Shown here: positions 1-63,846 of the stretch, in pieces
Position numbering within the stretch: the first letter of the stretch is position 1
How the letters are laid out: the number at the start of each line of letters is the position of its first letter
Source of the DNA: an uncultured Saprospiraceae bacterium
Lineage (GTDB): Bacteria; Bacteroidota; Bacteroidia; Chitinophagales; Saprospiraceae
Assembly (NCBI GenBank): GCA_937961455.1
Contig: CALGNN010000018.1
Location: forward strand, 1 to 63,846
DNA: 63,846 bases
Direction of reading: 5' to 3'
The notes under the pieces: model-generated
The model's input: the letters and a program-made list of their open reading frames with translations, nothing else
What the model was told of the DNA's origin: nothing
Databases searched by the model: none
Made by a program: the position numbers and the translations under genes

Positions 1-468
1 GGTGCTAGAATAAAACCTAAAACTGCGGCAAAGAAGACAACAACAAGAAAGCCAGCTGCTAAGAAGGTAACAACAAGAAAGCCAGCAGCTAAGAAGGTAA
101 CTACAAGAAAGCCAGCAGCTAAGAAGACTACGACAAGAAAGCCAGCGGCAAAGAAGACGACAACGAGAAAGCCAGCTGCTAAGAAGACGACGACGAGAAA
201 GCCAGCAGCTAAGAAGACAACGACGAGAAAGCCTGCGGCAAAGAAGACGACAACGAGAAAGCCAGCTGCTAAGAAGACAACGACGAGAAAGCCAGCGGCA
301 AAGAAGACAACGACGAGAAAGCCTGCGGCAAAGAAGACGACAACGAGAAAGCCTGCAGCTAAGAAGACTACGACAAGAAAGCCAGCAGTTAAAAGGGCAA
401 CGGCAAGAAAGCCTGCTACTAGAACAGCTGCAAGGCCAAAACCAGGTGCTAAAATTAGACCTAAATAA
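1..468 (+). CDS. C-terminal part of a lysine/arginine-rich, histone H1-like repeat protein (5' end outside window)
   Basis: An open frame runs from base 1 to a TAA at 466-468 (155 residues seen, no start in the window). It opens with GARIKPKT, then has twelve near-identical 10-residue units of the form AAKK[T/V]TTRKP (25-384), one decayed unit (385-414), and ends RPKPGAKIRPK. The composition resembles histone H1 and AlgP-type KPAA tails, which bind DNA or other polyanions (family knowledge); binding here is inference. The flanking GA[K/R]I[K/R]PK motif is also the C-terminus of the adaptor at 9141-9782, so this is probably a paralogue of that adaptor with an expanded basic tail. It converges on the conflict operon and shares a terminator with it. 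The N-terminal domain is not visible, so the function is not assigned. Confidence 0.8.
   Translation, partial: GARIKPKTAAKKTTTRKPAAKKVTTRKPAAKKVTTRKPAAKKTTTRKPAAKKTTTRKPAAKKTTTRKPAAKKTTTRKPAAKKTTTRKPAAKKTTTRKPAAKKTTTRKPAAKKTTTRKPAAKKTTTRKPAVKRATARKPATRTAARPKPGAKIRPK
25..414 (+). repeat. 30-bp tandem coding repeat, 13 units
   Basis: Thirteen contiguous 30-bp units encode AAKKTTTRKP variants. There are no spacers, so this is not a CRISPR array. Units 5-7 (145-234) and 8-10 (235-324) form a 90-bp higher-order duplication with only a few differences, and units 4 (115-144) and 12 (355-384) are identical. This points to recent slippage or unequal recombination. Confidence 0.95.
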
Positions 469-477
469 AACGACTTA

Positions 478-510
478 GATTGGGTGGATTATTTCCACCC
501 AATCATTTTT
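478..510. terminator. bidirectional hairpin terminator between convergent genes
   Basis: A perfect 10-bp stem (GATTGGGTGG at 478-487 with CCACCCAATC at 495-504) has a 7-nt loop and is followed by a T-run at 505-510 on the plus strand. The stop codon of the minus-strand nSTAND gene lies in the loop and its last codons form one arm of the stem, so the hairpin serves both convergent genes. Confidence 0.75.
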
Positions 511-3500
511 GATCCAAGGTATTTTTCAGGATCGAAATTCAATTGGATTGGAAAAATCTTTACCTTTCTATCTTCCGTAATAATGACCAAATTGTTATCA
601 ATATAAAAATGTTGATATACAAAATCTTGAAGTGAAAATGCATCAACAAGTTGCTTTTCATTTCCTTCATCAGTCCAAATGGATATTTGTTTTTTGTTAA
701 TGGTAGTGTACACTTCTTCTGCTATTGAATCAGGAATGCTATCTGAATAATTAAATCGATAATCACCGTTTACGGACTTTTGAAATTCATTTGAACTTAT
801 AGCAGCATCCTTATTCCATTCGAATACTTCTTTTTTTATAGCCCAATCAGTTGCACCTCCTACTGAAAATCCTGATAATACGTCATATGTTATGAATCCT
901 TTTTCAGTAAAGCCAGCAAAATTTTCTACGATAGGACCATCGATTGTTTGACTGACTCCATTATACACCTTATAAGCTTCTCCATTTTCTTTTAGCAGGA
1001 GGTATTGATCCAAAGAATACATATGCAATATCTTTGCTTCAATTTCCTTGATTAAACGTCCCTTAACATCCCATATGTAAACCGTATTGCCATACTTAGT
1101 AAGGATCAATTGCTCATCTTTAGCCCAAGTATATCCATGATAGCTACCCGGTAAAAAATCTGCTATTCTGATTTCATTAAGATCCCATATTCCAGCATTA
1201 CCCGCTTCATCCCAAAACAAAGCATAAGGATGATTTTCGGAAAAATGATAAGATCGGTGCAATGCAGTACCCTCTGTTATTTGTTCATCGAATCCTCTTC
1301 CAACGTATTGAAAGTCACAAGGATTTACAGCTTCGAGTGTTTCAATTACATAGGGTGACTCATAACAATATTCTACATCAACTTTGAATTCAACTATGGG
1401 GATGGATGCATAGTCATCCATCCTAAGTAAAGTATTTTTTATAATACAGAGGTCGTCATCATTTTCACTGCTTAATTCATTTCTATGTTCATAGGTAAGT
1501 TGACTTGAAGGGAATGATAATAATTGATTGCCTGACTTAGTTTCAAAATTAAGCATTAGCCCAGTTTCTGCACTTACATCATTTGATAGGGATTGCATGG
1601 GCTTAGTATTAAAATTGATATTATCACGTTTTCCTATTTTATCTGGCGAATATTTATTTCCAAAGGAGCTTATTATTTTTTTGTCCTTAGCGTCCGATAA
1701 CTGCCAAATAGCTGAATTGAAAAAATCGGACTTAATTTCCTTAATGCTTAAAATCTTTTCTTTTTTATCATCCAATGCTAGGAAGCAGCTAGTTCCTGGA
1801 AAAGTAGATACAATATCGCCATCAGGCAGTTTGTCGTATCCTTCTCCTAACTGACTTTTTGGATCTTTAATATCTTCATATTGAAAGCTTGAAATATTCT
1901 CCAAAGTCCTTGTCTCGAAAAGTTGATATTTGGCTTTTTTAAAATTTTCAAGGGTTCCTTGATTTCTATGAGAAAAATGATAAGATTGATTTGAGTTTTG
2001 ATGGTATGTTATGCCAAGAATATATTTTTCATCATCTGAAAGCAGCAATTCATCTGATTCGATATTGGTGCAAATTTGGGTTTTAGGATTAAAAATAAAA
2101 GTACTTGTTATGATTAAATCTTCAGTAGAATGCATCATTCTAGGTTTTGTACTATGGTCTGCATAGACAATTGGCATAGGACTTCTTGCCATTTCTTTAA
2201 TCAGTAAATGTACCTCTTCTCTTTCTGGATCCAATTTCCACAGTTCTTTTGTAATTAGTAAAGCTTTTGCTCTTTTTCCTTGTGAGAATAAAAACTTGGC
2301 CTGACTGATTAAACTTAGTATCCTAGATTTCTTTTCTGATGCTACAGCTTTGTTATAGTTGTCAAGTGCTTCATTTTTTGCATTTTTAGCCAGGATGGTT
2401 TGTTCATTTGCTAGCTCCTGAGCATCTAAAGCTTCCTTGCGACGTGCCTCTGCTTCAATCGTCTTTTTAATTGCTTCCTTTTTCTGTCGGTTGGCTTCTA
2501 TTTTTTGTCTATTAGCCTCAGCAGCTTGATTTTTTGCTTCATCTTCATTGTCTCTTGCTTCTTGTAGAGCAATTAATCGTGCCTCTTCACTTGCAGTTAA
2601 TGCGTTAAATTGTTTTTCTAATTCATTATTCTGATCTTCCAACATCACCTCTTTCTTGATCAGTTCTTTGGACTGCATATATTGACGGAAAAATGAGAAT
2701 GCACTTATCAAAGCTAGGGCAACCATTGCGTATGAAAATAGATTGGCTCTTCTTCTTTTTGCTCTTTCTTGAGCCAGTTCTTTTTGTTGCCGAATACGCT
2801 CTTCTTCATTTTCTTTTTGTTCTCTTAGCTCTTTTGCCATGAGTGCAGGTCCAATAAGCGTGTCGTGACTCAACTCATAATTATAGCCACCATTTTGATC
2901 TAACTCTCTCCTTAACAAATGAATGTTGATCAATTTATTTAACAATTCTTGGTCAACTTTAAATAGATCAAATATTTGGCTTTCATGCAGGGTTAAGCGC
3001 TGTTTTCTTTGGTTATCTACTAAGCCATCTTCAAGAAGTCTAGCAGCTTGTAGTTTTTCTTCTTTTGTGTCAAGCGTTTCAAGTTTATTATGATAGTAAT
3101 TTTGGACGATGGCATTAAGATCGCCAATATTGTTTTCATCCAGTTCTGTCCATCCCTTACTGATTACATTTTCTTCAAATGAAGTACATACGATTTGTAG
3201 CTGAATGGCTTCAATGAGCTGGGTGTCTTTATCTTGAAGGAAATCAATTATTTTATTTTGAGCCGCTGATGTATAACTAAATTTATTGGATATGAAATGA
3301 TCACCTTCTAATGAAGCAGGTTTAATGATTGCTTCGGTTGCGCCACCAATCTGCAATGCTTTTAGCTCGTGATTATTTTTAAATATGGTTGGTAAGTAGT
3401 CAGATAATTGGTCCAATAAATGCATTTTATCAGAGCGGATGATAAAAAGGATTCTGACATTTAGTTCTTTATAAAGGGCATCTTCTTCGTCTACTGTGAT

Positions 3501-4052
3501 TACGTCCTGTCCTCTATTATATGCGATATTTAATATTTGTTCAAAACGCTTGGGAAGTTGTTTTCTGATCAATTCTGCGATTTGACTCTTGAATTGATGG
3601 ACCTCGGCATTTGGGTAACTAAACAGTTCTTCAAATTGATCAAAGATCAAAACCTGTCTACTATCTGGTGCCTTAAATTGTCGCTCTTTTATAATACGCC
3701 ATACAGAGTCATCTGATGGAATAATTTTGCTAATTATGCTAGCATCTCCTTGTACATTTTCAAGAGATTCAAGTGTAGTTTTTAAAGGGGTTTTCTTCGA
3801 TGATTCTGTCCATGCATTAAATCGAAATTGAATACATTCATTGTTGGGATCCTCTTGAAGTTTAGGTATTAAGCCAGCGTTTATCAATGAGCTTTTACCC
3901 AATCCAGAACGTCCATGGAGAACAACCAATTTTTCTAAACTGACTAATTGATGTAACTTTTTTAAATCTTCCTTTCTACCAAAAAACAATTTTGCCATGT
4001 CTTTGGTAAAAGGTCTACCGCCTGGATATCTTTTAATTTTATCTGATTGCAT
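489..4052 (-). CDS. nSTAND-type NTPase with transmembrane helix, coiled coil and C-terminal beta-propeller
   Basis: This is a signal-transducing STAND ATPase, 1187 aa from the chosen start. Residues 24-30 are the entry motif FFGRKED. Walker A is GRSGLGKSS at 47-55 and Walker B is LIFDQFEELF around 135-144, the nSTAND1 signature. A winged-helix-like segment ends at YELSHDTLIGPAL (392-404). One transmembrane helix lies at about 438-456, preceded by a charged helix and followed by a long coiled coil (about 460-590). The remaining roughly 540 residues contain WD-like strands (IWDLNEIR, VYIWDVKGR) and read as a degenerate beta-propeller sensor. The ATG at 4052 is chosen because it overlaps the upstream stop (TAATG); an in-frame start at 4097 would overlap the neighbour by 46 nt. 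STAND proteins oligomerise after ligand sensing and switch on effectors; the trigger here is unknown. Last gene of the six-gene operon. Confidence 0.88.
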   Translation of the reverse strand: MQSDKIKRYPGGRPFTKDMAKLFFGRKEDLKKLHQLVSLEKLVVLHGRSGLGKSSLINAGLIPKLQEDPNNECIQFRFNAWTESSKKTPLKTTLESLENVQGDASIISKIIPSDDSVWRIIKERQFKAPDSRQVLIFDQFEELFSYPNAEVHQFKSQIAELIRKQLPKRFEQILNIAYNRGQDVITVDEEDALYKELNVRILFIIRSDKMHLLDQLSDYLPTIFKNNHELKALQIGGATEAIIKPASLEGDHFISNKFSYTSAAQNKIIDFLQDKDTQLIEAIQLQIVCTSFEENVISKGWTELDENNIGDLNAIVQNYYHNKLETLDTKEEKLQAARLLEDGLVDNQRKQRLTLHESQIFDLFKVDQELLNKLINIHLLRRELDQNGGYNYELSHDTLIGPALMAKELREQKENEEERIRQQKELAQERAKRRRANLFSYAMVALALISAFSFFRQYMQSKELIKKEVMLEDQNNELEKQFNALTASEEARLIALQEARDNEDEAKNQAAEANRQKIEANRQKKEAIKKTIEAEARRKEALDAQELANEQTILAKNAKNEALDNYNKAVASEKKSRILSLISQAKFLFSQGKRAKALLITKELWKLDPEREEVHLLIKEMARSPMPIVYADHSTKPRMMHSTEDLIITSTFIFNPKTQICTNIESDELLLSDDEKYILGITYHQNSNQSYHFSHRNQGTLENFKKAKYQLFETRTLENISSFQYEDIKDPKSQLGEGYDKLPDGDIVSTFPGTSCFLALDDKKEKILSIKEIKSDFFNSAIWQLSDAKDKKIISSFGNKYSPDKIGKRDNINFNTKPMQSLSNDVSAETGLMLNFETKSGNQLLSFPSSQLTYEHRNELSSENDDDLCIIKNTLLRMDDYASIPIVEFKVDVEYCYESPYVIETLEAVNPCDFQYVGRGFDEQITEGTALHRSYHFSENHPYALFWDEAGNAGIWDLNEIRIADFLPGSYHGYTWAKDEQLILTKYGNTVYIWDVKGRLIKEIEAKILHMYSLDQYLLLKENGEAYKVYNGVSQTIDGPIVENFAGFTEKGFITYDVLSGFSVGGATDWAIKKEVFEWNKDAAISSNEFQKSVNGDYRFNYSDSIPDSIAEEVYTTINKKQISIWTDEGNEKQLVDAFSLQDFVYQHFYIDNNLVIITEDRKVKIFPIQLNFDPEKYLGSKMIGWK

Positions 4053-5161
4053 TATAATCCTAGTGTAGAAGAAATTTGAGGAATCAAAGTGATACAATTA
4101 AAAATTGATTGATTCAAATTGGCTTTGTCCGTTTCAGTTGCCATTCCAGTTACTTCTTTCTTATTTAACTCGACAAAACTTTGTTGAATTTTTATCAAGT
4201 CATTGAGTAAGTCCTGAGTTAATGGAAGATGAAATTCCAAAACTGATTTAATGAGATCAATTCCTTTTTGAATTTTGTTTTTGGCAAGCAAGCCCTGAGC
4301 TTGTTTTAAATCTTGGGAGAAATCTCTTACTGCTGAACCGTCTCCCTCTTCTTTTAATAATTGCTTCTCTTCGCATATCTTATGCAAATCATGAATGAAA
4401 TCCTCTCCACTTTTTGGTAAGAAATCAATTAAAAATTCATTGCGATACAACTGGTCTTGCGACAAACTCGACTCACTGCTTGCATATTGCAATATCTTAT
4501 TAGGCTTGGCCGAAATATGATATAAAACTCTTAAAAGTAATTGCATGTACCATTTTTCATAGGGCAATCCTATAAAAACAAAAGTCTCCATGTCTTGGAT
4601 GTACTTTCTCAAGTCTTCAGACATACTTTTACCAAGAAAGATGGATTCCAAATAATTGAATAAATCTTTGTGGGTCAAGACTAAACTTTCAGATTCTTCC
4701 AAAGAACCCATGAGCCCATAGATTAATGGATTCGATAATGATGGTTTGATAAAAGGTTTAAAGGGTTGACCCATAAAATAGAAGTCATATTGAAAGGGGA
4801 GACCCTTAGCACTAAATGCTCTATTCAAAATGGCATTTGGAGACATGTTTATGATCAAAGGGAAGGGTAAGCTTGATAGTTTTTGAAAAAATTGATCTGT
4901 TTGCTCAAAATCATTTTCAAAAAAACTGCGCACACGCCTTGAGAATCTTCTTCGCTGATTGTCTTCTCTAAAAAGAAAAAATCCATCATTCTTAAAGAAA
5001 TTTTTGATCATGGCGTTTTCTGAATTCTCAACGTCAAGCTCTTTCCACATGTCCGTGGTTATCGCTTCTCCTTGAGCGTTTTTCATCACACCTGGCCCAA
5101 CAAAAAGTGCGCATTTTTCTCTACTAATAGAATCTAAAATATCTTCAAAAAAAACCTCCAT
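4052..5161 (-). CDS. SIR2-like domain protein with EAD-like C-terminal domain
   Basis: 369 aa. The N-terminus carries the Rossmann entry ALFVGPGV (18-25), in the position of the sirtuin GAG loop. GLMGSLEESESLVLTHKDLFNYL matches the SIR2-like pattern with VLT..DY, and FVFIGLPYEKWYMQLLLRVL matches the late Rossmann strand of SIR2-like conflict effectors. Such domains in Thoeris, DSR and related systems hydrolyse NAD+ (family knowledge). The GAG-to-GPG change makes catalysis uncertain here. The last 90 residues are helical and align with the adaptor at 9141-9782 (L.KK, then N..I..SI..LI), suggesting an effector-associated domain that recruits this protein to partners. It starts 14 nt after the caspase stop, and its own stop overlaps the NTPase start by 1 nt, implying translational coupling. 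It is not a canonical sirtuin deacetylase, which would carry a zinc ribbon. Confidence 0.75.
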   Translation of the reverse strand: MEVFFEDILDSISREKCALFVGPGVMKNAQGEAITTDMWKELDVENSENAMIKNFFKNDGFFLFREDNQRRRFSRRVRSFFENDFEQTDQFFQKLSSLPFPLIINMSPNAILNRAFSAKGLPFQYDFYFMGQPFKPFIKPSLSNPLIYGLMGSLEESESLVLTHKDLFNYLESIFLGKSMSEDLRKYIQDMETFVFIGLPYEKWYMQLLLRVLYHISAKPNKILQYASSESSLSQDQLYRNEFLIDFLPKSGEDFIHDLHKICEEKQLLKEEGDGSAVRDFSQDLKQAQGLLAKNKIQKGIDLIKSVLEFHLPLTQDLLNDLIKIQQSFVELNKKEVTGMATETDKANLNQSIFNCITLIPQISSTLGL

Positions 5162-5175
5162 CTCTTATTAACTAC

Positions 5176-6204
5176 TTATGCAATTTGCTTTTGAAGTTCT
5201 TTGATTTTTTGCATTAATGATGCTCTTTCATCTTGAGCTTGTAATATTTGTAATTCAGTTTTGAATACGGAGCTTGCATCGATGAAAGTGAGTTTTGTAG
5301 TTCTTAACTGTTTGATCAAGTCCGTTTGTGTTTTGAAGTTTTCTTTTAAGCCTTCAATTTCATCTTTGGTGATTTCAATTAGGAAATCATCTTTCTCAAC
5401 GACTACTTTAGGAGCATCTTTACGTTGCGCCTTAGGCACAAGTGTTAGGATAAGATCATCATCCATTTCGATCTTGACAGTAGGTCTCTGAGGCTCAGGG
5501 GATCTCTTCGGTACTTCTTTCCAGAGGTGTTGCAAGGCTTCTGTCATTCTTATATAAGAGTCATCAAACTCTTTTTTATGTTCTCCTCTCAGTACTTCTA
5601 ATAATACCTGTGTAAAGAGACTATTGTCTTCACCAATGATCCATGATAATTCATTCGCTCTACAAGAAGATACATAAGATAAGCCTGAAACGTCATCCAT
5701 TTTCTTGGCCAATTCGTCAATTTTTGTCAACCCTGTTTTAGGAGTAGCTGCTTTTTCCACAGGAGCTGATTTGGATTGATTCATAGTCATTCCTTGAGCA
5801 TGGCAACAGTCTAGAAATAGCAAAGTCTTTTTTGACTTTAGCGCTTTCAAACGCTCTTGGAGTTCTTCGGCTTTCACCCAAGTATCCTCAAAATTATCCG
5901 CATCAAATCCATTTGGGACTAAATAGTATTGATCCCAAGGTTCATACACACCTCCGTGACCTGAATAGAATATGAAGACCGTCGCATTTTCATCTGCTTT
6001 TTCTACGAGGTCATCCAAAGCTTTTAAGATTCCTTTTCGGTCTGCTTCTTCATTGACTAATATGGTAATATTTTCTGGAGGATATCCAGCTAGATTGGGA
6101 TCGGCTAAAACATTTTGAATGGCTGTTGCGTCATTTACTGTAATAGGTAAATCGTCTCCGACACCTATCAGCAAGGCGTGACCTTGCTCAAATAATGTAC
6201 TCAT
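5176..6204 (-). CDS. caspase-like cysteine peptidase (peptidase C14 family)
   Basis: 342 aa. The caspase-hemoglobinase fold is clear: strand ALLIGVGDDLP (10-20), TVFIFYSGHGG with catalytic His83, YYLVPNGFD, then TLLFLDCCHAQG with catalytic Cys134 in the DCCH context, and LSYVSSCRANELSW around the late strand. The C-terminal 100 residues are a basic and acidic helical or coiled-coil extension (from about 245) that could bind partners. No transmembrane segment or signal peptide is visible, so it is probably cytoplasmic. Prokaryotic caspases in STAND or EAD operons act as executioners that cleave host or partner proteins when activated (family knowledge); the substrate and P1 preference cannot be read here. 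It sits between the small membrane protein (35 nt) and the SIR2-like gene (14 nt). Confidence 0.92.
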   Translation of the reverse strand: MSTLFEQGHALLIGVGDDLPITVNDATAIQNVLADPNLAGYPPENITILVNEEADRKGILKALDDLVEKADENATVFIFYSGHGGVYEPWDQYYLVPNGFDADNFEDTWVKAEELQERLKALKSKKTLLFLDCCHAQGMTMNQSKSAPVEKAATPKTGLTKIDELAKKMDDVSGLSYVSSCRANELSWIIGEDNSLFTQVLLEVLRGEHKKEFDDSYIRMTEALQHLWKEVPKRSPEPQRPTVKIEMDDDLILTLVPKAQRKDAPKVVVEKDDFLIEITKDEIEGLKENFKTQTDLIKQLRTTKLTFIDASSVFKTELQILQAQDERASLMQKIKELQKQIA

Positions 6205-6239
6205 AATAGTTTTTTAAGGTGATGTAAAATAACATATTA

Positions 6240-6749
6240 TTAAATATTCAATGACTTATACATTTTTTGAAATTCCTTTAAATATTTAGAATCCAAATGG
6301 GTAGGCAATTCAGCAGCTAAATCTAAAAGCGCTGAAATAGCTTTGTAATCACTAAAATTTATTTGTCCTGTTTTATTGAGTTTTTCCAAAGCTGCTCTTG
6401 ACATAAGCGTTGAGTCTCCTGCCTTATTTTTTATTTTGTTGATGAGTTCTTCATTCCATTCCAATATTTGAGCTTTGTTAGACATGGCGTTTGAAATGTT
6501 GTAAGAGCTTGTTCCGATTTCTAAACCTCGATCAGATTTTGCTTTAGGGATTTTTGTGAAAAGGTTTTTTGCTTGTTGTACTTTATTTTCGAATGCTTCA
6601 AATTTTACTCCATCCTTATTGGCTTGAAAGCTTTTTAAATGGGCAAAAAAGTTTTTTAATTCAGACTTAAAAAATCCTAGAATGATTAATAGCGTAAGCG
6701 GCCAGATGATTACATCTAAGAGCTTAATAATAAAATCTAAAATTTCCAT
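6240..6749 (-). CDS. small membrane-anchored protein of unknown function
   Basis: 169 aa, not recognised as a named family. The N-terminus has one or two hydrophobic stretches (about residues 4-27, IIKLLDVIIWPLTLLIILGFF), followed by an amphipathic basic helix (LKNFFAHLKSFQANKDGVKFEAF) and a soluble, mainly helical domain. The layout is typical of short inner-membrane proteins with a cytoplasmic helical domain. It lies 15 nt after the cyclase and 35 nt before the caspase, so it belongs to the same transcript. It could be a membrane tether or pore-like effector for the system; nothing in the sequence proves this. Confidence 0.7.
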   Translation of the reverse strand: MEILDFIIKLLDVIIWPLTLLIILGFFKSELKNFFAHLKSFQANKDGVKFEAFENKVQQAKNLFTKIPKAKSDRGLEIGTSSYNISNAMSNKAQILEWNEELINKIKNKAGDSTLMSRAALEKLNKTGQINFSDYKAISALLDLAAELPTHLDSKYLKEFQKMYKSLNI

Positions 6750-6764
6750 TACACAGGGGTTTTA

Positions 6765-9044
6765 TCATTTCCAATAGTTGTGCAGTTTTATAAATCTTGA
6801 ATCGTCTTGCAAACTAGCAAAAAATGCATCATTGCAAAAACTACCAGTTTTATAAATTTGTCCGTTTTCGATTGCCTTTTGTAGATACAATAGACAATCA
6901 TCTTTTTTTCCTTCTGCTAAAAATAATTTTGCCATTGCGTATTCTGTCGCACCAAAATCAAATGATTCCTTCGAGTTTAAAATTGTACTCTTTGATGATT
7001 CAAAACAATCATTCAGATTTAAGCTTAGACAATTTAGGGCATTATAAGTGAGGGCTTCTGTATTTTGTGGTTCCGATAAAAGCAATTTGTCTAAGAGTTT
7101 TTTGCTTTCTTTAAAATCATCTAAATAATAATACGCCATTGATTTTTCCAAATCTGAAAAATCACTTAGCTCAAAAAACTCAACTGACTTTTTATAAAAT
7201 TGATGGGCTTTTGTTTTTTCGGATATAAGGAGCGACTCATTAGCTATAGTGAAGTATAGATAGGCAAGATCTTCTTTAGGGATCTGAGCGGCAGACATAT
7301 ACTCTTCGACTTTTGACCAACTTTTTTCTTTTACAAAGGTCCTTAGCAGATGAGTTAAGTAAGCTCTATCATAAGCCAATTCATATAAATTTAAAAACTC
7401 CTTCTGGGCTTCTTTATAGCGCTCTAGTTCTATTAAGGCAAGTCCTTTTACATACTGTCTTATCTGGCAATCAAAACATTTTGCCAATGCCAAATCTGGT
7501 TCTTTTACTTCTTCATAAATCTCTAAGACCTCTTCTGCGTCATGAACGAATTGCAAAGCCATCACCATCATAGTTAGATTTGATGTGGGGTCATAGGGAG
7601 CAAAATCATATTCTTCTTTATATCGATTATAGGCTTCCAAATTATTCCCATCCAATAGCGCATCATAGAAATACAATAAATTTTGTTGTCTTTGACTCGG
7701 TCTAAGTTTTTCTAAATTAATTTGATTCCTTAGCGAATCCATGGTGTGATAATCATCCATGTTATAATAGTAACTCAGTCGAAGTAATTTTGCTTCAAAA
7801 TAATTTGGATCGATTTTGAGAGCACTTTCTATGTGAAAAAGTTCTTCACTTTCAGGACCCATTTTAGATTCTAGAATGTGTTTGAGGGCCTCATATTTTG
7901 GCAACTCCTCTTCTATGATTAATTCGGGCAAGTCAGCAGTAGCTAGAAAAGAGAGCACCCTTTCACTTAATTGTTTTATTGCTTCGAGTGGCTCATCTTT
8001 GTGGGATGTAATTGTCTCTAAAGAGGCTGCTAGGCTCCCAGACTTGGCATCTACCATAGAGCAATCTATAAGTATGCTATCCTTATTGAGATAATAGCTA
8101 CCTGTGATAAGAGAATCTACGGCAAGATTTTGTTCTAATACGACATTAAAATCGGCACTTCCATTTTCTGCGGAAGCCATTTCATAGTAGTTGTCTATAA
8201 CCTGTGACGAAATAACAGATGCTAAATTATTTCTGCTTATTGCATGAGCGATTCTATCTTCAAGCATCTTACCAAAAATATCAAGTTCATCATTTCCCGT
8301 ATTGTTTTCAAATCCATATACAGCGATTCTTTTATCATCCGTAGCAGAAGATAGAAATTGACTTTGCTTATTCTCCCATGGAAAATCAAATCCTAAAAGT
8401 TTAAAGCTAAGTAGTGCAACAAAAAATGCTAAAAGTACATAGCTCAGTTTTGATTTGACAATTTTTTGCCAAAGGCTTTCATTAACTGCTTTTCCTTTGA
8501 AGGTTCCTTTAATTTGTTTTTTGTCAGGTATTACTAAGCCCTCATTTGCAAAGGCAAATATTTCAATGGGTTCCTCTACATTTTTAAAGACATAGGTGCC
8601 TACAGAACTAAATTGAATATCTGCTTGGCTCTTTAGTTTTTGTTGGGTTGCTTTAGACATTAAAATTGCACCAGGTACAGCCATGGATTCAATCCTAGCA
8701 GCAATATTTATGGAATCACCATAAATGTCATTTTCAAGAAACATCACATCGCCCACATGAATGCCAATCCTTAATGGGATGACGGGTTCTTTTTGAAATA
8801 TTCTTTGAAGGTCTATGGCACAATGCGCGGCGTTTAAAACGCTACCAAATAAACACATGCTTCCATCACCATAGTTTTTAGTGATTTCACCATCATATTT
8901 TGACACATATTTTTGAAGGGTGCTTTGATAATGTTTAAGCAATTGCATTGCCAACTTCTCATTGGATTGCATCAATGCTGTATAACCAGCGATATCAGCA
9001 AAAAATATGGCAGCAAGTTTTCTTTTGCCCTTTGGATTAGACAT
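6765..9044 (-). CDS. membrane class III adenylate cyclase with TolB/FlgO-like region and TPR repeats
   Basis: 759 aa. Residues 9-165 are a class III nucleotide cyclase domain: metal-binding Asp17 (FFADIAG) and Asp60 (NYGDG), the purine-selecting pair Lys56 and Asp106 (typical of ATP rather than GTP use), and the transition-state pair Asn113 and Arg117 (SINIAARIE). A transmembrane helix follows at about 200-218. Next is a TolB/FlgO-like region beginning DKRIAVYGFENNTG (about 235), then helical TPR-type repeats to the C-terminus. This cyclase-TM-TolB-TPR plan is common in Bacteroidota and alphaproteobacteria (family knowledge). All catalytic residues appear present, so cAMP production is likely. 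It follows the adaptor gene by 96 nt and leads the rest of the operon. No cyclic-nucleotide-binding domain was seen in the window, so the receptor is unknown. Confidence 0.9.
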   Translation of the reverse strand: MSNPKGKRKLAAIFFADIAGYTALMQSNEKLAMQLLKHYQSTLQKYVSKYDGEITKNYGDGSMCLFGSVLNAAHCAIDLQRIFQKEPVIPLRIGIHVGDVMFLENDIYGDSINIAARIESMAVPGAILMSKATQQKLKSQADIQFSSVGTYVFKNVEEPIEIFAFANEGLVIPDKKQIKGTFKGKAVNESLWQKIVKSKLSYVLLAFFVALLSFKLLGFDFPWENKQSQFLSSATDDKRIAVYGFENNTGNDELDIFGKMLEDRIAHAISRNNLASVISSQVIDNYYEMASAENGSADFNVVLEQNLAVDSLITGSYYLNKDSILIDCSMVDAKSGSLAASLETITSHKDEPLEAIKQLSERVLSFLATADLPELIIEEELPKYEALKHILESKMGPESEELFHIESALKIDPNYFEAKLLRLSYYYNMDDYHTMDSLRNQINLEKLRPSQRQQNLLYFYDALLDGNNLEAYNRYKEEYDFAPYDPTSNLTMMVMALQFVHDAEEVLEIYEEVKEPDLALAKCFDCQIRQYVKGLALIELERYKEAQKEFLNLYELAYDRAYLTHLLRTFVKEKSWSKVEEYMSAAQIPKEDLAYLYFTIANESLLISEKTKAHQFYKKSVEFFELSDFSDLEKSMAYYYLDDFKESKKLLDKLLLSEPQNTEALTYNALNCLSLNLNDCFESSKSTILNSKESFDFGATEYAMAKLFLAEGKKDDCLLYLQKAIENGQIYKTGSFCNDAFFASLQDDSRFIKLHNYWK

Positions 9045-9140
9045 TAAGAAAATTTTTGGAGTGCTTTAAATACATAAAACTACTTGAGAAGTCAATTGAA
9101 AAAATAAATTTCTTTGCCTTTACAAGCAAAATAGGCTTAT

Positions 9141-9782
9141 TTACTTTGGTCTAATTTTCGCTCCAGGTTTTGGTTTAATCTTCGCTCCAGGTTTCGACAT
9201 TTCCGCCTGGTCGTCGGGTTCTGTCTCGCTATTAAAATTACGAATTTGTTCCTTTAAAGAATCCATTTCTTTTTCTAACTCTTCAATGTTTAATTGAATT
9301 TTAAACAAGTTGGCACCCGGTAATGTAAAAGTCTCTTCTTTTCTTAAACTCTTCAATTCTCTCAATTTCAAACTCGCTTCTTCTTGTAATTTAGCTAATC
9401 TATCAAGCTTTATTTCTTGTGGCTTTGGCACTTCGACAAGTACCTTTGGAGCATCGATTGGAGCGTCTTTTGCAAGGGTATCAGGTGCTTGAGTATCAAT
9501 TGGACTTTGCTCTTTTTCACCACCTAAGTCTACTTCGTCATCTTCCAGTTCTTCAATAAGCATTAAAATTGAAGCTTTGATTTTGTTTTGTGCTATTCTA
9601 CCATTTTCCTCTGAAATGAGCTCATTAGCCAGTTTCTTTTTTAATTCTTCTTGTCTTGATGAAATCATAATCATCTGGTGTGAATATTCTTGATCATCTA
9701 AAAATTCTAATCGATCTAACATTTGCGAAATGACCTTAGGGATTTTAGCCTTGGCAATGAGTTCTTTCCATTTGTCAATCAT
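9141..9782 (-). CDS. effector-associated-domain (EAD) adaptor with coiled coil and basic GAKIRPK tail
   Basis: 213 aa and the first gene of the six-gene operon. Residues 1-80 contain a helical module, SSRQEELKKKLANELIS followed by NKIKASILMLIEEL, that fits the EAD11-like pattern found next to STAND, caspase and SIR2 effectors (family assignment is inference from the motif). An acidic linker, a proline-rich region and a coiled coil (about 130-185) follow. The last residues repeat PGAKI twice (KPGAKIKPKPGAKIRPK). The same tail ends the gene at the left edge of the window. EADs are thought to bring effectors and NTPases together by homotypic contacts, so this protein is the best candidate scaffold of the system. 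A 96-nt gap separates it from the cyclase; no transmembrane segment is seen. Confidence 0.75.
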   Translation of the reverse strand: MIDKWKELIAKAKIPKVISQMLDRLEFLDDQEYSHQMIMISSRQEELKKKLANELISEENGRIAQNKIKASILMLIEELEDDEVDLGGEKEQSPIDTQAPDTLAKDAPIDAPKVLVEVPKPQEIKLDRLAKLQEEASLKLRELKSLRKEETFTLPGANLFKIQLNIEELEKEMDSLKEQIRNFNSETEPDDQAEMSKPGAKIKPKPGAKIRPK

Positions 9783-9825
9783 AATAGGTTTTAAAAAGGT
9801 TTAACATAAGGTTTTGTAGTATAGT

Positions 9826-9833
9826 CAAAAGTA
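9826..9833 (-). promoter_or_regulatory. candidate -7 element (TAnnTTTG) of the six-gene operon
   Basis: The minus strand reads TACTTTTG, matching the Bacteroidota -7 consensus TAnnTTTG, 44 nt before the adaptor start. No convincing TTTG was found at the expected -33 distance, so the call is tentative. Confidence 0.35.
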
Positions 9834-9888
9834 GTAGATATGAAGATACTTTAATAATAAAAGACAAAAATTAAGTCGATGTCTATAT

Positions 9889-9906
9889 ATCACATGAAAA
9901 TGTGAT
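9889..9906. promoter_or_regulatory. 18-bp inverted repeat, possible operator between divergent genes
   Basis: ATCACAT at 9889-9895 and ATGTGAT at 9900-9906 form a perfect 7-bp inverted repeat with a GAAA spacer. It sits midway between the conflict operon start and the LuxR-type gene, 23 nt before the candidate -7 element of the latter. It could bind a dimeric regulator or form a small hairpin. The half-sites are oriented opposite to a Crp site. Confidence 0.4.
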
Positions 9907-9928
9907 GCCAAGGCCTTGCTTTCTAACT

Positions 9929-9936
9929 TATCTTTG
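9929..9936 (+). promoter_or_regulatory. candidate -7 element of the LuxR-type gene
   Basis: TATCTTTG matches TAnnTTTG, 42 nt before the ATG at 9978. A clear -33 TTTG is not seen at about 20 nt upstream. Confidence 0.35.
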
Positions 9937-9977
9937 ACATAACAACTCCAATTAATAAATCTTGTTAAACACAAACT

Positions 9978-10223
9978 ATGAAAGCCATATTAAATTCAAA
10001 TCCAAAACTTACTCCAAGAGAAATAGAAATTATTCATTACATCGCTTATGAATATTCTACAAAGCAAATTGCAGGTCTTCTTTTTTTAAGTACGGAAACC
10101 ATTAAAACGCATAGAAAGAATATTCTAAACAAGTTGAATGTAAAAAATGTGGCAGGCATCGTAAGAAAGTCTTATATGATGCGCATCCTGAAATTTGAGA
10201 ATCCTATAAAAGAGGCTATATAA
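9978..10223 (+). CDS. stand-alone LuxR/GerE-type helix-turn-helix protein
   Basis: 81 aa that are almost entirely one GerE HTH: LTPREIEIIHYIAYEYSTKQIA, then STETIKTHRKNILNKL as the recognition helix region, then NVAGIVRKS. There is no receiver, autoinducer or ATPase domain, and the upstream region has no open frame that could supply one. Such single-domain LuxR proteins bind DNA as dimers (family knowledge). It is followed 85 nt downstream by a paralogue with the same plan. It is divergent from the conflict operon and so could regulate it; that is inference. Confidence 0.85.
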   Translation: MKAILNSNPKLTPREIEIIHYIAYEYSTKQIAGLLFLSTETIKTHRKNILNKLNVKNVAGIVRKSYMMRILKFENPIKEAI

Positions 10224-10308
10224 GAAATCATCTCAAGGGCTAAAACTACTTCTTTATTAAAACCAGAGAACAAACCATTTTAAAATCCTAATAAAGAATT
10301 ACGCCGCT

Positions 10309-10539
10309 ATGAAAACGCAATGTTTAAGTCTTACGTCAAGAGAATCTGAAATACTCAACTTATTAACTTATGAATACTCAACTAAAGATATCGCCATAGA
10401 ATTATTTTTAAGTTTTGAAACTATAAGATCTCATAGAAAGAATTTATTCAAAAAACTACAAGCCAATAACTTAGCTGGATTGGTGCGAATAGGCATAGAA
10501 GGTGGTTATGTGAATCTTGATGAAAAGGCATCTAATTGA
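10309..10539 (+). CDS. second stand-alone LuxR/GerE-type helix-turn-helix protein
   Basis: 76 aa, paralogous to the preceding gene: LTSRESEILNLLTYEYSTKDIA, then SFETIRSHRKNLFKKL, then NLAGLVRIG. The shared core YEYSTK..A...FLS.ETI..HRKN..KL shows a local duplication. It also lacks a receiver domain and ends with TGA. With its twin it may form homo- or heterodimers that control nearby promoters. A HisKA_3-type kinase lies 1.5 kb downstream; since the usual partner of such kinases is a receiver-LuxR protein, these could have lost receivers, but no direct phospho-acceptor is present. Confidence 0.83.
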   Translation: MKTQCLSLTSRESEILNLLTYEYSTKDIAIELFLSFETIRSHRKNLFKKLQANNLAGLVRIGIEGGYVNLDEKASN

Positions 10540-10662
10540 GGAGAATCTGAAGTTTTTCACTCAATTGGGTGATTGCAAAGTCTATCGTATTGCCTCATCT
10601 TTAATAAACAATATAAATACGTCCAATATATTTTAAACCCTATTTTTTATTTAAAAAATTAC

Positions 10663-11880
10663 ATGATGAAAAAATTATTCAATAGTATTTTTCTGGTCGC
10701 AACTTTTTTATTTGTTTCTAGTGAATTATTAAATGCACAAGTATTTGTTCCAGTTGCCACAAAAGGAGTAAATGGTAACTCTTCCATAACTGATTTTTCG
10801 CCTTTTAATAATACGGTCTTATTGCATGCTATAGAAGGTATAACAGGAGATCCTCAAATGAGATTTGTTAATTCCTCTGCTCCAACTCCTTTTTTCGACT
10901 TGGGGATGGATGGTAATCAAAACTTTACCATAGAATTTAATGATAGCCCTAGATTGGGTGTTTTACAATCTGGAGATGTAGGAATAGGAGCCAATCTTTT
11001 CTTAAATGCATATGGAAATTTTGAAGCAAATATCGTTGGAGTTGATGGAATCTATGGAGTAAACGATATCAGGTTTTTTCCAACGGCTACATCGCCAGCA
11101 ACCATGACAATATCGCCATTGGGAGAGATTAAGATAGAGGCAGAAACTGTAGGTACAGGGAATCTGTATGATGCAGGATTATATGTTGAGACTACTTACC
11201 CTGCAGGATCTAATGTAGACCTTAATGGTATTAGCGGGGTCAACTTGGTTGATGCTGCTGATGGTTATGGTATTGGAGTAAGAGGCGGTGGTGGATATGT
11301 CGGAGTAGCAGCACTGTCAGCTCCAAATGCAGCACCAGGTGGATTTTTCTATTCAGGAACCCAAAGTGTTGGTGGTGGTACTTCAGGAGGAGCCCATGCA
11401 GGTATATTCGCGACTGCAAGTGGAGGAGTGAATAACTATGCTGGATATTTTTCAGGAGACATAGATGTAACAGGTACTATTTTTAATACATCTGACGCAA
11501 AATTCAAGACTGGTATTAAAAAAGCGAGTGGATCTACACTAGCAAAAATTAATCAGTTGCAACCAAAACAATATGAATTTAAATCAGAGTATATTGAATC
11601 AATGAATCTTTCAACAGGTTTGCAAAATGGTTTTATTGCACAAGAACTTCAAGCAGTATTTCCTGAATTAGTAGCTGAACAAGTTATGGTTTCAATCGAT
11701 GATTATAAAACTATTGAAGGAACATATTTAGGTGTGAATTATACAGGAATGATTCCAATTTTAACAAAAGGAATCCAAGAATTAAGTGCTGAAAATGCAT
11801 CTTTAAAAGATCAAAATGAGGCATTAGAAAGTAGACTAGCAAAATTAGAAGCGCAAGTAGAAGCGTTACTTAATGAATAA
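10663..11880 (+). CDS. secreted protein with C-terminal S74 intramolecular chaperone (endosialidase-type) domain
   Basis: 405 aa from the chosen start. Starting at 10663 gives an immediate signal peptide (MMKKLFNSIFLVATFLFVSS, cleavage near LNAQ); an in-frame start 90 nt upstream would bury it. The middle is a glycine-rich beta-structured region like phage-tail or adhesin stems (GVRGGGGYVGVAALSAPN). The C-terminal 130 residues are a peptidase S74 domain: SDAKFKTGIKKASGS (autocleavage typically precedes the SD serine, about residue 277), LQPKQYEF, GFIAQELQAVFPELV, NYTGMIPILTKGIQEL, then a coiled coil. S74 domains trimerise the passenger and cut themselves off (family knowledge). No T9SS sorting domain follows, so the export route past the inner membrane is unclear. 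A terminator follows. Confidence 0.85.
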   Translation: MMKKLFNSIFLVATFLFVSSELLNAQVFVPVATKGVNGNSSITDFSPFNNTVLLHAIEGITGDPQMRFVNSSAPTPFFDLGMDGNQNFTIEFNDSPRLGVLQSGDVGIGANLFLNAYGNFEANIVGVDGIYGVNDIRFFPTATSPATMTISPLGEIKIEAETVGTGNLYDAGLYVETTYPAGSNVDLNGISGVNLVDAADGYGIGVRGGGGYVGVAALSAPNAAPGGFFYSGTQSVGGGTSGGAHAGIFATASGGVNNYAGYFSGDIDVTGTIFNTSDAKFKTGIKKASGSTLAKINQLQPKQYEFKSEYIESMNLSTGLQNGFIAQELQAVFPELVAEQVMVSIDDYKTIEGTYLGVNYTGMIPILTKGIQELSAENASLKDQNEALESRLAKLEAQVEALLNE

Positions 11881-11962
11881 ACTTGCGTCTAAAAGACATC
11901 AGGACATGATTAATGTTTACGACGTACTGTAAACTATTGACAAGTGCTGATAATATATAAAG

Positions 11963-11991
11963 GATTCGACGAAAGTCGGATCTTTTTTTTT
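11963..11991 (+). terminator. rho-independent terminator after the S74 protein gene
   Basis: Stem GATTCGAC (11963-11970) pairs with GTCGGATC (11975-11982) with one G-T wobble and a GAAA tetraloop, then nine T residues. Confidence 0.85.
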
Positions 11992-12093
11992 GCATTCTGT
12001 TTTACCTATAAGTTAAAAGTTTTAGCTTTTACTAGCAATTGAGTAAATATTTCCTAATTTAAGAGCACCCTTATTCATAAAATCAATTGATAC

Positions 12094-14295
12094 TTGTCAT
12101 CTCAAAATTGTATTAAAAAAAACTTCCTTATTTGTTCCTGCGTTTTATTGTCATTTTTTGTCAATATCTGTCCGCAGCTTTTAGCTAATAATATAGACCC
12201 ATATAAAATTGAAATAAGAGAACTCATCTATCTAGATCCGGATAAAGCCTTATCAGAAATTCGTGAGTCAAATACGGAAAATACAGATGATTATTTATTG
12301 TATTTAGAGGCCATGTGTCTTAGCTTTCTTTGTGAGAATGAAGAAGCAAATAAAGTCTTTGAAAGTCTTTTAAATAAGGTACAAGACGAGAACTTGAAGA
12401 TGAGAACTTTTATTGATTATGCGACCCATCTTGGTGCACTTGGCTACACTAAAAAATATAAGAAGATGATTCATGCAATAGATTCTTCTGATATTGACAC
12501 TACAGCATTATATTATCCAAACTACCTTATAGCCAAAGCCAGATTAATAACATCCTTTGATACAGAATATAAAATCTTAAGCAACATTGCCAATAATTAT
12601 ACAGCTCGAGAATATGTAGAAAAACGAATATATGCACTCGTAAGACTTGCCAATCTCCAACGTATCAAGCAGAAGGATACGGAAGCAGGAATAAGAACCC
12701 TTGGGAAGGCAGATTCCATTTCTAGAGTCTTTAATTTTCAAAAAGGGATTGCTTCAACAAAACATTATTTATCTATTTTTCATCGAAAGCTTGGAGCGAA
12801 TGATCTATCATTTAAATATGCCCAAGAGTCCTTAGACATTTATAGAGCTATTAATGATAAAAAAGGTATCATCAACTGCTATGTTGTATTAGGCGCAACA
12901 GCTGTTGCTAATAGAGATACCTTACAAGCTACCGAATACAATATCAAAGCATTAAAATTGGCAAAGAATGCGGGCTTGTTAAGACAACAAACCCATTTAC
13001 TCATAAATAATGCGGGAAATATAGGTGGACTCAATAAGGCCAAGGAAGATCTCAACCGAGCGTTGAATTTAGCAGTTGAAATGGAAGCAAAAGATTTAGA
13101 AGCTTTTGCCAGTTACAATCTGGGAGCTAAATACCAAGAGGAAGAAAATTATTTTACAGCGGATAAATATTATCAAAGAGCATACAATTCATTTTTAGAA
13201 GCAGAGCAACATGCCAATATAGCTTGGGTACTTCCTCGTATTGTTGACCTTTATGTTTTGTGGCAAAAATCTAAACCTGCTGATTATCAATTGAAATACA
13301 ATGATGAACAGCTTGAAGAAATGCTATTAAATTCTTTAAAAGCATCAAAAGAAACAAAGGACTATTTAAATCAAAAAAATACTTATGAAACTCTTATAAA
13401 ATTTTATGAACTAAGAGGTCGTATATCACAAACTAATATTCTAAGGAAGGAATATATTGAAATACAAAAAAAAATATTTGAAAAGGATCAGCTAGAAGCT
13501 GCTGAAAGGTTTGCTGCTGAATTTGAAACGGCAGAAAAGGAAATTGAAATTTTGCAGTTGGAGTCTGAAAAAGAAGTAGCAGAAGTCAAAAGCAAACAAT
13601 TTAAATTTTTGGCTTTTGGTGGAATGGGTTTTATCGCTATGATATCTTTCTTTGGGTATAATTACATTCAATACCAAAATCGAAAAAAGCAAGAAATACA
13701 GAAGGAAAAATTTAGATCAAAATTATCGAGTGATCTGCATGATGATGTTGGGACTATTTTGACGGGTCTTGCTATGCAGTCTGAATTGCTAAGCGACTTT
13801 GTTGATGATTCAAATAAAGCTTTAGTGGAGAATTTGGCCGAGATGAGTAGAGATGCTATGTCCAGAATGAGGGATACAGTTTGGGCGATTGATTCTCGGA
13901 AGGATAAGTTGATTGATTTAAAAGATCGAATTCTGGATTACGGTGAAGAGTCTTTTTCTCAATCTGCCGTTCAATTTATTTTTAATGATGAAAATCTAAA
14001 TATTGAAAAAAATATAGATCCAGAGATTAGACAGAATATGTATCTCATTTTTAAAGAAGCCATAAGTAATATTCTGAAATATTCTAATGGTGATCGGGTA
14101 GAAGCTGAATTAAAAACATCTAATAAAGTACTTCAACTAAGCGTCCGTGATAATGGTGTCTTTGAAGTTTCAAAAATTAAAAAATCTGGAACAGGTCTTA
14201 GTAATATGAAAATGAGAGCTGAAAAAATGGGAGGACAATTTGAGCTGGATACTACTGATGGATTTAAAATCTCTGTAACTGCCTTATTAAAATAG
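12094..14295 (+). CDS. TPR-containing sensor histidine kinase (HisKA_3 / NarL-partner type)
   Basis: 733 aa. The start is a TTG at 12094: an in-frame TGA lies at 12088 and no ATG or GTG precedes the hydrophobic leader (NFLICSCVLLSFFVN), which looks like a signal peptide. A periplasmic region of helical TPR-like repeats spans about 35-450. A coiled coil (AAERFAAEFETAEKEIEILQ) leads to a transmembrane helix at about 504-524. The cytoplasmic part has the HisKA_3 phospho-acceptor His549 in SSDLHDDVGTILTGL, N-box NMYLIFKEAISNILKYS and G-box SGTGLSNMKMRAEKMGG. These kinases normally pair with receiver-LuxR regulators (family knowledge), but none is adjacent; only receiver-less HTH proteins are nearby. 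It converges on the tautomerase gene across a small hairpin. Confidence 0.9.
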   Translation: MSSQNCIKKNFLICSCVLLSFFVNICPQLLANNIDPYKIEIRELIYLDPDKALSEIRESNTENTDDYLLYLEAMCLSFLCENEEANKVFESLLNKVQDENLKMRTFIDYATHLGALGYTKKYKKMIHAIDSSDIDTTALYYPNYLIAKARLITSFDTEYKILSNIANNYTAREYVEKRIYALVRLANLQRIKQKDTEAGIRTLGKADSISRVFNFQKGIASTKHYLSIFHRKLGANDLSFKYAQESLDIYRAINDKKGIINCYVVLGATAVANRDTLQATEYNIKALKLAKNAGLLRQQTHLLINNAGNIGGLNKAKEDLNRALNLAVEMEAKDLEAFASYNLGAKYQEEENYFTADKYYQRAYNSFLEAEQHANIAWVLPRIVDLYVLWQKSKPADYQLKYNDEQLEEMLLNSLKASKETKDYLNQKNTYETLIKFYELRGRISQTNILRKEYIEIQKKIFEKDQLEAAERFAAEFETAEKEIEILQLESEKEVAEVKSKQFKFLAFGGMGFIAMISFFGYNYIQYQNRKKQEIQKEKFRSKLSSDLHDDVGTILTGLAMQSELLSDFVDDSNKALVENLAEMSRDAMSRMRDTVWAIDSRKDKLIDLKDRILDYGEESFSQSAVQFIFNDENLNIEKNIDPEIRQNMYLIFKEAISNILKYSNGDRVEAELKTSNKVLQLSVRDNGVFEVSKIKKSGTGLSNMKMRAEKMGGQFELDTTDGFKISVTALLK

Positions 14296-14297
14296 AG

Positions 14298-14318
14298 ATG
14301 CTACCTGATAGCATTTTT
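14298..14318. terminator. short hairpin between convergent genes
   Basis: ATGCTA (14298-14303) pairs with TAGCAT (14309-14314) across a 5-nt loop, followed by a short T-run. It overlaps the stop region of the minus-strand tautomerase gene and begins 3 nt after the kinase stop. The stem is short, so efficiency is doubtful. Confidence 0.4.
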
Positions 14319-14663
14319 AGTGAGATCAATCCCTTTTTTTAGTTCTTTAATTTCAGTGGACAAAATGACCTTCTTGTCTAAAACATCTTGTTGTAAATAT
14401 TTCTGTAGAAGTCCCATGCCGATATTCGAAAAACTTTCTAAGACTTTTTTGGACCTTCCTTCTCTTAAGCGAATGAGAAGATTTGCCATTTTGTAATTTT
14501 CATCGCCATCAATGATGTAATAGACATCTGATTGCTGTAGACGGCACTTGATGCCCATTTGCGGTGCATGTCCTGTTGCAATTAAACCATCCGCAAGCTC
14601 TTTAAAAAAGGATTGAAAATCCATGTTTACATTACTAGTGCACTCTAAGGTGATGTGTGGCAT
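14301..14663 (-). CDS. 5-carboxymethyl-2-hydroxymuconate isomerase family protein (tautomerase superfamily)
   Basis: 120 aa, the family's usual size. It starts MPHITLECTSNV, so Pro1 would be exposed after Met removal and act as the catalytic base, as in CHMI (HpaF). Other CHMI-like features are the central helix FQSFFKELADGLIATGHAP and the strand VYYIIDGDENYKMANLLIRLREGRS. CHMI works in homoprotocatechuate degradation, but no other genes of that pathway are nearby, so the physiological substrate is uncertain. The upstream neighbour priA ends 40 nt before its start; the two may share a transcript. Confidence 0.8.
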   Translation of the reverse strand: MPHITLECTSNVNMDFQSFFKELADGLIATGHAPQMGIKCRLQQSDVYYIIDGDENYKMANLLIRLREGRSKKVLESFSNIGMGLLQKYLQQDVLDKKVILSTEIKELKKGIDLTKNAIR

Positions 14664-14703
14664 TCAAGTATTATTTAATGAAATAAAAATTAAGGCTTCG
14701 ATA

Positions 14704-17127
14704 TTATTGGGGATCAACATTGATTGAAATTCTAACAGATTTCAAGTCCGATTGTTTTGTAAGAAACAAATTTGCTTCGTAAATACTCTTTTTAATTCCC
14801 TCCATTTTGTCTCTTTGTTTTTCGTGTTTGATAACTACATCAACATGATATCTTCCAAACATTCTTTCTATTGATGGAGTGATAGGACCTTGTATTCGAT
14901 CACCCCATTTCTTTTTGAGGAATACTACCATTAAGTGAGCAGCTCTTTCTGCAATGCTTTTTTCCTTATGTTTAAGTGTGAGATGGATCATGCGTACGAA
15001 AGGAGGGTAATGAAATAATTGTCGCTCTCTCATGCGCTTAAACGCAAAATTATAATAATCAGAGCCTTTTATAGAATGGTAAAATGCCTGCTCAGGATTC
15101 CAACTTTGTATTAAGACTTTCGTTTGCGCTCCTTTCTTTTCTAAAAGACTTTGGATATACTGAAAAGCTTTTTCTTCTGATCTAAAATCAGGGCGGTTAA
15201 TCATTTGATCTCCACTTACAAAAGCAATGAGTTTTAAAGAGGATGCGTTAATCATCTTCGCTGCTAATTGTGTGCCTACAAGAATATCAATTTTTTTAGC
15301 TAGAAATTTTTCTTGAATGATCTGAAATCGTTTGCGTCCCGAAGCCGTATCTGAATCAACTCTATGGATTTTTGCCATAGGAAAAATAAGTTCGAGTTCT
15401 TCTTCTAATTTTTGTGTTCCAAATCCTTTGAGCTCTAAATCTGTGCTTTGGCATTCTTTACAAGTAGGAATGTATCGTGCTTTATAATCACAATAGTGAC
15501 AGATAAATTTTTTGCTAAATTGATGATAGGTTAACTTAACGTCACAATTTGGACAGCTTGCCTTCCAGTCACAATTTTTGCAGATTAAGACTGGAGCATA
15601 TCCTCTTCTATTTTTGATTATGATTACTTGAGCATTTTGTTCTAATGCTGTCGCAATTTCCTTTGTCAATTTCTTGCTAAAGCTACCGTCAAGGGCTCTT
15701 TGTTTTGCAGCCTTTTGTAAATCAATTAATTCGATCTCATTCCCCAGATTATTACTTTCTGCCTTTTGAAGAGAAAGGTATTTTTTTTGATGATTATTTA
15801 GAAGGCTTTCAAAAGAGGGTGTATTACTGAATAAACAAATTTTTGCCTTTAGTTGATGTGCTAATATGATTGCTGCATCCCTTGCATGATACCTTGGGCT
15901 TGGATCAAATTGTTTATAAGCGGGATCATGTTCTTGAAGAAGGAGGATGTGTTTTAAATTTTTGAATGGTAAGAATAATGAAGATCGAGTACCAATAATA
16001 AAACGTACATCTTTTTGCACTTTATCCCAGATTTCATATCTCACATCGTTTCCCTGTTTTGAGTTTTGAAAGATGAAATCATTAGCATATTCATTTTGAA
16101 TAATAGTTAATGCCTCATGTTCAAAATCTATATTTGGAATTAAGATTAGCGTTTGCTCGCCTGGTTGATATTTTTTATTTATTGCATATAGGTAGGGGAT
16201 TAATTCAGCGTCGTTAAGTAATTGTACTGCATCTTTTTTTAGTAAATTCTTAATTTTCTTTTGTTGCTTAGGGTCTATCTTGACACCACTGAAATTTACT
16301 TTTTTTGTAGGTTCTTCTGTTTCAATTCGACTCACCACACGATCAATAAAAACAATAATATTTTTCTCTTCAAGAGCCTTTAGGATATTTGACTTAATAT
16401 GGGCGAGGGATGTCCTAGCAATTTCTTTTTGGCTTTCACTTGCTTCAATGATGGCTAAGAGGGCCTCTTGTTGTTTAGCAGCTCTTCTTAGATCAATTTC
16501 GTAGATGTTGCTCAGCTGATCATCATCCAAGCTTGGGTGCAGTCTAATGAATTTTTGTGTTTTGGATTTGTAGGTTTTTTGAATGTGGTGAGAAGTCCTT
16601 ATCCACTTTTTCTCTGTCATCGCTCTGAGCAAACCTAAGATGGATTTTTTACCCAACAGTTTTTTCAAATCATGCGTTTTGACAAATTCATCTTTGCGCA
16701 ATGCTCTGTAAATAATTTCTTCTTCAAGGCTAAGTGCTTCTTCTAAAAGATCATTGTCTGTTTGTAAAAATGCATATGCATCACTGCTTAATAAATAATG
16801 ACTGGGCAGTGCAGCCTGCATCACTAAACCTAAAGAGCACATGTAGTATGATGCGATCCATTCCCAGTAAGTAAATTGTTGTTCATTGATAATAGGCTTT
16901 TCATCAATGATGTTGAGAATAGCTTTAATCTTCTTGTATTTTGGTTTGTTTTGATGAACCTTATAGACGAGGGCACCATATAATTTTGAAGTCCCGAATA
17001 TCACTTCAACTCTTTGTCCTTTCGCAATCCTTTCCACCAAAGGAGTAGGTACGGAATAGCTAAACGTGCCTTCCAATGCCAGAGGCAGTAAGACATCAAC
17101 ATAGTATTCATTTAAGGACTTATTCAC
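14704..17127 (-). CDS. priA: PriA-family replication restart protein with degenerate helicase motifs
   Basis: 807 aa from a GTG start. The N-terminal 3'-DNA-binding domain (YYVDVLLPLALEGTFSYSVP) and eight zinc-binding cysteines (CKNC, CPNC, CHYC, CKEC, about 516-559) are intact, as are flanking PriA signatures (IIGTRSSLFLPFKNL, YKQFDPSPRYHARD, NRRGYAPVLIC). The ATPase motifs are not: the Walker A site GVTGSGKTEVY is replaced by LNDAELIPYLY (about 304-314), DEEH by LQEH (397-400), GSATP by FSNTP (about 433-437), AKG by AKM (623-625), and QVAGRAGR by a segment reading IQSLLEKKGA. The frame is continuous with no frameshift, so this is sequence drift under retained folding. Actinobacterial PriA proteins are known to lack helicase motifs while keeping the restart role; a similar DnaB-loading scaffold is the likely function here. 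Confidence 0.92.
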   Translation of the reverse strand: MNKSLNEYYVDVLLPLALEGTFSYSVPTPLVERIAKGQRVEVIFGTSKLYGALVYKVHQNKPKYKKIKAILNIIDEKPIINEQQFTYWEWIASYYMCSLGLVMQAALPSHYLLSSDAYAFLQTDNDLLEEALSLEEEIIYRALRKDEFVKTHDLKKLLGKKSILGLLRAMTEKKWIRTSHHIQKTYKSKTQKFIRLHPSLDDDQLSNIYEIDLRRAAKQQEALLAIIEASESQKEIARTSLAHIKSNILKALEEKNIIVFIDRVVSRIETEEPTKKVNFSGVKIDPKQQKKIKNLLKKDAVQLLNDAELIPYLYAINKKYQPGEQTLILIPNIDFEHEALTIIQNEYANDFIFQNSKQGNDVRYEIWDKVQKDVRFIIGTRSSLFLPFKNLKHILLLQEHDPAYKQFDPSPRYHARDAAIILAHQLKAKICLFSNTPSFESLLNNHQKKYLSLQKAESNNLGNEIELIDLQKAAKQRALDGSFSKKLTKEIATALEQNAQVIIIKNRRGYAPVLICKNCDWKASCPNCDVKLTYHQFSKKFICHYCDYKARYIPTCKECQSTDLELKGFGTQKLEEELELIFPMAKIHRVDSDTASGRKRFQIIQEKFLAKKIDILVGTQLAAKMINASSLKLIAFVSGDQMINRPDFRSEEKAFQYIQSLLEKKGAQTKVLIQSWNPEQAFYHSIKGSDYYNFAFKRMRERQLFHYPPFVRMIHLTLKHKEKSIAERAAHLMVVFLKKKWGDRIQGPITPSIERMFGRYHVDVVIKHEKQRDKMEGIKKSIYEANLFLTKQSDLKSVRISINVDPQ

Positions 17128-17168
17128 AGTGCAATTTAAAATTATAGAACCAGATATTTTTTAATAAT

Positions 17169-18035
17169 TTAATACCCAAATATTTCTGTAGCCATCCTGA
17201 AGGTATTCGCATGTGCTTCTATTATGGTGGCAATATTTGGAGCATAGCCGCCTCCCATACTTACTGCAATAGGGACTTTGAAATCTTTTGCCCATTGAAA
17301 AACCAAGCGATCTCTTTCTTTCGCACCTTCGATACTTAAGGATAGTCTACCAAGCTTGTCTACAGCTAAAATATCAACACCTGATAAGTAAAATATGAGA
17401 TCTGGCTTTTCTTGTTTTATGATTTGAGGAATATGATGATCCATTGCCTGCAAGTATGTATCATCCTTGCAGTGATCTTCCAATGCAACATCTAAATCTG
17501 ATTGTTCTTTTCTTAAGGGATAATTGTTTTTGCCATGAAAACTCAAAGTGAACACCCTTGGTTCATTTTGAAATATTGCTGCTGTTCCATTCCCTTGATG
17601 AACATCTAAATCAATAATTAGAATTTTTTCTAGAAGTCGTTCATGTAATAAATAATTTGAGGCAATAGCAAAATCATTAAAGATGCAAAAACCTTCACCT
17701 CGATCTGAATAAGCATGATGTGTGCCTCCAGCAATATTTAATGAAACACTATTATCGATGGCATATTTTGCACAATCAATGGTCCCTTGAGCAATACAGC
17801 GACCTCTGTGAATAAGGTCCGAGCGCACAGGGAAACCAATACTTCTTATTTCTTTTTTACTGAGCGTAAGATTTTTTAGTTTATCTAAATAGTCTTTACT
17901 ATGCGTCAGTAGAATGATCTCATCAGTTAAAAATCCAGGGCTAAAAAATTGATGTTCTTCGACGGTTCCTTCAAGCATTAATTGCTGAGGCAAGAGTTCA
18001 TATTTGTCCATTGGAAACCGATGACCATCCGGCAA
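17169..18035 (-). CDS. AcuC-type histone-deacetylase-fold hydrolase
   Basis: Zinc-dependent deacetylase of the arginase/HDAC superfamily, 288 aa from the TTG at 18035. Motifs are GGTHHAYSDRGEGFCIFND (His106 and His107), the zinc-binding IIDLDVHQGNG (Asp144, His146), LSGVDIL for the later Asp, and MGGGYAPN near the C-terminus. The conserved N-terminus KIAFAPIYKYQLPDGHRFPM is encoded in frame upstream of the TTG, but that stretch has no ATG, GTG or TTG. The true start may be an ATT at 18065, or the protein begins without its first strand. Bacterial members deacetylate acetyl-CoA synthetase or small acetylated amines (family knowledge); the substrate here is not evident. It follows the giant adhesin on the same strand. 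Confidence 0.88.
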   Translation of the reverse strand: MPDGHRFPMDKYELLPQQLMLEGTVEEHQFFSPGFLTDEIILLTHSKDYLDKLKNLTLSKKEIRSIGFPVRSDLIHRGRCIAQGTIDCAKYAIDNSVSLNIAGGTHHAYSDRGEGFCIFNDFAIASNYLLHERLLEKILIIDLDVHQGNGTAAIFQNEPRVFTLSFHGKNNYPLRKEQSDLDVALEDHCKDDTYLQAMDHHIPQIIKQEKPDLIFYLSGVDILAVDKLGRLSLSIEGAKERDRLVFQWAKDFKVPIAVSMGGGYAPNIATIIEAHANTFRMATEIFGY

Positions 18036-18099
18036 TTGATATTTATAAATGGGAGCAAAAGCAATTTTTAATTCGATAGGAATTAGATATTTAAAAAGA

Positions 18100-21000
18100 T
18101 TATCTAATGATAGTTACATCTCCAGAAAGAGCGCTTCTGATGCCATCGCTTCCCTCTATGATAATATGATAAACGAAAACGTCAGGATTAAGTTTAAGTC
18201 CTTTAAATGTTCCATCCCATCCTTCTGGTGCGTTGTTGGTATTGAAATTATTTTTTTCGAAAATGACATCACCCCATCGATTATATATGTGCATCTCAAG
18301 TATGATATCTGAGGCATTTTTAGAATATGCAGTGAAGTAATCATTGATGCCATCACTGTTAGGGCTAAACATATTTGGAATGTAATATTTTGTTTCATCA
18401 GCATCTATGAATACGTTTATGGTGCCTGTAGCGCTGCATCCATTACCATCTGTATAGGTCACACTAAATGACTGATTACCTGTAACTACCCAAAAAGGGA
18501 TTGGGCAATCGTTACATGATAAATCAGTATTATTCGTCCATGAAATCTGATCGTAGTTGAAGTTGGCTGAATTTTCAAGAAATACAGTGTCTCCAATCAT
18601 GACTCCAGTAATGTCATTAGCACTTACCGTATAGTCTATTATTGATTCCCCAATGGTATAAGGATACTCATAAAGACATTGATTGCCGTCCATGATAAAT
18701 ATACTACCTGTCCCTGGTGGAATGTTATCTATGCTAACTGGGAAGTTGTTAGCTAAGCTTTGCATTACATCATTGTTCAATGAATAAAAGTAGGGCCCAG
18801 CTCCACTAAGCGAGAATATATTAATAGATCCTAAAAGTTCATCATTGATACAAACTGCATCAATGGTTTCGAAGATCAAATCATTTGTACTCGCTGTTAA
18901 TTGAATATTATAAATGGTGTCACATTCATTGATATTATTTGAAAGGACTGTATCTATACCTGTTAAATTATTGATGTCATAAATGCTTCCAGCTATAATC
19001 ATAGTATCTGATGGACAAAGAGTCCCAGTTATATTTTCATTGCAAAAATTTAAATCAGAACAAGGTATGAGTGGGATTGAATTGAACAAGACAGAACAGC
19101 CAGGAGCATCACTTTCATAAAATTCGATTCCATGAGAAGTGCCATCAGCTAAAAATTGAACAATGTAATTTTGACCATAAAACGAAGAGCCTAAAATAGT
19201 AGGTGGATTCGTGAGTTCTGTAGTGTAAGATCCAATTGAATTTGGATTATTAGAAAACACATCAAACTCAAATCTATAATAATCATCTGAAGGATCTGCC
19301 GTTCCATTGTTGAAACATTCAAATGAAACTAAGTTGACTTCTGGGACAGCAGGCTGGAGTAAATCAAAAGTCGGACTCATCACAAAACAACTTGGATCTC
19401 CTATGACTGAGACCACTAATTGATAAGAACCATTAGTCACACTTGGGAATAAAGGACTGCTTTGGAAAGTCAAGCCTCCATCAATAGAATATTGTGCATT
19501 TTGAATGTTTGCTGGAATAAGAATTTCAATACTTCCTGGATTGCCATCGCAGTCAGGGTCTGCAATATTAGATTGAATAACAAAATCAAATGCTGGGGCA
19601 TCCAGCACAATTGGGCCACTCCATGCAGTAATACAATTTGGGTCATTTCCAGACATTACGATAATATCATAAGTGCCATCAAATAGATCGGGGAATACAT
19701 TGTTGCTTGAAAAAGTGATTCCTCCATCAATGGAATACGTCAAATTATTTCCTGTTGCTGTGATGTCGATACTGCCATCATTTACACCACACTGATTTGG
19801 GTTGCTATATAAAACATCTGTAATCACAGGAAGCTCACAATTGGCATTGCAAGGATCAAAAGGTCCAAAATTAATATTATCGGTACAAGCTGGAATATCC
19901 GCATCGGTAAAAATAAAGTTCACCGTTGAGCCATCCGCGGGATAAGTTATTTGTTCTGTCACTCCATAATCGAATGGACCAAATCCACTGCTAATAAAAT
20001 AACTGTTTGAGCTTCCTGGATTCACGCTGCTTGCAGATACCGTAATATCATAAAAGTCATCAAGTGGATCATTGGGCGTTCCATTATCATTACAGAGTGC
20101 AGTAAATTGATCTATGGTCAAAACACAAATATCAGTGCAAGGATTAAGTGGACCTATGATGGTATCAAAGTCACAAGCGTTATCAAATTCAACGAATGAT
20201 AATTCTGGACTTGAACCATCAGCTGGAAGAATCAAAGTATGATTGGTGTTGGAAGAATATAGACCAAATGTTTGAGCTCCTATTTCAATGTTAAAGTTGT
20301 TTGTCGCTTGCTCATTCTCAAGAATCATGTTGAAATTGATCTCGTAAAAATCATCTGTGTCATCATTTGCAGTTCCATTGTCATTACAAATCATTTCGAA
20401 GCTACTCGTTGTAAAATCACAATCATTAGAACAGGTGTTGAGTTGGGGGAGGGCTTCATCAAGGGAACAACTCAAATCATCAATATCAAAAAAGCTGATG
20501 TCAGTGACTAAGCCATTAGTTGCTATGCTAACGTTGATGAATGTATCAACATCGTAAGGGAAAGGTCCATAAATATCACTTTCAAAGTCAACATTAAATT
20601 GATTTGAATTGCCACCATTAGTTGCGCTGATATTAAAATTAATAGTGAAAAAGTCATCACTTGGATCCGTAGGTGTTCCATTGTTATTGCAAACTACCTC
20701 CAAATCATTTTCCTCAATAGAACATGGGTTTGTATTGCAAGCATCTAATGGACCAATGTTTTGCATATCTCCACAGCCTGCTAGGTCAACATCTTCAAAA
20801 ATTGCATCTGGACTCAGTCCATCGGCAGGAATCAAGAAGTTGCCTCCAAGTCCATATTGGAAGGGACCATAAACAACATTGTTAATTGTCACCGTAAAGT
20901 TTTCTGATACTCCAAAATTGTTTCCGGTGGCATTCACATTGAGTTGATATTGATCATCACTAGGGTCATTAGGCGTACCTCCATCATTGCAATTCCAATC

Positions 21001-24000
21001 CAATTGTGTTATTTGTATGTCACATTCAGAGGAGCAGTTATCAAGAGGTCCAATATTTACTGAAGCAGAGCAAGTATTGATAGAGATGTCATAGTAAACT
21101 AAATTTACATTGCTTCCATCTGCAGCTAAGGTGAAACTACCACCAGCATTATAAGAAAATGGACCGTAGGTATCTGCTCCGACATCTACAAAAAATTCTC
21201 CAGTGATTCCTGGGTTGAAAGCTTCAGCATTCACTAAAATATTATAAAAGTCATCTGTGGGATCTGAAGGAGTGTTATTATCGTCGCATATAAATTCACT
21301 GGTTAAGATGTTTAATGAACAGCCAAGCGAACACGGATCTAGAGGGCCGATTGAGACATTGTCTAAACATGCATTATCATCTACATCGAAGAAACTTAAG
21401 TTGATATTTGAGCCATCTGCAGGAAGATTAAATATCCCACCAATGGCATAGTCATATGGACCATAGGTATTGATTCCATCACTAACAATATATTGGTTGG
21501 AAGCACCTTGGTTAGTTCCAGTAGCAGTTACTGTTATGACATAAAAGTCATCTGAAGGATCACCTTCTGTATTGTTATTATTACAAATTATGCTTGCAGC
21601 TCCATCAATATCACAATTCGTAGAGCATGCATCTAGTGGACCTATTTGTGTCTGATCAGTACAGCTAGCATCATCTAAATCTTCAAATACTAAAGTTGGT
21701 GAATTGCCATCTGCAGGGAGTGTAAAACTACCATTTACATTGTAGTTAAAAGGGCCAAAAGTATCTGCACCTATGATCACATTGTATTGTCCTGAGTTTC
21801 CTGGATTAATGGCACTTGCATTTACAGTTATCGTATAAAAGTCATCAGAAGGATCTGCATTTGTTCCATTGTCATCACAACTAAAAAAAGCTTGATTGAT
21901 AGTCAAGACACATTCATCGGAACAGGTATCCAGAGGTCCAAGTAAAGCTGTTGTCGCACATGATGGGTCGTCTTCATCTAATATGTTAACGGTAAAACTG
22001 CCACCAATGGCAGGTACATTGAAAGAGCCTCCAACATCGTAAGGAAATGGACCAAATGTAAAAGCAAGAAAGCTAACATTAAACTCATTTGATGGACCAG
22101 GATTAGTATTGTCTACTACGATAGTAACTTCAATAAAATCATCAGAAGGGTCAGTGCCAGTTCCATTATCATTACATATGAAACTGAATACCGAAACATT
22201 AATTCCACAATCAAAGGAACATGGTGACAAAACATTTGATGTCTGATTTATACTACAGCTGTTGTCATCAGTATCATAAATTTGAATATTGTGTGTTGTT
22301 CCATCTGCAGGATAGCTTAACTGGTTATTTGTTGTCCCATATGTAAAGGTATTTAATGTGCCATTTAAATCTACAGTATAGCTATTGCTAACTCCTGGGT
22401 TACTTGCATCTGCATCAACGTTGATTATATAAAAATCATCAGATGGGTCGGCTGGAGTTCCATTGTCGTTACACAGTTCAGTATAATTAACGAGAAAGAT
22501 GCCACAGGCTCCTGAGCAGTTGTCTAAGTTTGAAGTACTCTGTGTAAAGCCGCAGCTGTTGTCGTCTGTGTCAAAAATTTGAATGGTATAAGAGTTCCCA
22601 TCTGCTGGGACATTAAAACTATTATTTACAGTCCCATAAGTAAACGTATTAATGATTCCATTGAAATCTACAGTGTAAGAATTACTGACTCCCGGGTTGC
22701 TTGCATTAGCGTCTAAGGTTATAATATAAAAATCGTCAGAAGGATCTGCAGGAGTTCCATTATCATTACAGAGTTCAGTATAACTTACGAGGCTGATTCC
22801 ACAATCCGAAGAACATGATCCTGGGTCGACTATGGTAACATCTATGGTGCAACTTGCATCGTCATTGTCGATGATGGTAATCACAACATTCCCCGCTCCT
22901 GCACTTCCTGGATCAAACATGAATGCAGTAGCAGATCCATAGTTTGCATTGAATGGAAAGACAGAGCCGTTTGGTCCGATCACAGAATAAGTAGCGCCTA
23001 AGTTATCTCCAATAGGATTAAGTTCGAAACTCAAAAAATCATCAGTTGGATCACTTGGAGTTCCATTATCATCGCAGATGATGGGGCCTAATTGCGCATC
23101 AGTAATATTACAAGATCCTGAGCAAGTGCCTGGGTCAGGTATTGTTATATTTATAAAGCAAGTTGCGTCATCCGCATCTGTAATAGTTATAGTTACATCT
23201 CCTCCACCAGCACTTCCTGTTTGTAAATCAAAACTGCTTGGAACACCATAGCTTCCAGTTGAAGGCGTTACATTACCATTATTTGCAGTAAGTATATAAT
23301 TCGTGCCATTATTGAATGCCAATGGATTTATGGTGAAAGTGATAAAGTCATCAGAATCATCAGAAGGGGTGCCATTATCATTGCAAATGACATTGTTTAA
23401 TTGTGCATCAGTAATGTCACAAGTAGATGAACATGTAAACAGCGTCACAGAGAGATCTGAGTTTGAACAACCTGCATCATCGGTATCTGTAAAAATGAAA
23501 GTGTAAGTATTATCATCAGCATTCAGACAAAAACTTTCGAGTATCCCGTAGCTAAATGGTCCATAGGTATTTGATCCAATAGTCAAATCATAAGTACCAG
23601 AACTTCCCCCATTTATGGCACTTACATTCATCTCAAAACAAAGTAGGTCATCGCTAGGGTCTGACGGAGTTCCATTATCATCACAAGCTTGTGGATTGAA
23701 TATGTCGACACTTAGTGAGCAGTTTAAGTTTATACCTGCACAAGGAATACAGACACCATTACAACCCATGGTTACAGAGTCCATCACGGTCGCTGAATTG
23801 CCATCATCGCAAGCCAAATTGTATTGAAATTCAGAAGCACATGGATCCAAAGGTCCTAAGTTGAGAACATCAACACACGAATTATTGTCGCCATCGTAAA
23901 CACTAATTGAAATATTTTGTCCTGCAGGCAATCCTGTCAAAGTGAAATTAGTGCCGTAATTAAAAGGCCCCGAAATGCCATTGTAATCGACAAAATATTC

Positions 24001-25212
24001 ATTGCTTGGATTTCCAAATGTCAGATTGGCTGACCCTTCTATTTCAAATCCTCCTGAGCCATCACAGATAAGATTGATTTGGTTGGCATTAAGAGAATTG
24101 TTAGCTAATTGTGCACTTCCAAAACTTACTGCACAATTAGGCGCATCCAATACTGATACACTAATAGGATAATTGCCAGCTGAAAGATTATCGAAGATAT
24201 TAGAGGACTGATAATTCAATCCATCAATAGCGTATACTAAGTCAGTTCCTGAAGCATTGATTGTAATTTGGCCGTCATTGTTACATGGTTGAATTACTTC
24301 AAAGCTGATATTCGTTGGTGCATCTGGTTCTGAAATAACCACTTGAGACAAATTAGAAATACAATTCGTTGTAGCACCGACTCTAGCGAGCACATCATAA
24401 TTGCCAGCCGTCAGATCCATGAATATATTTGAACTTTGCCATGTTAGACCATTATCTATGGAATACTCATAAGTAGGGTCATCAGGTGTTACAGTGATAG
24501 TTCCATCATCACCTCCGCAATCTGTAACATTGGTATTTTGTGTCAAAATACTTGGTGGAGTAAGTGGGTCAATGGTGATGGTAAATGAGTTAGAAGAAAC
24601 ACAAATTCCCTGCATGGTCAATACGGTATAAGTCCCATTGCTTAATCCCGTAAATACATTATTGGGATCCCAGTTAAGGCCTCCATCTATAGAGTATAGA
24701 TAGGAATTTGCTACAGGTAAAACCTCAATGCTACCATTTGCATTAAGACAATCGGTAATTTGATTTACGATTGGCGTATTGTTCATTGGGTCATCTATCA
24801 CATCCAGCAAAAAACTTTCTTCATCAGTACAACCTTCAGGAGTAGTGCTTAAAACATAATACGTCGTGCTAGTAGTTGGAGACACATTGCCTGTAATTTC
24901 GTTGGTGTTATTTGCAGGTGTTCCTGAGTGGTAAGTGATCGTTCCAATATTGGAATTGTTATCATTAACGACTAGATCACTTAAAGTAAAATCTTCTCCA
25001 TTACAAATAGCACTTGGTGGTACAATGCTGATATCGGGAACACCACCAACGGTGATCATAATAGTCGCTACGGCATCGTTGCAATTGATGCCATCTAAAG
25101 TATAAGTTATGTCGTAAGGGCCTCCAGGAGTTGCATTAGAAAAGTCGACATCTGCTGGGTTGGAAAAATCCAATCCAAGGCCTCCATCATCCCAAGTACC
25201 TCCAGCTACATA
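18100..25212 (-). pseudogene. C-terminal major part of a giant T9SS-secreted repeat adhesin, separated from its N-terminus by an in-frame TGA
   Basis: A continuous frame of about 2370 codons. A nearby TTG at 25173 would give 2357 aa, but without a signal peptide. It begins mid-domain and carries SprB-like repeats (YSIDGGLNW, YSIDNGLTWQSSN, YAIDGLNYQSSN), then a tandem array of about 100-residue modules, more SprB-like repeats, and ends with a gliding-motility-associated C-terminal domain: IPNMFSPNSDGINDYF, MHIYNRWGDVIFE, NAPEGWDGTFKG, VFVYHIIIEGSDG. That domain is a type B T9SS sorting signal (family knowledge). The frame is exactly in register with the upstream secreted N-terminal part, so both are one gene of 2984 codons from 27051. 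The broken piece alone could not be secreted. Readthrough, sequencing error or true pseudogenisation are all possible. Confidence 0.85.
19040..23720 (-). repeat. about fourteen ~100-residue Asp/Asn-rich protein modules
   Basis: Thirteen tandem copies (about 19840-23720) plus one separated copy (about 19040-19340). The consensus starts with Cys, then after about ten residues C.DNGTP.DPSDDFY.I, then NPG.SN.Y, FGPF.Y, a LPADG turn, D.DD..C and ends GPLD.CS. Paired cysteines and dense Asp/Asn suggest disulfide-stabilised, possibly calcium-binding extracellular beta-modules (inference). Confidence 0.9.
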
Positions 25213-25215
25213 TCA
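25213..25215 (-). other. in-frame TGA interrupting the giant adhesin
   Basis: The minus-strand frame reads LDLIANIS, TGA, YVAGGTWDDGG with no frame change on either side. A single GGA-to-TGA substitution would explain it (IS-G-YVAGGTW). TGA is used as a normal stop by neighbours, for example at 10537-10539 and 29105-29107. Confidence 0.9.
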
Positions 25216-27051
25216 ACTTATATTGGCAATTAAATCTAAACTGTTATTATTTGATCCGCTACAAACGCTTGCACTTCCACCAATAATATTAGCTGGGGCA
25301 GTTTCAATACTGACAGTGACAATAGCACTTTCATCTGGACAATTTCCACTTGTGCTTACCGTGTATGTATATTGTCCTGCTGCATCAGTTGACGGATCAA
25401 AAGTGCCTTGATCTCCACCGCCAAGACTTGGACTCCAGCTACCTCCTCCTTGAGGTGTTCCTAGTAACTGATCAATTAAATTTAAACTTGGGTCGTTGCT
25501 GCACAGATCAATGGTGTTGTCCATCCCTGGATCTGGAGCTTGATCTAAAGTGACAACTACATCTGCAGAAACTGGGAAGCAAGCAACACCACTCCCTGAT
25601 ACAGTGTAGGTATAGGTTGCAGCGGCATCAGTGTTAGGGTCAAAAGTTCCTAAGTGTCCTCCGGATAGAGTAGGGCTCCAAGTTCCTGTATTGTCGGGAC
25701 TGCCGCCTAGCTGATCGAAAAGATCATATGTCGTGCTTGATCCATCATCACAAATATCAATACTACCATTGGTTCCAGCATCTAGGTCTTCAATCGTAAT
25801 GAAAAATGCTTCTTCATCATCGCAGCCAGCTACTCCATCATAAGCGTAGTAGGTTCCAGAAACTGTCACAGAAATAACAGGGTCAACACCTCCTTGACTG
25901 CTATAAAAACCTTCATTTCCTGTTAGGTCTGAACCATTGATGTCGACATAGTCCATGATGTCATCACCTATACAAATCGTAACATCAGCTATAGGATCTA
26001 TAGTCGGTTGATCGTTGACCGTAAAGACGGCACCTCCATCAAAATTGGCATAAATGGGACATCCGTTTGCACCAATGACTTCAATGAAAATGACTTCTGA
26101 GTCCATATTGACATTCCAGTTGGCATTATCCCCATCACTAGCGCCTACGAATGTGCCAGTAGTTGTGCCGTCTGAATAGGTGATGTCAAAGGGGCCTCCA
26201 AGTGCAGGGAGATTAAATGTAAGTTCTGATAGAAATGGACCACAGCCACTGCATGGACTGCAAGAAATCGACATATTGCTAGGAGAACATCCAAAGCTAG
26301 GCGAGGATGATCCATTATAGCTTGTGCAATCTGAATAACTGGTCCAGTTTGCAGGATCGCTTATGAGATTTATCCATTCTAATTGACTTAATGGTCCAGA
26401 AGGCCCAGTGTATTTTATGAAATTGGTAACTCCTGAAGTAGGATTCATAAAATAGCAAGGGTCGACATTTGGATGTAGCTCAGAATCTTCTGTATCACAG
26501 TTAGAGACCCAAGTAGAGGTTGTATTGAATCCGAATAAAACATCTCCGTCATATGTGGAAGAATTTGTTTGTGCCGTTCCTCCATCTCCATCAACCCAAT
26601 TTCCGCCAGCTAGAATATACAATTGGTCTCCACTAGAATTTAAATTTAAAAATTGTAGAAAGTTTGCACCGGCAGGACGAGTTACTGTCCAATCAGGATT
26701 GTCTGCCATGGTGGAAGCCTCAGAAACAAAACGCAATTCGAATGGAGTGCAACTTGGGAGTGTTGATGAGGCAGAATACGTAAAATCTAAGACACCCTCA
26801 TTGTCTGACCAAAAGCCATTATTGCAGTTGGACCAGCCATTATCTGTAATGGTAAAAGTTGTGCCTGGCTCAATGTCTTTGAAACATAAAAATGTTATCA
26901 CATCTTCTGTGTTGACACCACAGCCGCCATTATTTGAGTTGACACCTACTATTACAATATCACCTTGTTCTAGTATGGTTTGTGCATGGATGTGATTTCC
27001 AAAAATTAGTGCACAGACAAAGGTGCTAAGAAATGTAACATATCTTAACAT
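25213..27051 (-). CDS. N-terminal part of the giant T9SS adhesin (signal peptide and repeat domains), ends at premature TGA
   Basis: 612 aa from the ATG at 27051, which places the signal peptide (MLRYVTFLSTFVCALIFGNH, cleavage after HAQ) at the very N-terminus; an in-frame ATG at 27090 would add 13 residues before it. The mature part starts with a secreted domain (GDIVIVGVNSNNGGCGVN, FKDIEPGTTFTITDNGW, LQFLNLNSSGDQLYI) often found at the N-terminus of Bacteroidota surface proteins. Two repeats of the form LFDQLGGSPDNTGTWSP ... GTFDPNTDAAATYTYTVSG follow. The third repeat is cut by the TGA. If translated alone it would be exported but lack the T9SS sorting signal. It is divergent from lysS. 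Confidence 0.85.
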   Translation of the reverse strand: MLRYVTFLSTFVCALIFGNHIHAQTILEQGDIVIVGVNSNNGGCGVNTEDVITFLCFKDIEPGTTFTITDNGWSNCNNGFWSDNEGVLDFTYSASSTLPSCTPFELRFVSEASTMADNPDWTVTRPAGANFLQFLNLNSSGDQLYILAGGNWVDGDGGTAQTNSSTYDGDVLFGFNTTSTWVSNCDTEDSELHPNVDPCYFMNPTSGVTNFIKYTGPSGPLSQLEWINLISDPANWTSYSDCTSYNGSSSPSFGCSPSNMSISCSPCSGCGPFLSELTFNLPALGGPFDITYSDGTTTGTFVGASDGDNANWNVNMDSEVIFIEVIGANGCPIYANFDGGAVFTVNDQPTIDPIADVTICIGDDIMDYVDINGSDLTGNEGFYSSQGGVDPVISVTVSGTYYAYDGVAGCDDEEAFFITIEDLDAGTNGSIDICDDGSSTTYDLFDQLGGSPDNTGTWSPTLSGGHLGTFDPNTDAAATYTYTVSGSGVACFPVSADVVVTLDQAPDPGMDNTIDLCSNDPSLNLIDQLLGTPQGGGSWSPSLGGGDQGTFDPSTDAAGQYTYTVSTSGNCPDESAIVTVSIETAPANIIGGSASVCSGSNNNSLDLIANIS

Positions 27052-27208
27052 TGGTTCAATAAGGTTGGGGAGGATTGAACCCTTAGTCATACGGTTGGAT
27101 AAAAATAATTTTAGAATGTAAAAATAAAATTAATTGTAGTTTTTAGTCCAAGTCATATGTTAATTAATCATAAAGTAACATAAATCTTTAATGCTTACTC
27201 AATTTAAT

Positions 27209-27216
27209 TATTTTTG
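27209..27216 (+). promoter_or_regulatory. candidate -7 promoter element of lysS
   Basis: TATTTTTG matches TAnnTTTG and lies 22 nt before the chosen lysS ATG. The -33 region is weak. Confidence 0.35.
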
Positions 27217-27237
27217 CATGCTTATAAAGAATTATAC

Positions 27238-28770
27238 ATGCAATTAAGTGAACAAGAAGAAATAAGAAGGGCATCTCTGCAACAAATAAGAGAATTAGGT
27301 ATCGATCCCTATCCACCTGAGTTGTACCCTGTAAGTCATTTGTCAAAAGAAATCCTAGAAGGATTTGAAACTGATCCTGACGATTATAAAACAGTTTGTA
27401 TTGCTGGGCGGCTAATGCAAAAACGTATTATGGGGAAAGCTTCTTTTGCTGAATTGCAAGATAGCGCAGGCAGAATTCAGATCTATGTGTCTAGAGATGA
27501 CATCGCTCATGACGAAGAGAAGACCTTATATAATAAACTGTTTAAGAAACTACTTGATATAGGAGATTACATTGGAGTGAAAGGCTATGCGTTCAAAACA
27601 AAAACAGGTCAAACCTCGGTTCATGTTACAGAGCTCACCTTATTAAGTAAATCTGTTAAACCTTTGCCGATTGTAAAGACGGATGATGAAGGAAATGTTC
27701 ATGACGCATTTACCGATCCAGAGTTGAGATATAGACAACGATATGTTGATTTAACGGTTAATCCGCAATATCGAGACATCTTTTTAAAGCGTTCGAAGTT
27801 GATCACTTTGATGCGTAATTTTTTCAATGAGAAAAATTGGTTAGAAGTAGAGACACCCATTTTGCAACCCATTCACGGTGGTGCTGCTGCAAGGCCATTT
27901 GAAACACATCATAATGCTTTGGATATTCCGCTTTTCATGAGGATTGCGAATGAATTGTATTTGAAGCGATTGATTGTTGCCGGTTTTGATGGTGTTTATG
28001 AGTTTGCTAAGATGTTTCGTAACGAAGGAATGGACCGCACGCATAATCCAGAGTTTACAGCGATGGAAATATATGTGGCATACAAAGATTATATCTGGAT
28101 GATGGAGATGGTCGAAACTTTGATAGAACATATTGCCGTGGGCCTACATGGTAAAACCGCATTGCAAGTAGGAGAACAAACCATCGAATTTAAAGCCCCA
28201 TACAAAAGAATTTCTATGTACGATGCTATCAACGAATACGGAGGTTTAGATATTTCTGGAATGGATGAGGCTGCTTTGTATGCTGAATGTAAAAAGCGAC
28301 ATATAGATGTGGATGAAACCATGGGTAGAGGTAAGTTAATTGATGAAATATTTGGTGAGTTGGTCGAAGCTCAACTGATTCAACCTACTTACATCACAGA
28401 TTACCCAATTGAGATGACACCCCTTGCAAAAAAACATAGAACAGAGGAAGGCTTGGTTGAGCGTTTTGAATTGTTTGTGAATGGTAAAGAAATTGCCAAT
28501 GCGTATACCGAGTTAAATGATCCAATTGACCAAAGAGAAAGATTTATGGATCAGTTGAAATTAGCAGAAAGGGGAGATGATGAGGCTATGGCCTTGGATG
28601 AGGATTTTCTTAGATCTATGGAATATGGTATGCCTCCCACATCTGGCTTAGGGATTGGGATAGATCGTTTGGTAATGTTAATGACCAATCAATCATCTAT
28701 TCAAGAGGTGCTATTTTTTCCTCAAATGAAACCAGAAGTACAACAAAAACAAGAAGAAGAAAAAGAATAG
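27238..28770 (+). CDS. lysS: lysyl-tRNA synthetase, class II
   Basis: Charges tRNA-Lys with lysine in the cytoplasm. 510 aa from the ATG at 27238; an in-frame TTG at 27214 is less likely because [11 protein letters not shown] is the usual family start. The N-terminal OB-fold anticodon-binding domain (about 50-150: [21 protein letters not shown]) is followed by the class II catalytic core with motif 1 ([18 protein letters not shown]), motif 2 ([20 protein letters not shown]) and motif 3 ([15 protein letters not shown]). It has full family length and ends in a Lys/Glu/Gln-rich tail. The SdpI-like gene follows after 4 nt, so the two are probably cotranscribed. Confidence 0.98.
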
Positions 28771-28774
28771 AGAA

Positions 28775-29107
28775 ATGATTTTATTCTTAAGTCAATTATT
28801 GATGGGGCCCCTTATGGCGGGATTAGGCTATTATTTTTGGGCGAATCCACCTAAAAAAATCAATAAAATTTATGGCTATAGAACCCCTAGGTCTATGAAA
28901 AGCCAAGAAGCTTGGGATTATGCAAATAAGTATTCAGCCTTTTTGATGTGCATGATTGGCATTTTTACATCTGCCGTCCAAGTGCTTGCATATTTGCTTT
29001 ATGATCAAGTGACCGCAATTATGGCAGGAGGAGCCGTGTTGGTAGTATGCCTTATTGCTATGATGATTTATATGGAAATTCAATTGAAAGAAAAATTCGA
29101 CAATTGA
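28775..29107 (+). CDS. SdpI-family membrane protein
   Basis: 110 aa with three predicted membrane helices (about 3-22, 54-74, 80-99). The family signature between helix 1 and 2 is YGYRTPRSMKSQEAWDYANKYS, as in SdpI/YhfL-like proteins. SdpI of Bacillus gives immunity to the SdpC toxin (family knowledge), but most homologues, and probably this one, have no known toxin partner. It begins 4 nt after lysS and ends with TGA, converging with psd across 10 nt. Confidence 0.8.
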   Translation: MILFLSQLLMGPLMAGLGYYFWANPPKKINKIYGYRTPRSMKSQEAWDYANKYSAFLMCMIGIFTSAVQVLAYLLYDQVTAIMAGGAVLVVCLIAMMIYMEIQLKEKFDN

Positions 29108-29117
29108 GAATCTTGCC

Positions 29118-29768
29118 TTAAGGTAATTTGCCGATCACAGTAGTATTGCCTTCCACATGTTGTTCTAGTGATACTTGTATGTCAGTACCAAGAGGTAGAA
29201 ATAAATCAACTCTCGATCCAAATTTTATAAATCCCATTTCGTCTCCTTGATTCATTTGATCTCCTTGTGCAACATAGGTCTTTATTCTTCTTGCCACCGC
29301 ACCAGCAATTTGACGCATCAATATCTCAGCTTTATGATTGGATACAACAACCGTCGATCGCTCATTCTCAGTTGATGACTTAGGGTGCCATGCGACAAGG
29401 TATTTTCCTTCATGATATTTAGAATAGCTTATTTCACCTCCAATCGGCATTCTATTGGCATGCACATTTAAAGGAGACATGAATATGGAAACTTGAATTC
29501 TTTTGTCTTTGAAATATTCTGACTCTTGCGCTTCTTCTATGACAACCACTCTTCCATCTGCGGGTGCATATATAAATGACGGATCAGAAACAGGTATTTT
29601 TCTTTCAGGATTTCTGAAGAAGTTTAAAGAAAAAATGAAAAAGAATAAGGCAATTAAAATCAAAGGTGTAATCCAAATTGATTTTGCCACGATCATCCAA
29701 ATGATTGTTAAGATTAATAAGATTCCAAAGGTCCAAATGTAGCTTACTCCCTCTTTGTGTATTCTCAT
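29118..29768 (-). CDS. psd: phosphatidylserine decarboxylase, short (archaetidylserine-type) form
   Basis: Makes phosphatidylethanolamine from phosphatidylserine at the inner membrane. 216 aa with two hydrophobic N-terminal helices (about 9-28 and 31-50). Catalytic features: APADGRVV (Asp71), MSPLNVHANRMP (His103), and the self-cleavage site FGSRVDLFLP where Ser185 becomes the pyruvoyl group. The short form without the extra N-terminal region is usual in Bacteroidota. cdsA lies 126 nt upstream on the same strand; the gene for PS synthase is not in the window. Confidence 0.93.
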   Translation of the reverse strand: MRIHKEGVSYIWTFGILLILTIIWMIVAKSIWITPLILIALFFFIFSLNFFRNPERKIPVSDPSFIYAPADGRVVVIEEAQESEYFKDKRIQVSIFMSPLNVHANRMPIGGEISYSKYHEGKYLVAWHPKSSTENERSTVVVSNHKAEILMRQIAGAVARRIKTYVAQGDQMNQGDEMGFIKFGSRVDLFLPLGTDIQVSLEQHVEGNTTVIGKLP

Positions 29769-29894
29769 GTTACCTCAAATTTCTAGCTTAAATAATATTT
29801 GATAAAGTTAAGGAATCAAAATAGCTTATCGCTGATAAATTGTATGAATAAGCAATAACTAATTTGAAAGCAAATCTCATGGGTTTTAAAATAG

Positions 29895-30722
29895 TTATTT
29901 AAACCACTGGAAATACAAAGCAATCACAGGCACCGCAAAAAGCAAAGAATCAAAGCGATCTAAGAATCCTCCATGACCTGGTAAAATGGTCCCAGAATCT
30001 TTTATTCCCACTGATCTTTTAAGAGCTGATTCAAAGAAATCACCTAGAGTACCAAAAATCCAAATGATAATTCCAATAATCAACCATTCTGTAAATAATA
30101 GGCTGACCTTAAAATAATTAAAACTAAACGCAATGATGACAATCCCAATGATACCACCAATACTTCCTTCCCAAGTCTTCTTTGGTGAAATTAGCGGTGC
30201 AATTAAATTTTTACCAAAATTTTTACCAATGAAATAGGCGAATACATCTCCAGCCCAAATCAACAAAAATATACCCAATGCAATAGCTGGTTTGTAAACA
30301 TCACTTTCATTGCAAATGATATGAAAGTACCTCATAGGTACCAGTATGTAGACTAAGCCCAAAGCAAATAAGGAACTATTTGATAGGGTCTTTTTGTGAT
30401 CGGATCGCATTTGAAAAATGATAAACAATACCGATAGGAGAAAAATGCTAAGCGAAAAACCCAAACTCCATCGTGCTTGTTTTGGAATATATAAATTAGC
30501 TATAAGAGTAATCACTACAATGCTTGCAAAGAAAATTCTTTGTCCAGTATTAAGACTAGGCAAACAGATTTGCTGATATTCATAAAAACAGAAAAACGCA
30601 ATAAGAGCCAAGAGCACATCAAAGCTTATACTACCCCATAAAATACATCCAATGATCGTTGCACCTAAAGGAATAGCAGTAAGTACTCGAGTTACTAGAT
30701 TAGATTTAGACATGTTCTTCAT
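29895..30722 (-). CDS. cdsA: phosphatidate cytidylyltransferase
   Basis: Forms CDP-diacylglycerol from phosphatidic acid and CTP. 275 aa, polytopic, with many hydrophobic helices. The family signature lies in the C-terminal half: SPKKTWEGSIGGIIG, then GDFFESALKRSVGIKDSG, then LPGHGGFLDRFDSLLFA. The start may be the ATG at 30722 (MKNMSK) or 30713 (MSKSNL); either overlaps the end of the upstream CPBP gene, suggesting translational coupling. With psd downstream it forms a phospholipid cluster. Confidence 0.95.
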   Translation of the reverse strand: MKNMSKSNLVTRVLTAIPLGATIIGCILWGSISFDVLLALIAFFCFYEYQQICLPSLNTGQRIFFASIVVITLIANLYIPKQARWSLGFSLSIFLLSVLFIIFQMRSDHKKTLSNSSLFALGLVYILVPMRYFHIICNESDVYKPAIALGIFLLIWAGDVFAYFIGKNFGKNLIAPLISPKKTWEGSIGGIIGIVIIAFSFNYFKVSLLFTEWLIIGIIIWIFGTLGDFFESALKRSVGIKDSGTILPGHGGFLDRFDSLLFAVPVIALYFQWFK

Positions 30723-31596
30723 TTACCATCTTCTTAATCAATTCACTCAGGAAATATAAGAGGATTATTGATATTATTATGGCCCACCACGGAATAAGCT
30801 GTAAGTTCTCTGGATTATTGTTTTCAATCATCGACTCAAGCATATCCTTTGGGACAACATATATAGATATCACTTGAAGGGCATTATTGGTAAAATGAGC
30901 CAAAATTGAAATCCAAAGATTTCCAGTTAAATAGAACAAATAGCCGAAGCAAATTCCAAGAGCCATTTTCGGAAAAAATGATCCAGCTTGAAGATGCAAA
31001 GCACTAAATAGAATCGATGCAATCCAAATTGCAAGTATAGGCTTGTTAAATCGTTTGCTTAATAATTGTTGAATAACTCCTCTGAAAATCAACTCTTCAC
31101 CAATAGCAGGAATGATAGCAATGATGATTAGGTTAATTAACAGATCGCCAAGATGATTCATGCCTAGAATATTTTGGAGCAGATCTAAACTATGCGACTC
31201 CATAGATTTAAGTTCAGCACCAATAGGAAAGTAAGAATTTATTTCTGCACTAAAACCTATGATCGGGTAACTAGCGAATAGAAAAATACAAGACAATGCA
31301 GCTATAATGCTCAGTGGATATTTTTCAATTTTATAAAATGATTTTATCGTATTTGGATAGAAAATCAATCCAAAAAAGTATGCAGGTAATAAAAATCCTA
31401 GGCAATGGCTGAAAGCTAAGTATAGCTTCATAAATTGAGCATTTGAGGGAGCTTCATTTCTGCTAGTACCAAGTATTTCTGGATTGGCAAATCCAGAAAT
31501 GAACATAAATAATCCAGAGGCCATAATGCCAATAAAAATTAACAGTATGATAGTGCCAATTTGTTTAGAGAATCTATGAACTAAAAATGAAGGCAT
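30706..31596 (-). CDS. CPBP (CAAX/Rce1-like) intramembrane metalloprotease family protein
   Basis: 296 aa, about seven to eight membrane helices. The diagnostic motifs are GEELIFRGVIQQLL (Glu167, Glu168, Arg172), SALHLQAG (His201) and AHFTNNAL (His234, Asn238), the metal-binding set of the ABI/CPBP family. Members process prenylated or bacteriocin-type substrates or act as immunity proteins (family knowledge); no such substrate is visible here. Its 3' end overlaps the cdsA start, and it is divergent from pdxJ with only 33 nt between starts, so the promoters overlap. Confidence 0.9.
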   Translation of the reverse strand: MPSFLVHRFSKQIGTIILLIFIGIMASGLFMFISGFANPEILGTSRNEAPSNAQFMKLYLAFSHCLGFLLPAYFFGLIFYPNTIKSFYKIEKYPLSIIAALSCIFLFASYPIIGFSAEINSYFPIGAELKSMESHSLDLLQNILGMNHLGDLLINLIIIAIIPAIGEELIFRGVIQQLLSKRFNKPILAIWIASILFSALHLQAGSFFPKMALGICFGYLFYLTGNLWISILAHFTNNALQVISIYVVPKDMLESMIENNNPENLQLIPWWAIIISIILLYFLSELIKKMVNEEHV

Positions 31597-31629
31597 TGAT
31601 CTTTATTAGCTAAATTTGATCTTTAATTA

Positions 31630-32367
31630 ATGAATATGACAAAGCTATCGGTAAATATCAATAAAGTTGCATTGATCAGGAATTCTCGAGGAGAAGATTT
31701 GCCAGATTTGGTCCAAGTAGCAAAGGATTGTGAAGCTTTTGGTGCAGATGGTATCACAGTGCATCCTAGGCCTGATGAACGTCATATAAGGTATGATGAT
31801 ATTCCAAAACTGAAGGCAGTTAATACTACGGAATTCAACATTGAAGGTTTTCCAAATCAAAGGTTCATTGACATGATATTATTAGAAAAGCCAACTCAAT
31901 GCACTTTGGTTCCTGATCCACCAGGAGTATTAACTTCAAATACGGGCTGGGATACCATTGAAAATGCTTCATTTTTGACTGATATAATAAGTAGTTTCAA
32001 GACCGCTGGAGTTAGAGTGAGTTTGTTCTTAAATCCAGAAATCAAAATGGCTGAAGCTGCTGCAAAAATTGGGGCTGATAGAATTGAATTTTATACAGGC
32101 TTGTATGCAAAAAAATACCATCAAAACAAAGAAGCTGCAGTGGCTGCACATACTGAAACAGCTCATGTCTGCAATAGCTTAGGTCTAGGCATCAACGCTG
32201 GCCATGATCTGAACTTGAAAAATCTTAAATATTACAAGGATCAAGTGCCAAAATTACTTGAAGTTTCTATTGGACATGCACTTATTTCTGATGCATTATA
32301 TTTTGGATTAGAAAATAGTATCCAGATGTATCAAAGACAATTGTCAGAGAAAATTCAATTTTCTTAA
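31630..32367 (+). CDS. pdxJ: pyridoxine 5'-phosphate synthase
   Basis: Condenses 3-amino-2-oxopropyl phosphate with deoxyxylulose 5-phosphate in the DXP-dependent vitamin B6 pathway. 245 aa TIM barrel with family motifs LSVNINKVALIRNSRG, DGITVHPRPDERHI (catalytic His and Arg), FNIEGFP, CTLVPDPPGVLTSN, GADRIEFYTG, GINAGHDLNLKN and VSIGHALISDAL. An internal ATG two codons in (31636) is an alternative start. Monocistronic as far as can be seen. Confidence 0.97.
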   Translation: MNMTKLSVNINKVALIRNSRGEDLPDLVQVAKDCEAFGADGITVHPRPDERHIRYDDIPKLKAVNTTEFNIEGFPNQRFIDMILLEKPTQCTLVPDPPGVLTSNTGWDTIENASFLTDIISSFKTAGVRVSLFLNPEIKMAEAAAKIGADRIEFYTGLYAKKYHQNKEAAVAAHTETAHVCNSLGLGINAGHDLNLKNLKYYKDQVPKLLEVSIGHALISDALYFGLENSIQMYQRQLSEKIQFS

Positions 32368-32419
32368 CAGTTTATTAATAAAAAATGCTTTTTTTTGAAC
32401 CAAATAATCAGCTGTAATT

Positions 32420-32470
32420 CAATGCTTTTCAAGCCAAAATGATTGATTTTATTAAATAAATCAAGCATTG
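32420..32470 (+). promoter_or_regulatory. nested inverted repeats between pdxJ and the SusC gene
   Basis: CAATGCTT (32420-32427) is complementary to AAGCATTG (32463-32470), enclosing TTGATTT (32443-32449) with AAATCAA (32458-32464). The region could fold into an imperfect stem-loop; it has no T-run. It may end pdxJ transcription or be part of the SusC leader. Confidence 0.3.
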
Positions 32471-32598
32471 CTAGAAGCGTTTGTGGATTTATGGCGTTTA
32501 TTGGAGGTAAGAATCCTTTTAACATATCATTAACTTTCGGTTAAATTTTCTAATTTTAATATTCTAATCAGAATGTATTTAATTAAAAATGTACTCTT

Positions 32599-35500
32599 AT
32601 GAAAAAACTTTCATTGTTTTTGTTTTTGATGGTTTTTGGAGTGGCGACAGCGCTGGCTCAAAGAACTGTATCGGGAACAATCGTTGATAGCTCTGGCGAG
32701 CCACTAATTGGTGCCAATGTTATCGCAAAAGGAACAACTATAGGAACTGTTACAGATTTTGACGGTAACTATACCTTAGAAGTTCCAGCTGGTATTAGCG
32801 AATTGGAAATTAGCTATACTGGGTACGCAGGTCAAGACATCACTCTTGGCGCAGAAAGCGTAATTAATATTACCCTTAGCGAAGGTCTTGAATTGGACGA
32901 AGTCGTTGTAACAGGACTGGGTATCAAACGGGAGAAAAAAGCCCTTGGATACGCAGTTACAACTATTGGACAAAAAGACGTTGCTTTAAAACCAGAGGCT
33001 GATGTAGGACGTATTCTACGTGGAAAAGTTCCTGGTGTTGACATTACCTCTACTTCAGGCCTATCTGGAACTGGAACAAATGTAATTATTAGAGGTTATT
33101 CATCCATTACTGGTAACAACCAACCACTTTTCGTAGTAGATGGTGTTCCTTTTAATGCAGATACCAATAGTGATAGAGGATTTACTTCTGGTGGTGCATC
33201 CGCTTCAAGTAGGTTTCTTGATCTTGATCCAAATCAGATTTCTGAAATCAGTGTACTTAAAGGATTAAGTGCAACGGTTCTATATGGAGAGGCTGGTAGA
33301 AATGGTGTTGTACTTGTTACAACTAAAAATGGTGATATTGGATCTCTAGATAAAAAAATGGAGATTTCTGTTAGTCAATCAGTTTTCCAAACACAGGTAT
33401 CTGGTGTTCCAGAAACACAAAAATTGTATGGAAACGGATGGCAACAAGATGCATCTAATGCCTTTTCAAACTGGGGAGCACCATTTGGTGGAACTGAATC
33501 ATTCAATACTCAAGTAAATGGTATTACCAATGGAGGTTCATACGGATTGAACTCTGAAGGTACCATTGTACACCCTTATTCATTAACGAATTTTAGATCT
33601 GCATTCCCTGAATTATTAGACACAAGAATTCCTTGGGCTGCACAAAATTCTCTAGAAGAGTTTTTTGATACAGGACTTGTAAGTAACACGTCTATAAATA
33701 TCTCTAACAGAGTTTCTGATGGAACATCAGTGAATTTTAGTTATGGATTTTTGAATGATGAAGGTTTTGTGCCTAATAACAATCTTTCAAGACACAATTT
33801 TGGAATGGGTATCAATTCAACTTTAGATAACAAGTTGCAAATTGGTGGTACATTTAATTTCACTACTTCAGATAGAAATACTCCTCCAACTGCACCAATT
33901 TATAGCTCGAATCCTATTTCTGGTGCTTCATTATTCTCGAATGTATTATATACTCCTGTGAGTCACGATCTTTTTGGATGGCCATATGAGAATCCATTAA
34001 CTGGAGGTAGTGTATATTATCGTTCGAATAATTCTATACAGAATCCAAGATGGACATCTGATAATATTAACGATAATGAAAAAGTAAATCGTTTCTTCGG
34101 AAATGTGAACTTGACTTATCCTATTACAGATAGATTAAGTGCTACTTATCGTTTCGGTATGGATACGTATAACCAAAAACAAGTTTATACGATCAATAAA
34201 GGAGGAATCCAAGTACCAGATGGTTCTATGTATACTTCAAACAGAAGAAACTTAATCACTGATCAAAATGCAAGATTGAATTATGATTTTGCTTTAGCTG
34301 GTGATGTTACTTTAGATGGTATTGTTGGAATTAACTTAAGAAGAGATCAATTAGATAGAAACTTTATCTCAAGTGAGCAGCAATTTGTTTTAGGCTTGTT
34401 TACGCATGATAACTTTATCAATCACTTGACTTTCTCAGATGAATTTGTAGAAAATACTATTGGTGTTTTCGGTACATTGACTGCTGGTTATAAGAACTTC
34501 TTATATGGTTCTGTTCAAGCAAGAAATGACTGGACTTCTACTTTGGAAGAAGCTAACCGTTCAGTATTTTATCCTTCTGCTTCAATTGCATTTATTCCTA
34601 CTGATGCTTTCTCAGGATTGCAAAACAGTAATGGAATTAACTACTTGAAATTCAGATTAGGATATGGAACTTCTGCAGGTTATCCTGATCCATACAAAAC
34701 AAGAAACATTCTTGGAACTTTCACAAATCAGTTTGTAACTGAAGGTGGTACAACGATTAATACAAATACAGTTGATAACAACTTCGGTAATCCAAACTTA
34801 ACAGAGGAAAGGCACACTGAAATAGAATTTGGAGTTGAAGGTAAATTCCTCCAAAACAAAATTGGAATCGATTTATCTTTATACAATAAAGATTCAAGAG
34901 ATCTTATTATCGATCTTGAGTTAGATCCATCAACTGGATTTACTAATTCAACAATTAACTCAGCTACATTGAATAATAGAGGTATTGAGCTAGGATTAAA
35001 CTTAGTTCCAATCTCAACTAATGATTTTCAATGGGACCTAACAACTAACTTTACAAAGAATATTAGTGAAGTTGTGTCTATTGCTGATGGTATCGATAAA
35101 GTACTTATTGATGGTTTAAGTTTCTTAGGTAACTTTGGTATTCCTGGTCAGCCTTACGGTGTGATCGAAGGATCAAGAATCTTAAGAGACGAGGAAACAG
35201 GTCTACCAATTGTAGGTGGAGATGGACTTTACCAAGGAGATCCTGAACAAGGAATCATTGGTGACCCGAATCCTGATTTCACAGTTAACTTTATCAATAA
35301 CTTTACTTTTAAAGGTATTACACTTAGAGGTCAATTTGATTGGCAGCAAGGTGGTGACATTTGGGGATCAACTGCTTCAACTTTAACAGGTAGAGGTATT
35401 GCTGGAGAGACTGGTTTTGACCGTTTCATCCCTATGGTTGTTACTGGATTAAAAGAAGATGCTGACGGAAATTTAGTACCTAATGACATTCAGGTTACAG

Positions 35501-35814
35501 CAAATGATGCATACTGGAGAAATACAGGTGTATGGTTTGATGAAAACAGAATATTTGATGCAACGAATGTAAGATTAAGAGAACTTTCTCTTTCATTCTC
35601 ATTGCCAAAGAACGTCATTGACAAATCACCATTTGGTGGAGTTGCTTTAACATTATCAGGGCAAAACCTTTGGTATAAAGCTGTAAACTTCCCAGAAAGT
35701 ATCAATTTCGATCCTGAGGTATTAAGCCTTGGAGTTGGAAATGGTAGAGGATTTGATTTTGTTACTGGACCAACTTCTAAGACGTTTGGTGGTACTTTAA
35801 GTTTTACTTTCTAA
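32599..35814 (+). CDS. SusC/RagA-type TonB-linked outer-membrane transporter
   Basis: 1071 aa. Signal peptide MKKLSLFLFLMVFGVATALA, then a carboxypeptidase-regulatory-like domain (VSGTIVDSSGEPLIGANVIAKGT), the TonB-box/plug entry ELDEVVVTGLGIKREKKALG, plug motifs (VIIRGYSSITGNNQPLFVVDGV, RNGVVLVTTKNG) and a long beta-barrel ending in aromatic TFGGTLSFTF. It imports a substrate across the outer membrane using TonB energy, with the SusD-type lipoprotein next door as lid (family knowledge). No glycan-degrading enzyme is adjacent, so the substrate could be glycan, peptide or other oligomer. First gene of a three-gene operon (18 and 20 nt gaps). Confidence 0.96.
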   Translation: MKKLSLFLFLMVFGVATALAQRTVSGTIVDSSGEPLIGANVIAKGTTIGTVTDFDGNYTLEVPAGISELEISYTGYAGQDITLGAESVINITLSEGLELDEVVVTGLGIKREKKALGYAVTTIGQKDVALKPEADVGRILRGKVPGVDITSTSGLSGTGTNVIIRGYSSITGNNQPLFVVDGVPFNADTNSDRGFTSGGASASSRFLDLDPNQISEISVLKGLSATVLYGEAGRNGVVLVTTKNGDIGSLDKKMEISVSQSVFQTQVSGVPETQKLYGNGWQQDASNAFSNWGAPFGGTESFNTQVNGITNGGSYGLNSEGTIVHPYSLTNFRSAFPELLDTRIPWAAQNSLEEFFDTGLVSNTSINISNRVSDGTSVNFSYGFLNDEGFVPNNNLSRHNFGMGINSTLDNKLQIGGTFNFTTSDRNTPPTAPIYSSNPISGASLFSNVLYTPVSHDLFGWPYENPLTGGSVYYRSNNSIQNPRWTSDNINDNEKVNRFFGNVNLTYPITDRLSATYRFGMDTYNQKQVYTINKGGIQVPDGSMYTSNRRNLITDQNARLNYDFALAGDVTLDGIVGINLRRDQLDRNFISSEQQFVLGLFTHDNFINHLTFSDEFVENTIGVFGTLTAGYKNFLYGSVQARNDWTSTLEEANRSVFYPSASIAFIPTDAFSGLQNSNGINYLKFRLGYGTSAGYPDPYKTRNILGTFTNQFVTEGGTTINTNTVDNNFGNPNLTEERHTEIEFGVEGKFLQNKIGIDLSLYNKDSRDLIIDLELDPSTGFTNSTINSATLNNRGIELGLNLVPISTNDFQWDLTTNFTKNISEVVSIADGIDKVLIDGLSFLGNFGIPGQPYGVIEGSRILRDEETGLPIVGGDGLYQGDPEQGIIGDPNPDFTVNFINNFTFKGITLRGQFDWQQGGDIWGSTASTLTGRGIAGETGFDRFIPMVVTGLKEDADGNLVPNDIQVTANDAYWRNTGVWFDENRIFDATNVRLRELSLSFSLPKNVIDKSPFGGVALTLSGQNLWYKAVNFPESINFDPEVLSLGVGNGRGFDFVTGPTSKTFGGTLSFTF

Positions 35815-35832
35815 TCAAAAACAGACAATTAA

Positions 35833-37485
35833 ATGAAATATTTATATAAATCATTTGTAGCGCTGCTTATTGTGGCTATGTCTGCATCTTGTGAGTTAAC
35901 TAATTTGGATCATTTAGATAATCCAAATGCAGTTACTCCAGAAAATGCAGAGATCGGGCTATTCTTTAATGCAGCTCAACTTGATTTCAAAGATTTTTAT
36001 CAAAATGCAAGTAACCTTACTGCAACTGTTTCTAGGCAAATGGCTATGACAGGAGGTAATACTTACAACAATGCTTTTGCTCCAACTACTTTCAATTTTA
36101 CTTGGAACTTAGCATATTCAGATTTATTTCCAGATCTAGATGCAATCATTGCATTAGCACAAGATCAAGGCTTACCAACTTACGAAGGCGCAGCTAAAAC
36201 AATGAAGGCATACACTATGATGGTGTTGGTTGACTTGTTTGGAAATATTCCTTATTCAGAAGCGGGTCAAGGAGTAACAGTTCCTTCTCCAAAAGCTGAT
36301 GATGCGGCTTCAGTTTATAGCGCTGCTTTAGCTTTATTAGACGAAGCAATTAGTGATTTTGACAATACAGTTGCAGATGCAGGTAATGACCTTTTTTACG
36401 GAGGTAGTGATGCATCTTGGACTGCATTAGCTAACACACTTAAATTAAGATACTATCTTAATTTAGGAGATTGGTCTGGTGTGAATAGTGTTGCTGGAAA
36501 TGTTATATCAGCTGCACAAGATTTTGAATTTCAATATGGAACAAATAGAGTAGCTCCAGATTCTAGACATGATTTTTACAGAAACCATTATGAAATTGAT
36601 GGTGGTAGATATCTGTCTAATTACTTCATGTGGTCATTAACTGAGGAAAAAGGTTTTGAAGATCCTAGAGCTAGATACTATTTCTACAGACAAGATCTTA
36701 CACCTTACTCAGAGATTGATGCCTTTACTTTAGATTGTTACACAGTTCCAAGACCTTTACATTTCACAGGAGATTATCCTTGGTGTGTAGCACCTAATGG
36801 ATACTGGGGTAGAGATCATGGTAACAATGATGGTATTCCTCCAGATGGAGATAGAAAAGCTTGCTATGGATTATATCCTGGTGGGGGTAAATTTGACAAT
36901 GGTGTTTATGACGCTGATGGTAATCCAGTACTTGAATCTGCGGCAGCTGTTAAAAACGGTGGTGCTGATGGAGCAGGTGGAGCAGGTATTAGTCCAATCA
37001 TGTTATCTTCTTTTGCAGACTTTATGCTTGCAGAAGCTGCATTGAGAGGAGCTAGTGGTGATGCTAGAGCGCACCTTGAAGCAGGTGTTACTAAGGCCAT
37101 GACTAAAGTCTTTGGTTTTGCAGGAAAAGATGGTTCAGCAGATGCAGATTTAGTAGCTGCTACTCAAGATTCTGCAAGCGTTGCAACTTACATGAATTAT
37201 GTACTTGATGCTTATGATGCTGCTGGAGATTCTGATGCTAAACTAGAAATAGTTGCCAAAGAATTCCATATTGCTGCTTTTGGTAATGGACTTGAGCCAT
37301 ATAATACCATGAGAAGAATCAATAAGCCTTCAAACATGCAGCCTACAAGAGAAGCAGATTCAGGAACATTCCCAAGATTGATGTTCTATCCTGCTGATTA
37401 CGTAAACTTAAATGCAAATGCTTCACAGAGAGCTATCACAGATAAAGTATTCTGGGATAACTTAGCTGATGGCGCTATTAAATAA
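35833..37485 (+). CDS. SusD/RagB-family outer-membrane lipoprotein
   Basis: 550 aa. Lipoprotein signal with lipobox ending at Cys20 (MSASC). The helical SusD-like scaffold is recognisable: YEGAAKTMKAYTMMVLVDLFGNIPYSEA, then WTALANTLKLRYYLNLGDW, and near the C-terminus LEIVAKEFHIAAFGNGLEPYNTMRRI. It is the surface-exposed substrate-capturing partner of the SusC-type transporter 18 nt upstream. The segment VKNGGADGAGGAGISP is an atypical Gly/Ala-rich loop. It belongs to the SusD-like type seen with peptide or unknown-substrate systems; the substrate is not evident. Confidence 0.95.
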   Translation: MKYLYKSFVALLIVAMSASCELTNLDHLDNPNAVTPENAEIGLFFNAAQLDFKDFYQNASNLTATVSRQMAMTGGNTYNNAFAPTTFNFTWNLAYSDLFPDLDAIIALAQDQGLPTYEGAAKTMKAYTMMVLVDLFGNIPYSEAGQGVTVPSPKADDAASVYSAALALLDEAISDFDNTVADAGNDLFYGGSDASWTALANTLKLRYYLNLGDWSGVNSVAGNVISAAQDFEFQYGTNRVAPDSRHDFYRNHYEIDGGRYLSNYFMWSLTEEKGFEDPRARYYFYRQDLTPYSEIDAFTLDCYTVPRPLHFTGDYPWCVAPNGYWGRDHGNNDGIPPDGDRKACYGLYPGGGKFDNGVYDADGNPVLESAAAVKNGGADGAGGAGISPIMLSSFADFMLAEAALRGASGDARAHLEAGVTKAMTKVFGFAGKDGSADADLVAATQDSASVATYMNYVLDAYDAAGDSDAKLEIVAKEFHIAAFGNGLEPYNTMRRINKPSNMQPTREADSGTFPRLMFYPADYVNLNANASQRAITDKVFWDNLADGAIK

Positions 37486-37505
37486 TAGTATAAAGATTTA
37501 TTCAA

Positions 37506-38474
37506 ATGAAAATTTTAAATAAAATATATCTTTTGGCATTTGCAGTGATGTTTCTAGCATCTTGTGCGGATGAACCACTACCTTTCGAGACCTTTGAAGA
37601 GGCTGAAAAAGGTGCATTTGCCAGATTATTAAGCACTGATGCAGGTGACTTCTTCTTTACTGATCCAGATAATTCTGAATTCACTTTTGATGTAGAATTT
37701 TATGGTGAAAATAATGGAGCTGATATCACAAAGCATGAGTGGTTTGTTAGACATAGAAATAATGTAACCGGTGCTACTTCTGCGCCAGCATTACTAATTT
37801 CTGTTCCTTCTTCTTCATTCGGTACTAACAGTACATCTGGTTTGCCTTCAGCTTCTTACTCGTTCAATATGAATGACGCACTTGCGGCTTTAGGAATTAC
37901 ACTTGATGATGTAAATGGAGGTGACGATATGATCTTTGATGGATTTTTAACCTTAGCTAACGGTAGCGTTTTTGGTCCTGATAATACAGGTGGATCACTA
38001 CAAGGTAATAACGGATTTGATGGAATATTCAGATTTGTTAAAGCTTTAAAATGTGCTTCAAGCCTTGACGGTACTTATGATGGTTCTTCAACAGGTACTG
38101 GTGGTATCTGGAATTGCAGTACAACTTGGACTGGTGATGTTACACTAGAACAAATTGGTACTTCTGGAGAATACGCAGTTATTGTTAAGAATGCTGCTGG
38201 AGAAGATGTTGTTGATATGTCAATGGGAGCTTATTTCACTTGTTATGGTGATGATGCTACTTTACCATCTGATGCTGCTGGAGAATTATCTATTCTTGAT
38301 GCATGCTTCAAGCTGGGTTGGACAGGACAAAGTAGATGGGGTGAAGTTTACACTTTTAATAGTGTAACAGTTGCTGGATCTGCATTGATCTTAGATTGGG
38401 AGAATGATTACGGTGAATCAGCTGAAACAACCCTTACAACAAAGGATGGTTCTGATTGGCCACCATTAAAATAA
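37506..38474 (+). CDS. surface lipoprotein of the SusC/D operon, function unknown
   Basis: 322 aa. Lipobox LASC with acylated Cys20, followed by acidic residues (ADEPLPFETFEE) that can serve as a lipoprotein export signal in Bacteroidota. The rest is beta-rich with scattered cysteines (CASS, WNCSTTW, FTCYGDD, DACFKLGW). No enzymatic motif is seen. Its place as third gene after susC and susD is typical of a surface glycan- or ligand-binding protein (SusE/F-like), which is inference from context. A strong terminator follows. Confidence 0.8.
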   Translation: MKILNKIYLLAFAVMFLASCADEPLPFETFEEAEKGAFARLLSTDAGDFFFTDPDNSEFTFDVEFYGENNGADITKHEWFVRHRNNVTGATSAPALLISVPSSSFGTNSTSGLPSASYSFNMNDALAALGITLDDVNGGDDMIFDGFLTLANGSVFGPDNTGGSLQGNNGFDGIFRFVKALKCASSLDGTYDGSSTGTGGIWNCSTTWTGDVTLEQIGTSGEYAVIVKNAAGEDVVDMSMGAYFTCYGDDATLPSDAAGELSILDACFKLGWTGQSRWGEVYTFNSVTVAGSALILDWENDYGESAETTLTTKDGSDWPPLK

Positions 38475-38498
38475 AAGTAATTATCTTTTATATACAAG

Positions 38499-38526
38499 GA
38501 GCTTGTGAGAACAAGCTCCTTTTTTT
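38499..38526 (+). terminator. rho-independent terminator of the SusC/D operon
   Basis: Perfect 9-bp stem GGAGCTTGT (38499-38507) with ACAAGCTCC (38512-38520), tetraloop GAGA, then six T residues. The T-run overlaps the end of the convergent gene. Confidence 0.92.
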
Positions 38527-40285
38527 ATTCCTTGATAAATTTAGAAGTACGAATACTTCCTTCATTATTTCGAATTTGAATAAAATAGACTCCCGCTTCT
38601 AAATCATTTAATGATACATCTATTGCTTGAGTGACTGAGAAAGTATCCTTTAATAAACTTTTGCCAACAACATTAAATAGCTCCAAGGATTCGAATGGCA
38701 TCTCGGTTTGCAAATGAATGGAATGATTTGCTGGATTAGGATAAAGGCTAAGTGAATGAAAAGCCTTTTCTTTATCAAGATGGGTAAGTAACTGTTCGAA
38801 GTCTGGATCTACCTCAATTTGTCCATAAGTACTTTGACCTTCTATAAAATGATAGCTCTCATTCGTAGGTAAATTATAATACTTATCAATATGGCCAGTC
38901 GACCATTTTATGGATATCGAATCAATTATTGAGAAACTGTCCACACCAATAATCTCCCTTTCTGAATTCTGGGCCATAAAAGCAATTCCTGAATGAGTAT
39001 AGCGACTCTGATATTGATTGCCATAAAAGATATCAATCCACGAGCCTACGCCTTCTCTGTTACTTATGACTCCTTCAAGTGAAATTTTGAGCCAATTCCG
39101 ATTGCCACCATCATTGATATACACAAAAGATTTACTGGGAGCCAAATTTATTACAGCGATATCTGCATAGCCATCATTATTTATATCTCCTATCGCATTA
39201 TTCACACTATAAACAGTATCTTTTTTAAATCCCTCATGTACAATAGCAAAACTATCGTTACCCAGATTTTCATAGAAAAGACTTGTAGGTTTATCAAAAC
39301 CTATTTGACTACCAGATACATATAAATCTAACAATCCATTATTGTCAGCATCTAAAAAATTGGATCCCCAACCTGTTCCAAAAAATCCTAATCCCGCCGC
39401 TTCAGCTATCTCATCAAATTGGGGGTTGCCCTGATCGTAATTATTGATAAAAAATTTATTACCGGCGCTAGTATTGCTCACATAAAAATCTGACCAACCA
39501 TTATTATCATAATCTGCTACTGCTACGCACATAGCGTCCATCTCAATTCCACAACCAGATATATCACTCATATCAGTATAAGTGCCATCCCCATCATTTA
39601 TTAGCAAGGTGTTACGAGAATTCTTATCATTAGCAATATAGATGTCTGGCCAGTTATCTTTGTTGGCATCAAAAAATGCGGAACAAAATGGAGTTCTTCC
39701 CGGGTCTCTCGCATCAGTTTGTTGACCTACCTCTGTGAAAGTATTATTGCCGTTGTTTCTATATAGTCGGTTTACATTCGCTTGGCCATTAATCATTCTT
39801 GTAGCTACTAAAACATCTAAAAAACCATCTCTATTATAATCAGCCCAACTAGCACCAAAGCTCCTTTGAGGATCCAGCCACATACCGCTTTGAAAGCTTA
39901 TGTCGATCAATTCTAATCCTCCCACATTTTCATACAATTTATCTGAGCCATCATAGGTTGCAATAAAAAAATCTTTGTCCCCATCATTGTCAATATCAAC
40001 CCAACTTACTTGTTTTGCTCTTCCAGTATGATCAACCAATGGGATGAGTTTTTGAAATCCTGCACCAGTGTTTTGATAAAAATGAATGGTCTCATCTTTA
40101 CCAGTTGCCATAGTAAGATCGTCCAAACCATCATTATTAAAATCGACAAAGCTTATTCCACCACCACCAGTATGCAATTCATATTGATGATTGATACCTA
40201 AGGCGCTGGCATTTTCTGTAAATGCTATTTGTGCATTTATATTGAACGCGCTAATGGTTAATATGATAATTAGAAATGCTTTCAT
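38525..40285 (-). CDS. secreted FG-GAP/VCBS-repeat protein with ASPIC/UnbV domain and T9SS type A sorting signal
   Basis: 586 aa. Signal peptide MKAFLIIILTISAFNINAQ. Residues 30-400 hold repeats with DxDxDG-type loops (DFNNDGLDD, DIDNDGDKDFF, DYNRDGFLD, DYDNNGWSDFY, DADNNGLLDLY, DINNDGYADI) that form a calcium-binding seven-bladed propeller. The ASPIC/UnbV domain follows (NRNWLKISLEGVISNREGVG, SIKWSTGHIDKY). The C-terminus (LSLYPNPANHSIHL, FNVVGKSLL, LEAGVYFIQIRN, SKFIKE) is a type A T9SS sorting domain. The whole plan is that of CRTAC1-like surface proteins; the ligand is unknown. Confidence 0.93.
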   Translation of the reverse strand: MKAFLIIILTISAFNINAQIAFTENASALGINHQYELHTGGGGISFVDFNNDGLDDLTMATGKDETIHFYQNTGAGFQKLIPLVDHTGRAKQVSWVDIDNDGDKDFFIATYDGSDKLYENVGGLELIDISFQSGMWLDPQRSFGASWADYNRDGFLDVLVATRMINGQANVNRLYRNNGNNTFTEVGQQTDARDPGRTPFCSAFFDANKDNWPDIYIANDKNSRNTLLINDGDGTYTDMSDISGCGIEMDAMCVAVADYDNNGWSDFYVSNTSAGNKFFINNYDQGNPQFDEIAEAAGLGFFGTGWGSNFLDADNNGLLDLYVSGSQIGFDKPTSLFYENLGNDSFAIVHEGFKKDTVYSVNNAIGDINNDGYADIAVINLAPSKSFVYINDGGNRNWLKISLEGVISNREGVGSWIDIFYGNQYQSRYTHSGIAFMAQNSEREIIGVDSFSIIDSISIKWSTGHIDKYYNLPTNESYHFIEGQSTYGQIEVDPDFEQLLTHLDKEKAFHSLSLYPNPANHSIHLQTEMPFESLELFNVVGKSLLKDTFSVTQAIDVSLNDLEAGVYFIQIRNNEGSIRTSKFIKE

Positions 40286-40408
40286 GATTATAAAAGTATA
40301 AAATTCAATACTATTAGCCCCAAAGGATATTTTTATTCGATTAAGATTTGCGGATGCAGCTATTTCTGTGGAATAAAATTTGCAGCTCCTAAATAAATCG
40401 CTTTATTA

Positions 40409-41317
40409 ATGATTCAAGCATTCTTAGAATATTTGCAACATGAGAAAAGATATGCAGCGCATACCCTGAAATCTTATCGAGCAGATTTATTGCAATTTGA
40501 AGCATATCTTCAAATGCAATATGAAATAGAGGATCTAAAAAAAGTGCATGCGGTATACATAAGATCTTGGTTGGTCCATCTTATCAATAAGGGAAATACC
40601 AATAAGACACTCAATCGAAAATTATCAAGTTTAAAATCATTTTATAAATTTTCATTATCCAGAGATTTGCTGACACAGAATCCAGCAAGTAAGATTGTGG
40701 CTCCCAAAGTGAAAAAGCGGTTACCAGAAGTTGTAAGAGCAGATGACTTGCAAAATGATTTTGACTGGATGAATTGTTATGATTTTGAAATTCTGAGAAA
40801 TTACTTAGTGGTTGAATTGCTCTATCAAACAGGCATGAGAAGAGCTGAGTTGCTAGCACTAAAGCTGAGTGATATAAATTTCATGCAATCTAAATGTAAG
40901 GTTTTAGGGAAGGGTAATAAAGAAAGAAACATTCCATTAGGTGCTGAATTAATTTCATTGATTAAGCACTATTTGAAAATACGGTCAGATTATTTGAAAG
41001 ATTTACAGGCAGAAGCTGAAAGTATTGAACATTTAATTGAACATGTCATTATTACAATGAAGGGTAAGAAAGCTTACCCAAAGTTGATATATCGAATTGT
41101 AAATTCGGACTTAAGTAGATCAGCTACAAACAAGAAAAAAAGTCCGCATGTTCTAAGGCATAGTTTTGCAACGCATTTACTAGATTCGGGAGCTGAATTA
41201 AATGCAGTAAAAGAGTTATTAGGTCATAGTAGTTTGGCAGCAACTCAAATATATACACACAACAGTATCAAGCAATTAAAAGATCTGTATAAGCGCGCTC
41301 ATCCAAAAGGCGCATAA
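40409..41317 (+). CDS. XerC/XerD-family tyrosine recombinase
   Basis: 302 aa. The N-terminal SAM-like core-binding domain (FLEYLQHEKRYAAHTLKSY) precedes the catalytic domain with all six positions: Arg144 (TGMRRAEL), Lys in GKGNKER, His247 and Arg250 (HVLRH), His273 (LGHSS) and the nucleophile Tyr282 (IYTH). Length and motifs match XerC/D, which resolve chromosome dimers at dif. In many Bacteroidota a ribosome hibernation factor gene follows xerC just before the tuf region (family knowledge); here it is absent and the tRNA cluster follows directly. No integrase-like neighbours or att sites suggest a mobile element. Confidence 0.92.
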   Translation: MIQAFLEYLQHEKRYAAHTLKSYRADLLQFEAYLQMQYEIEDLKKVHAVYIRSWLVHLINKGNTNKTLNRKLSSLKSFYKFSLSRDLLTQNPASKIVAPKVKKRLPEVVRADDLQNDFDWMNCYDFEILRNYLVVELLYQTGMRRAELLALKLSDINFMQSKCKVLGKGNKERNIPLGAELISLIKHYLKIRSDYLKDLQAEAESIEHLIEHVIITMKGKKAYPKLIYRIVNSDLSRSATNKKKSPHVLRHSFATHLLDSGAELNAVKELLGHSSLAATQIYTHNSIKQLKDLYKRAHPKGA

Positions 41318-41340
41318 ATAGTAAGAAATAAGGAATCTTA

Positions 41341-41372
41341 TTTGTTAAAATTACTTAAAAAAACTATTTTTG
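41341..41372 (+). promoter_or_regulatory. Bacteroidota-type promoter for the tRNA-tuf cluster
   Basis: TTTG at 41341-41344 and TATTTTTG at 41365-41372 are 20 nt apart, matching the -33/-7 consensus TTTG and TAnnTTTG of the phylum's primary sigma factor. The first tRNA begins 141 nt downstream. Confidence 0.7.
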
Positions 41373-41513
41373 CGTTCACTTTCGAAAGCCGTGGTGACTC
41401 TTTACTTTGAAATATTGTATAAAAGCTTGATTGCTAGTGTGTTCGAGCAAAGTTGTAAAAATCGCAACAACGGGGTCTTCATAAAAAATAACAACTTTTT
41501 GTCCCGAGTAATC

Positions 41514-41587
41514 GCCGATGTAGCTCAGTTGGCCAGAGCAGCTGATTTGTAATCAGCGGGTCGGGGGTTCGAATCCCTCCATCGGCT
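41514..41587 (+). tRNA. tRNA-Thr (anticodon TGT)
   Basis: Acceptor arms GCCGATG and CATCGGC pair, anticodon loop TTTGTAA gives TGT, T-arm GGGGGTTCGAATCCCTC. Discriminator T. CCA is not encoded. Confidence 0.97.
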
Positions 41588-41641
41588 CAACTTTTTTTTG
41601 TCATTGTGCAGAGGAAAAAATTGAAGATTGATCGGACAAGA

Positions 41642-41726
41642 GGGGGTGCGCCGGAGTTGGAGAGCCGGGCCAGACTGTAAATCTGGTGTTTCGACTGAAT
41701 AGGTTCGAATCCTATCACCCCCACCA
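41642..41726 (+). tRNA. tRNA-Tyr (anticodon GTA), long variable arm, CCA encoded
   Basis: Class II tRNA: acceptor GGGGGTG with CACCCCC, anticodon loop CTGTAAA, extended variable arm, T-arm AGGTTCGAATCCT. Genomic CCA at 41724-41726, unlike the other four tRNAs here. Confidence 0.97.
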
Positions 41727-41759
41727 AAGACCAAAGAACACAGCAAGAAAAGCTAAATT

Positions 41760-41832
41760 GCGGGAGTAGCTCAGTTGGTAGAGCATCAGCCTTCCAAGCT
41801 GAGGGTCGCGGGTTCGAGTCTCGTCTCCCGCT
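41760..41832 (+). tRNA. tRNA-Gly (anticodon TCC)
   Basis: Acceptor GCGGGAG with CTCCCGC, anticodon loop CTTCCAA, T-arm GCGGGTTCGAGTCTCGT. CCA is not encoded. Confidence 0.97.
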
Positions 41833-41863
41833 CAAATTTTGAAAAATACTCTAGCTGCAAAAA

Positions 41864-41935
<72 letters not shown>

Positions 41936-42010
41936 CAAAAGAAATAAATTAAAACGAAGTGCAAAAGTGTATTTCGACTATAAAGACTTTCAGGTCTTTT
42001 AATAAATTAT

Positions 42011-42031
42011 ACAAGCATATAAAATGCTTGT
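42011..42031 (+). promoter_or_regulatory. hairpin in the tuf leader
   Basis: Perfect 8-bp stem ACAAGCAT (42011-42018) with ATGCTTGT (42024-42031), 5-nt loop, between tRNA-Thr and tuf, followed by GGGTTAACGCCC. No T-run. It may mark tRNA-mRNA processing or leader control of tuf. Confidence 0.4.
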
Positions 42032-42089
42032 AGGGTTAACGCCCAAGTAATTGTTCATGAATTTTAAAAATATATTAAACTAAATTCTA

Positions 42090-43286
42090 ATGGCTAAAGA
42101 AACCTTTCAGAGGAATAAACCACACGTTAACATTGGAACTATTGGTCACGTGGATCATGGTAAGACCACTTTAACAGCTGCGATCACAAACGTTCTTGCT
42201 GAAGCCGGTTTGGCTGAAAAGCAGGATTATGATGCAATCGATGCCGCTCCTGAAGAAAAAGAAAGAGGTATCACCATTAATACGGCACACGTAGAATATG
42301 AAACGGAGAATAGACACTATGCTCATGTTGATTGTCCTGGTCACGCCGATTATGTAAAAAACATGGTAACAGGTGCTGCCCAAATGGATGGTGCAATATT
42401 AGTTGTTGCTGCTACTGATGGTCCTATGCCTCAGACTAGAGAGCACATACTTCTTGCTCGTCAGGTAGGTGTACCTAATATCGTTGTATTCATGAATAAG
42501 GTTGACCTTGTTGATGATGAGGAGATGCTTGAGTTAGTGGAAATGGAGGTTAGAGAATTATTAAGCCAGTATGAATTTGACGGAGATAATGCATCTATCG
42601 TTCCTGGATCAGCTTTAAAAGCTCTAGAAGGAGATGCTGATGCTACTGCAGCGATCATGAAGCTTATGGCAGCAGTTGATGCTGAGATCCCTGAGCCAGT
42701 GAGAGATGTAGATAAGCCTTTCTTGATGCCAATTGAGGATGTATTCTCTATCACAGGTAGAGGTACAGTTGCAACTGGAAGAATTGAAAGAGGTATCATT
42801 AATAGTGGTGATCCAGCAGAGATCGTTGGTATGCAGAAAGAAGGTGAGAAGCCTTTAACTTCTGTAATCACGGGTGTTGAGATGTTCAGAAAAATCCTAG
42901 ATAGAGGAGAAGCTGGAGATAACGCTGGTCTATTATTAAGAGGTATTGAAAAAGAATCAATAAAAAGAGGAATGGTAATCGTGAAGCCAGGCTCAGTTAC
43001 TCCACACAAACACTTTAAATGTGAGGTGTATGTACTTGGAAAAGACGAGGGTGGAAGACACACACCATTCTTTAATGGATATCGTCCACAGTTTTACTTT
43101 AGAACCACTGATGTAACAGGAGATTGCGTATTGCCTGGAGGAGTAGAGATGGTAATGCCTGGTGATAATGTAAACTTAGAAGTGAAATTGATCAATCCAA
43201 TCGCAATGGAAAAAGGATTGCGTTTTGCGATCAGAGAGGGTGGTAGAACAGTAGGTGCCGGACAGGTTACTGAAATTCTAGACTAA
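42090..43286 (+). CDS. tuf: translation elongation factor Tu
   Basis: Delivers aminoacyl-tRNA to the ribosome as a GTPase. 398 aa, full length. G1 GHVDHGKTT, switch I region [16 protein letters not shown]3 [13 protein letters not shown]4 MNKVDL, G5 GSALKAL. Domain 2 ([13 protein letters not shown]) and domain 3 ([23 protein letters not shown]) are complete. It lies between two tRNA blocks, as often seen in Bacteroidota, and is probably cotranscribed with the upstream tRNAs. Confidence 0.99.
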
Positions 43287-43314
43287 TTAATCCTTCTATA
43301 AATTACAATAGTAG

Positions 43315-43344
43315 AGCGCCTCATTTTTTTAATGAGGTGCTTTG
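43315..43344 (+). terminator. probable terminator or attenuator after tuf
   Basis: AGCGCCTCAT (43315-43324) pairs with ATGAGGTGCT (43332-43341), one wobble, 7-nt loop rich in T. Only three T residues follow, so termination may be partial and leave read-through into tRNA-Trp and secE. Confidence 0.55.
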
Positions 43345-43444
43345 CTATCTTATTTAACAACATTTTTAAAAGGAGAAACAAAGGTTTTTTCAATTGATTA
43401 TATAAAGAGGAGTAAGCATTTGAGTAGAACGTGTAGTCAAAAAT

Positions 43445-43517
43445 AGGGGAGTAGCTCAATTGGTAGAGCGACGGTCTCCAAAACCGTAGGCTGCGGGTTC
43501 GATTCCTGTCTCCCCTG
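43445..43517 (+). tRNA. tRNA-Trp (anticodon CCA)
   Basis: Acceptor AGGGGAG with CTCCCCT, anticodon loop CTCCAAA giving CCA, T-arm GCGGGTTCGATTCCTGT, discriminator G. CCA tail not encoded. It sits 10 nt before secE, so secE mRNA is probably released by tRNA 3' processing. Confidence 0.97.
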
Positions 43518-43527
43518 CAATATTTGA

Positions 43528-43719
43528 ATGATTAAGATGAATAATCTAATACAATACATTAAAGAGAGTTATAACGAGCTGGTTAATAAAGTAACATGGC
43601 CTACTTGGCCTATGTTAATTAGTAGCACCCGCTTGGTAATAGTTGCCTCATTACTTATTGCCTTGGTAATTTTTGTAATGGACGCTATATCTAAAAACGC
43701 TCTTCAGATAATCTATTAA
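43528..43719 (+). CDS. secE: preprotein translocase subunit SecE
   Basis: 63 aa, the short single-helix SecE form. The cytoplasmic amphipathic segment IQYIKESYNELVNKVTWPTW carries the conserved V.WP motif, followed by one transmembrane helix (about 35-53). Forms the SecYEG channel. ATG at 43528 or in-frame ATG at 43537 (MNNLIQY). nusG starts 11 nt downstream. Confidence 0.95.
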   Translation: MIKMNNLIQYIKESYNELVNKVTWPTWPMLISSTRLVIVASLLIALVIFVMDAISKNALQIIY

Positions 43720-43730
43720 TTTTCTAAGTT

Positions 43731-44279
43731 ATGTCAGAAGACAAAAGATGGTACTCTTTAAGAGTCATAAGTGGGAAAGAAAAGAAGATTAAAGAGCGTA
43801 TTGAATTAGAGATTTCAAGGTCAGGATGGTCAGACTCTGTTACACAGGTTTTGGTGCCATCTGAAAAAGTTTACAAAATAAGAAATGGTAAAAAAGTGAT
43901 TCTTGAAAGAAACATTTTACCAGGCTATATTTTAATTGAAGCAGCTGCTGGAAAATTTACAGGTGAAATGATAACCACCATTGCAAATATTCCAAATGTG
44001 ATTCACTTCTTGGGTAGAAATAATCCTATCCCAATGCAACCTTCAGAAGCAAATAGGATGCTAGGTAAAGTGGATGAATCACAAGAGCTGGGAGAGGCAC
44101 TTATTGAACCCTTTTTGGTGGGGGAAACTATCAAGATAATTGATGGCCCATTCAATGAGTTTGTAGGTGACATCCAAGAAGTAAACGAAGAAAAAAAGAA
44201 ATTAAAAGTTATCGTAAAGATATTTGGAAGAGGAACGGAAGTGGAGCTGAATTTTATGCAAGTAGAAAAACAATCATAG
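43731..44279 (+). CDS. nusG: transcription termination/antitermination factor NusG
   Basis: 182 aa. The N-terminal NGN domain ([44 protein letters not shown]) and C-terminal KOW domain ([20 protein letters not shown]) are complete. Binds the clamp of RNA polymerase and couples it to Rho or ribosomes. Conserved place between secE and rplK; ends TAG, 10 nt before rplK. Confidence 0.98.
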
Positions 44280-44289
44280 ATTAATTACT

Positions 44290-44742
44290 ATGGCAAAAGA
44301 AGTAGAAGGTTTTATTAAACTACAAGTTAGAGGTGGAGCAGCAAATCCTGCACCTCCAGTGGGTCCTGCACTTGGTGCAAAAGGAGTTAATATCATGGAA
44401 TTTTGCAAAAGATTCAATGCAAAAACTCAAGAATCACCTGGGAAATTGATTCCAGTAGTCATCACTGTGTATAAGGATAAATCATTTGATTTTATCACAA
44501 AAACACCACCTGCAGCAACGCAACTATTAGAAAAGGCTAAACTTAAAAAGGGTTCATCCGTTCCTAATAGAGAAAAAGTAGGAAAAATTGGTTGGGATAA
44601 AATTCAGGAGATTGCTGAAGACAAAATGTCTGACTTAAATGCCTTCAAATTGCACTCTGCTATGAAAATGGTAGCTGGAACTGCAAGAAGCATGGGACTC
44701 GTAGTTCAAGGAGAAGCACCTTGGGCTGGAGAAGAAGAATAA
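44290..44742 (+). CDS. rplK: 50S ribosomal protein L11
   Basis: 150 aa. Signature [21 protein letters not shown] at the N-terminal domain (with the flexible proline-rich switch) and [17 protein letters not shown] in the rRNA-binding C-terminal domain. Forms the GTPase-associated centre with 23S rRNA. Slightly extended acidic C-terminus ([10 protein letters not shown]). Confidence 0.98.
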
Positions 44743-44800
44743 AAATTCGAATTGTAAACTGAGGGAGCTTAAAAGCGCATGACCTCAAAAATTATATAGT

Positions 44801-45496
44801 ATGGCCAAACCTGGTAAAAAAAGAGCTGCTGCTAATGAAAAAGTAGACGTTGATAAATTATACGACATCAACGAAGCTCTTGCACTCATTAAAGATATTA
44901 ATACCTGCAAATTTGATGCATCTGTTGACTTACATGTCAGATTAGGAATCGATGTAAGAAAGGCGGATCAAGCACTTAGAGGAACAGTTAATCTTCCGCA
45001 TGGAACAGGTAAAACTAAAACCGTATTGGTTTTATGTACACCTGATAAAGAAGCTGAAGCTAAAGAAGCTGGAGCAGACCATGTTGGATTAGATGAATAT
45101 GTAAAGAAAATTCAAGGTGGATGGACTGACGTAGATGTTGTAATAGCAACACCAAATGTCATGGCTCAAGTGGGTAAAATTGGTAGAATCTTAGGACCAA
45201 GAGGATTGATGCCTAATCCTAAAACAGGAACAGTGACACAAGATGTAGCTACGGCAGTAGCTGATGTGAAAGGTGGAAAGATTTCAATCAGAGCGGATAA
45301 ATTTGGTATTATTCATGCGCCTATTGGTCGTGTTTCATTTGATGCAGCTAAACTCTTTGAAAACGCAGATGAGTTATTAGACACAATCACTAAAATGAAA
45401 CCATCTTCAGCGAAAGGAACCTATTATAAATCTGTGGCTGTTGCTTCGACAATGAGTCCAGGTGTAAAAATTGACCCAAAGTCATTTATTAAATAA
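44801..45496 (+). CDS. rplA: 50S ribosomal protein L1
   Basis: 231 aa. Conserved L1 motifs: [78 protein letters not shown]. Builds the L1 stalk and represses its own operon in many bacteria (family knowledge). The 58-nt gap from rplK is the longest between the first ribosomal genes and contains a GAGG / CCTC pairing (about 44761-44786) that could be a feedback site; this is only suggestive. Confidence 0.98.
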
Positions 45497-45514
45497 GCCT
45501 AAACTCTAGTTAAG

Positions 45515-46123
45515 ATGACACGTACAGAAAAAACAAAAAATATAAAGAAGCTAAAGAAAGAATTCAAAAACAGCGATTTCTTTTATTTAGCTGATGCATC
45601 GACTTTAACGGTTGAGCAAGTGAATAAATTAAGAGGTATATGTTACGAGAAGGGTGTAAGCATGAAAGTGATTAAAAACACACTTGCTTTAAAAGCCTTG
45701 CAATCACTTCCAAATTCTGATGCTTATGCAGATTTATACGATGTGTTCAAGGGACCTACAGCAGTAATGTTTACCGATACTGCAAATGCACCTGCGAAAT
45801 TGATTAAAGAGTTTAGAAAAGATCATGAAAGACCTATTCTAAAAGCAGCATACATAGATTCAAGTGTTTATATCGGAGACGAGCAATTAGATGCACTTGC
45901 ACAACTTAAGTCAAAAGAAGAATTAGTTGGAGAGATTATTGGTTTGTTACAATCTCCAATCAAAAACGTTATCGGCTCATTACAGTCTGGAGGTTCTACC
46001 TTGGCAGGTCTTATTAAGACCCTACAAGAGAGAGATCCAAATGAGCAAATTTCAGCAAAAGCTGCACCGGTTGATGATGCACCGGAAGCCCCAGCTGAGA
46101 ATACTGCTTCTGAAGAGGAGTAG
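45515..46123 (+). CDS. rplJ: 50S ribosomal protein L10
   Basis: 202 aa. N-terminal rRNA-binding domain (KNSDFFYLADASTLTVEQVNKLR, MKVIKNTLALKAL, FKGPTAVMF) and C-terminal helix that holds L7/L12 dimers. Longer than the E. coli protein by an Ala/Pro/Glu-rich acidic tail (APVDDAPEAPAENTASEEE). Only 18 nt separate it from rplA, so no long L10 leader is present. Confidence 0.97.
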   Translation: MTRTEKTKNIKKLKKEFKNSDFFYLADASTLTVEQVNKLRGICYEKGVSMKVIKNTLALKALQSLPNSDAYADLYDVFKGPTAVMFTDTANAPAKLIKEFRKDHERPILKAAYIDSSVYIGDEQLDALAQLKSKEELVGEIIGLLQSPIKNVIGSLQSGGSTLAGLIKTLQERDPNEQISAKAAPVDDAPEAPAENTASEEE

Positions 46124-46198
46124 TCGTTATATAAAAGCTTCCAAGTTTATATACGCATAAATATTTTATGTTATTTAAAAATTTGAAAAAACAAGAAA

Positions 46199-46576
46199 AT
46201 GGCAGATTTAAAAGATTTTGCAGAACAATTAGTTAACCTTTCAGTAAAGGAAGTAAGTGAATTAGCTGACATCCTTAAAGAGGAGTACGGTATCGAACCT
46301 GCAGCAGCAGCAGTAGCAGTAGCAGCTGGCCCAGCTGGTGGTGGAGACGGTGCAGCAGCTGAAAAAACTGAGTTTGATATTATGTTGAATTCAGCAGGTG
46401 CAGCTAAACTAAAAGTTGTAAAAGAAGTAAAAACATTATTGGGTGTAGGCCTTAAAGAAGCTAAGGATTTAGTTGATAGTGCTCCAGCAGCAATCAAGCA
46501 AGGAGTTGCTAAAGATGAAGCTGAATCTATCAAAGCAGCTCTTGAAGCTGTTGGTGCTGAAGTTGAACTTAAGTAA
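46199..46576 (+). CDS. rplL: 50S ribosomal protein L7/L12
   Basis: 125 aa. N-terminal dimerisation domain ([22 protein letters not shown]), Ala/Gly-rich hinge ([17 protein letters not shown]) and C-terminal factor-binding domain ([33 protein letters not shown]). Recruits translational GTPases. Follows rplJ after 75 nt. Confidence 0.98.
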
Positions 46577-46635
46577 TAAATTTAAGATCGACAGCAGCTT
46601 CTGAACTTACAGACCTACATACACTAAAAAATAAA

Positions 46636-46663
46636 GGCTTAATCGGTGAAGACCGATTAGGCC
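46636..46663 (+). promoter_or_regulatory. strong hairpin between rplL and rpoB
   Basis: GGCTTAATCGGT (46636-46647) pairs with ACCGATTAGGCC (46652-46663), 12 bp with one wobble, GAAG loop. No T-run follows, so it is more likely an attenuator or RNase III processing site, in the same position as the known rplL-rpoB processing region of E. coli (functional parallel is inference). Confidence 0.6.
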
Positions 46664-46716
46664 TCTAAGTGTTTTGAAAAGGACCTTTATTTAACCTTTT
46701 TTAAAAAAGATTGTCA

Positions 46717-49700
46717 ATGGCAGCTTCCGGCAAAAAAGCTAACGGGATTGCAAAGCGAATCAATTTCAGGAAAATTGATTTGCCAGCACAATACAGAGAT
46801 CTCCTGGAAATCCAGGTTAAATCATTTAAAGAATTTTTCCAACTAGAAACCACTCCTGAAAATAGAGGGCATGAAGGCCTCTTTAGAGTATTTCAGGAAA
46901 ATTTTCCAATTACTGATGCGAGGAATATCTTCGTTCTTGAGTTTTTGGACTATTTCGTGGATCCTCCTAGATACAGTCTGGAAGAATGTATGCAAAGAGG
47001 ACTTACCTATAGTGTTCCACTAAAGGCTAAGCTGCGTCTTTCTTGTAATGATGAAGAGCACGTTGATTTTCAAACAATAGTTCAGGATGTATTCTTAGGA
47101 AACATTCCGTACATGACTCCTAAAGGAACCTTTGTAATCAATGGTGCTGAAAGAGTTATTGTATCTCAACTGCATAGATCTCCAGGTGTATTCTTTAGTC
47201 AAAGTTTTCACCCTAATGGTACTAAGATTTATTCTGCAAGAGTCATCCCATTTAAAGGTGCTTGGATGGAATTTGCAACCGATATTAATACAGTGATGTA
47301 TGCATATATCGATAGAAAGAAAAAATTCCCGGTTACTACTTTACTCCGTGCAATCGGATTTGATTCTGATAAATCCATTTTGAATATTTTTGGATTAGCG
47401 GAAGAAATTGCAGCAACACCAGCAAAACTGAAAAAGTGTATTGGTAGAAAACTTGCAGCAAGAGTCCTGAGAAAATGGACTGAGGATTTTGTTGATGAAG
47501 ATACTGGGGAGGTTGTAACCATTGAAAGGAACGAGATCATTCTTGAGAGAGATGTCGTCCTTGATGAGGAGAATATTAAATTGATAGAAGAAGCGGAAGC
47601 AGAAATCGTAATCCTACAAAAGCAGGATATTGATCAAGATTATTCTATCATCTACAATACACTTCAGAAGGATCCATCAAGTTCTGAGATAGAAGCAGTT
47701 CAGCATATCTACAGACAATTAAGAGGTACAGATCCACCAGATGAAGAGACAGCAAGAGGAATTATTGAAAAATTATTTTTCTCAGATAAGAGATACAATC
47801 TTGGTGAAGTAGGAAGGTATAAAATCAATAGAAAGCTAGAGCTAGAAATTGAAAGAGATACTTTGGTTTTAACCAAAGAAGATATTATTGAAATCGTTAA
47901 GTACTTGGTTGCTTTGATAAATCAAAAAGCTGAGCTTGATGATATTGATCACTTAAGCAACAGAAGAGTAAGAACTGTAGGTGAGCAATTATATGCGCAG
48001 TTTGGTGTTGGTCTTGCACGTATGGCAAGAACCATCAGAGAGCGTATGAACGTTCGTGATAATGAGGTCTTTACTCCTGTGGATTTGATCAATGCAAGAA
48101 TTCTATCATCCGTAATTAATTCTTTTTTCGGAACGAGTCAATTGTCACAATTCTTAGATCAAACGAATCCATTATCAGAGATTACTCACAAAAGAAGAAT
48201 TTCTGCTTTAGGACCTGGAGGATTGTCAAGAGAGCGTGCAGGATTTGAGGTAAGAGATGTGCACTATTCTCACTATGGTAGACTCTGCACAATTGAAACT
48301 CCTGAGGGACCTAATATTGGATTGATATCAACACTCTGTGTTCACGCCAAGGTAAATAAGATGGGCTTCCTTGAAACACCTTATAGAGAGGTAGTAAAAG
48401 GGAAAGTTGATGTAAAATCTGAAGCTGCTTATCTATCTGCAGAAGGAGAGGATTTTAAAACCATCGCACAGGCGAACAGTCCAATTGATTCAAAAGGTGC
48501 TTTCTTAACAGATCGTATTAAATGTAGAAATCACGGTGACTTCCCTGTACTTGCTGCGGATGAAGTAGATTATATGGATGTGGCTCCAAATCAAATTGTG
48601 GGAGTGTCAGCATCCTTGATTCCATTCTTAGAGAATGATGATGCAAATAGAGCCTTGATGGGATCTAACATGCAACGTCAGGCAGTGCCTTTAATTAAGC
48701 CTTCATCTCCAATTGTTGGAACCGGCTTGGAAGAGAAAGTTGCCATTGATTCTCGAATGTTGATCAATGCAGAAGGAGAAGGTGAAGTAATTTATGTAGA
48801 TGCGAATGAAGTCATTATCAAATATGATAGAACTAAAAATCAAAATTTGGTATCTTTTGAAGATAATGTCAAATCATATAAACTGACCAAATTTAGAAGA
48901 ACCAATCAAGGTACTTGTATCAACCTTAAGCCGATTGTGAAGAAGGGCGATAGAGTACATGAAGGGATGATTCTATGTGATGGTTATGCAACAGAAAAAG
49001 GCGAATTGGCATTAGGTCAAAACTTAAAGGTTGCATTCATGCCTTGGAAAGGATACAACTTTGAGGATGCGATTGTTTTATCAGAGCGTGTCGTAAGAGA
49101 AGATATTTTTACATCTATCCATATTGAGCATTTCGAATTAGATGTAAGAGATACAAAGCTTGGTGAAGAAGAATTGACCAATGATATTCCAAATGTAAGT
49201 GAAGATGCAACGAAAGACTTAGATGAAAATGGAATCATAAGAGTAGGAGCTTGGGTGAAAGAAGGAGATATCATTATTGGTAAGATTACACCAAAGGGAG
49301 AATCTGATCCTACGCCTGAGGAAAAACTTTTACGTGCCATTTTTGGAGACAAGGCTGGAGATGTAAAAGATGCTTCTATGAAAGCTCCTCCATCCATGAA
49401 AGGAGTGATCTTAAATAAGCAATTATTCTCTAGAGCAAAGAAAGATAAATTCCAGAAGGAGCAAGAAAAGAAATTGCTTTCTAACTTGGAAGATAAGCAT
49501 GCGATTGCAATCAATGAGTTGCAGACGATATTAACAGATAAGTTGATGGTATTGCTTAAAGGAAAAGTTTCAAATGGAGTTAGATCTATCTACAATGAAG
49601 AGATGATTCCTAAAGGAACAAAATTCAGTCCTAAGGTATTGAAGAAGGTTGATTTTACTTCAGTAGATTATACAGGTTGGACAAGAAGTGATGACGCGAA

Positions 49701-50538
49701 TACGCTTATCGGACAACTCTTGCACAACTATTCTATTAAAGTAAATGAAGAGGTAGGAAGATTTAAAAGAGAAAGTTTCAATATCAGTATTGGAGATGAG
49801 TTGCCAGCAGGTGTACTTAAACTAGCAAAAGTTTATCTAGCTAAGAAGCGTAAGCTGAAGGTAGGAGATAAGTTGGCAGGAAGACACGGTAACAAGGGAA
49901 TTGTATCTAGAATCGTAAGAATGGAAGATATGCCATTTTTAGAAGATGGAACTCCAGTTGATATCGTATTGAATCCACTAGGTGTACCTTCAAGGATGAA
50001 CTTAGGTCAGATCTTTGAAACTGTATTAGGATGGGCTGGAGAAAAAATGGGAGAGAAATACGCCACTCCGATTTTTGATGGTGCTTCCTTACAGGAAATC
50101 GACGATTACGTACAAAAAGCAGAACTTCCTTCATTAGGTCAAACGTACTTATTTGATGGAGGTACTGGAGATAAATTCCACCAGCAAGCAACGGTTGGTG
50201 TGATCTACATGTTGAAACTATCTCACATGGTAGACGATAAGATGCACGCAAGGTCTATTGGTCCTTACTCATTAATTACGCAACAACCACTTGGTGGTAA
50301 GGCTCAGTTTGGAGGGCAGCGTTTTGGTGAGATGGAGGTTTGGGCACTTGAGGCATTTGGAGCTTCAGCTATACTTCAAGAATTGCTGACCATCAAGTCA
50401 GATGATATCTTAGGTAGAGCAAAAGCTTACGAAGCTATTGTAAAAGGAGATAATCTTCCACAACCAAATATTCCTGAATCATTCAATGTATTGATTCACG
50501 AATTAAGAGGATTAGCCCTCGATGTAAAGTTTGATTAA
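46717..50538 (+). CDS. rpoB: DNA-directed RNA polymerase beta subunit
   Basis: 1273 aa from the ATG at 46717 (an in-frame TTG at 46711 would add two residues). Complete: N-terminal protrusion and lobes, rifampicin pocket [19 protein letters not shown] with [13 protein letters not shown], link region [16 protein letters not shown], active-site and clamp regions [12 protein letters not shown] and [20 protein letters not shown]. The main rifampicin contact residues match the sensitive E. coli type, except that Thr replaces the Pro in CPIETPEGP. Polymerase core subunit, translationally linked to rpoC (25 nt gap). Confidence 0.99.
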
Positions 50539-50563
50539 TTTATAAAACACTATAAATTACAGT

Positions 50564-53500
50564 ATGTTGAAAAATGTAAATCTTAACAGCCGTTCTAGTA
50601 ATTTTCAAAGTATCACCATCAGTCTATGTTCGCCTGATGATATTTTGGAAAGATCATTTGGTGAGGTTTTAAAACCGGAAACCATTAACTATCGTTCTTA
50701 CAAACCTGAGCGTGATGGATTATTCTGTGAAAGAATATTCGGACCCATAAAGGATTATGAATGCTACTGCGGAAAGTATAAAAGAATTAGATATAAAGGT
50801 ATTGTTTGTGATCGATGTGGAGTTGAAGTTACTGAGAAGAAAGTAAGAAGAGAGCGTATGGGACACATCAAATTAGTTGTGCCTGTAGTTCACATATGGT
50901 TCTTTAAATCACTACCTAATAAAATTGGATACCTACTTGGATTATCATCTAAGAAATTAGAATCCATAATTTATTATGAAAGATACGTAGTCATCCAGCC
51001 AGGAGCGAAAGAAGGTGAAATCGAAAAAATGGCCTTGATTACGGAAGAAGAGTATTTTGAAGTACTTGATACACTTCCAAAGGAAAATCAACTTCTAGAA
51101 GACTCGGACCCACAAAAATTTGTGGCGAAGATGGGAGCCGAAGCTGTGAAAAATCTTCTTGAGCGAATTCAATTAGATGAGCTTTCAGCAGCACTGCGTT
51201 TGCAAGCTAATACGGAAACATCTCAACAAAGAAAGTCTGAGGCCCTTAAGAGATTAAGAGTTGTAGAATCTTTTAGAGATGGACAAACAAGAGTTGACAA
51301 CAAGCCTGAGTGGGTTGTGATTCAATACCTGCCAGTTATACCACCAGAATTGAGACCATTGGTTCCACTTGATGGAGGTAGATTTGCTAGTTCTGATCTA
51401 AATGATTTATATAGACGTGTGATTATTAGAAATAATCGTCTGAAGCGTTTGTTGGAGATCAAAGCACCGGAGGTAATCTTAAGAAATGAGAAGAGAATGC
51501 TTCAAGAAGCAGTCGATTCATTATTTGATAATTCAAGAAAATCTAACGCAGTAAAAGCTGAGGGTGGAAGAGCCTTGAAGTCTTTAAGTGATATTCTTAA
51601 AGGTAAGCAAGGACGTTTCCGTCAGAATCTTCTTGGAAAAAGGGTTGATTATTCTGGCCGTTCTGTTATCGTAGTTGGTCCTACACTTAAGTTACATGAG
51701 TGTGGTTTACCGAAAGCAATGGCATCAGAGTTGTTCAAACCATTCGTCATTAGAAAGCTGATCGAAAGAGGAATTGTGAAGACGGTGAAGTCAGCTAAAA
51801 AATTAGTCGATAGAAAAGACCCAGTAATTTGGGAAATATTAGAGAATATATTGAAGGGACACCCCATCATGTTAAACAGGGCCCCTACACTTCACAGACT
51901 ATCCATCCAATCATTCCAACCAAAGTTGGTTGAAGGAAAAGCGATCCAATTACACCCACTAGTTTGTGGTGCGTTTAATGCGGATTTTGATGGTGATCAG
52001 ATGGCTGTGCACGTGCCTTTAAGTCAAGCGGCAATTATTGAAGCACAGCTTCTCATGTTGTCAGCACATAATATGTTGAACCCTCAAGATGGTTCTCCTA
52101 TTACACTTCCTTCCCAGGATATGGTATTAGGATTATATTATTTGACAAAAGAGCGTGTAAGTGAAGATGATAAGAAACCACGTAATTACTATTCTTCCGA
52201 GGAAGTAATGATTGCTTATAATGAAGGTAAAATTGCACTTCATGATAAAGTAAGTATCAAAGCTAAAGTAGAGAAAGAAGATGGTTCTTTGGAGCTTGAG
52301 CGAATTGTAACTACAGTAGGTAGAGTGCTTTTCAATGAAGCAGTCCCTGAGGATTTACCATTTGTGAATACCCTTCTTACAAAGAAGAATTTGAAGAAAG
52401 TAATTTCTGGAATCTTAGAAAGAACCAACTTTACCGTTACTGCGAAGTTGCTTGATGAGATCAAAGAAATGGGATTCTTCTGGTCTTTCAGAGGAGGTCT
52501 ATCATTTAACCTTGGAGATTTAATTACGCCAACCATCAAAGCTAATACATTAGTAGAAGCTCAGAATGAGGTGGATGAAGTTTGGGACAACTATCAAATG
52601 GGATTGATTACAGATCGTGAGAGATATAATCAAATCATTGATAGATGGACCTTTGCAGATAATAGGATTACAGATAATTTGATGAAAGAATTAGCTGAGC
52701 ATAAGGGTGGATTTAACTCTGTGTATATGATGCTTGATTCTGGGGCAAGGGGATCAAAATCTCAAATTAAGCAGCTAGCTGGATTGAGGGGATTGATGGC
52801 CAAACCGAGAAAATCTGGAGATACAGGTGGAGCGATTATTGAAAATCCAATCCTTTCTAATTTCCTTGATGGATTATCCGTACTAGAATATTTTATATCT
52901 ACTCACGGTGCGCGTAAAGGTCTTGCCGATACTGCCCTTAAGACGGCAGATGCAGGTTACCTTACAAGAAGACTTGTTGATGTAGCACAGGATGTTGTTA
53001 TTATAGAAGAAGATTGTGAGACGCTAAGAGGAATCGATACCTACGCATTAAAAGAAAATGAGAAAGTCATTGAAACTTTAGCTGCTAGAATCGAAGGACG
53101 ATATACACTAGAATCCATTATTGATCCTACAACGGAAGAGGTAATATTAGAGCCAGCTGAATACATCGATGAAAGAACAGCGAAGAAGATCGAAGAGCTT
53201 GGTGTAGAAATGGTAACCATAAGATCTGTTTTAACTTGTGAAGTTCAGAGAGGTGTTTGTGCAAAATGTTACGGGAAGAATCTCGCTACAGGCCGTTTAG
53301 CTGAAAGAGGAGATGCAGTAGGAATCATTGCAGCGCAATCAATCGGTGAGCCAGGTACACAGTTGACACTGAGAACATTCCACGTTGGGGGTATTGCATC
53401 AGTATCAAAGACAGAGTCTGAATTGGTTTCTAAATTGGATGGAATTCTTGAGTTTGATAATATTAAGACTACCAAGTTTAAGGATGAAAACGGAAACACA

Positions 53501-54847
53501 ACCAATATTGTACTTTCAAGATCTGGTGAGATTAGAGTAAATGATCCAGAGACAGGAAGACAATTGGTTTCACATCACATTCCTTATGGTGCGACGCTTA
53601 ATGTTAAAGACATGGGTAAACTTAAGAAAGGAGACAGTATTTGCGAGTGGGATCCATTTAATAATGTGATCGTAACGGAGCATGCTGGTCTTGTTCAGTA
53701 CGAGTCTATTGAAGAAGGTGTTACTTATCGTTCTGAAAGAGATGATCAGACGGGTCACGTTGAGAAAGTTATTGTTGAATCAAAGAACAAGAAGAAGATT
53801 CCTTCAGTAAAAATTGTCAACGGAAAAGGTACTGAGCTAGCAGAATACAATCTTCCAGTGGGAGCTTATATCTCTGTTGAAGATGGAGCAGAAGTGAAGA
53901 CAGGAGAGAAAATTGTGAAGATTCCTAGAACCCTAGGTAAGATTCAGGATATCACTGGTGGTCTTCCGCGTGTAACCGAATTATTCGAAGCAAGAAATCC
54001 ATCTAATCCAGCTGTAACTTCTAAGATCGACGGTATTGTAGATTTTGGAAAAATCAAAAGAGGAAATAGAGAAGTATTTGTTGAAGATGAGAAGTCTGGA
54101 CAGAAGACTAAATATCTTATTGGATTATCTAAGCATATCTTAGTACAGAAAGGTGACTTCGTGAGAGCAGGGACTCAGTTATCTGATGGAGCAACTGCTC
54201 CTATTGATATCTTGAATATTAAAGGACCTTTCTCAGTGCAGTATTACTTGGTAAATGGTGTGCAAGAAGTATATCGTTCGCAGGGTATCAACATTAATGA
54301 TAAGCACATCGAGGTGATTGTTAGACAGATGATGAGAAGGGTGCAAATTGTTGATCCAGGAGATACAGAATTCTTAGAAGGCGAAGCAGTAGCAAAATAC
54401 AACTTCTTTAAAGCGAATGATTGGATCTACGATAAGAAGTTTGTAGAGGATGCTGGAGATAGCACAGTTTACAAAGCTGGTCAATTGATTTCATTGAGAC
54501 AATTGAGAGAAGAAAATTCTCAATTGAAACGAAATGATATGAAAGAGATCGAAGCAAGAGATGCTGTTTCAGCTACATCTAATCCTTTGTTAGAAGGTAT
54601 TACTAAATCTTCCTTAGGAACAGAAAGCTGGATTTCAGCTGCATCATTCCAGGAAACTACAAAAGTGTTAAGTACTGCAGCTATTGGTGCAAGGATGGAT
54701 CACTTAAATGGATTGAAAGAGAATGTAATCGTAGGAAAGAGAATTCCTGCAGGTACAGGTATGAAGAAATATAGAGACTTAATCGTTACTCCAATAATTA
54801 AGGAGATTGAAGAAGAAGTTGAAGGAATGGAGGAAGTAGCGGAATAG
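50564..54847 (+). CDS. rpoC: DNA-directed RNA polymerase beta' subunit
   Basis: 1427 aa, complete. N-terminal zinc finger [20 protein letters not shown], switch and lid region [20 protein letters not shown], catalytic loop [14 protein letters not shown] with three Mg-binding Asp, bridge-helix region [21 protein letters not shown], second zinc site ([13 protein letters not shown]) and trigger-loop region [12 protein letters not shown]. The C-terminus is Glu-rich ([12 protein letters not shown]). Last gene of the operon; a strong terminator follows. Confidence 0.99.
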
Positions 54848-54870
54848 GATTTATTTCAGAATAAAAAAAA

Positions 54871-54901
54871 GCCTTGATAGTTTTCTATCAAGGCTTTTTT
54901 A
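54871..54901 (+). terminator. rho-independent terminator of the rpoBC operon
   Basis: Perfect 10-bp stem GCCTTGATAG (54871-54880) with CTATCAAGGC (54885-54894), TTTT loop, upstream A-run and downstream T-run. Could act in both directions. Confidence 0.95.
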
Positions 54902-54936
54902 TTACAAGTAATTTTTCAAATTTAATGTTCTTGTCG

Positions 54937-54973
54937 CACTTTTGTCTTGATACAAAAGTGCCAAAAAATCAAG
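54937..54973. repeat. intergenic palindromic repeat of a type widespread in Bacteroidota
   Basis: CACTTTTGT (54937-54945) and ACAAAAGTG (54952-54960) form a perfect 9-bp inverted repeat around CTTGAT, followed by CCAAAAAATCAAGGC. The same core (cttttgtcttgatacaaaag, then aaaaaatcaaggc) recurs in intergenic regions of many Bacteroidota genomes (recollection, not searched). Confidence 0.65.
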
Positions 54974-55019
54974 GCTGTTTTATTTTCTTCACGCGCACCT
55001 TTTCATTCTGAGCTTGGCT

Positions 55020-55048
55020 TGTCATCCTGAGCCTGTCGAAGGATGGCT
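55020..55048. repeat. intergenic repeat with core CATCCTGAGCCTGTCGAAGG
   Basis: CATCCT (55023-55028) and AGGATG (55040-55045) form the ends of a short palindrome around GAGCCTGTCGA. This is a well-known dispersed intergenic element. A decayed tandem copy (CATTCTGAGCTTGG) lies just upstream, near 55004-55017. Confidence 0.75.
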
Positions 55049-55130
55049 ATTTACTTATAATTTAAATTTGAACCGAAGTGGAGAAATTATTAAGATTCGC
55101 TTGGGTAGGACCTTAGCTAGAATGCTGAAA

Positions 55131-56378
55131 TTATCGCCTCCTATTCTTTTTATTCTTATTCCTGTTGGCAAAAAACTCTTGCTTCCTGCGTTGCTTTTCT
55201 TTATTCCATTCCTTCTTTTCTTTTTCGGTCATAGGCTTGTCTGTTTGAGGAAATGGATGATCCTCAACTACGATAAGTTTTTTATTTATCAACTTTTGTA
55301 TGTCCTTGACAAATTGATTCTCTTCTGGTTCACAAAGTGAAATGGCGATTCCTTTTTCTCCAGCTCTTCCTGAGCGACCGATTCTGTGAACATAGGTTTC
55401 TGGTAAATTGGGAATTTCATAATTGATGACATACTTCAATTTAGAAATATCGATTCCTCTTGCAGCTATATCAGTCGCAACAAGAATACGTAATTTCCCT
55501 TCCTTAAACATGGCCAAGGCTTTTTGTCTTTGATTCTGTGCCTTATCTCCATGAATAGCGAGGGCTCTAAATTTTTGTTTACTGAGGTCTCTACTTATCC
55601 TATCTGCACCTCTTTTAGTTCTTGCAAAAACAAGCACTTGCTTCATACCTTCAGTTTCTAAGATATGTATCAGAAGTTTTTTCTTTGATGTTCTATTGGT
55701 GTAATAGACATATTGTTTTACGGTCTCTGCAGCAGAAGATACAGGCGCTACTTCAATCTTTTGAGGATTATGCAGAATGGTCTTTGACAGTTTCTGGATG
55801 TTATTGGGCATCGTAGCTGAAAAGAACAAAGATTGTCGCTTGCTTGGAAGTAGTTTAATAATTTTCTTGATGTCATTGATGAATCCCATGTCTAGCATTC
55901 GATCGGCCTCATCAAGAACAAATATTTTTACGGTATTAATATTGATGTAACCTTGGTCGATTAAATCCAATAGTCTGCCGGGAGTAGCAACTAATATATG
56001 CACACCTTTTTGCAGTCTTGTAACTTGTTTTCCTTGTTTTACACCACCAAAAATTACGGTATGTTTTACCTTAGTATACTTGGCATATGAGCTAATATTC
56101 TCATCTATTTGAATGGCCAACTCTCTTGTTGGAGTGACAATAAGACTTCGAATTACAGGTTCTTTGTTTGACTCGCCTTCAATTCTATGAATCAGTTGTA
56201 TGATTGGAATGGCAAAAGCTGCAGTCTTACCCGTTCCAGTTTGCGCACAACCTAGAATGTCCTTTCGCTTTAATATTGGTGGGATGGCAGTTTCTTGGAT
56301 TTCAGTAGGTTCTTGATAATTTTTATCCTTCAATGCCTTTAAAATGGGTTTAATTAAACCCAGTTCTTCAAATCTCAT
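55131..56378 (-). CDS. DEAD-box ATP-dependent RNA helicase, RhlE-like
   Basis: 415 aa. Q motif (FEELGLIKPILKALKDKNYQEPTEIQ), motif I AQTGTGKTAAFAIP, Ia PTRELAIQI, II VLDEADRMLDMGF, III SATMP, IV region VLVFARTKRGADR, V ATDIAARGIDI and VI HRIGRSGRAGEKG are all intact. The C-terminal tail is short and basic (KNKKNRRR), likely for RNA binding. Probably acts in ribosome assembly or RNA turnover (family knowledge). Ends next to the intergenic repeats downstream of rpoC. Confidence 0.96.
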   Translation of the reverse strand: MRFEELGLIKPILKALKDKNYQEPTEIQETAIPPILKRKDILGCAQTGTGKTAAFAIPIIQLIHRIEGESNKEPVIRSLIVTPTRELAIQIDENISSYAKYTKVKHTVIFGGVKQGKQVTRLQKGVHILVATPGRLLDLIDQGYININTVKIFVLDEADRMLDMGFINDIKKIIKLLPSKRQSLFFSATMPNNIQKLSKTILHNPQKIEVAPVSSAAETVKQYVYYTNRTSKKKLLIHILETEGMKQVLVFARTKRGADRISRDLSKQKFRALAIHGDKAQNQRQKALAMFKEGKLRILVATDIAARGIDISKLKYVINYEIPNLPETYVHRIGRSGRAGEKGIAISLCEPEENQFVKDIQKLINKKLIVVEDHPFPQTDKPMTEKEKKEWNKEKQRRKQEFFANRNKNKKNRRR

Positions 56379-56478
56379 ATCTCTCTCTTTTTATTCGCCG
56401 CCAAAAAATCTACATGAGATTATTTAGAAGTTAATTGCAAGGGGCAAAGGTAAGAAGTTTTTTTACACTTATAAACGT

Positions 56479-57066
56479 CTACTGAAGCGAAAGGTATCTT
56501 TGCATATACTTACCTAGAATGTCAAATTCTATGTTGACATAGTCTGACTCTTTCAAGTTTTTAAAATTAGTGTTTTCATAGGTGTAAGGAATGATTGAGA
56601 CACCGAAGCTATTATCATCAAGATGTGATATGGTAAGGCTTACGCCATTGATGCATACAGATCCTTTGGATACCACTAAGGCTTTCATTTCTTCTGCAAG
56701 AGCAAAATGATATTCCCAACTTCCATCATGTACAATCGCTTTTGTGCAAGGCGTTTTCATATCTACATGTCCTTGGACAAAATGACCATCTAATCTACCA
56801 TCTGCCTTGATACATCTTTCTAAATTGATATGATCACCTTCTTTTAGATATTGCATATTAGACTTTTCTATGCTCTCTTGAATGATGCAAACCTCATGTT
56901 CAGAACCTTCAATAGCGGTGACAGTTAGGCAAACTCCATTATGTGCAACACTTTGATCAATCTTTAATTCGTCAGATATAGGGGAGTGGGTTCTTAAGAT
57001 GATATTCCCTCCATCTTTTTTTATAGATCTGATGGTTCCTAAACACTCTATAATTCCTGTAAACAT
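56479..57066 (-). CDS. ribE: riboflavin synthase, alpha subunit
   Basis: Dismutates two lumazine molecules into riboflavin. 195 aa with the two internally repeated lumazine-binding barrels: MFTGIIECLGTI with VAHNGVCLTVTAI and DHINLERCIKADGRLDGHFV, then the second copy with KGSVCINGVSLTIS and VNIEFDILGKYMQRYL. No FMN riboswitch is visible in the 83-nt upstream gap. Other rib genes are not nearby. Confidence 0.96.
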   Translation of the reverse strand: MFTGIIECLGTIRSIKKDGGNIILRTHSPISDELKIDQSVAHNGVCLTVTAIEGSEHEVCIIQESIEKSNMQYLKEGDHINLERCIKADGRLDGHFVQGHVDMKTPCTKAIVHDGSWEYHFALAEEMKALVVSKGSVCINGVSLTISHLDDNSFGVSIIPYTYENTNFKNLKESDYVNIEFDILGKYMQRYLSLQ

Positions 57067-57149
57067 ATTGCAAGGTAAAAATTTAGCTAAAGCAAAATAG
57101 CTAAATAGATGATCATTTATATATGAATTTTTTAGCTGAAAAGAAAGAT

Positions 57150-59873
57150 CTATTGACCACTCAACAGGGAAATGAATCCTGAAAGGACTGTCGCACTTCT
57201 ATTGGGATCTACAGAGTTTTCGTAAACATCGCAAACATAGTAATAGGTCCCATCTCGAAGTTTAGCCCCATTGGTGTTTGTGCCATCCCAATTGATATTT
57301 GGATCTTCTGTAGCAAATACCAACTGGCCCCACCTGTTGAAAACTTTTAAATCAATTCGCTCAATAAATCTAAAGTTGATGGGGACGAAGAAGTCATTGG
57401 CTCCATCATTATTTGGTGTAAAAACATTGGGCAATTCATATTCGGGGCATGTTTCTAGGCAAGAGATATTGCTAAATTCACTTTCATTGCCAAGGCTGTC
57501 TACCACAGTCACTGCATAGCATCCAACGAATAAACCAGCTAAACTGTTGATGTGCTGGAAATTGGTTGTAGTATTATTCGTAGTCTCATAGATCAATTCC
57601 AAAGGTGCATCTACATTTGGTGCAAAGTAAATGTTGTAATGATGAATATCATCGTTTACTGCACCACATTCATCAAATACATCTTGCCATTTTATTTCAT
57701 TATAAAATCCATCTGAAGGGTAAGTATTACCACTGGTACAAATATTATTAGCAGAAATGGTGGTTGGACAGGGAGGAACAGTATCGATAGGGGACCCACA
57801 AATGAATTGTGAATAATTATATAAGGGAGCGGGAACACCATCAATTGTGTAGCTTCCAACAGCTTTTACTTCGTAGCAATATTCTTGATTATTGATCAAA
57901 TCCTTATGCACATAGCTTTGCTCGTTTGTCACACCTATAGAATCCCAATCACCCAAGTCATTCTCATTGTAAATAACATATTCATAATTTACCCATGGGA
58001 CAGACTCATCCCAAGAGAGTATATTTTTTCTATCTGATGAAATAATACTCAGATACACGGATGATGCTGAAGCTGATGAACCATATAAATTTCCATTGCT
58101 ATAAAAATCAATTTTGTAGGTATAAGCTTGAGCTTTTGTATCTAAGCCGCTATCTAAATAGCTAAGGTTAACTGGTTCCGAGATCGTAGCAGTTGTAAAA
58201 CTTGCTCCGCTAATTTCTGTAAAGTTTGTGCCGTTTTCATCGTCAGCCCTAAGCAATCTATACTCATATGGACCTGGATTAGCAATGGTATCAAAATCAC
58301 CAATTTTTGGCTTTTCCCAACGTACTTCGATTTCACCAGAACTAGACCCTGTGCTTTGTACATCTACATGGGTTATCAAAGGAAGGTCTCTTATCAGTTG
58401 AATGCATATTTCCTTGGAAGTTAAACTTTCTACTACATTGTATGGATTGCCAGCAGCTGATTGTTTGGCAAAATTCCCTAAGACTCGATAGCAATAGGTA
58501 ATACCTTTTTCAACATCAAAATCGGTGTATTCATATTGATCACCGTTTTGCTCATTTGTCCGATATTCAATTATTTCATATCCACGACCTGCTAATCCAG
58601 GAGCACAGGTATCAGGTTCAAATACATTAGATCCTATTTTTCTCCAAACGGAAAATCCATAGAAGTAATCATTTAACGCATCTTGACATTCATAGGGAGC
58701 ATCCCAGTTGAGCACAATGTTAGTTTGATCGCTTTCTGCCAGCAGGTTTTCAGGTGGAGGGCCAGTAACTTTTATTCTAACTGTATGAAGGTCTGCAAGT
58801 CCTGTAGTATCAAAAGAATTATCAAAGGCTCTTAGTACAACTGAATAATATTGATCAGCAATATGATTGCAATCCGTCTGCCAAGTAAAACTTGCATTGA
58901 TCGGATGATTTTGAAAACCATCAGCAACGTTTAACACGGCTGGATTGGTTGCTACTTCAAAAGGTCCACCAGTAGCTTCTAATGCTACTTTTTGAACAGG
59001 ATCTAAATCTGTGTCCGTAACAAGGATGTCAAAATCTATTTTCTCTCCTGCAATGACACATATTTCATTTATGGCTTGAATATTCGGTACAGAATCCATG
59101 CAGGGTAAAACGAAAATTTGCATATCTCGAATTACACTGGAAAGTAAGACACCATTCCTATATTCTGATATACGAAAGGCGACATTGTATTCTCCTACTA
59201 ATTGTGGGGTCTGCCAAACGAGATTTCCAGTAGTGGGATTTAAGCTTAGCTGATTACTTACGCTGGGCAGGATATCGTCTGGATAACTGTAATTGGGAAC
59301 CTGTTGATCTACATCTTGAAATGGAACAATTAATGAATAACTTAGACTATCTCCATCTGCATCAAAAGCATTTGGATTATGAATGAAGGTTTGACCTGTA
59401 CAAGCAAAGTCTATAGGAGCTTGTAGTAATTGAGGTGTATTATTGTATCCTTGAAATTGTGTGTTTAAAAAGGTAAATCTAGTTTCTAAGTAAAAAGGTA
59501 CATTTTCAGAGTTAGGAGGATTTACATTGAGTATTCCACCATTCCTATTTGGGTCCATCATTGAGATCACAAAGCTTGCTCTCCCGGGATATGTATGCGT
59601 TGCGATGTAAAGATTTTTTTTAGTATCGTTTCCTAAGTTTTCACCATCTCCATTGGATCTCAAAACCCACTCAGACGAACCATCACCCCAAAAAATTTCT
59701 AAGCTATCTCGATCTGCTGGAATACTGCTTGCTTTGGTATAAGTAGTGATGGTGGCTTCAATGCTAAGATCATCGGTTTGGATGATTGTGATTTCCCCAG
59801 CACGATTGTGTGTTGCAGAAATCTTTGCAATGCTTAATAATAGGATAATACTTAGTGTAAGCGCCCTTTTCAT
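57150..59873 (-). CDS. secreted protein with fibronectin-like repeats and T9SS type B (gliding-associated) C-terminal domain
   Basis: 907 aa. Signal peptide MKRALTLSIILLLSIAKISA, then ATHNRAGEITI, a common first motif of this group. The middle has cadherin/Ig-like folds (YNVAFRISEYRNGV, LRAFDNSFDTTG) and fibronectin type III-like segments (NLLAESDQTNIVLNWDAPYE, STGSSSGEIEVRWEKPK, YVHKDLINNQEYCYEVKAVG). The C-terminal domain is a type B T9SS sorting signal (LPNVFTPNNDGANDFFVP, LKVFNRWGQLVF, NWDGTNTNGAKL, GTYYYVCDVYE, ATVLSGFISLL). Likely surface-exposed or released. Ligand unknown. Its T9SS domain is of the same class as in the giant adhesin. Confidence 0.93.
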   Translation of the reverse strand: MKRALTLSIILLLSIAKISATHNRAGEITIIQTDDLSIEATITTYTKASSIPADRDSLEIFWGDGSSEWVLRSNGDGENLGNDTKKNLYIATHTYPGRASFVISMMDPNRNGGILNVNPPNSENVPFYLETRFTFLNTQFQGYNNTPQLLQAPIDFACTGQTFIHNPNAFDADGDSLSYSLIVPFQDVDQQVPNYSYPDDILPSVSNQLSLNPTTGNLVWQTPQLVGEYNVAFRISEYRNGVLLSSVIRDMQIFVLPCMDSVPNIQAINEICVIAGEKIDFDILVTDTDLDPVQKVALEATGGPFEVATNPAVLNVADGFQNHPINASFTWQTDCNHIADQYYSVVLRAFDNSFDTTGLADLHTVRIKVTGPPPENLLAESDQTNIVLNWDAPYECQDALNDYFYGFSVWRKIGSNVFEPDTCAPGLAGRGYEIIEYRTNEQNGDQYEYTDFDVEKGITYCYRVLGNFAKQSAAGNPYNVVESLTSKEICIQLIRDLPLITHVDVQSTGSSSGEIEVRWEKPKIGDFDTIANPGPYEYRLLRADDENGTNFTEISGASFTTATISEPVNLSYLDSGLDTKAQAYTYKIDFYSNGNLYGSSASASSVYLSIISSDRKNILSWDESVPWVNYEYVIYNENDLGDWDSIGVTNEQSYVHKDLINNQEYCYEVKAVGSYTIDGVPAPLYNYSQFICGSPIDTVPPCPTTISANNICTSGNTYPSDGFYNEIKWQDVFDECGAVNDDIHHYNIYFAPNVDAPLELIYETTNNTTTNFQHINSLAGLFVGCYAVTVVDSLGNESEFSNISCLETCPEYELPNVFTPNNDGANDFFVPINFRFIERIDLKVFNRWGQLVFATEDPNINWDGTNTNGAKLRDGTYYYVCDVYENSVDPNRSATVLSGFISLLSGQ

Positions 59874-59934
59874 TAAATGATTTGAACTTATAATGTAATA
59901 AAAAAAACGCTGTATAGCTAGGATTATTATTACT

Positions 59935-60798
59935 TTAAGAATCTTTGAGAAGTATTAGACATTCGCGCAATGCTGCTTCCCAATTTCGAGCTTTGATATC
60001 AAATTCTTTCGTAATTTTTTCAAGATTTAATACTGACCACTTTGGTCTATCAGCTGGAGTTGGATATTCGCTAGAAGGAATGGCTTTAAGACTTATTTTT
60101 ATGTCTTCTAGCTCAAAGATTTTTTTAGCAAATTCATACCAATTAGTCATACCGGTATTGCTGAAATTATACACCCCGAAAGTGCAATTATCTGCTTTGT
60201 AATATTGAATGATTTTAAGGAGGCAAGTTGCTATATCTTTTGCATAAGTAGGTACCCCAATTTGATCTTCGACAATACTCAGATGATCTCGATTTTGAGA
60301 AAGTCGAAGCATGGTTTTGACAAAATTATTCCCAAAACTTGAATACACCCACGAGGTCCGAATAATGACACACTTTTTACAATGCTCCATGGCAGCTTGC
60401 TCACCTATTAATTTAGTTTTCGCATAAACACCTTGAGGCTTTGTTGGATCAGTTTCTTTGATAGGCCTGTCATTTATAGAATGATAAACGTAGTCTGATG
60501 AGATGTGTAAGAGGAAGATTCCTTTTTCATTGGCATAAGTAGCCATTTGCTTAACTGCTTCTGCATTTACGCTTTGTGCAGTTTGACTATCAGACTCTGC
60601 AGCATCAACTGCAGTATAAGCTGCAGCGTTGATGATGATGTCTGGAGCTTCGTTTTCTAAAACTTTGCTCATTTGAGCAGGCTTAGTTAAATCAAAGCTC
60701 TTTCTATCTAGAAAAATAAAATCATCGGATGAGTCTTTTGCCAATATTTGCAACTCAGAACCTAGCTGACCATTTGAACCCGTAACAAGAATTTTCAT
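59935..60798 (-). CDS. rfbD: dTDP-4-dehydrorhamnose reductase
   Basis: Last step of dTDP-L-rhamnose synthesis, NAD(P)H-dependent. 287 aa, SDR fold with MKILVTGSNGQLGSEL (GxxGxxG), LDRKSFDLT, INAAAYTAVDAAESD, HISSDYVY and the catalytic YAKTKLIGEQ. RTSWVYSSFGNNFVKTML is also family-typical. The start overlaps the rfbC stop (TAATG). rfbA and rfbB are not in the window. Confidence 0.95.
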   Translation of the reverse strand: MKILVTGSNGQLGSELQILAKDSSDDFIFLDRKSFDLTKPAQMSKVLENEAPDIIINAAAYTAVDAAESDSQTAQSVNAEAVKQMATYANEKGIFLLHISSDYVYHSINDRPIKETDPTKPQGVYAKTKLIGEQAAMEHCKKCVIIRTSWVYSSFGNNFVKTMLRLSQNRDHLSIVEDQIGVPTYAKDIATCLLKIIQYYKADNCTFGVYNFSNTGMTNWYEFAKKIFELEDIKISLKAIPSSEYPTPADRPKWSVLNLEKITKEFDIKARNWEAALRECLILLKDS

Positions 60799-61349
60799 TA
60801 AACGCCTATGTTTCTATGCTTGCCAAATTTTGGTAATTCTCTGTCTTTTTCAGAAAGAATAATTTCGTCATCATTAAGTTTCCAATCGATCGCTAAGCTC
60901 GAGTCATTATATATGATGCCTCCTTCTGATTCTTTTGAATAAAGCTGATCCACTTTGTACTGGAAAACTGCTGTTTCAGACAAAACAATAAATCCATGAG
61001 CGAATCCTTTCGGGACAAAAAGTTGTTTTTTGTTTTCAGCTGATAGTTCTATGCCAAAGCTTTTACCATAACTCGGAGAACCTTCTCTGATATCTACGAC
61101 AGCATCATATACTTTTCCTTGGACGACTTTGACCAATTTTGTTTGAGCAAATTCACCACATTGGTAATGCAAGCCTCTCAAAACACCTTTGCTTGACTTT
61201 GATTCATTGTCCTGAATAAAATGGACATCTATGCCATTCTTTTCAAACAGATCTGCTCTAAAGCTTTCCATAAAATACCCTCTCTCATCTCCAAAGACTT
61301 TGGGCTCAAGAACAAATAATCCTTCAATTCCTGTATCAATAAATTCCAT
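60798..61349 (-). CDS. rfbC: dTDP-4-dehydrorhamnose 3,5-epimerase
   Basis: 183 aa cupin-fold epimerase. Motifs: GDERGYFMESFRADLF, DNESKSSKGVLRGLHYQ (catalytic His in LRGLHYQ), VVDIREGSPSYGKSFGI, LFVPKGFAHGF, and YNDSSLAIDW. Supplies the substrate of RfbD. Its start overlaps the der stop by 1 nt (TAATG), as does its stop with the rfbD start, so expression is likely coupled from der through rfbD. Confidence 0.96.
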   Translation of the reverse strand: MEFIDTGIEGLFVLEPKVFGDERGYFMESFRADLFEKNGIDVHFIQDNESKSSKGVLRGLHYQCGEFAQTKLVKVVQGKVYDAVVDIREGSPSYGKSFGIELSAENKKQLFVPKGFAHGFIVLSETAVFQYKVDQLYSKESEGGIIYNDSSLAIDWKLNDDEIILSEKDRELPKFGKHRNIGV

Positions 61350-62650
61350 TATTTTTTTCTAATCTGAATACTCATTGGAGCACCTGTAAAAATATATCTT
61401 TTTCTTATTTGATTTTCAATGTATTGCTTATAGCTGGCTTTTACATGTTCGGGGTGATTGGCAAAAAAAGCAAAAGATGGGTAGGCAACAGGTATTTGAG
61501 TCGCATACTTAATCTTAATAAATCTTCCTCTATGTGAAGGAGGTGGGTTCTCTTCCATGATCTCGGAGAGAAATTCATTCAACTCAGAAGTTTTAATTTT
61601 TCGTTTTCTATTTTCAAATACCTCAAGACCTAATTCTATGGCTTTAAAAATTCTTTGTTTTTCTAATACAGATATAAACAAAATAGGTACATCATTGAAT
61701 GGGGCTATTCTACGTTTAATTTCAGCCTCATATTCTTTCGCAGTATTGGATTCTTTCTCTACGAGATCCCACTTGTTGATCAAAATAACTAATCCTTTAC
61801 GTCTTTTTATTACCAAGGAAAAAATAGCTAGATCTTGAGCTTCTACACCTTTAGTGGCATCCAACAGCAAGAAGCAAACATCAGCTTCTTCAACTGATTT
61901 TACCGCTCGAATCACAGAATAAAATTCAAGGTCTTCGTGTACCTTATTTTTCTTTCTAATGCCAGCTGTATCTATAAGCAAAAATTCTTTATCAAACTTT
62001 TTATATCTACTGTGAATAGAATCTCTTGTTGTGCCAGCAACATCTGTGACGATATTTCTGTCTTCGCCGAGAAAAGCATTCGTAAGAGAAGATTTTCCAA
62101 CGTTAGGTTGACCAATGATGGCAAACTTTGCTAAGTCTGGATCCTCTGGCTTTTCATCTTCAATGATTTCAGCTACTGCATCTAACAATTCTCCTGTGCC
62201 CGACCCTGTGATCGAACTCAGAAAATAGGTGTTTTCAAAACCTAAGCTCCAAAACTCATTTGCATCTAAAAGCCGCTGGTTATTATCAACTTTATTAACG
62301 GCAAGAAAGACAGGTTTGTCTGATCTTCTCAATAAATCTGCTACATCAATATCTAAATCTGTAGTCCCCGTCGATACGTCTACCATAAAGATGATACAGT
62401 GAGATTCTTCTATCGCAATACGTACTTGTTGTTTGATAGCTTTCTCAAAAACATCATCTGTATCTTTTACAAACCCACCTGTATCGATGACTGTAAAACT
62501 TTTTCCATTCCAATCACTTGTACCATAGATTCTATCGCGTGTCACGCCACTGATATTATCTGTAATAGCTTTACGCTGTCCAAGCAGACGATTAAATAAT
62601 GTTGATTTTCCAACATTAGGTCTTCCCACGATGGCTACAATGTTTCCCAT
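61349..62650 (-). CDS. der: ribosome biogenesis GTPase Der (EngA)
   Basis: 433 aa with two tandem G domains and a KH-like C-terminus: first G1 GRPNVGKSTLFNRLLG, G3 DTGG, G4 NKVD; second G1 GQPNVGKSSLTNAFLG, G3 DTAGIRKK, G4 NKWD. The C-terminal end MSIQIRKK is typical. Needed for 50S maturation. 5 nt after era, and overlapping rfbC. Confidence 0.98.
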   Translation of the reverse strand: MGNIVAIVGRPNVGKSTLFNRLLGQRKAITDNISGVTRDRIYGTSDWNGKSFTVIDTGGFVKDTDDVFEKAIKQQVRIAIEESHCIIFMVDVSTGTTDLDIDVADLLRRSDKPVFLAVNKVDNNQRLLDANEFWSLGFENTYFLSSITGSGTGELLDAVAEIIEDEKPEDPDLAKFAIIGQPNVGKSSLTNAFLGEDRNIVTDVAGTTRDSIHSRYKKFDKEFLLIDTAGIRKKNKVHEDLEFYSVIRAVKSVEEADVCFLLLDATKGVEAQDLAIFSLVIKRRKGLVILINKWDLVEKESNTAKEYEAEIKRRIAPFNDVPILFISVLEKQRIFKAIELGLEVFENRKRKIKTSELNEFLSEIMEENPPPSHRGRFIKIKYATQIPVAYPSFAFFANHPEHVKASYKQYIENQIRKRYIFTGAPMSIQIRKK

Positions 62651-62655
62651 ACTAT

Positions 62656-63570
62656 TTAGTGATAACCAAATCTTTTAAGTTCTAAGTCATTTTGTCTCCA
62701 CTTGTCTTTGACTTTTACGTAAAGCTCAAGGAAGACTTTGGCATCAAGGAATTTTTCAATCTCCAATCTGGAAAGTGTGCCTAATTCTTTGATAGCTTGG
62801 CCGCCTTTGCCAATGATGATTCCTTTTTGAGATCTTCTTTCAACATATATTTCGGCTCTGATCCTTGTGATCTTTTCTTCAACTTTAAATTCTGTGCAAA
62901 CAACTTCAGAAGAATAAGGCAATTCTTGATGGTAAAGTTCCAGTATATGAGCCCTAATAATTTCTCCTATGAAAAATCGTTCAGACATGTCACTCAATTG
63001 ATCTTTTGGAAAGTAAGCCGGCCCTTCAGGTAGGTGTGTTTTTATTTTATCCAAAAGTACATCAGTTCCCTTTTTTTCTAATGCGGAGATTTTGCAAACC
63101 TCAGTAAAGTCAATCTGTGAAGTCCACCAGTCAATAATTTCATTTTGCCTCCTGTCTGGCAATTTGTCGATCTTATTTAAAATGAAATATCTAGGAATTT
63201 TATCATACTTCTTCATTTTCTCAATCACCTGATCTTCATTTGCGAATGCTTCCTGATCATCGGTGACATAAACCAAAATATCCGCATCTTCAAAAGATGA
63301 ACGATAATATGCGTTCATTTTCTTTTGTAGTTGATATGAGGGTTCTTGAATGATTCCAGGTGAATCAGAGAAGATGATTTGAAATTGTTCGCCACTCAAA
63401 ATTCCTAAAATTCTTCTTCTGGTTGTTTGGGGCTTATTAGTAATTACAGACATCTTTTCACCCAATAAAGCATTCATTAGTGTTGATTTTCCAACATTGG
63501 GACGACCAATGATATTGACAAAACCTGATTGATGTTTTTCTTCCAAATCTGTTAGAATAAAAATTCGCAC
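62656..63570 (-). CDS. era: GTPase Era
   Basis: 304 aa from the GTG at 63570; a TTG at 63546 would give the more usual short N-terminus (EEKHQSGFVNIIGRPNVGKS). G1 GRPNVGKST, G2 region KPQTTRRRI, G3 DSPG, G4 NKID, and a KH domain with IIGKGGQAIKELG. Binds the 16S rRNA 3' end in 30S assembly. Directly upstream of der. Confidence 0.97.
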   Translation of the reverse strand: MRIFILTDLEEKHQSGFVNIIGRPNVGKSTLMNALLGEKMSVITNKPQTTRRRILGILSGEQFQIIFSDSPGIIQEPSYQLQKKMNAYYRSSFEDADILVYVTDDQEAFANEDQVIEKMKKYDKIPRYFILNKIDKLPDRRQNEIIDWWTSQIDFTEVCKISALEKKGTDVLLDKIKTHLPEGPAYFPKDQLSDMSERFFIGEIIRAHILELYHQELPYSSEVVCTEFKVEEKITRIRAEIYVERRSQKGIIIGKGGQAIKELGTLSRLEIEKFLDAKVFLELYVKVKDKWRQNDLELKRFGYH

Positions 63571-63627
63571 AAAGCTAACATGCTTTTTGTACCAACAACA
63601 ATCTTAAGGATAAGTTTTTAATAAAAT

Positions 63628-63846
63628 TTAGCCAAGAAGTGCTTGCTTTCCGAGAATGAAATTGTCCACCATTTTGATTAATTGATCTGGCTTTTGGCTC
63701 TTCCACTGAAGCGCATCAAAATGCTCGCCCCAATTTACATAATGGTGTATTTGTACTGTTTTCATTTCATCTCTTACATGTTCTAAAAGATCGATAAAGC
63801 AAATCCAGCCTTTTTCATCATTAACATCCTCATACCACTCTTCATA
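63628..63846 (-). CDS. C-terminal end of an unidentified protein (5' part outside window)
   Basis: A minus-strand frame enters at the right edge and ends at TAA (63628-63630), giving 72 residues: begins YEEWYEDVNDEKGWICF, contains VQIHHYVNWGEHFDALQW and ends GKQALLG. Rich in Trp, acidic and helical. I do not recognise the family. It precedes era by 57 nt on the same strand and may belong to the same transcript. Confidence 0.7.
   Translation of the reverse strand, partial: YEEWYEDVNDEKGWICFIDLLEHVRDEMKTVQIHHYVNWGEHFDALQWKSQKPDQLIKMVDNFILGKQALLG

Follow-up and report, generated by a model that had tools for sequence, protein, structure and literature searches.

The priA gene carried by the window, a 63,846-nucleotide stretch of DNA from an uncultured Saprospiraceae bacterium, can be regarded with good confidence as a single-copy, vertically inherited Saprospiraceae priA that has turned into a pseudohelicase, whose product would mark forks and seat DnaB without unwinding them. 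Judged from its sequence, the protein very likely does not hydrolyze ATP and has likely retained fork binding. By analogy with known systems, a role as a scaffold for replication restart, in partnership with DciA, is plausible. PriA pseudohelicases are a known kind of protein, described by Lopper et al. in 2015 for Deinococcus radiodurans (PMC4504706). Since a motorless PriA is known from Deinococcus, the window PriA looks like another, independent case.

A full-length PriA with degenerate ATPase motifs

The gene is a single frame with a GTG start and encodes 807 amino acids with no internal stop (Table 1). The sequence-only reading, a first description of this DNA, had called it an unbroken PriA frame, and both NCBIfam and Pfam bear this out. 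PriA family models match along the full length. NF004066 covers residues 11-806 (E 1.4e-146, 490 bits, below the strict cut-off of 813 for that model) and TIGR00595 scores 385.7 bits, above its cut-off of 230.35. The Pfam models of the 3′ DNA-binding domain (3′BD; PF17764), the zinc ribbon of the cysteine-rich region (CRR; PF18319) and the C-terminal domain (CTD; PriA_C, PF18074) all exceed their gathering scores, and no Pfam helicase-domain match is found in the protein at E 0.001. All eight zinc cysteines noted in that reading are present, at residues 516, 519, 525, 528, 543, 546, 556 and 559. Solved PriA structures (the 8fak, 4nl4 and 6dgd group) align with residues 11-115 and 311-774. An AlphaFold model (mean pLDDT 85.7, pTM 0.82) predicts a PriA fold in which that of both helicase lobes is retained; it superposes on E. 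coli PriA bound to a fork (8fak_H) with a Z score of 32.5 and 2.8 Å over 622 residues, and its five best structural matches are all PriA.

The window protein was aligned with 55 relatives, namely 29 of the 39 members of a first relative set and 26 further family members, which are best-scoring matches and not a random draw. Motif names and boundaries follow SF2 conventions and were placed onto the alignment; all domain and motif boundaries in PriA are our own placements. In the window PriA, each of the five motifs I, II, III, V and VI has degenerated. Strict patterns for all five are matched by 49 of the 55 relatives, and the other six carry conservative variants (DEAH, SKG, AKG, GRPGR or TASP); the window PriA matches none of the five. 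The Walker A GKT, the DEEH, the SAT and the motif V and VI residues that mark an active SF2 PriA helicase are not found as such.

In motif I, LLHGVTGSGKT of the relatives has become LLN----DAEL and GKT is absent. DEEHD of motif II reads LQEHD, G(T/S)ATPS of motif III reads FSNTPS, and TKGLDF of motif V reads AKMINA. In motif VI, QVSGRAGRK is replaced by SLLEKKG with a gap of three amino acids, and the arginines are gone. The claim that every ATPase motif had been replaced therefore holds for the motifs as wholes but not for each residue, as EHD of motif II, TP of motif III and the lysine of motif V survive. Motif Ia has merely three of its seven conserved columns left. Motif Ib (3/3), the KQ..P.PRY..RD loop (8/8), NRRG (5/5) and GTQ (3/3) keep all of theirs. 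The loop, which reads KQFDPSPRYHARD in the window PriA, is presumably the equivalent of the aromatic-rich loop of PriA.

Table 1. Positions of priA, its domains and motifs, and the upstream neighbor in the window
Feature	Position	Strand	Remarks
priA, ATPase motifs lost	14704..17127	-	807 codons, GTG start
3′ DNA-binding domain (3′BD), residues 11-108	16804..17097	-	Pfam PF17764, E 7.6e-26; ordinary evolutionary rate
Lost motif I / Walker A, residues 303-312	16192..16221	-	2/8 conserved columns kept; 4 residues shorter than relatives
Degenerate motif II / Walker B, residues 395-401	15925..15945	-	3/5 conserved columns kept; LQEHD
Retained loop KQFDPSPRYHARD, residues 405-417	15877..15915	-	8/8 conserved columns kept
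Degenerate motif III, residues 433-438	15814..15831	-	2/4 conserved columns kept; FSNTPS
Cysteine-rich zinc region (CRR), residues 516-559	15451..15582	-	Pfam PF18319; eight cysteines
Lost motif V, residues 623-631	15235..15261	-	1/5 conserved columns kept
Lost motif VI / arginine fingers, residues 659-668	15124..15153	-	1/6 conserved columns kept; 3 residues deleted
PriA C-terminal domain (CTD), residues 709-806	14710..15003	-	Pfam PF18074, E 3.5e-10
Histone-deacetylase-like gene, upstream syntenic neighbor	17169..18035	-	Pfam PF00850

Locus, copy number and distribution

The window belongs to a draft genome (G000) of 4.62 Mb in 250 contigs, 96.27% complete, and its genus is known from this one genome. 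The window RpoC shares 74-80% identity with Saprospiraceae-titled records among the best 80 matches listed, in keeping with a placement in this family. The genome holds one PriA match; the second, intact priA that the sequence-only reading had allowed for was looked for and not found at this level of completeness. The histone-deacetylase-like gene upstream, itself normally conserved, adjoins priA, at 57-62% identity, in at least 10 of the 55 relative loci, a lower bound because the flanks span about 1.5 kb and some are cut. These loci include that of the nearest genome by RpoB (L026 of G009), where the PriA motifs are intact. Two other neighbors were compared, the CHMI and histidine-kinase genes, and neither adjoins priA in any of the 55 loci. 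Since the upstream neighbor is syntenic, the gene occupies the ancestral priA locus, and a horizontal origin is rejected in view of this synteny and the NCBIfam scores. Exact peptide patterns retrieved no close relative of the window PriA among the genome contigs searched. Viral contigs gave two remote matches (28% identity over about 100 residues), and 32 phage records matched, the best 5 of the 32 being unannotated and about 32% identical or less.

Two further regions of the window deserve mention. Positions 4052-9782 encode an EAD11 and SIR2-like protein, a caspase-like protein, a guanylate-cyclase-domain protein and a further EAD11 protein, a cluster that, from its domains, looks like a conflict or signaling system with effector-associated domains. 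Positions 18100-25173 hold a frame of 2357 amino acids with many similar repeats (around CNDNGTPSDPSDDF), the end of which reads by eye like a secretion- or gliding-type C-terminal domain.

To gauge the spread of motor loss by score, lobe 1 taken from an intact relative was searched against 398 genomes of the family and 296 of the phylum, the latter at least 90% complete. Neither survey detected by score a second PriA with wrecked motifs, a measure insensitive to a PriA inactivated by few residues, as in Deinococcus. In the family, about 364 of 398 genomes match at E 1.1e-35 or better and the window genome at 9.9e-30. About 33 have no lobe-1 match better than 1e-10; 24 of these lack any PriA match, and two of the other nine (G010 and G276) hold fragments. 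In the phylum, 293 of 296 match at 1.2e-40 or better, the exceptions being the window genome, G639, whose PriA is split over two contigs with its motifs intact, and G529. Assemblies G529 and G137, each 99% complete, are without a PriA match, through either an assembly gap or a true loss.

Genomes with intermediate lobe-1 scores, namely six species of genus g76 (G231, G306, G372, G376, G380 and G388) as well as G074 and G193, were considered as carriers of degenerate PriAs and rejected, the motifs inside their fragments being intact. G052 was added to the motif reading owing to its short PriA match, and in the nine genomes with weak or short matches each ATPase motif inside the fragments is intact; those of G074 and G193 begin at contig ends. 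In several g76 species, an insertion separates motifs Ia and Ib in lobe 1 of a PriA whose motifs are all intact. It was read in L059 and L062, where it differs in length and sequence, and was deduced from split matches in L061, L063 and L065 (G376, G380 and G388). For G306, the check covered the motifs alone and not the insertion. The independent loss in a Bacteroidota lineage proposed in the sequence-only reading agrees with the intact motifs of all 55 aligned relatives and with both score surveys. These sequence comparisons support a motor loss that occurred on the window lineage.

Selective constraint and alternative explanations

Columns kept in at least 95% of the 55 relatives were defined as conserved, 149 in total. 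Outside the helicase lobes, 48 of 51 survive in the window PriA, versus 59 of 98 inside (Fisher p 6e-6); of those inside, the ATP motifs retain 9 of 28 and the rest of the lobes 50 of 70 (Fisher p 5e-4). These two contrasts argue that the loss of the motifs is not due to chance. By domain, the 3′BD keeps 15/16, the winged helix 7/9, the CRR (residues 516-575) 16/16 and the CTD (residues 701-807) 10/10, in line with the earlier claim that the DNA-binding parts are kept. When each relative is left out in turn, it keeps at least 94% of such columns; the window PriA keeps 72%.

Terminal branches were obtained with FastTree from the 26 genomes with both RpoB and PriA, with a separate topology for each domain tree and domain ranges offset by one residue from those of the column counts. 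The RpoB branch of the window organism (0.12) compares with a mean of 0.14 for the others, so its RpoB is not fast-evolving. The 3′BD branch (0.58) lies near the mean of the relatives (0.52), which places the domain that reads the fork end under ordinary constraint. The lobes, at 1.74 against a mean of 0.39 and a highest relative of 0.63, evolve about 4.4 times faster than in the relatives. Acceleration is not limited to the lobes: the branch also exceeds the mean of the relatives for the winged helix (1.90, mean 0.67) and the CRR (1.06, mean 0.42) and, by a smaller margin, for the CTD (1.09, mean 0.71). The speed of the CRR and the winged helix argues against any simple account in which the lobes alone have changed.

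This wide acceleration, which spares only the 3′BD and is mild in the CTD, is what a decaying gene might display, in a lineage where PriA restart is dispensable or where an intact PriA elsewhere leaves the window copy to drift, and the genome is not closed. Such decay is nevertheless quite unlikely. Neutral drift over the approximately 640 replacements inferred in the lobes predicts about 50 stops, or 39 if the excess over the relatives alone is counted, and none is observed in 807 codons; every indel relative to the majority of relatives is in frame, including the four residues missing from the P-loop of motif I and the three missing from motif VI. The conserved columns outside the lobes, the ordinary rate of the 3′BD and the failure to find a second copy also speak against it. 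The fast winged helix and CRR could alternatively reflect recruitment of PriA to a different job outside restart, as a neofunctionalized DNA-binding protein. In E. coli, the CRR is reported to help build a pore for single-stranded DNA (ssDNA) and to dock PriB (PMC10175261). This alternative is unlikely as well, since the protein is the only PriA found and sits in the ancestral gene position, the conserved columns of the 3′BD and CTD and the zinc ligands are kept, and genes for DnaB and DciA are present.

The retained fold of both lobes in the model and the surviving EHD and TP could be taken to mean that ATP is still bound and hydrolyzed through a rebuilt, non-canonical site. This is very improbable, because the P-loop, shorter by four residues, lacks GKT, motif VI is left without its arginines, and the single substitution K230R is reported to abolish the ATPase and helicase activities of E. 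coli PriA (PMC4504706). An artefact of assembly or sequencing, for which the draft state of 250 contigs and the single genome in the genus might speak, is the least credible explanation and borders on the negligible. The replacements are spread across the lobes in an unbroken frame, the codon usage and GC3 of priA do not depart from the range spanned by 11 other window genes, the neighbor is syntenic and RpoB is normal. Intact motifs do occur in relatives, which the sequence-only reading had thought might betray assembly errors, yet such an error is not credible because hundreds of replacements have introduced no stop and the indels are in frame. Conversion of the one priA found into a pseudohelicase is the preferred explanation.

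Relation to known PriA proteins and a putative role in restart

Canonical PriA (E. coli and K. pneumoniae; 8fak, 4nl4 and 6dgd) shares with the window PriA its domain order and predicted fold, the eight zinc cysteines, the 3′BD and the CTD, but has five ATPase motifs where those of the window PriA are all degenerate. Actinobacterial PriA, the comparison drawn in the sequence-only reading, is generally described as lacking helicase motifs. It is not close to the window PriA, as the PRK14873 models, which we take to represent actinobacterial PriA, score at most 144 bits versus 490 for the best PRK05580 model.

The documented precedent for loss of the PriA motor is Deinococcus-Thermus (PMC4504706). 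PriA of D. radiodurans has no ATPase or helicase activity, binds forks and ssDNA, and shows evidence of DnaB binding (PMC4504706). Like the window PriA, it is full-length, has lost ATPase motifs and kept its DNA-binding parts, and occurs with DnaB; by sequence, the window protein would belong to this type of pseudohelicase, with motif loss and retained DNA-binding parts. The two differ in extent. In the D. radiodurans protein, the Walker A lysine is an arginine, and matches to motifs I and II are poor across the aligned members of Deinococcus-Thermus. The window PriA, which comes from one Bacteroidota genus, has a shortened P-loop, and degeneration extends to every one of motifs I, II, III, V and VI. 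Among the literature matches listed, mainly open-access, no report of a Bacteroidota PriA pseudohelicase appeared.

Work in E. coli provides a second precedent (PMC10175261). When PriA binds a fork there, its CRR swings and a pore for the lagging-strand ssDNA takes shape. Together with PriB, DnaT and DnaC, the ATPase-inactive K230A protein still allows DnaB to be loaded in vitro, and PriA-PriB restart in vivo is independent of the PriA ATPase. The involvement of PriB, DnaT and DnaC weakens the parallel; in the window genome, the analysis covered DnaB and DciA. We infer a pure scaffold, as the sequence-only reading had proposed, which would fit the retained fork-binding parts, the D. radiodurans protein and the E. 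coli K230 work. In such a mechanism, abandoned forks would be recognized through the 3′BD, the zinc domain and the CTD, and PriA would hold the lagging-strand ssDNA. It would then seat DnaB, the replicative helicase, most likely together with DciA as its loader, and this seating would proceed without ATP hydrolysis by PriA or duplex unwinding.

The window genome has one match each for DnaB and DciA. Its DnaB frame is plain, with 512 amino acids. DnaB frames of 808-1277 amino acids occur in four related genomes (L119, L122, L123 and L124 of G006, G014, G001 and G003, respectively), with DnaB_C split in three of the four, which suggests inteins. That DciA works with PriA has been put forward as a proposal (PMC9825169). 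DciA is present in all 25 genomes examined; among 14 control genomes, seven match (Thermus, Deinobacterium, Corynebacterium, Caulobacter, Synechococcus, Bacteroides and Thermotoga). Thermus and Deinobacterium thus combine DciA with membership of Deinococcus-Thermus, for which motor loss has been published. Corynebacterium belongs to Actinobacteria, whose PriA would likewise lack its motor. We know of no such loss in Caulobacter, Synechococcus, Bacteroides or Thermotoga. Because DciA also occurs in these groups without known loss, its association with motor loss is merely a lead.

It is conceivable, though we hold it somewhat doubtful, that the PriA motor is an accessory shed repeatedly where DciA loads DnaB, the window PriA being a fork-reading clamp and a dock for DciA-DnaB while another helicase, or none, clears the lagging strand. 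Helicase_C has 14 matches in the genome, among them RecQ-, Mfd-, UvrB- and RecG-like sequences by eye, which show that other helicases exist. If this proposal is true, the window lineage would be an independent and more complete example of PriA's scaffold and motor functions being separated in nature.

The helicase motifs of PriA are described as well conserved, though E. coli can live without the activity (PMC4504706). Motor loss in one lineage, with all aligned relatives intact and the 3′BD under ordinary constraint, amounts to a natural experiment in what restart needs, and the window lineage makes it possible to ask whether losing the motor accompanies helicase loading of the DciA type.
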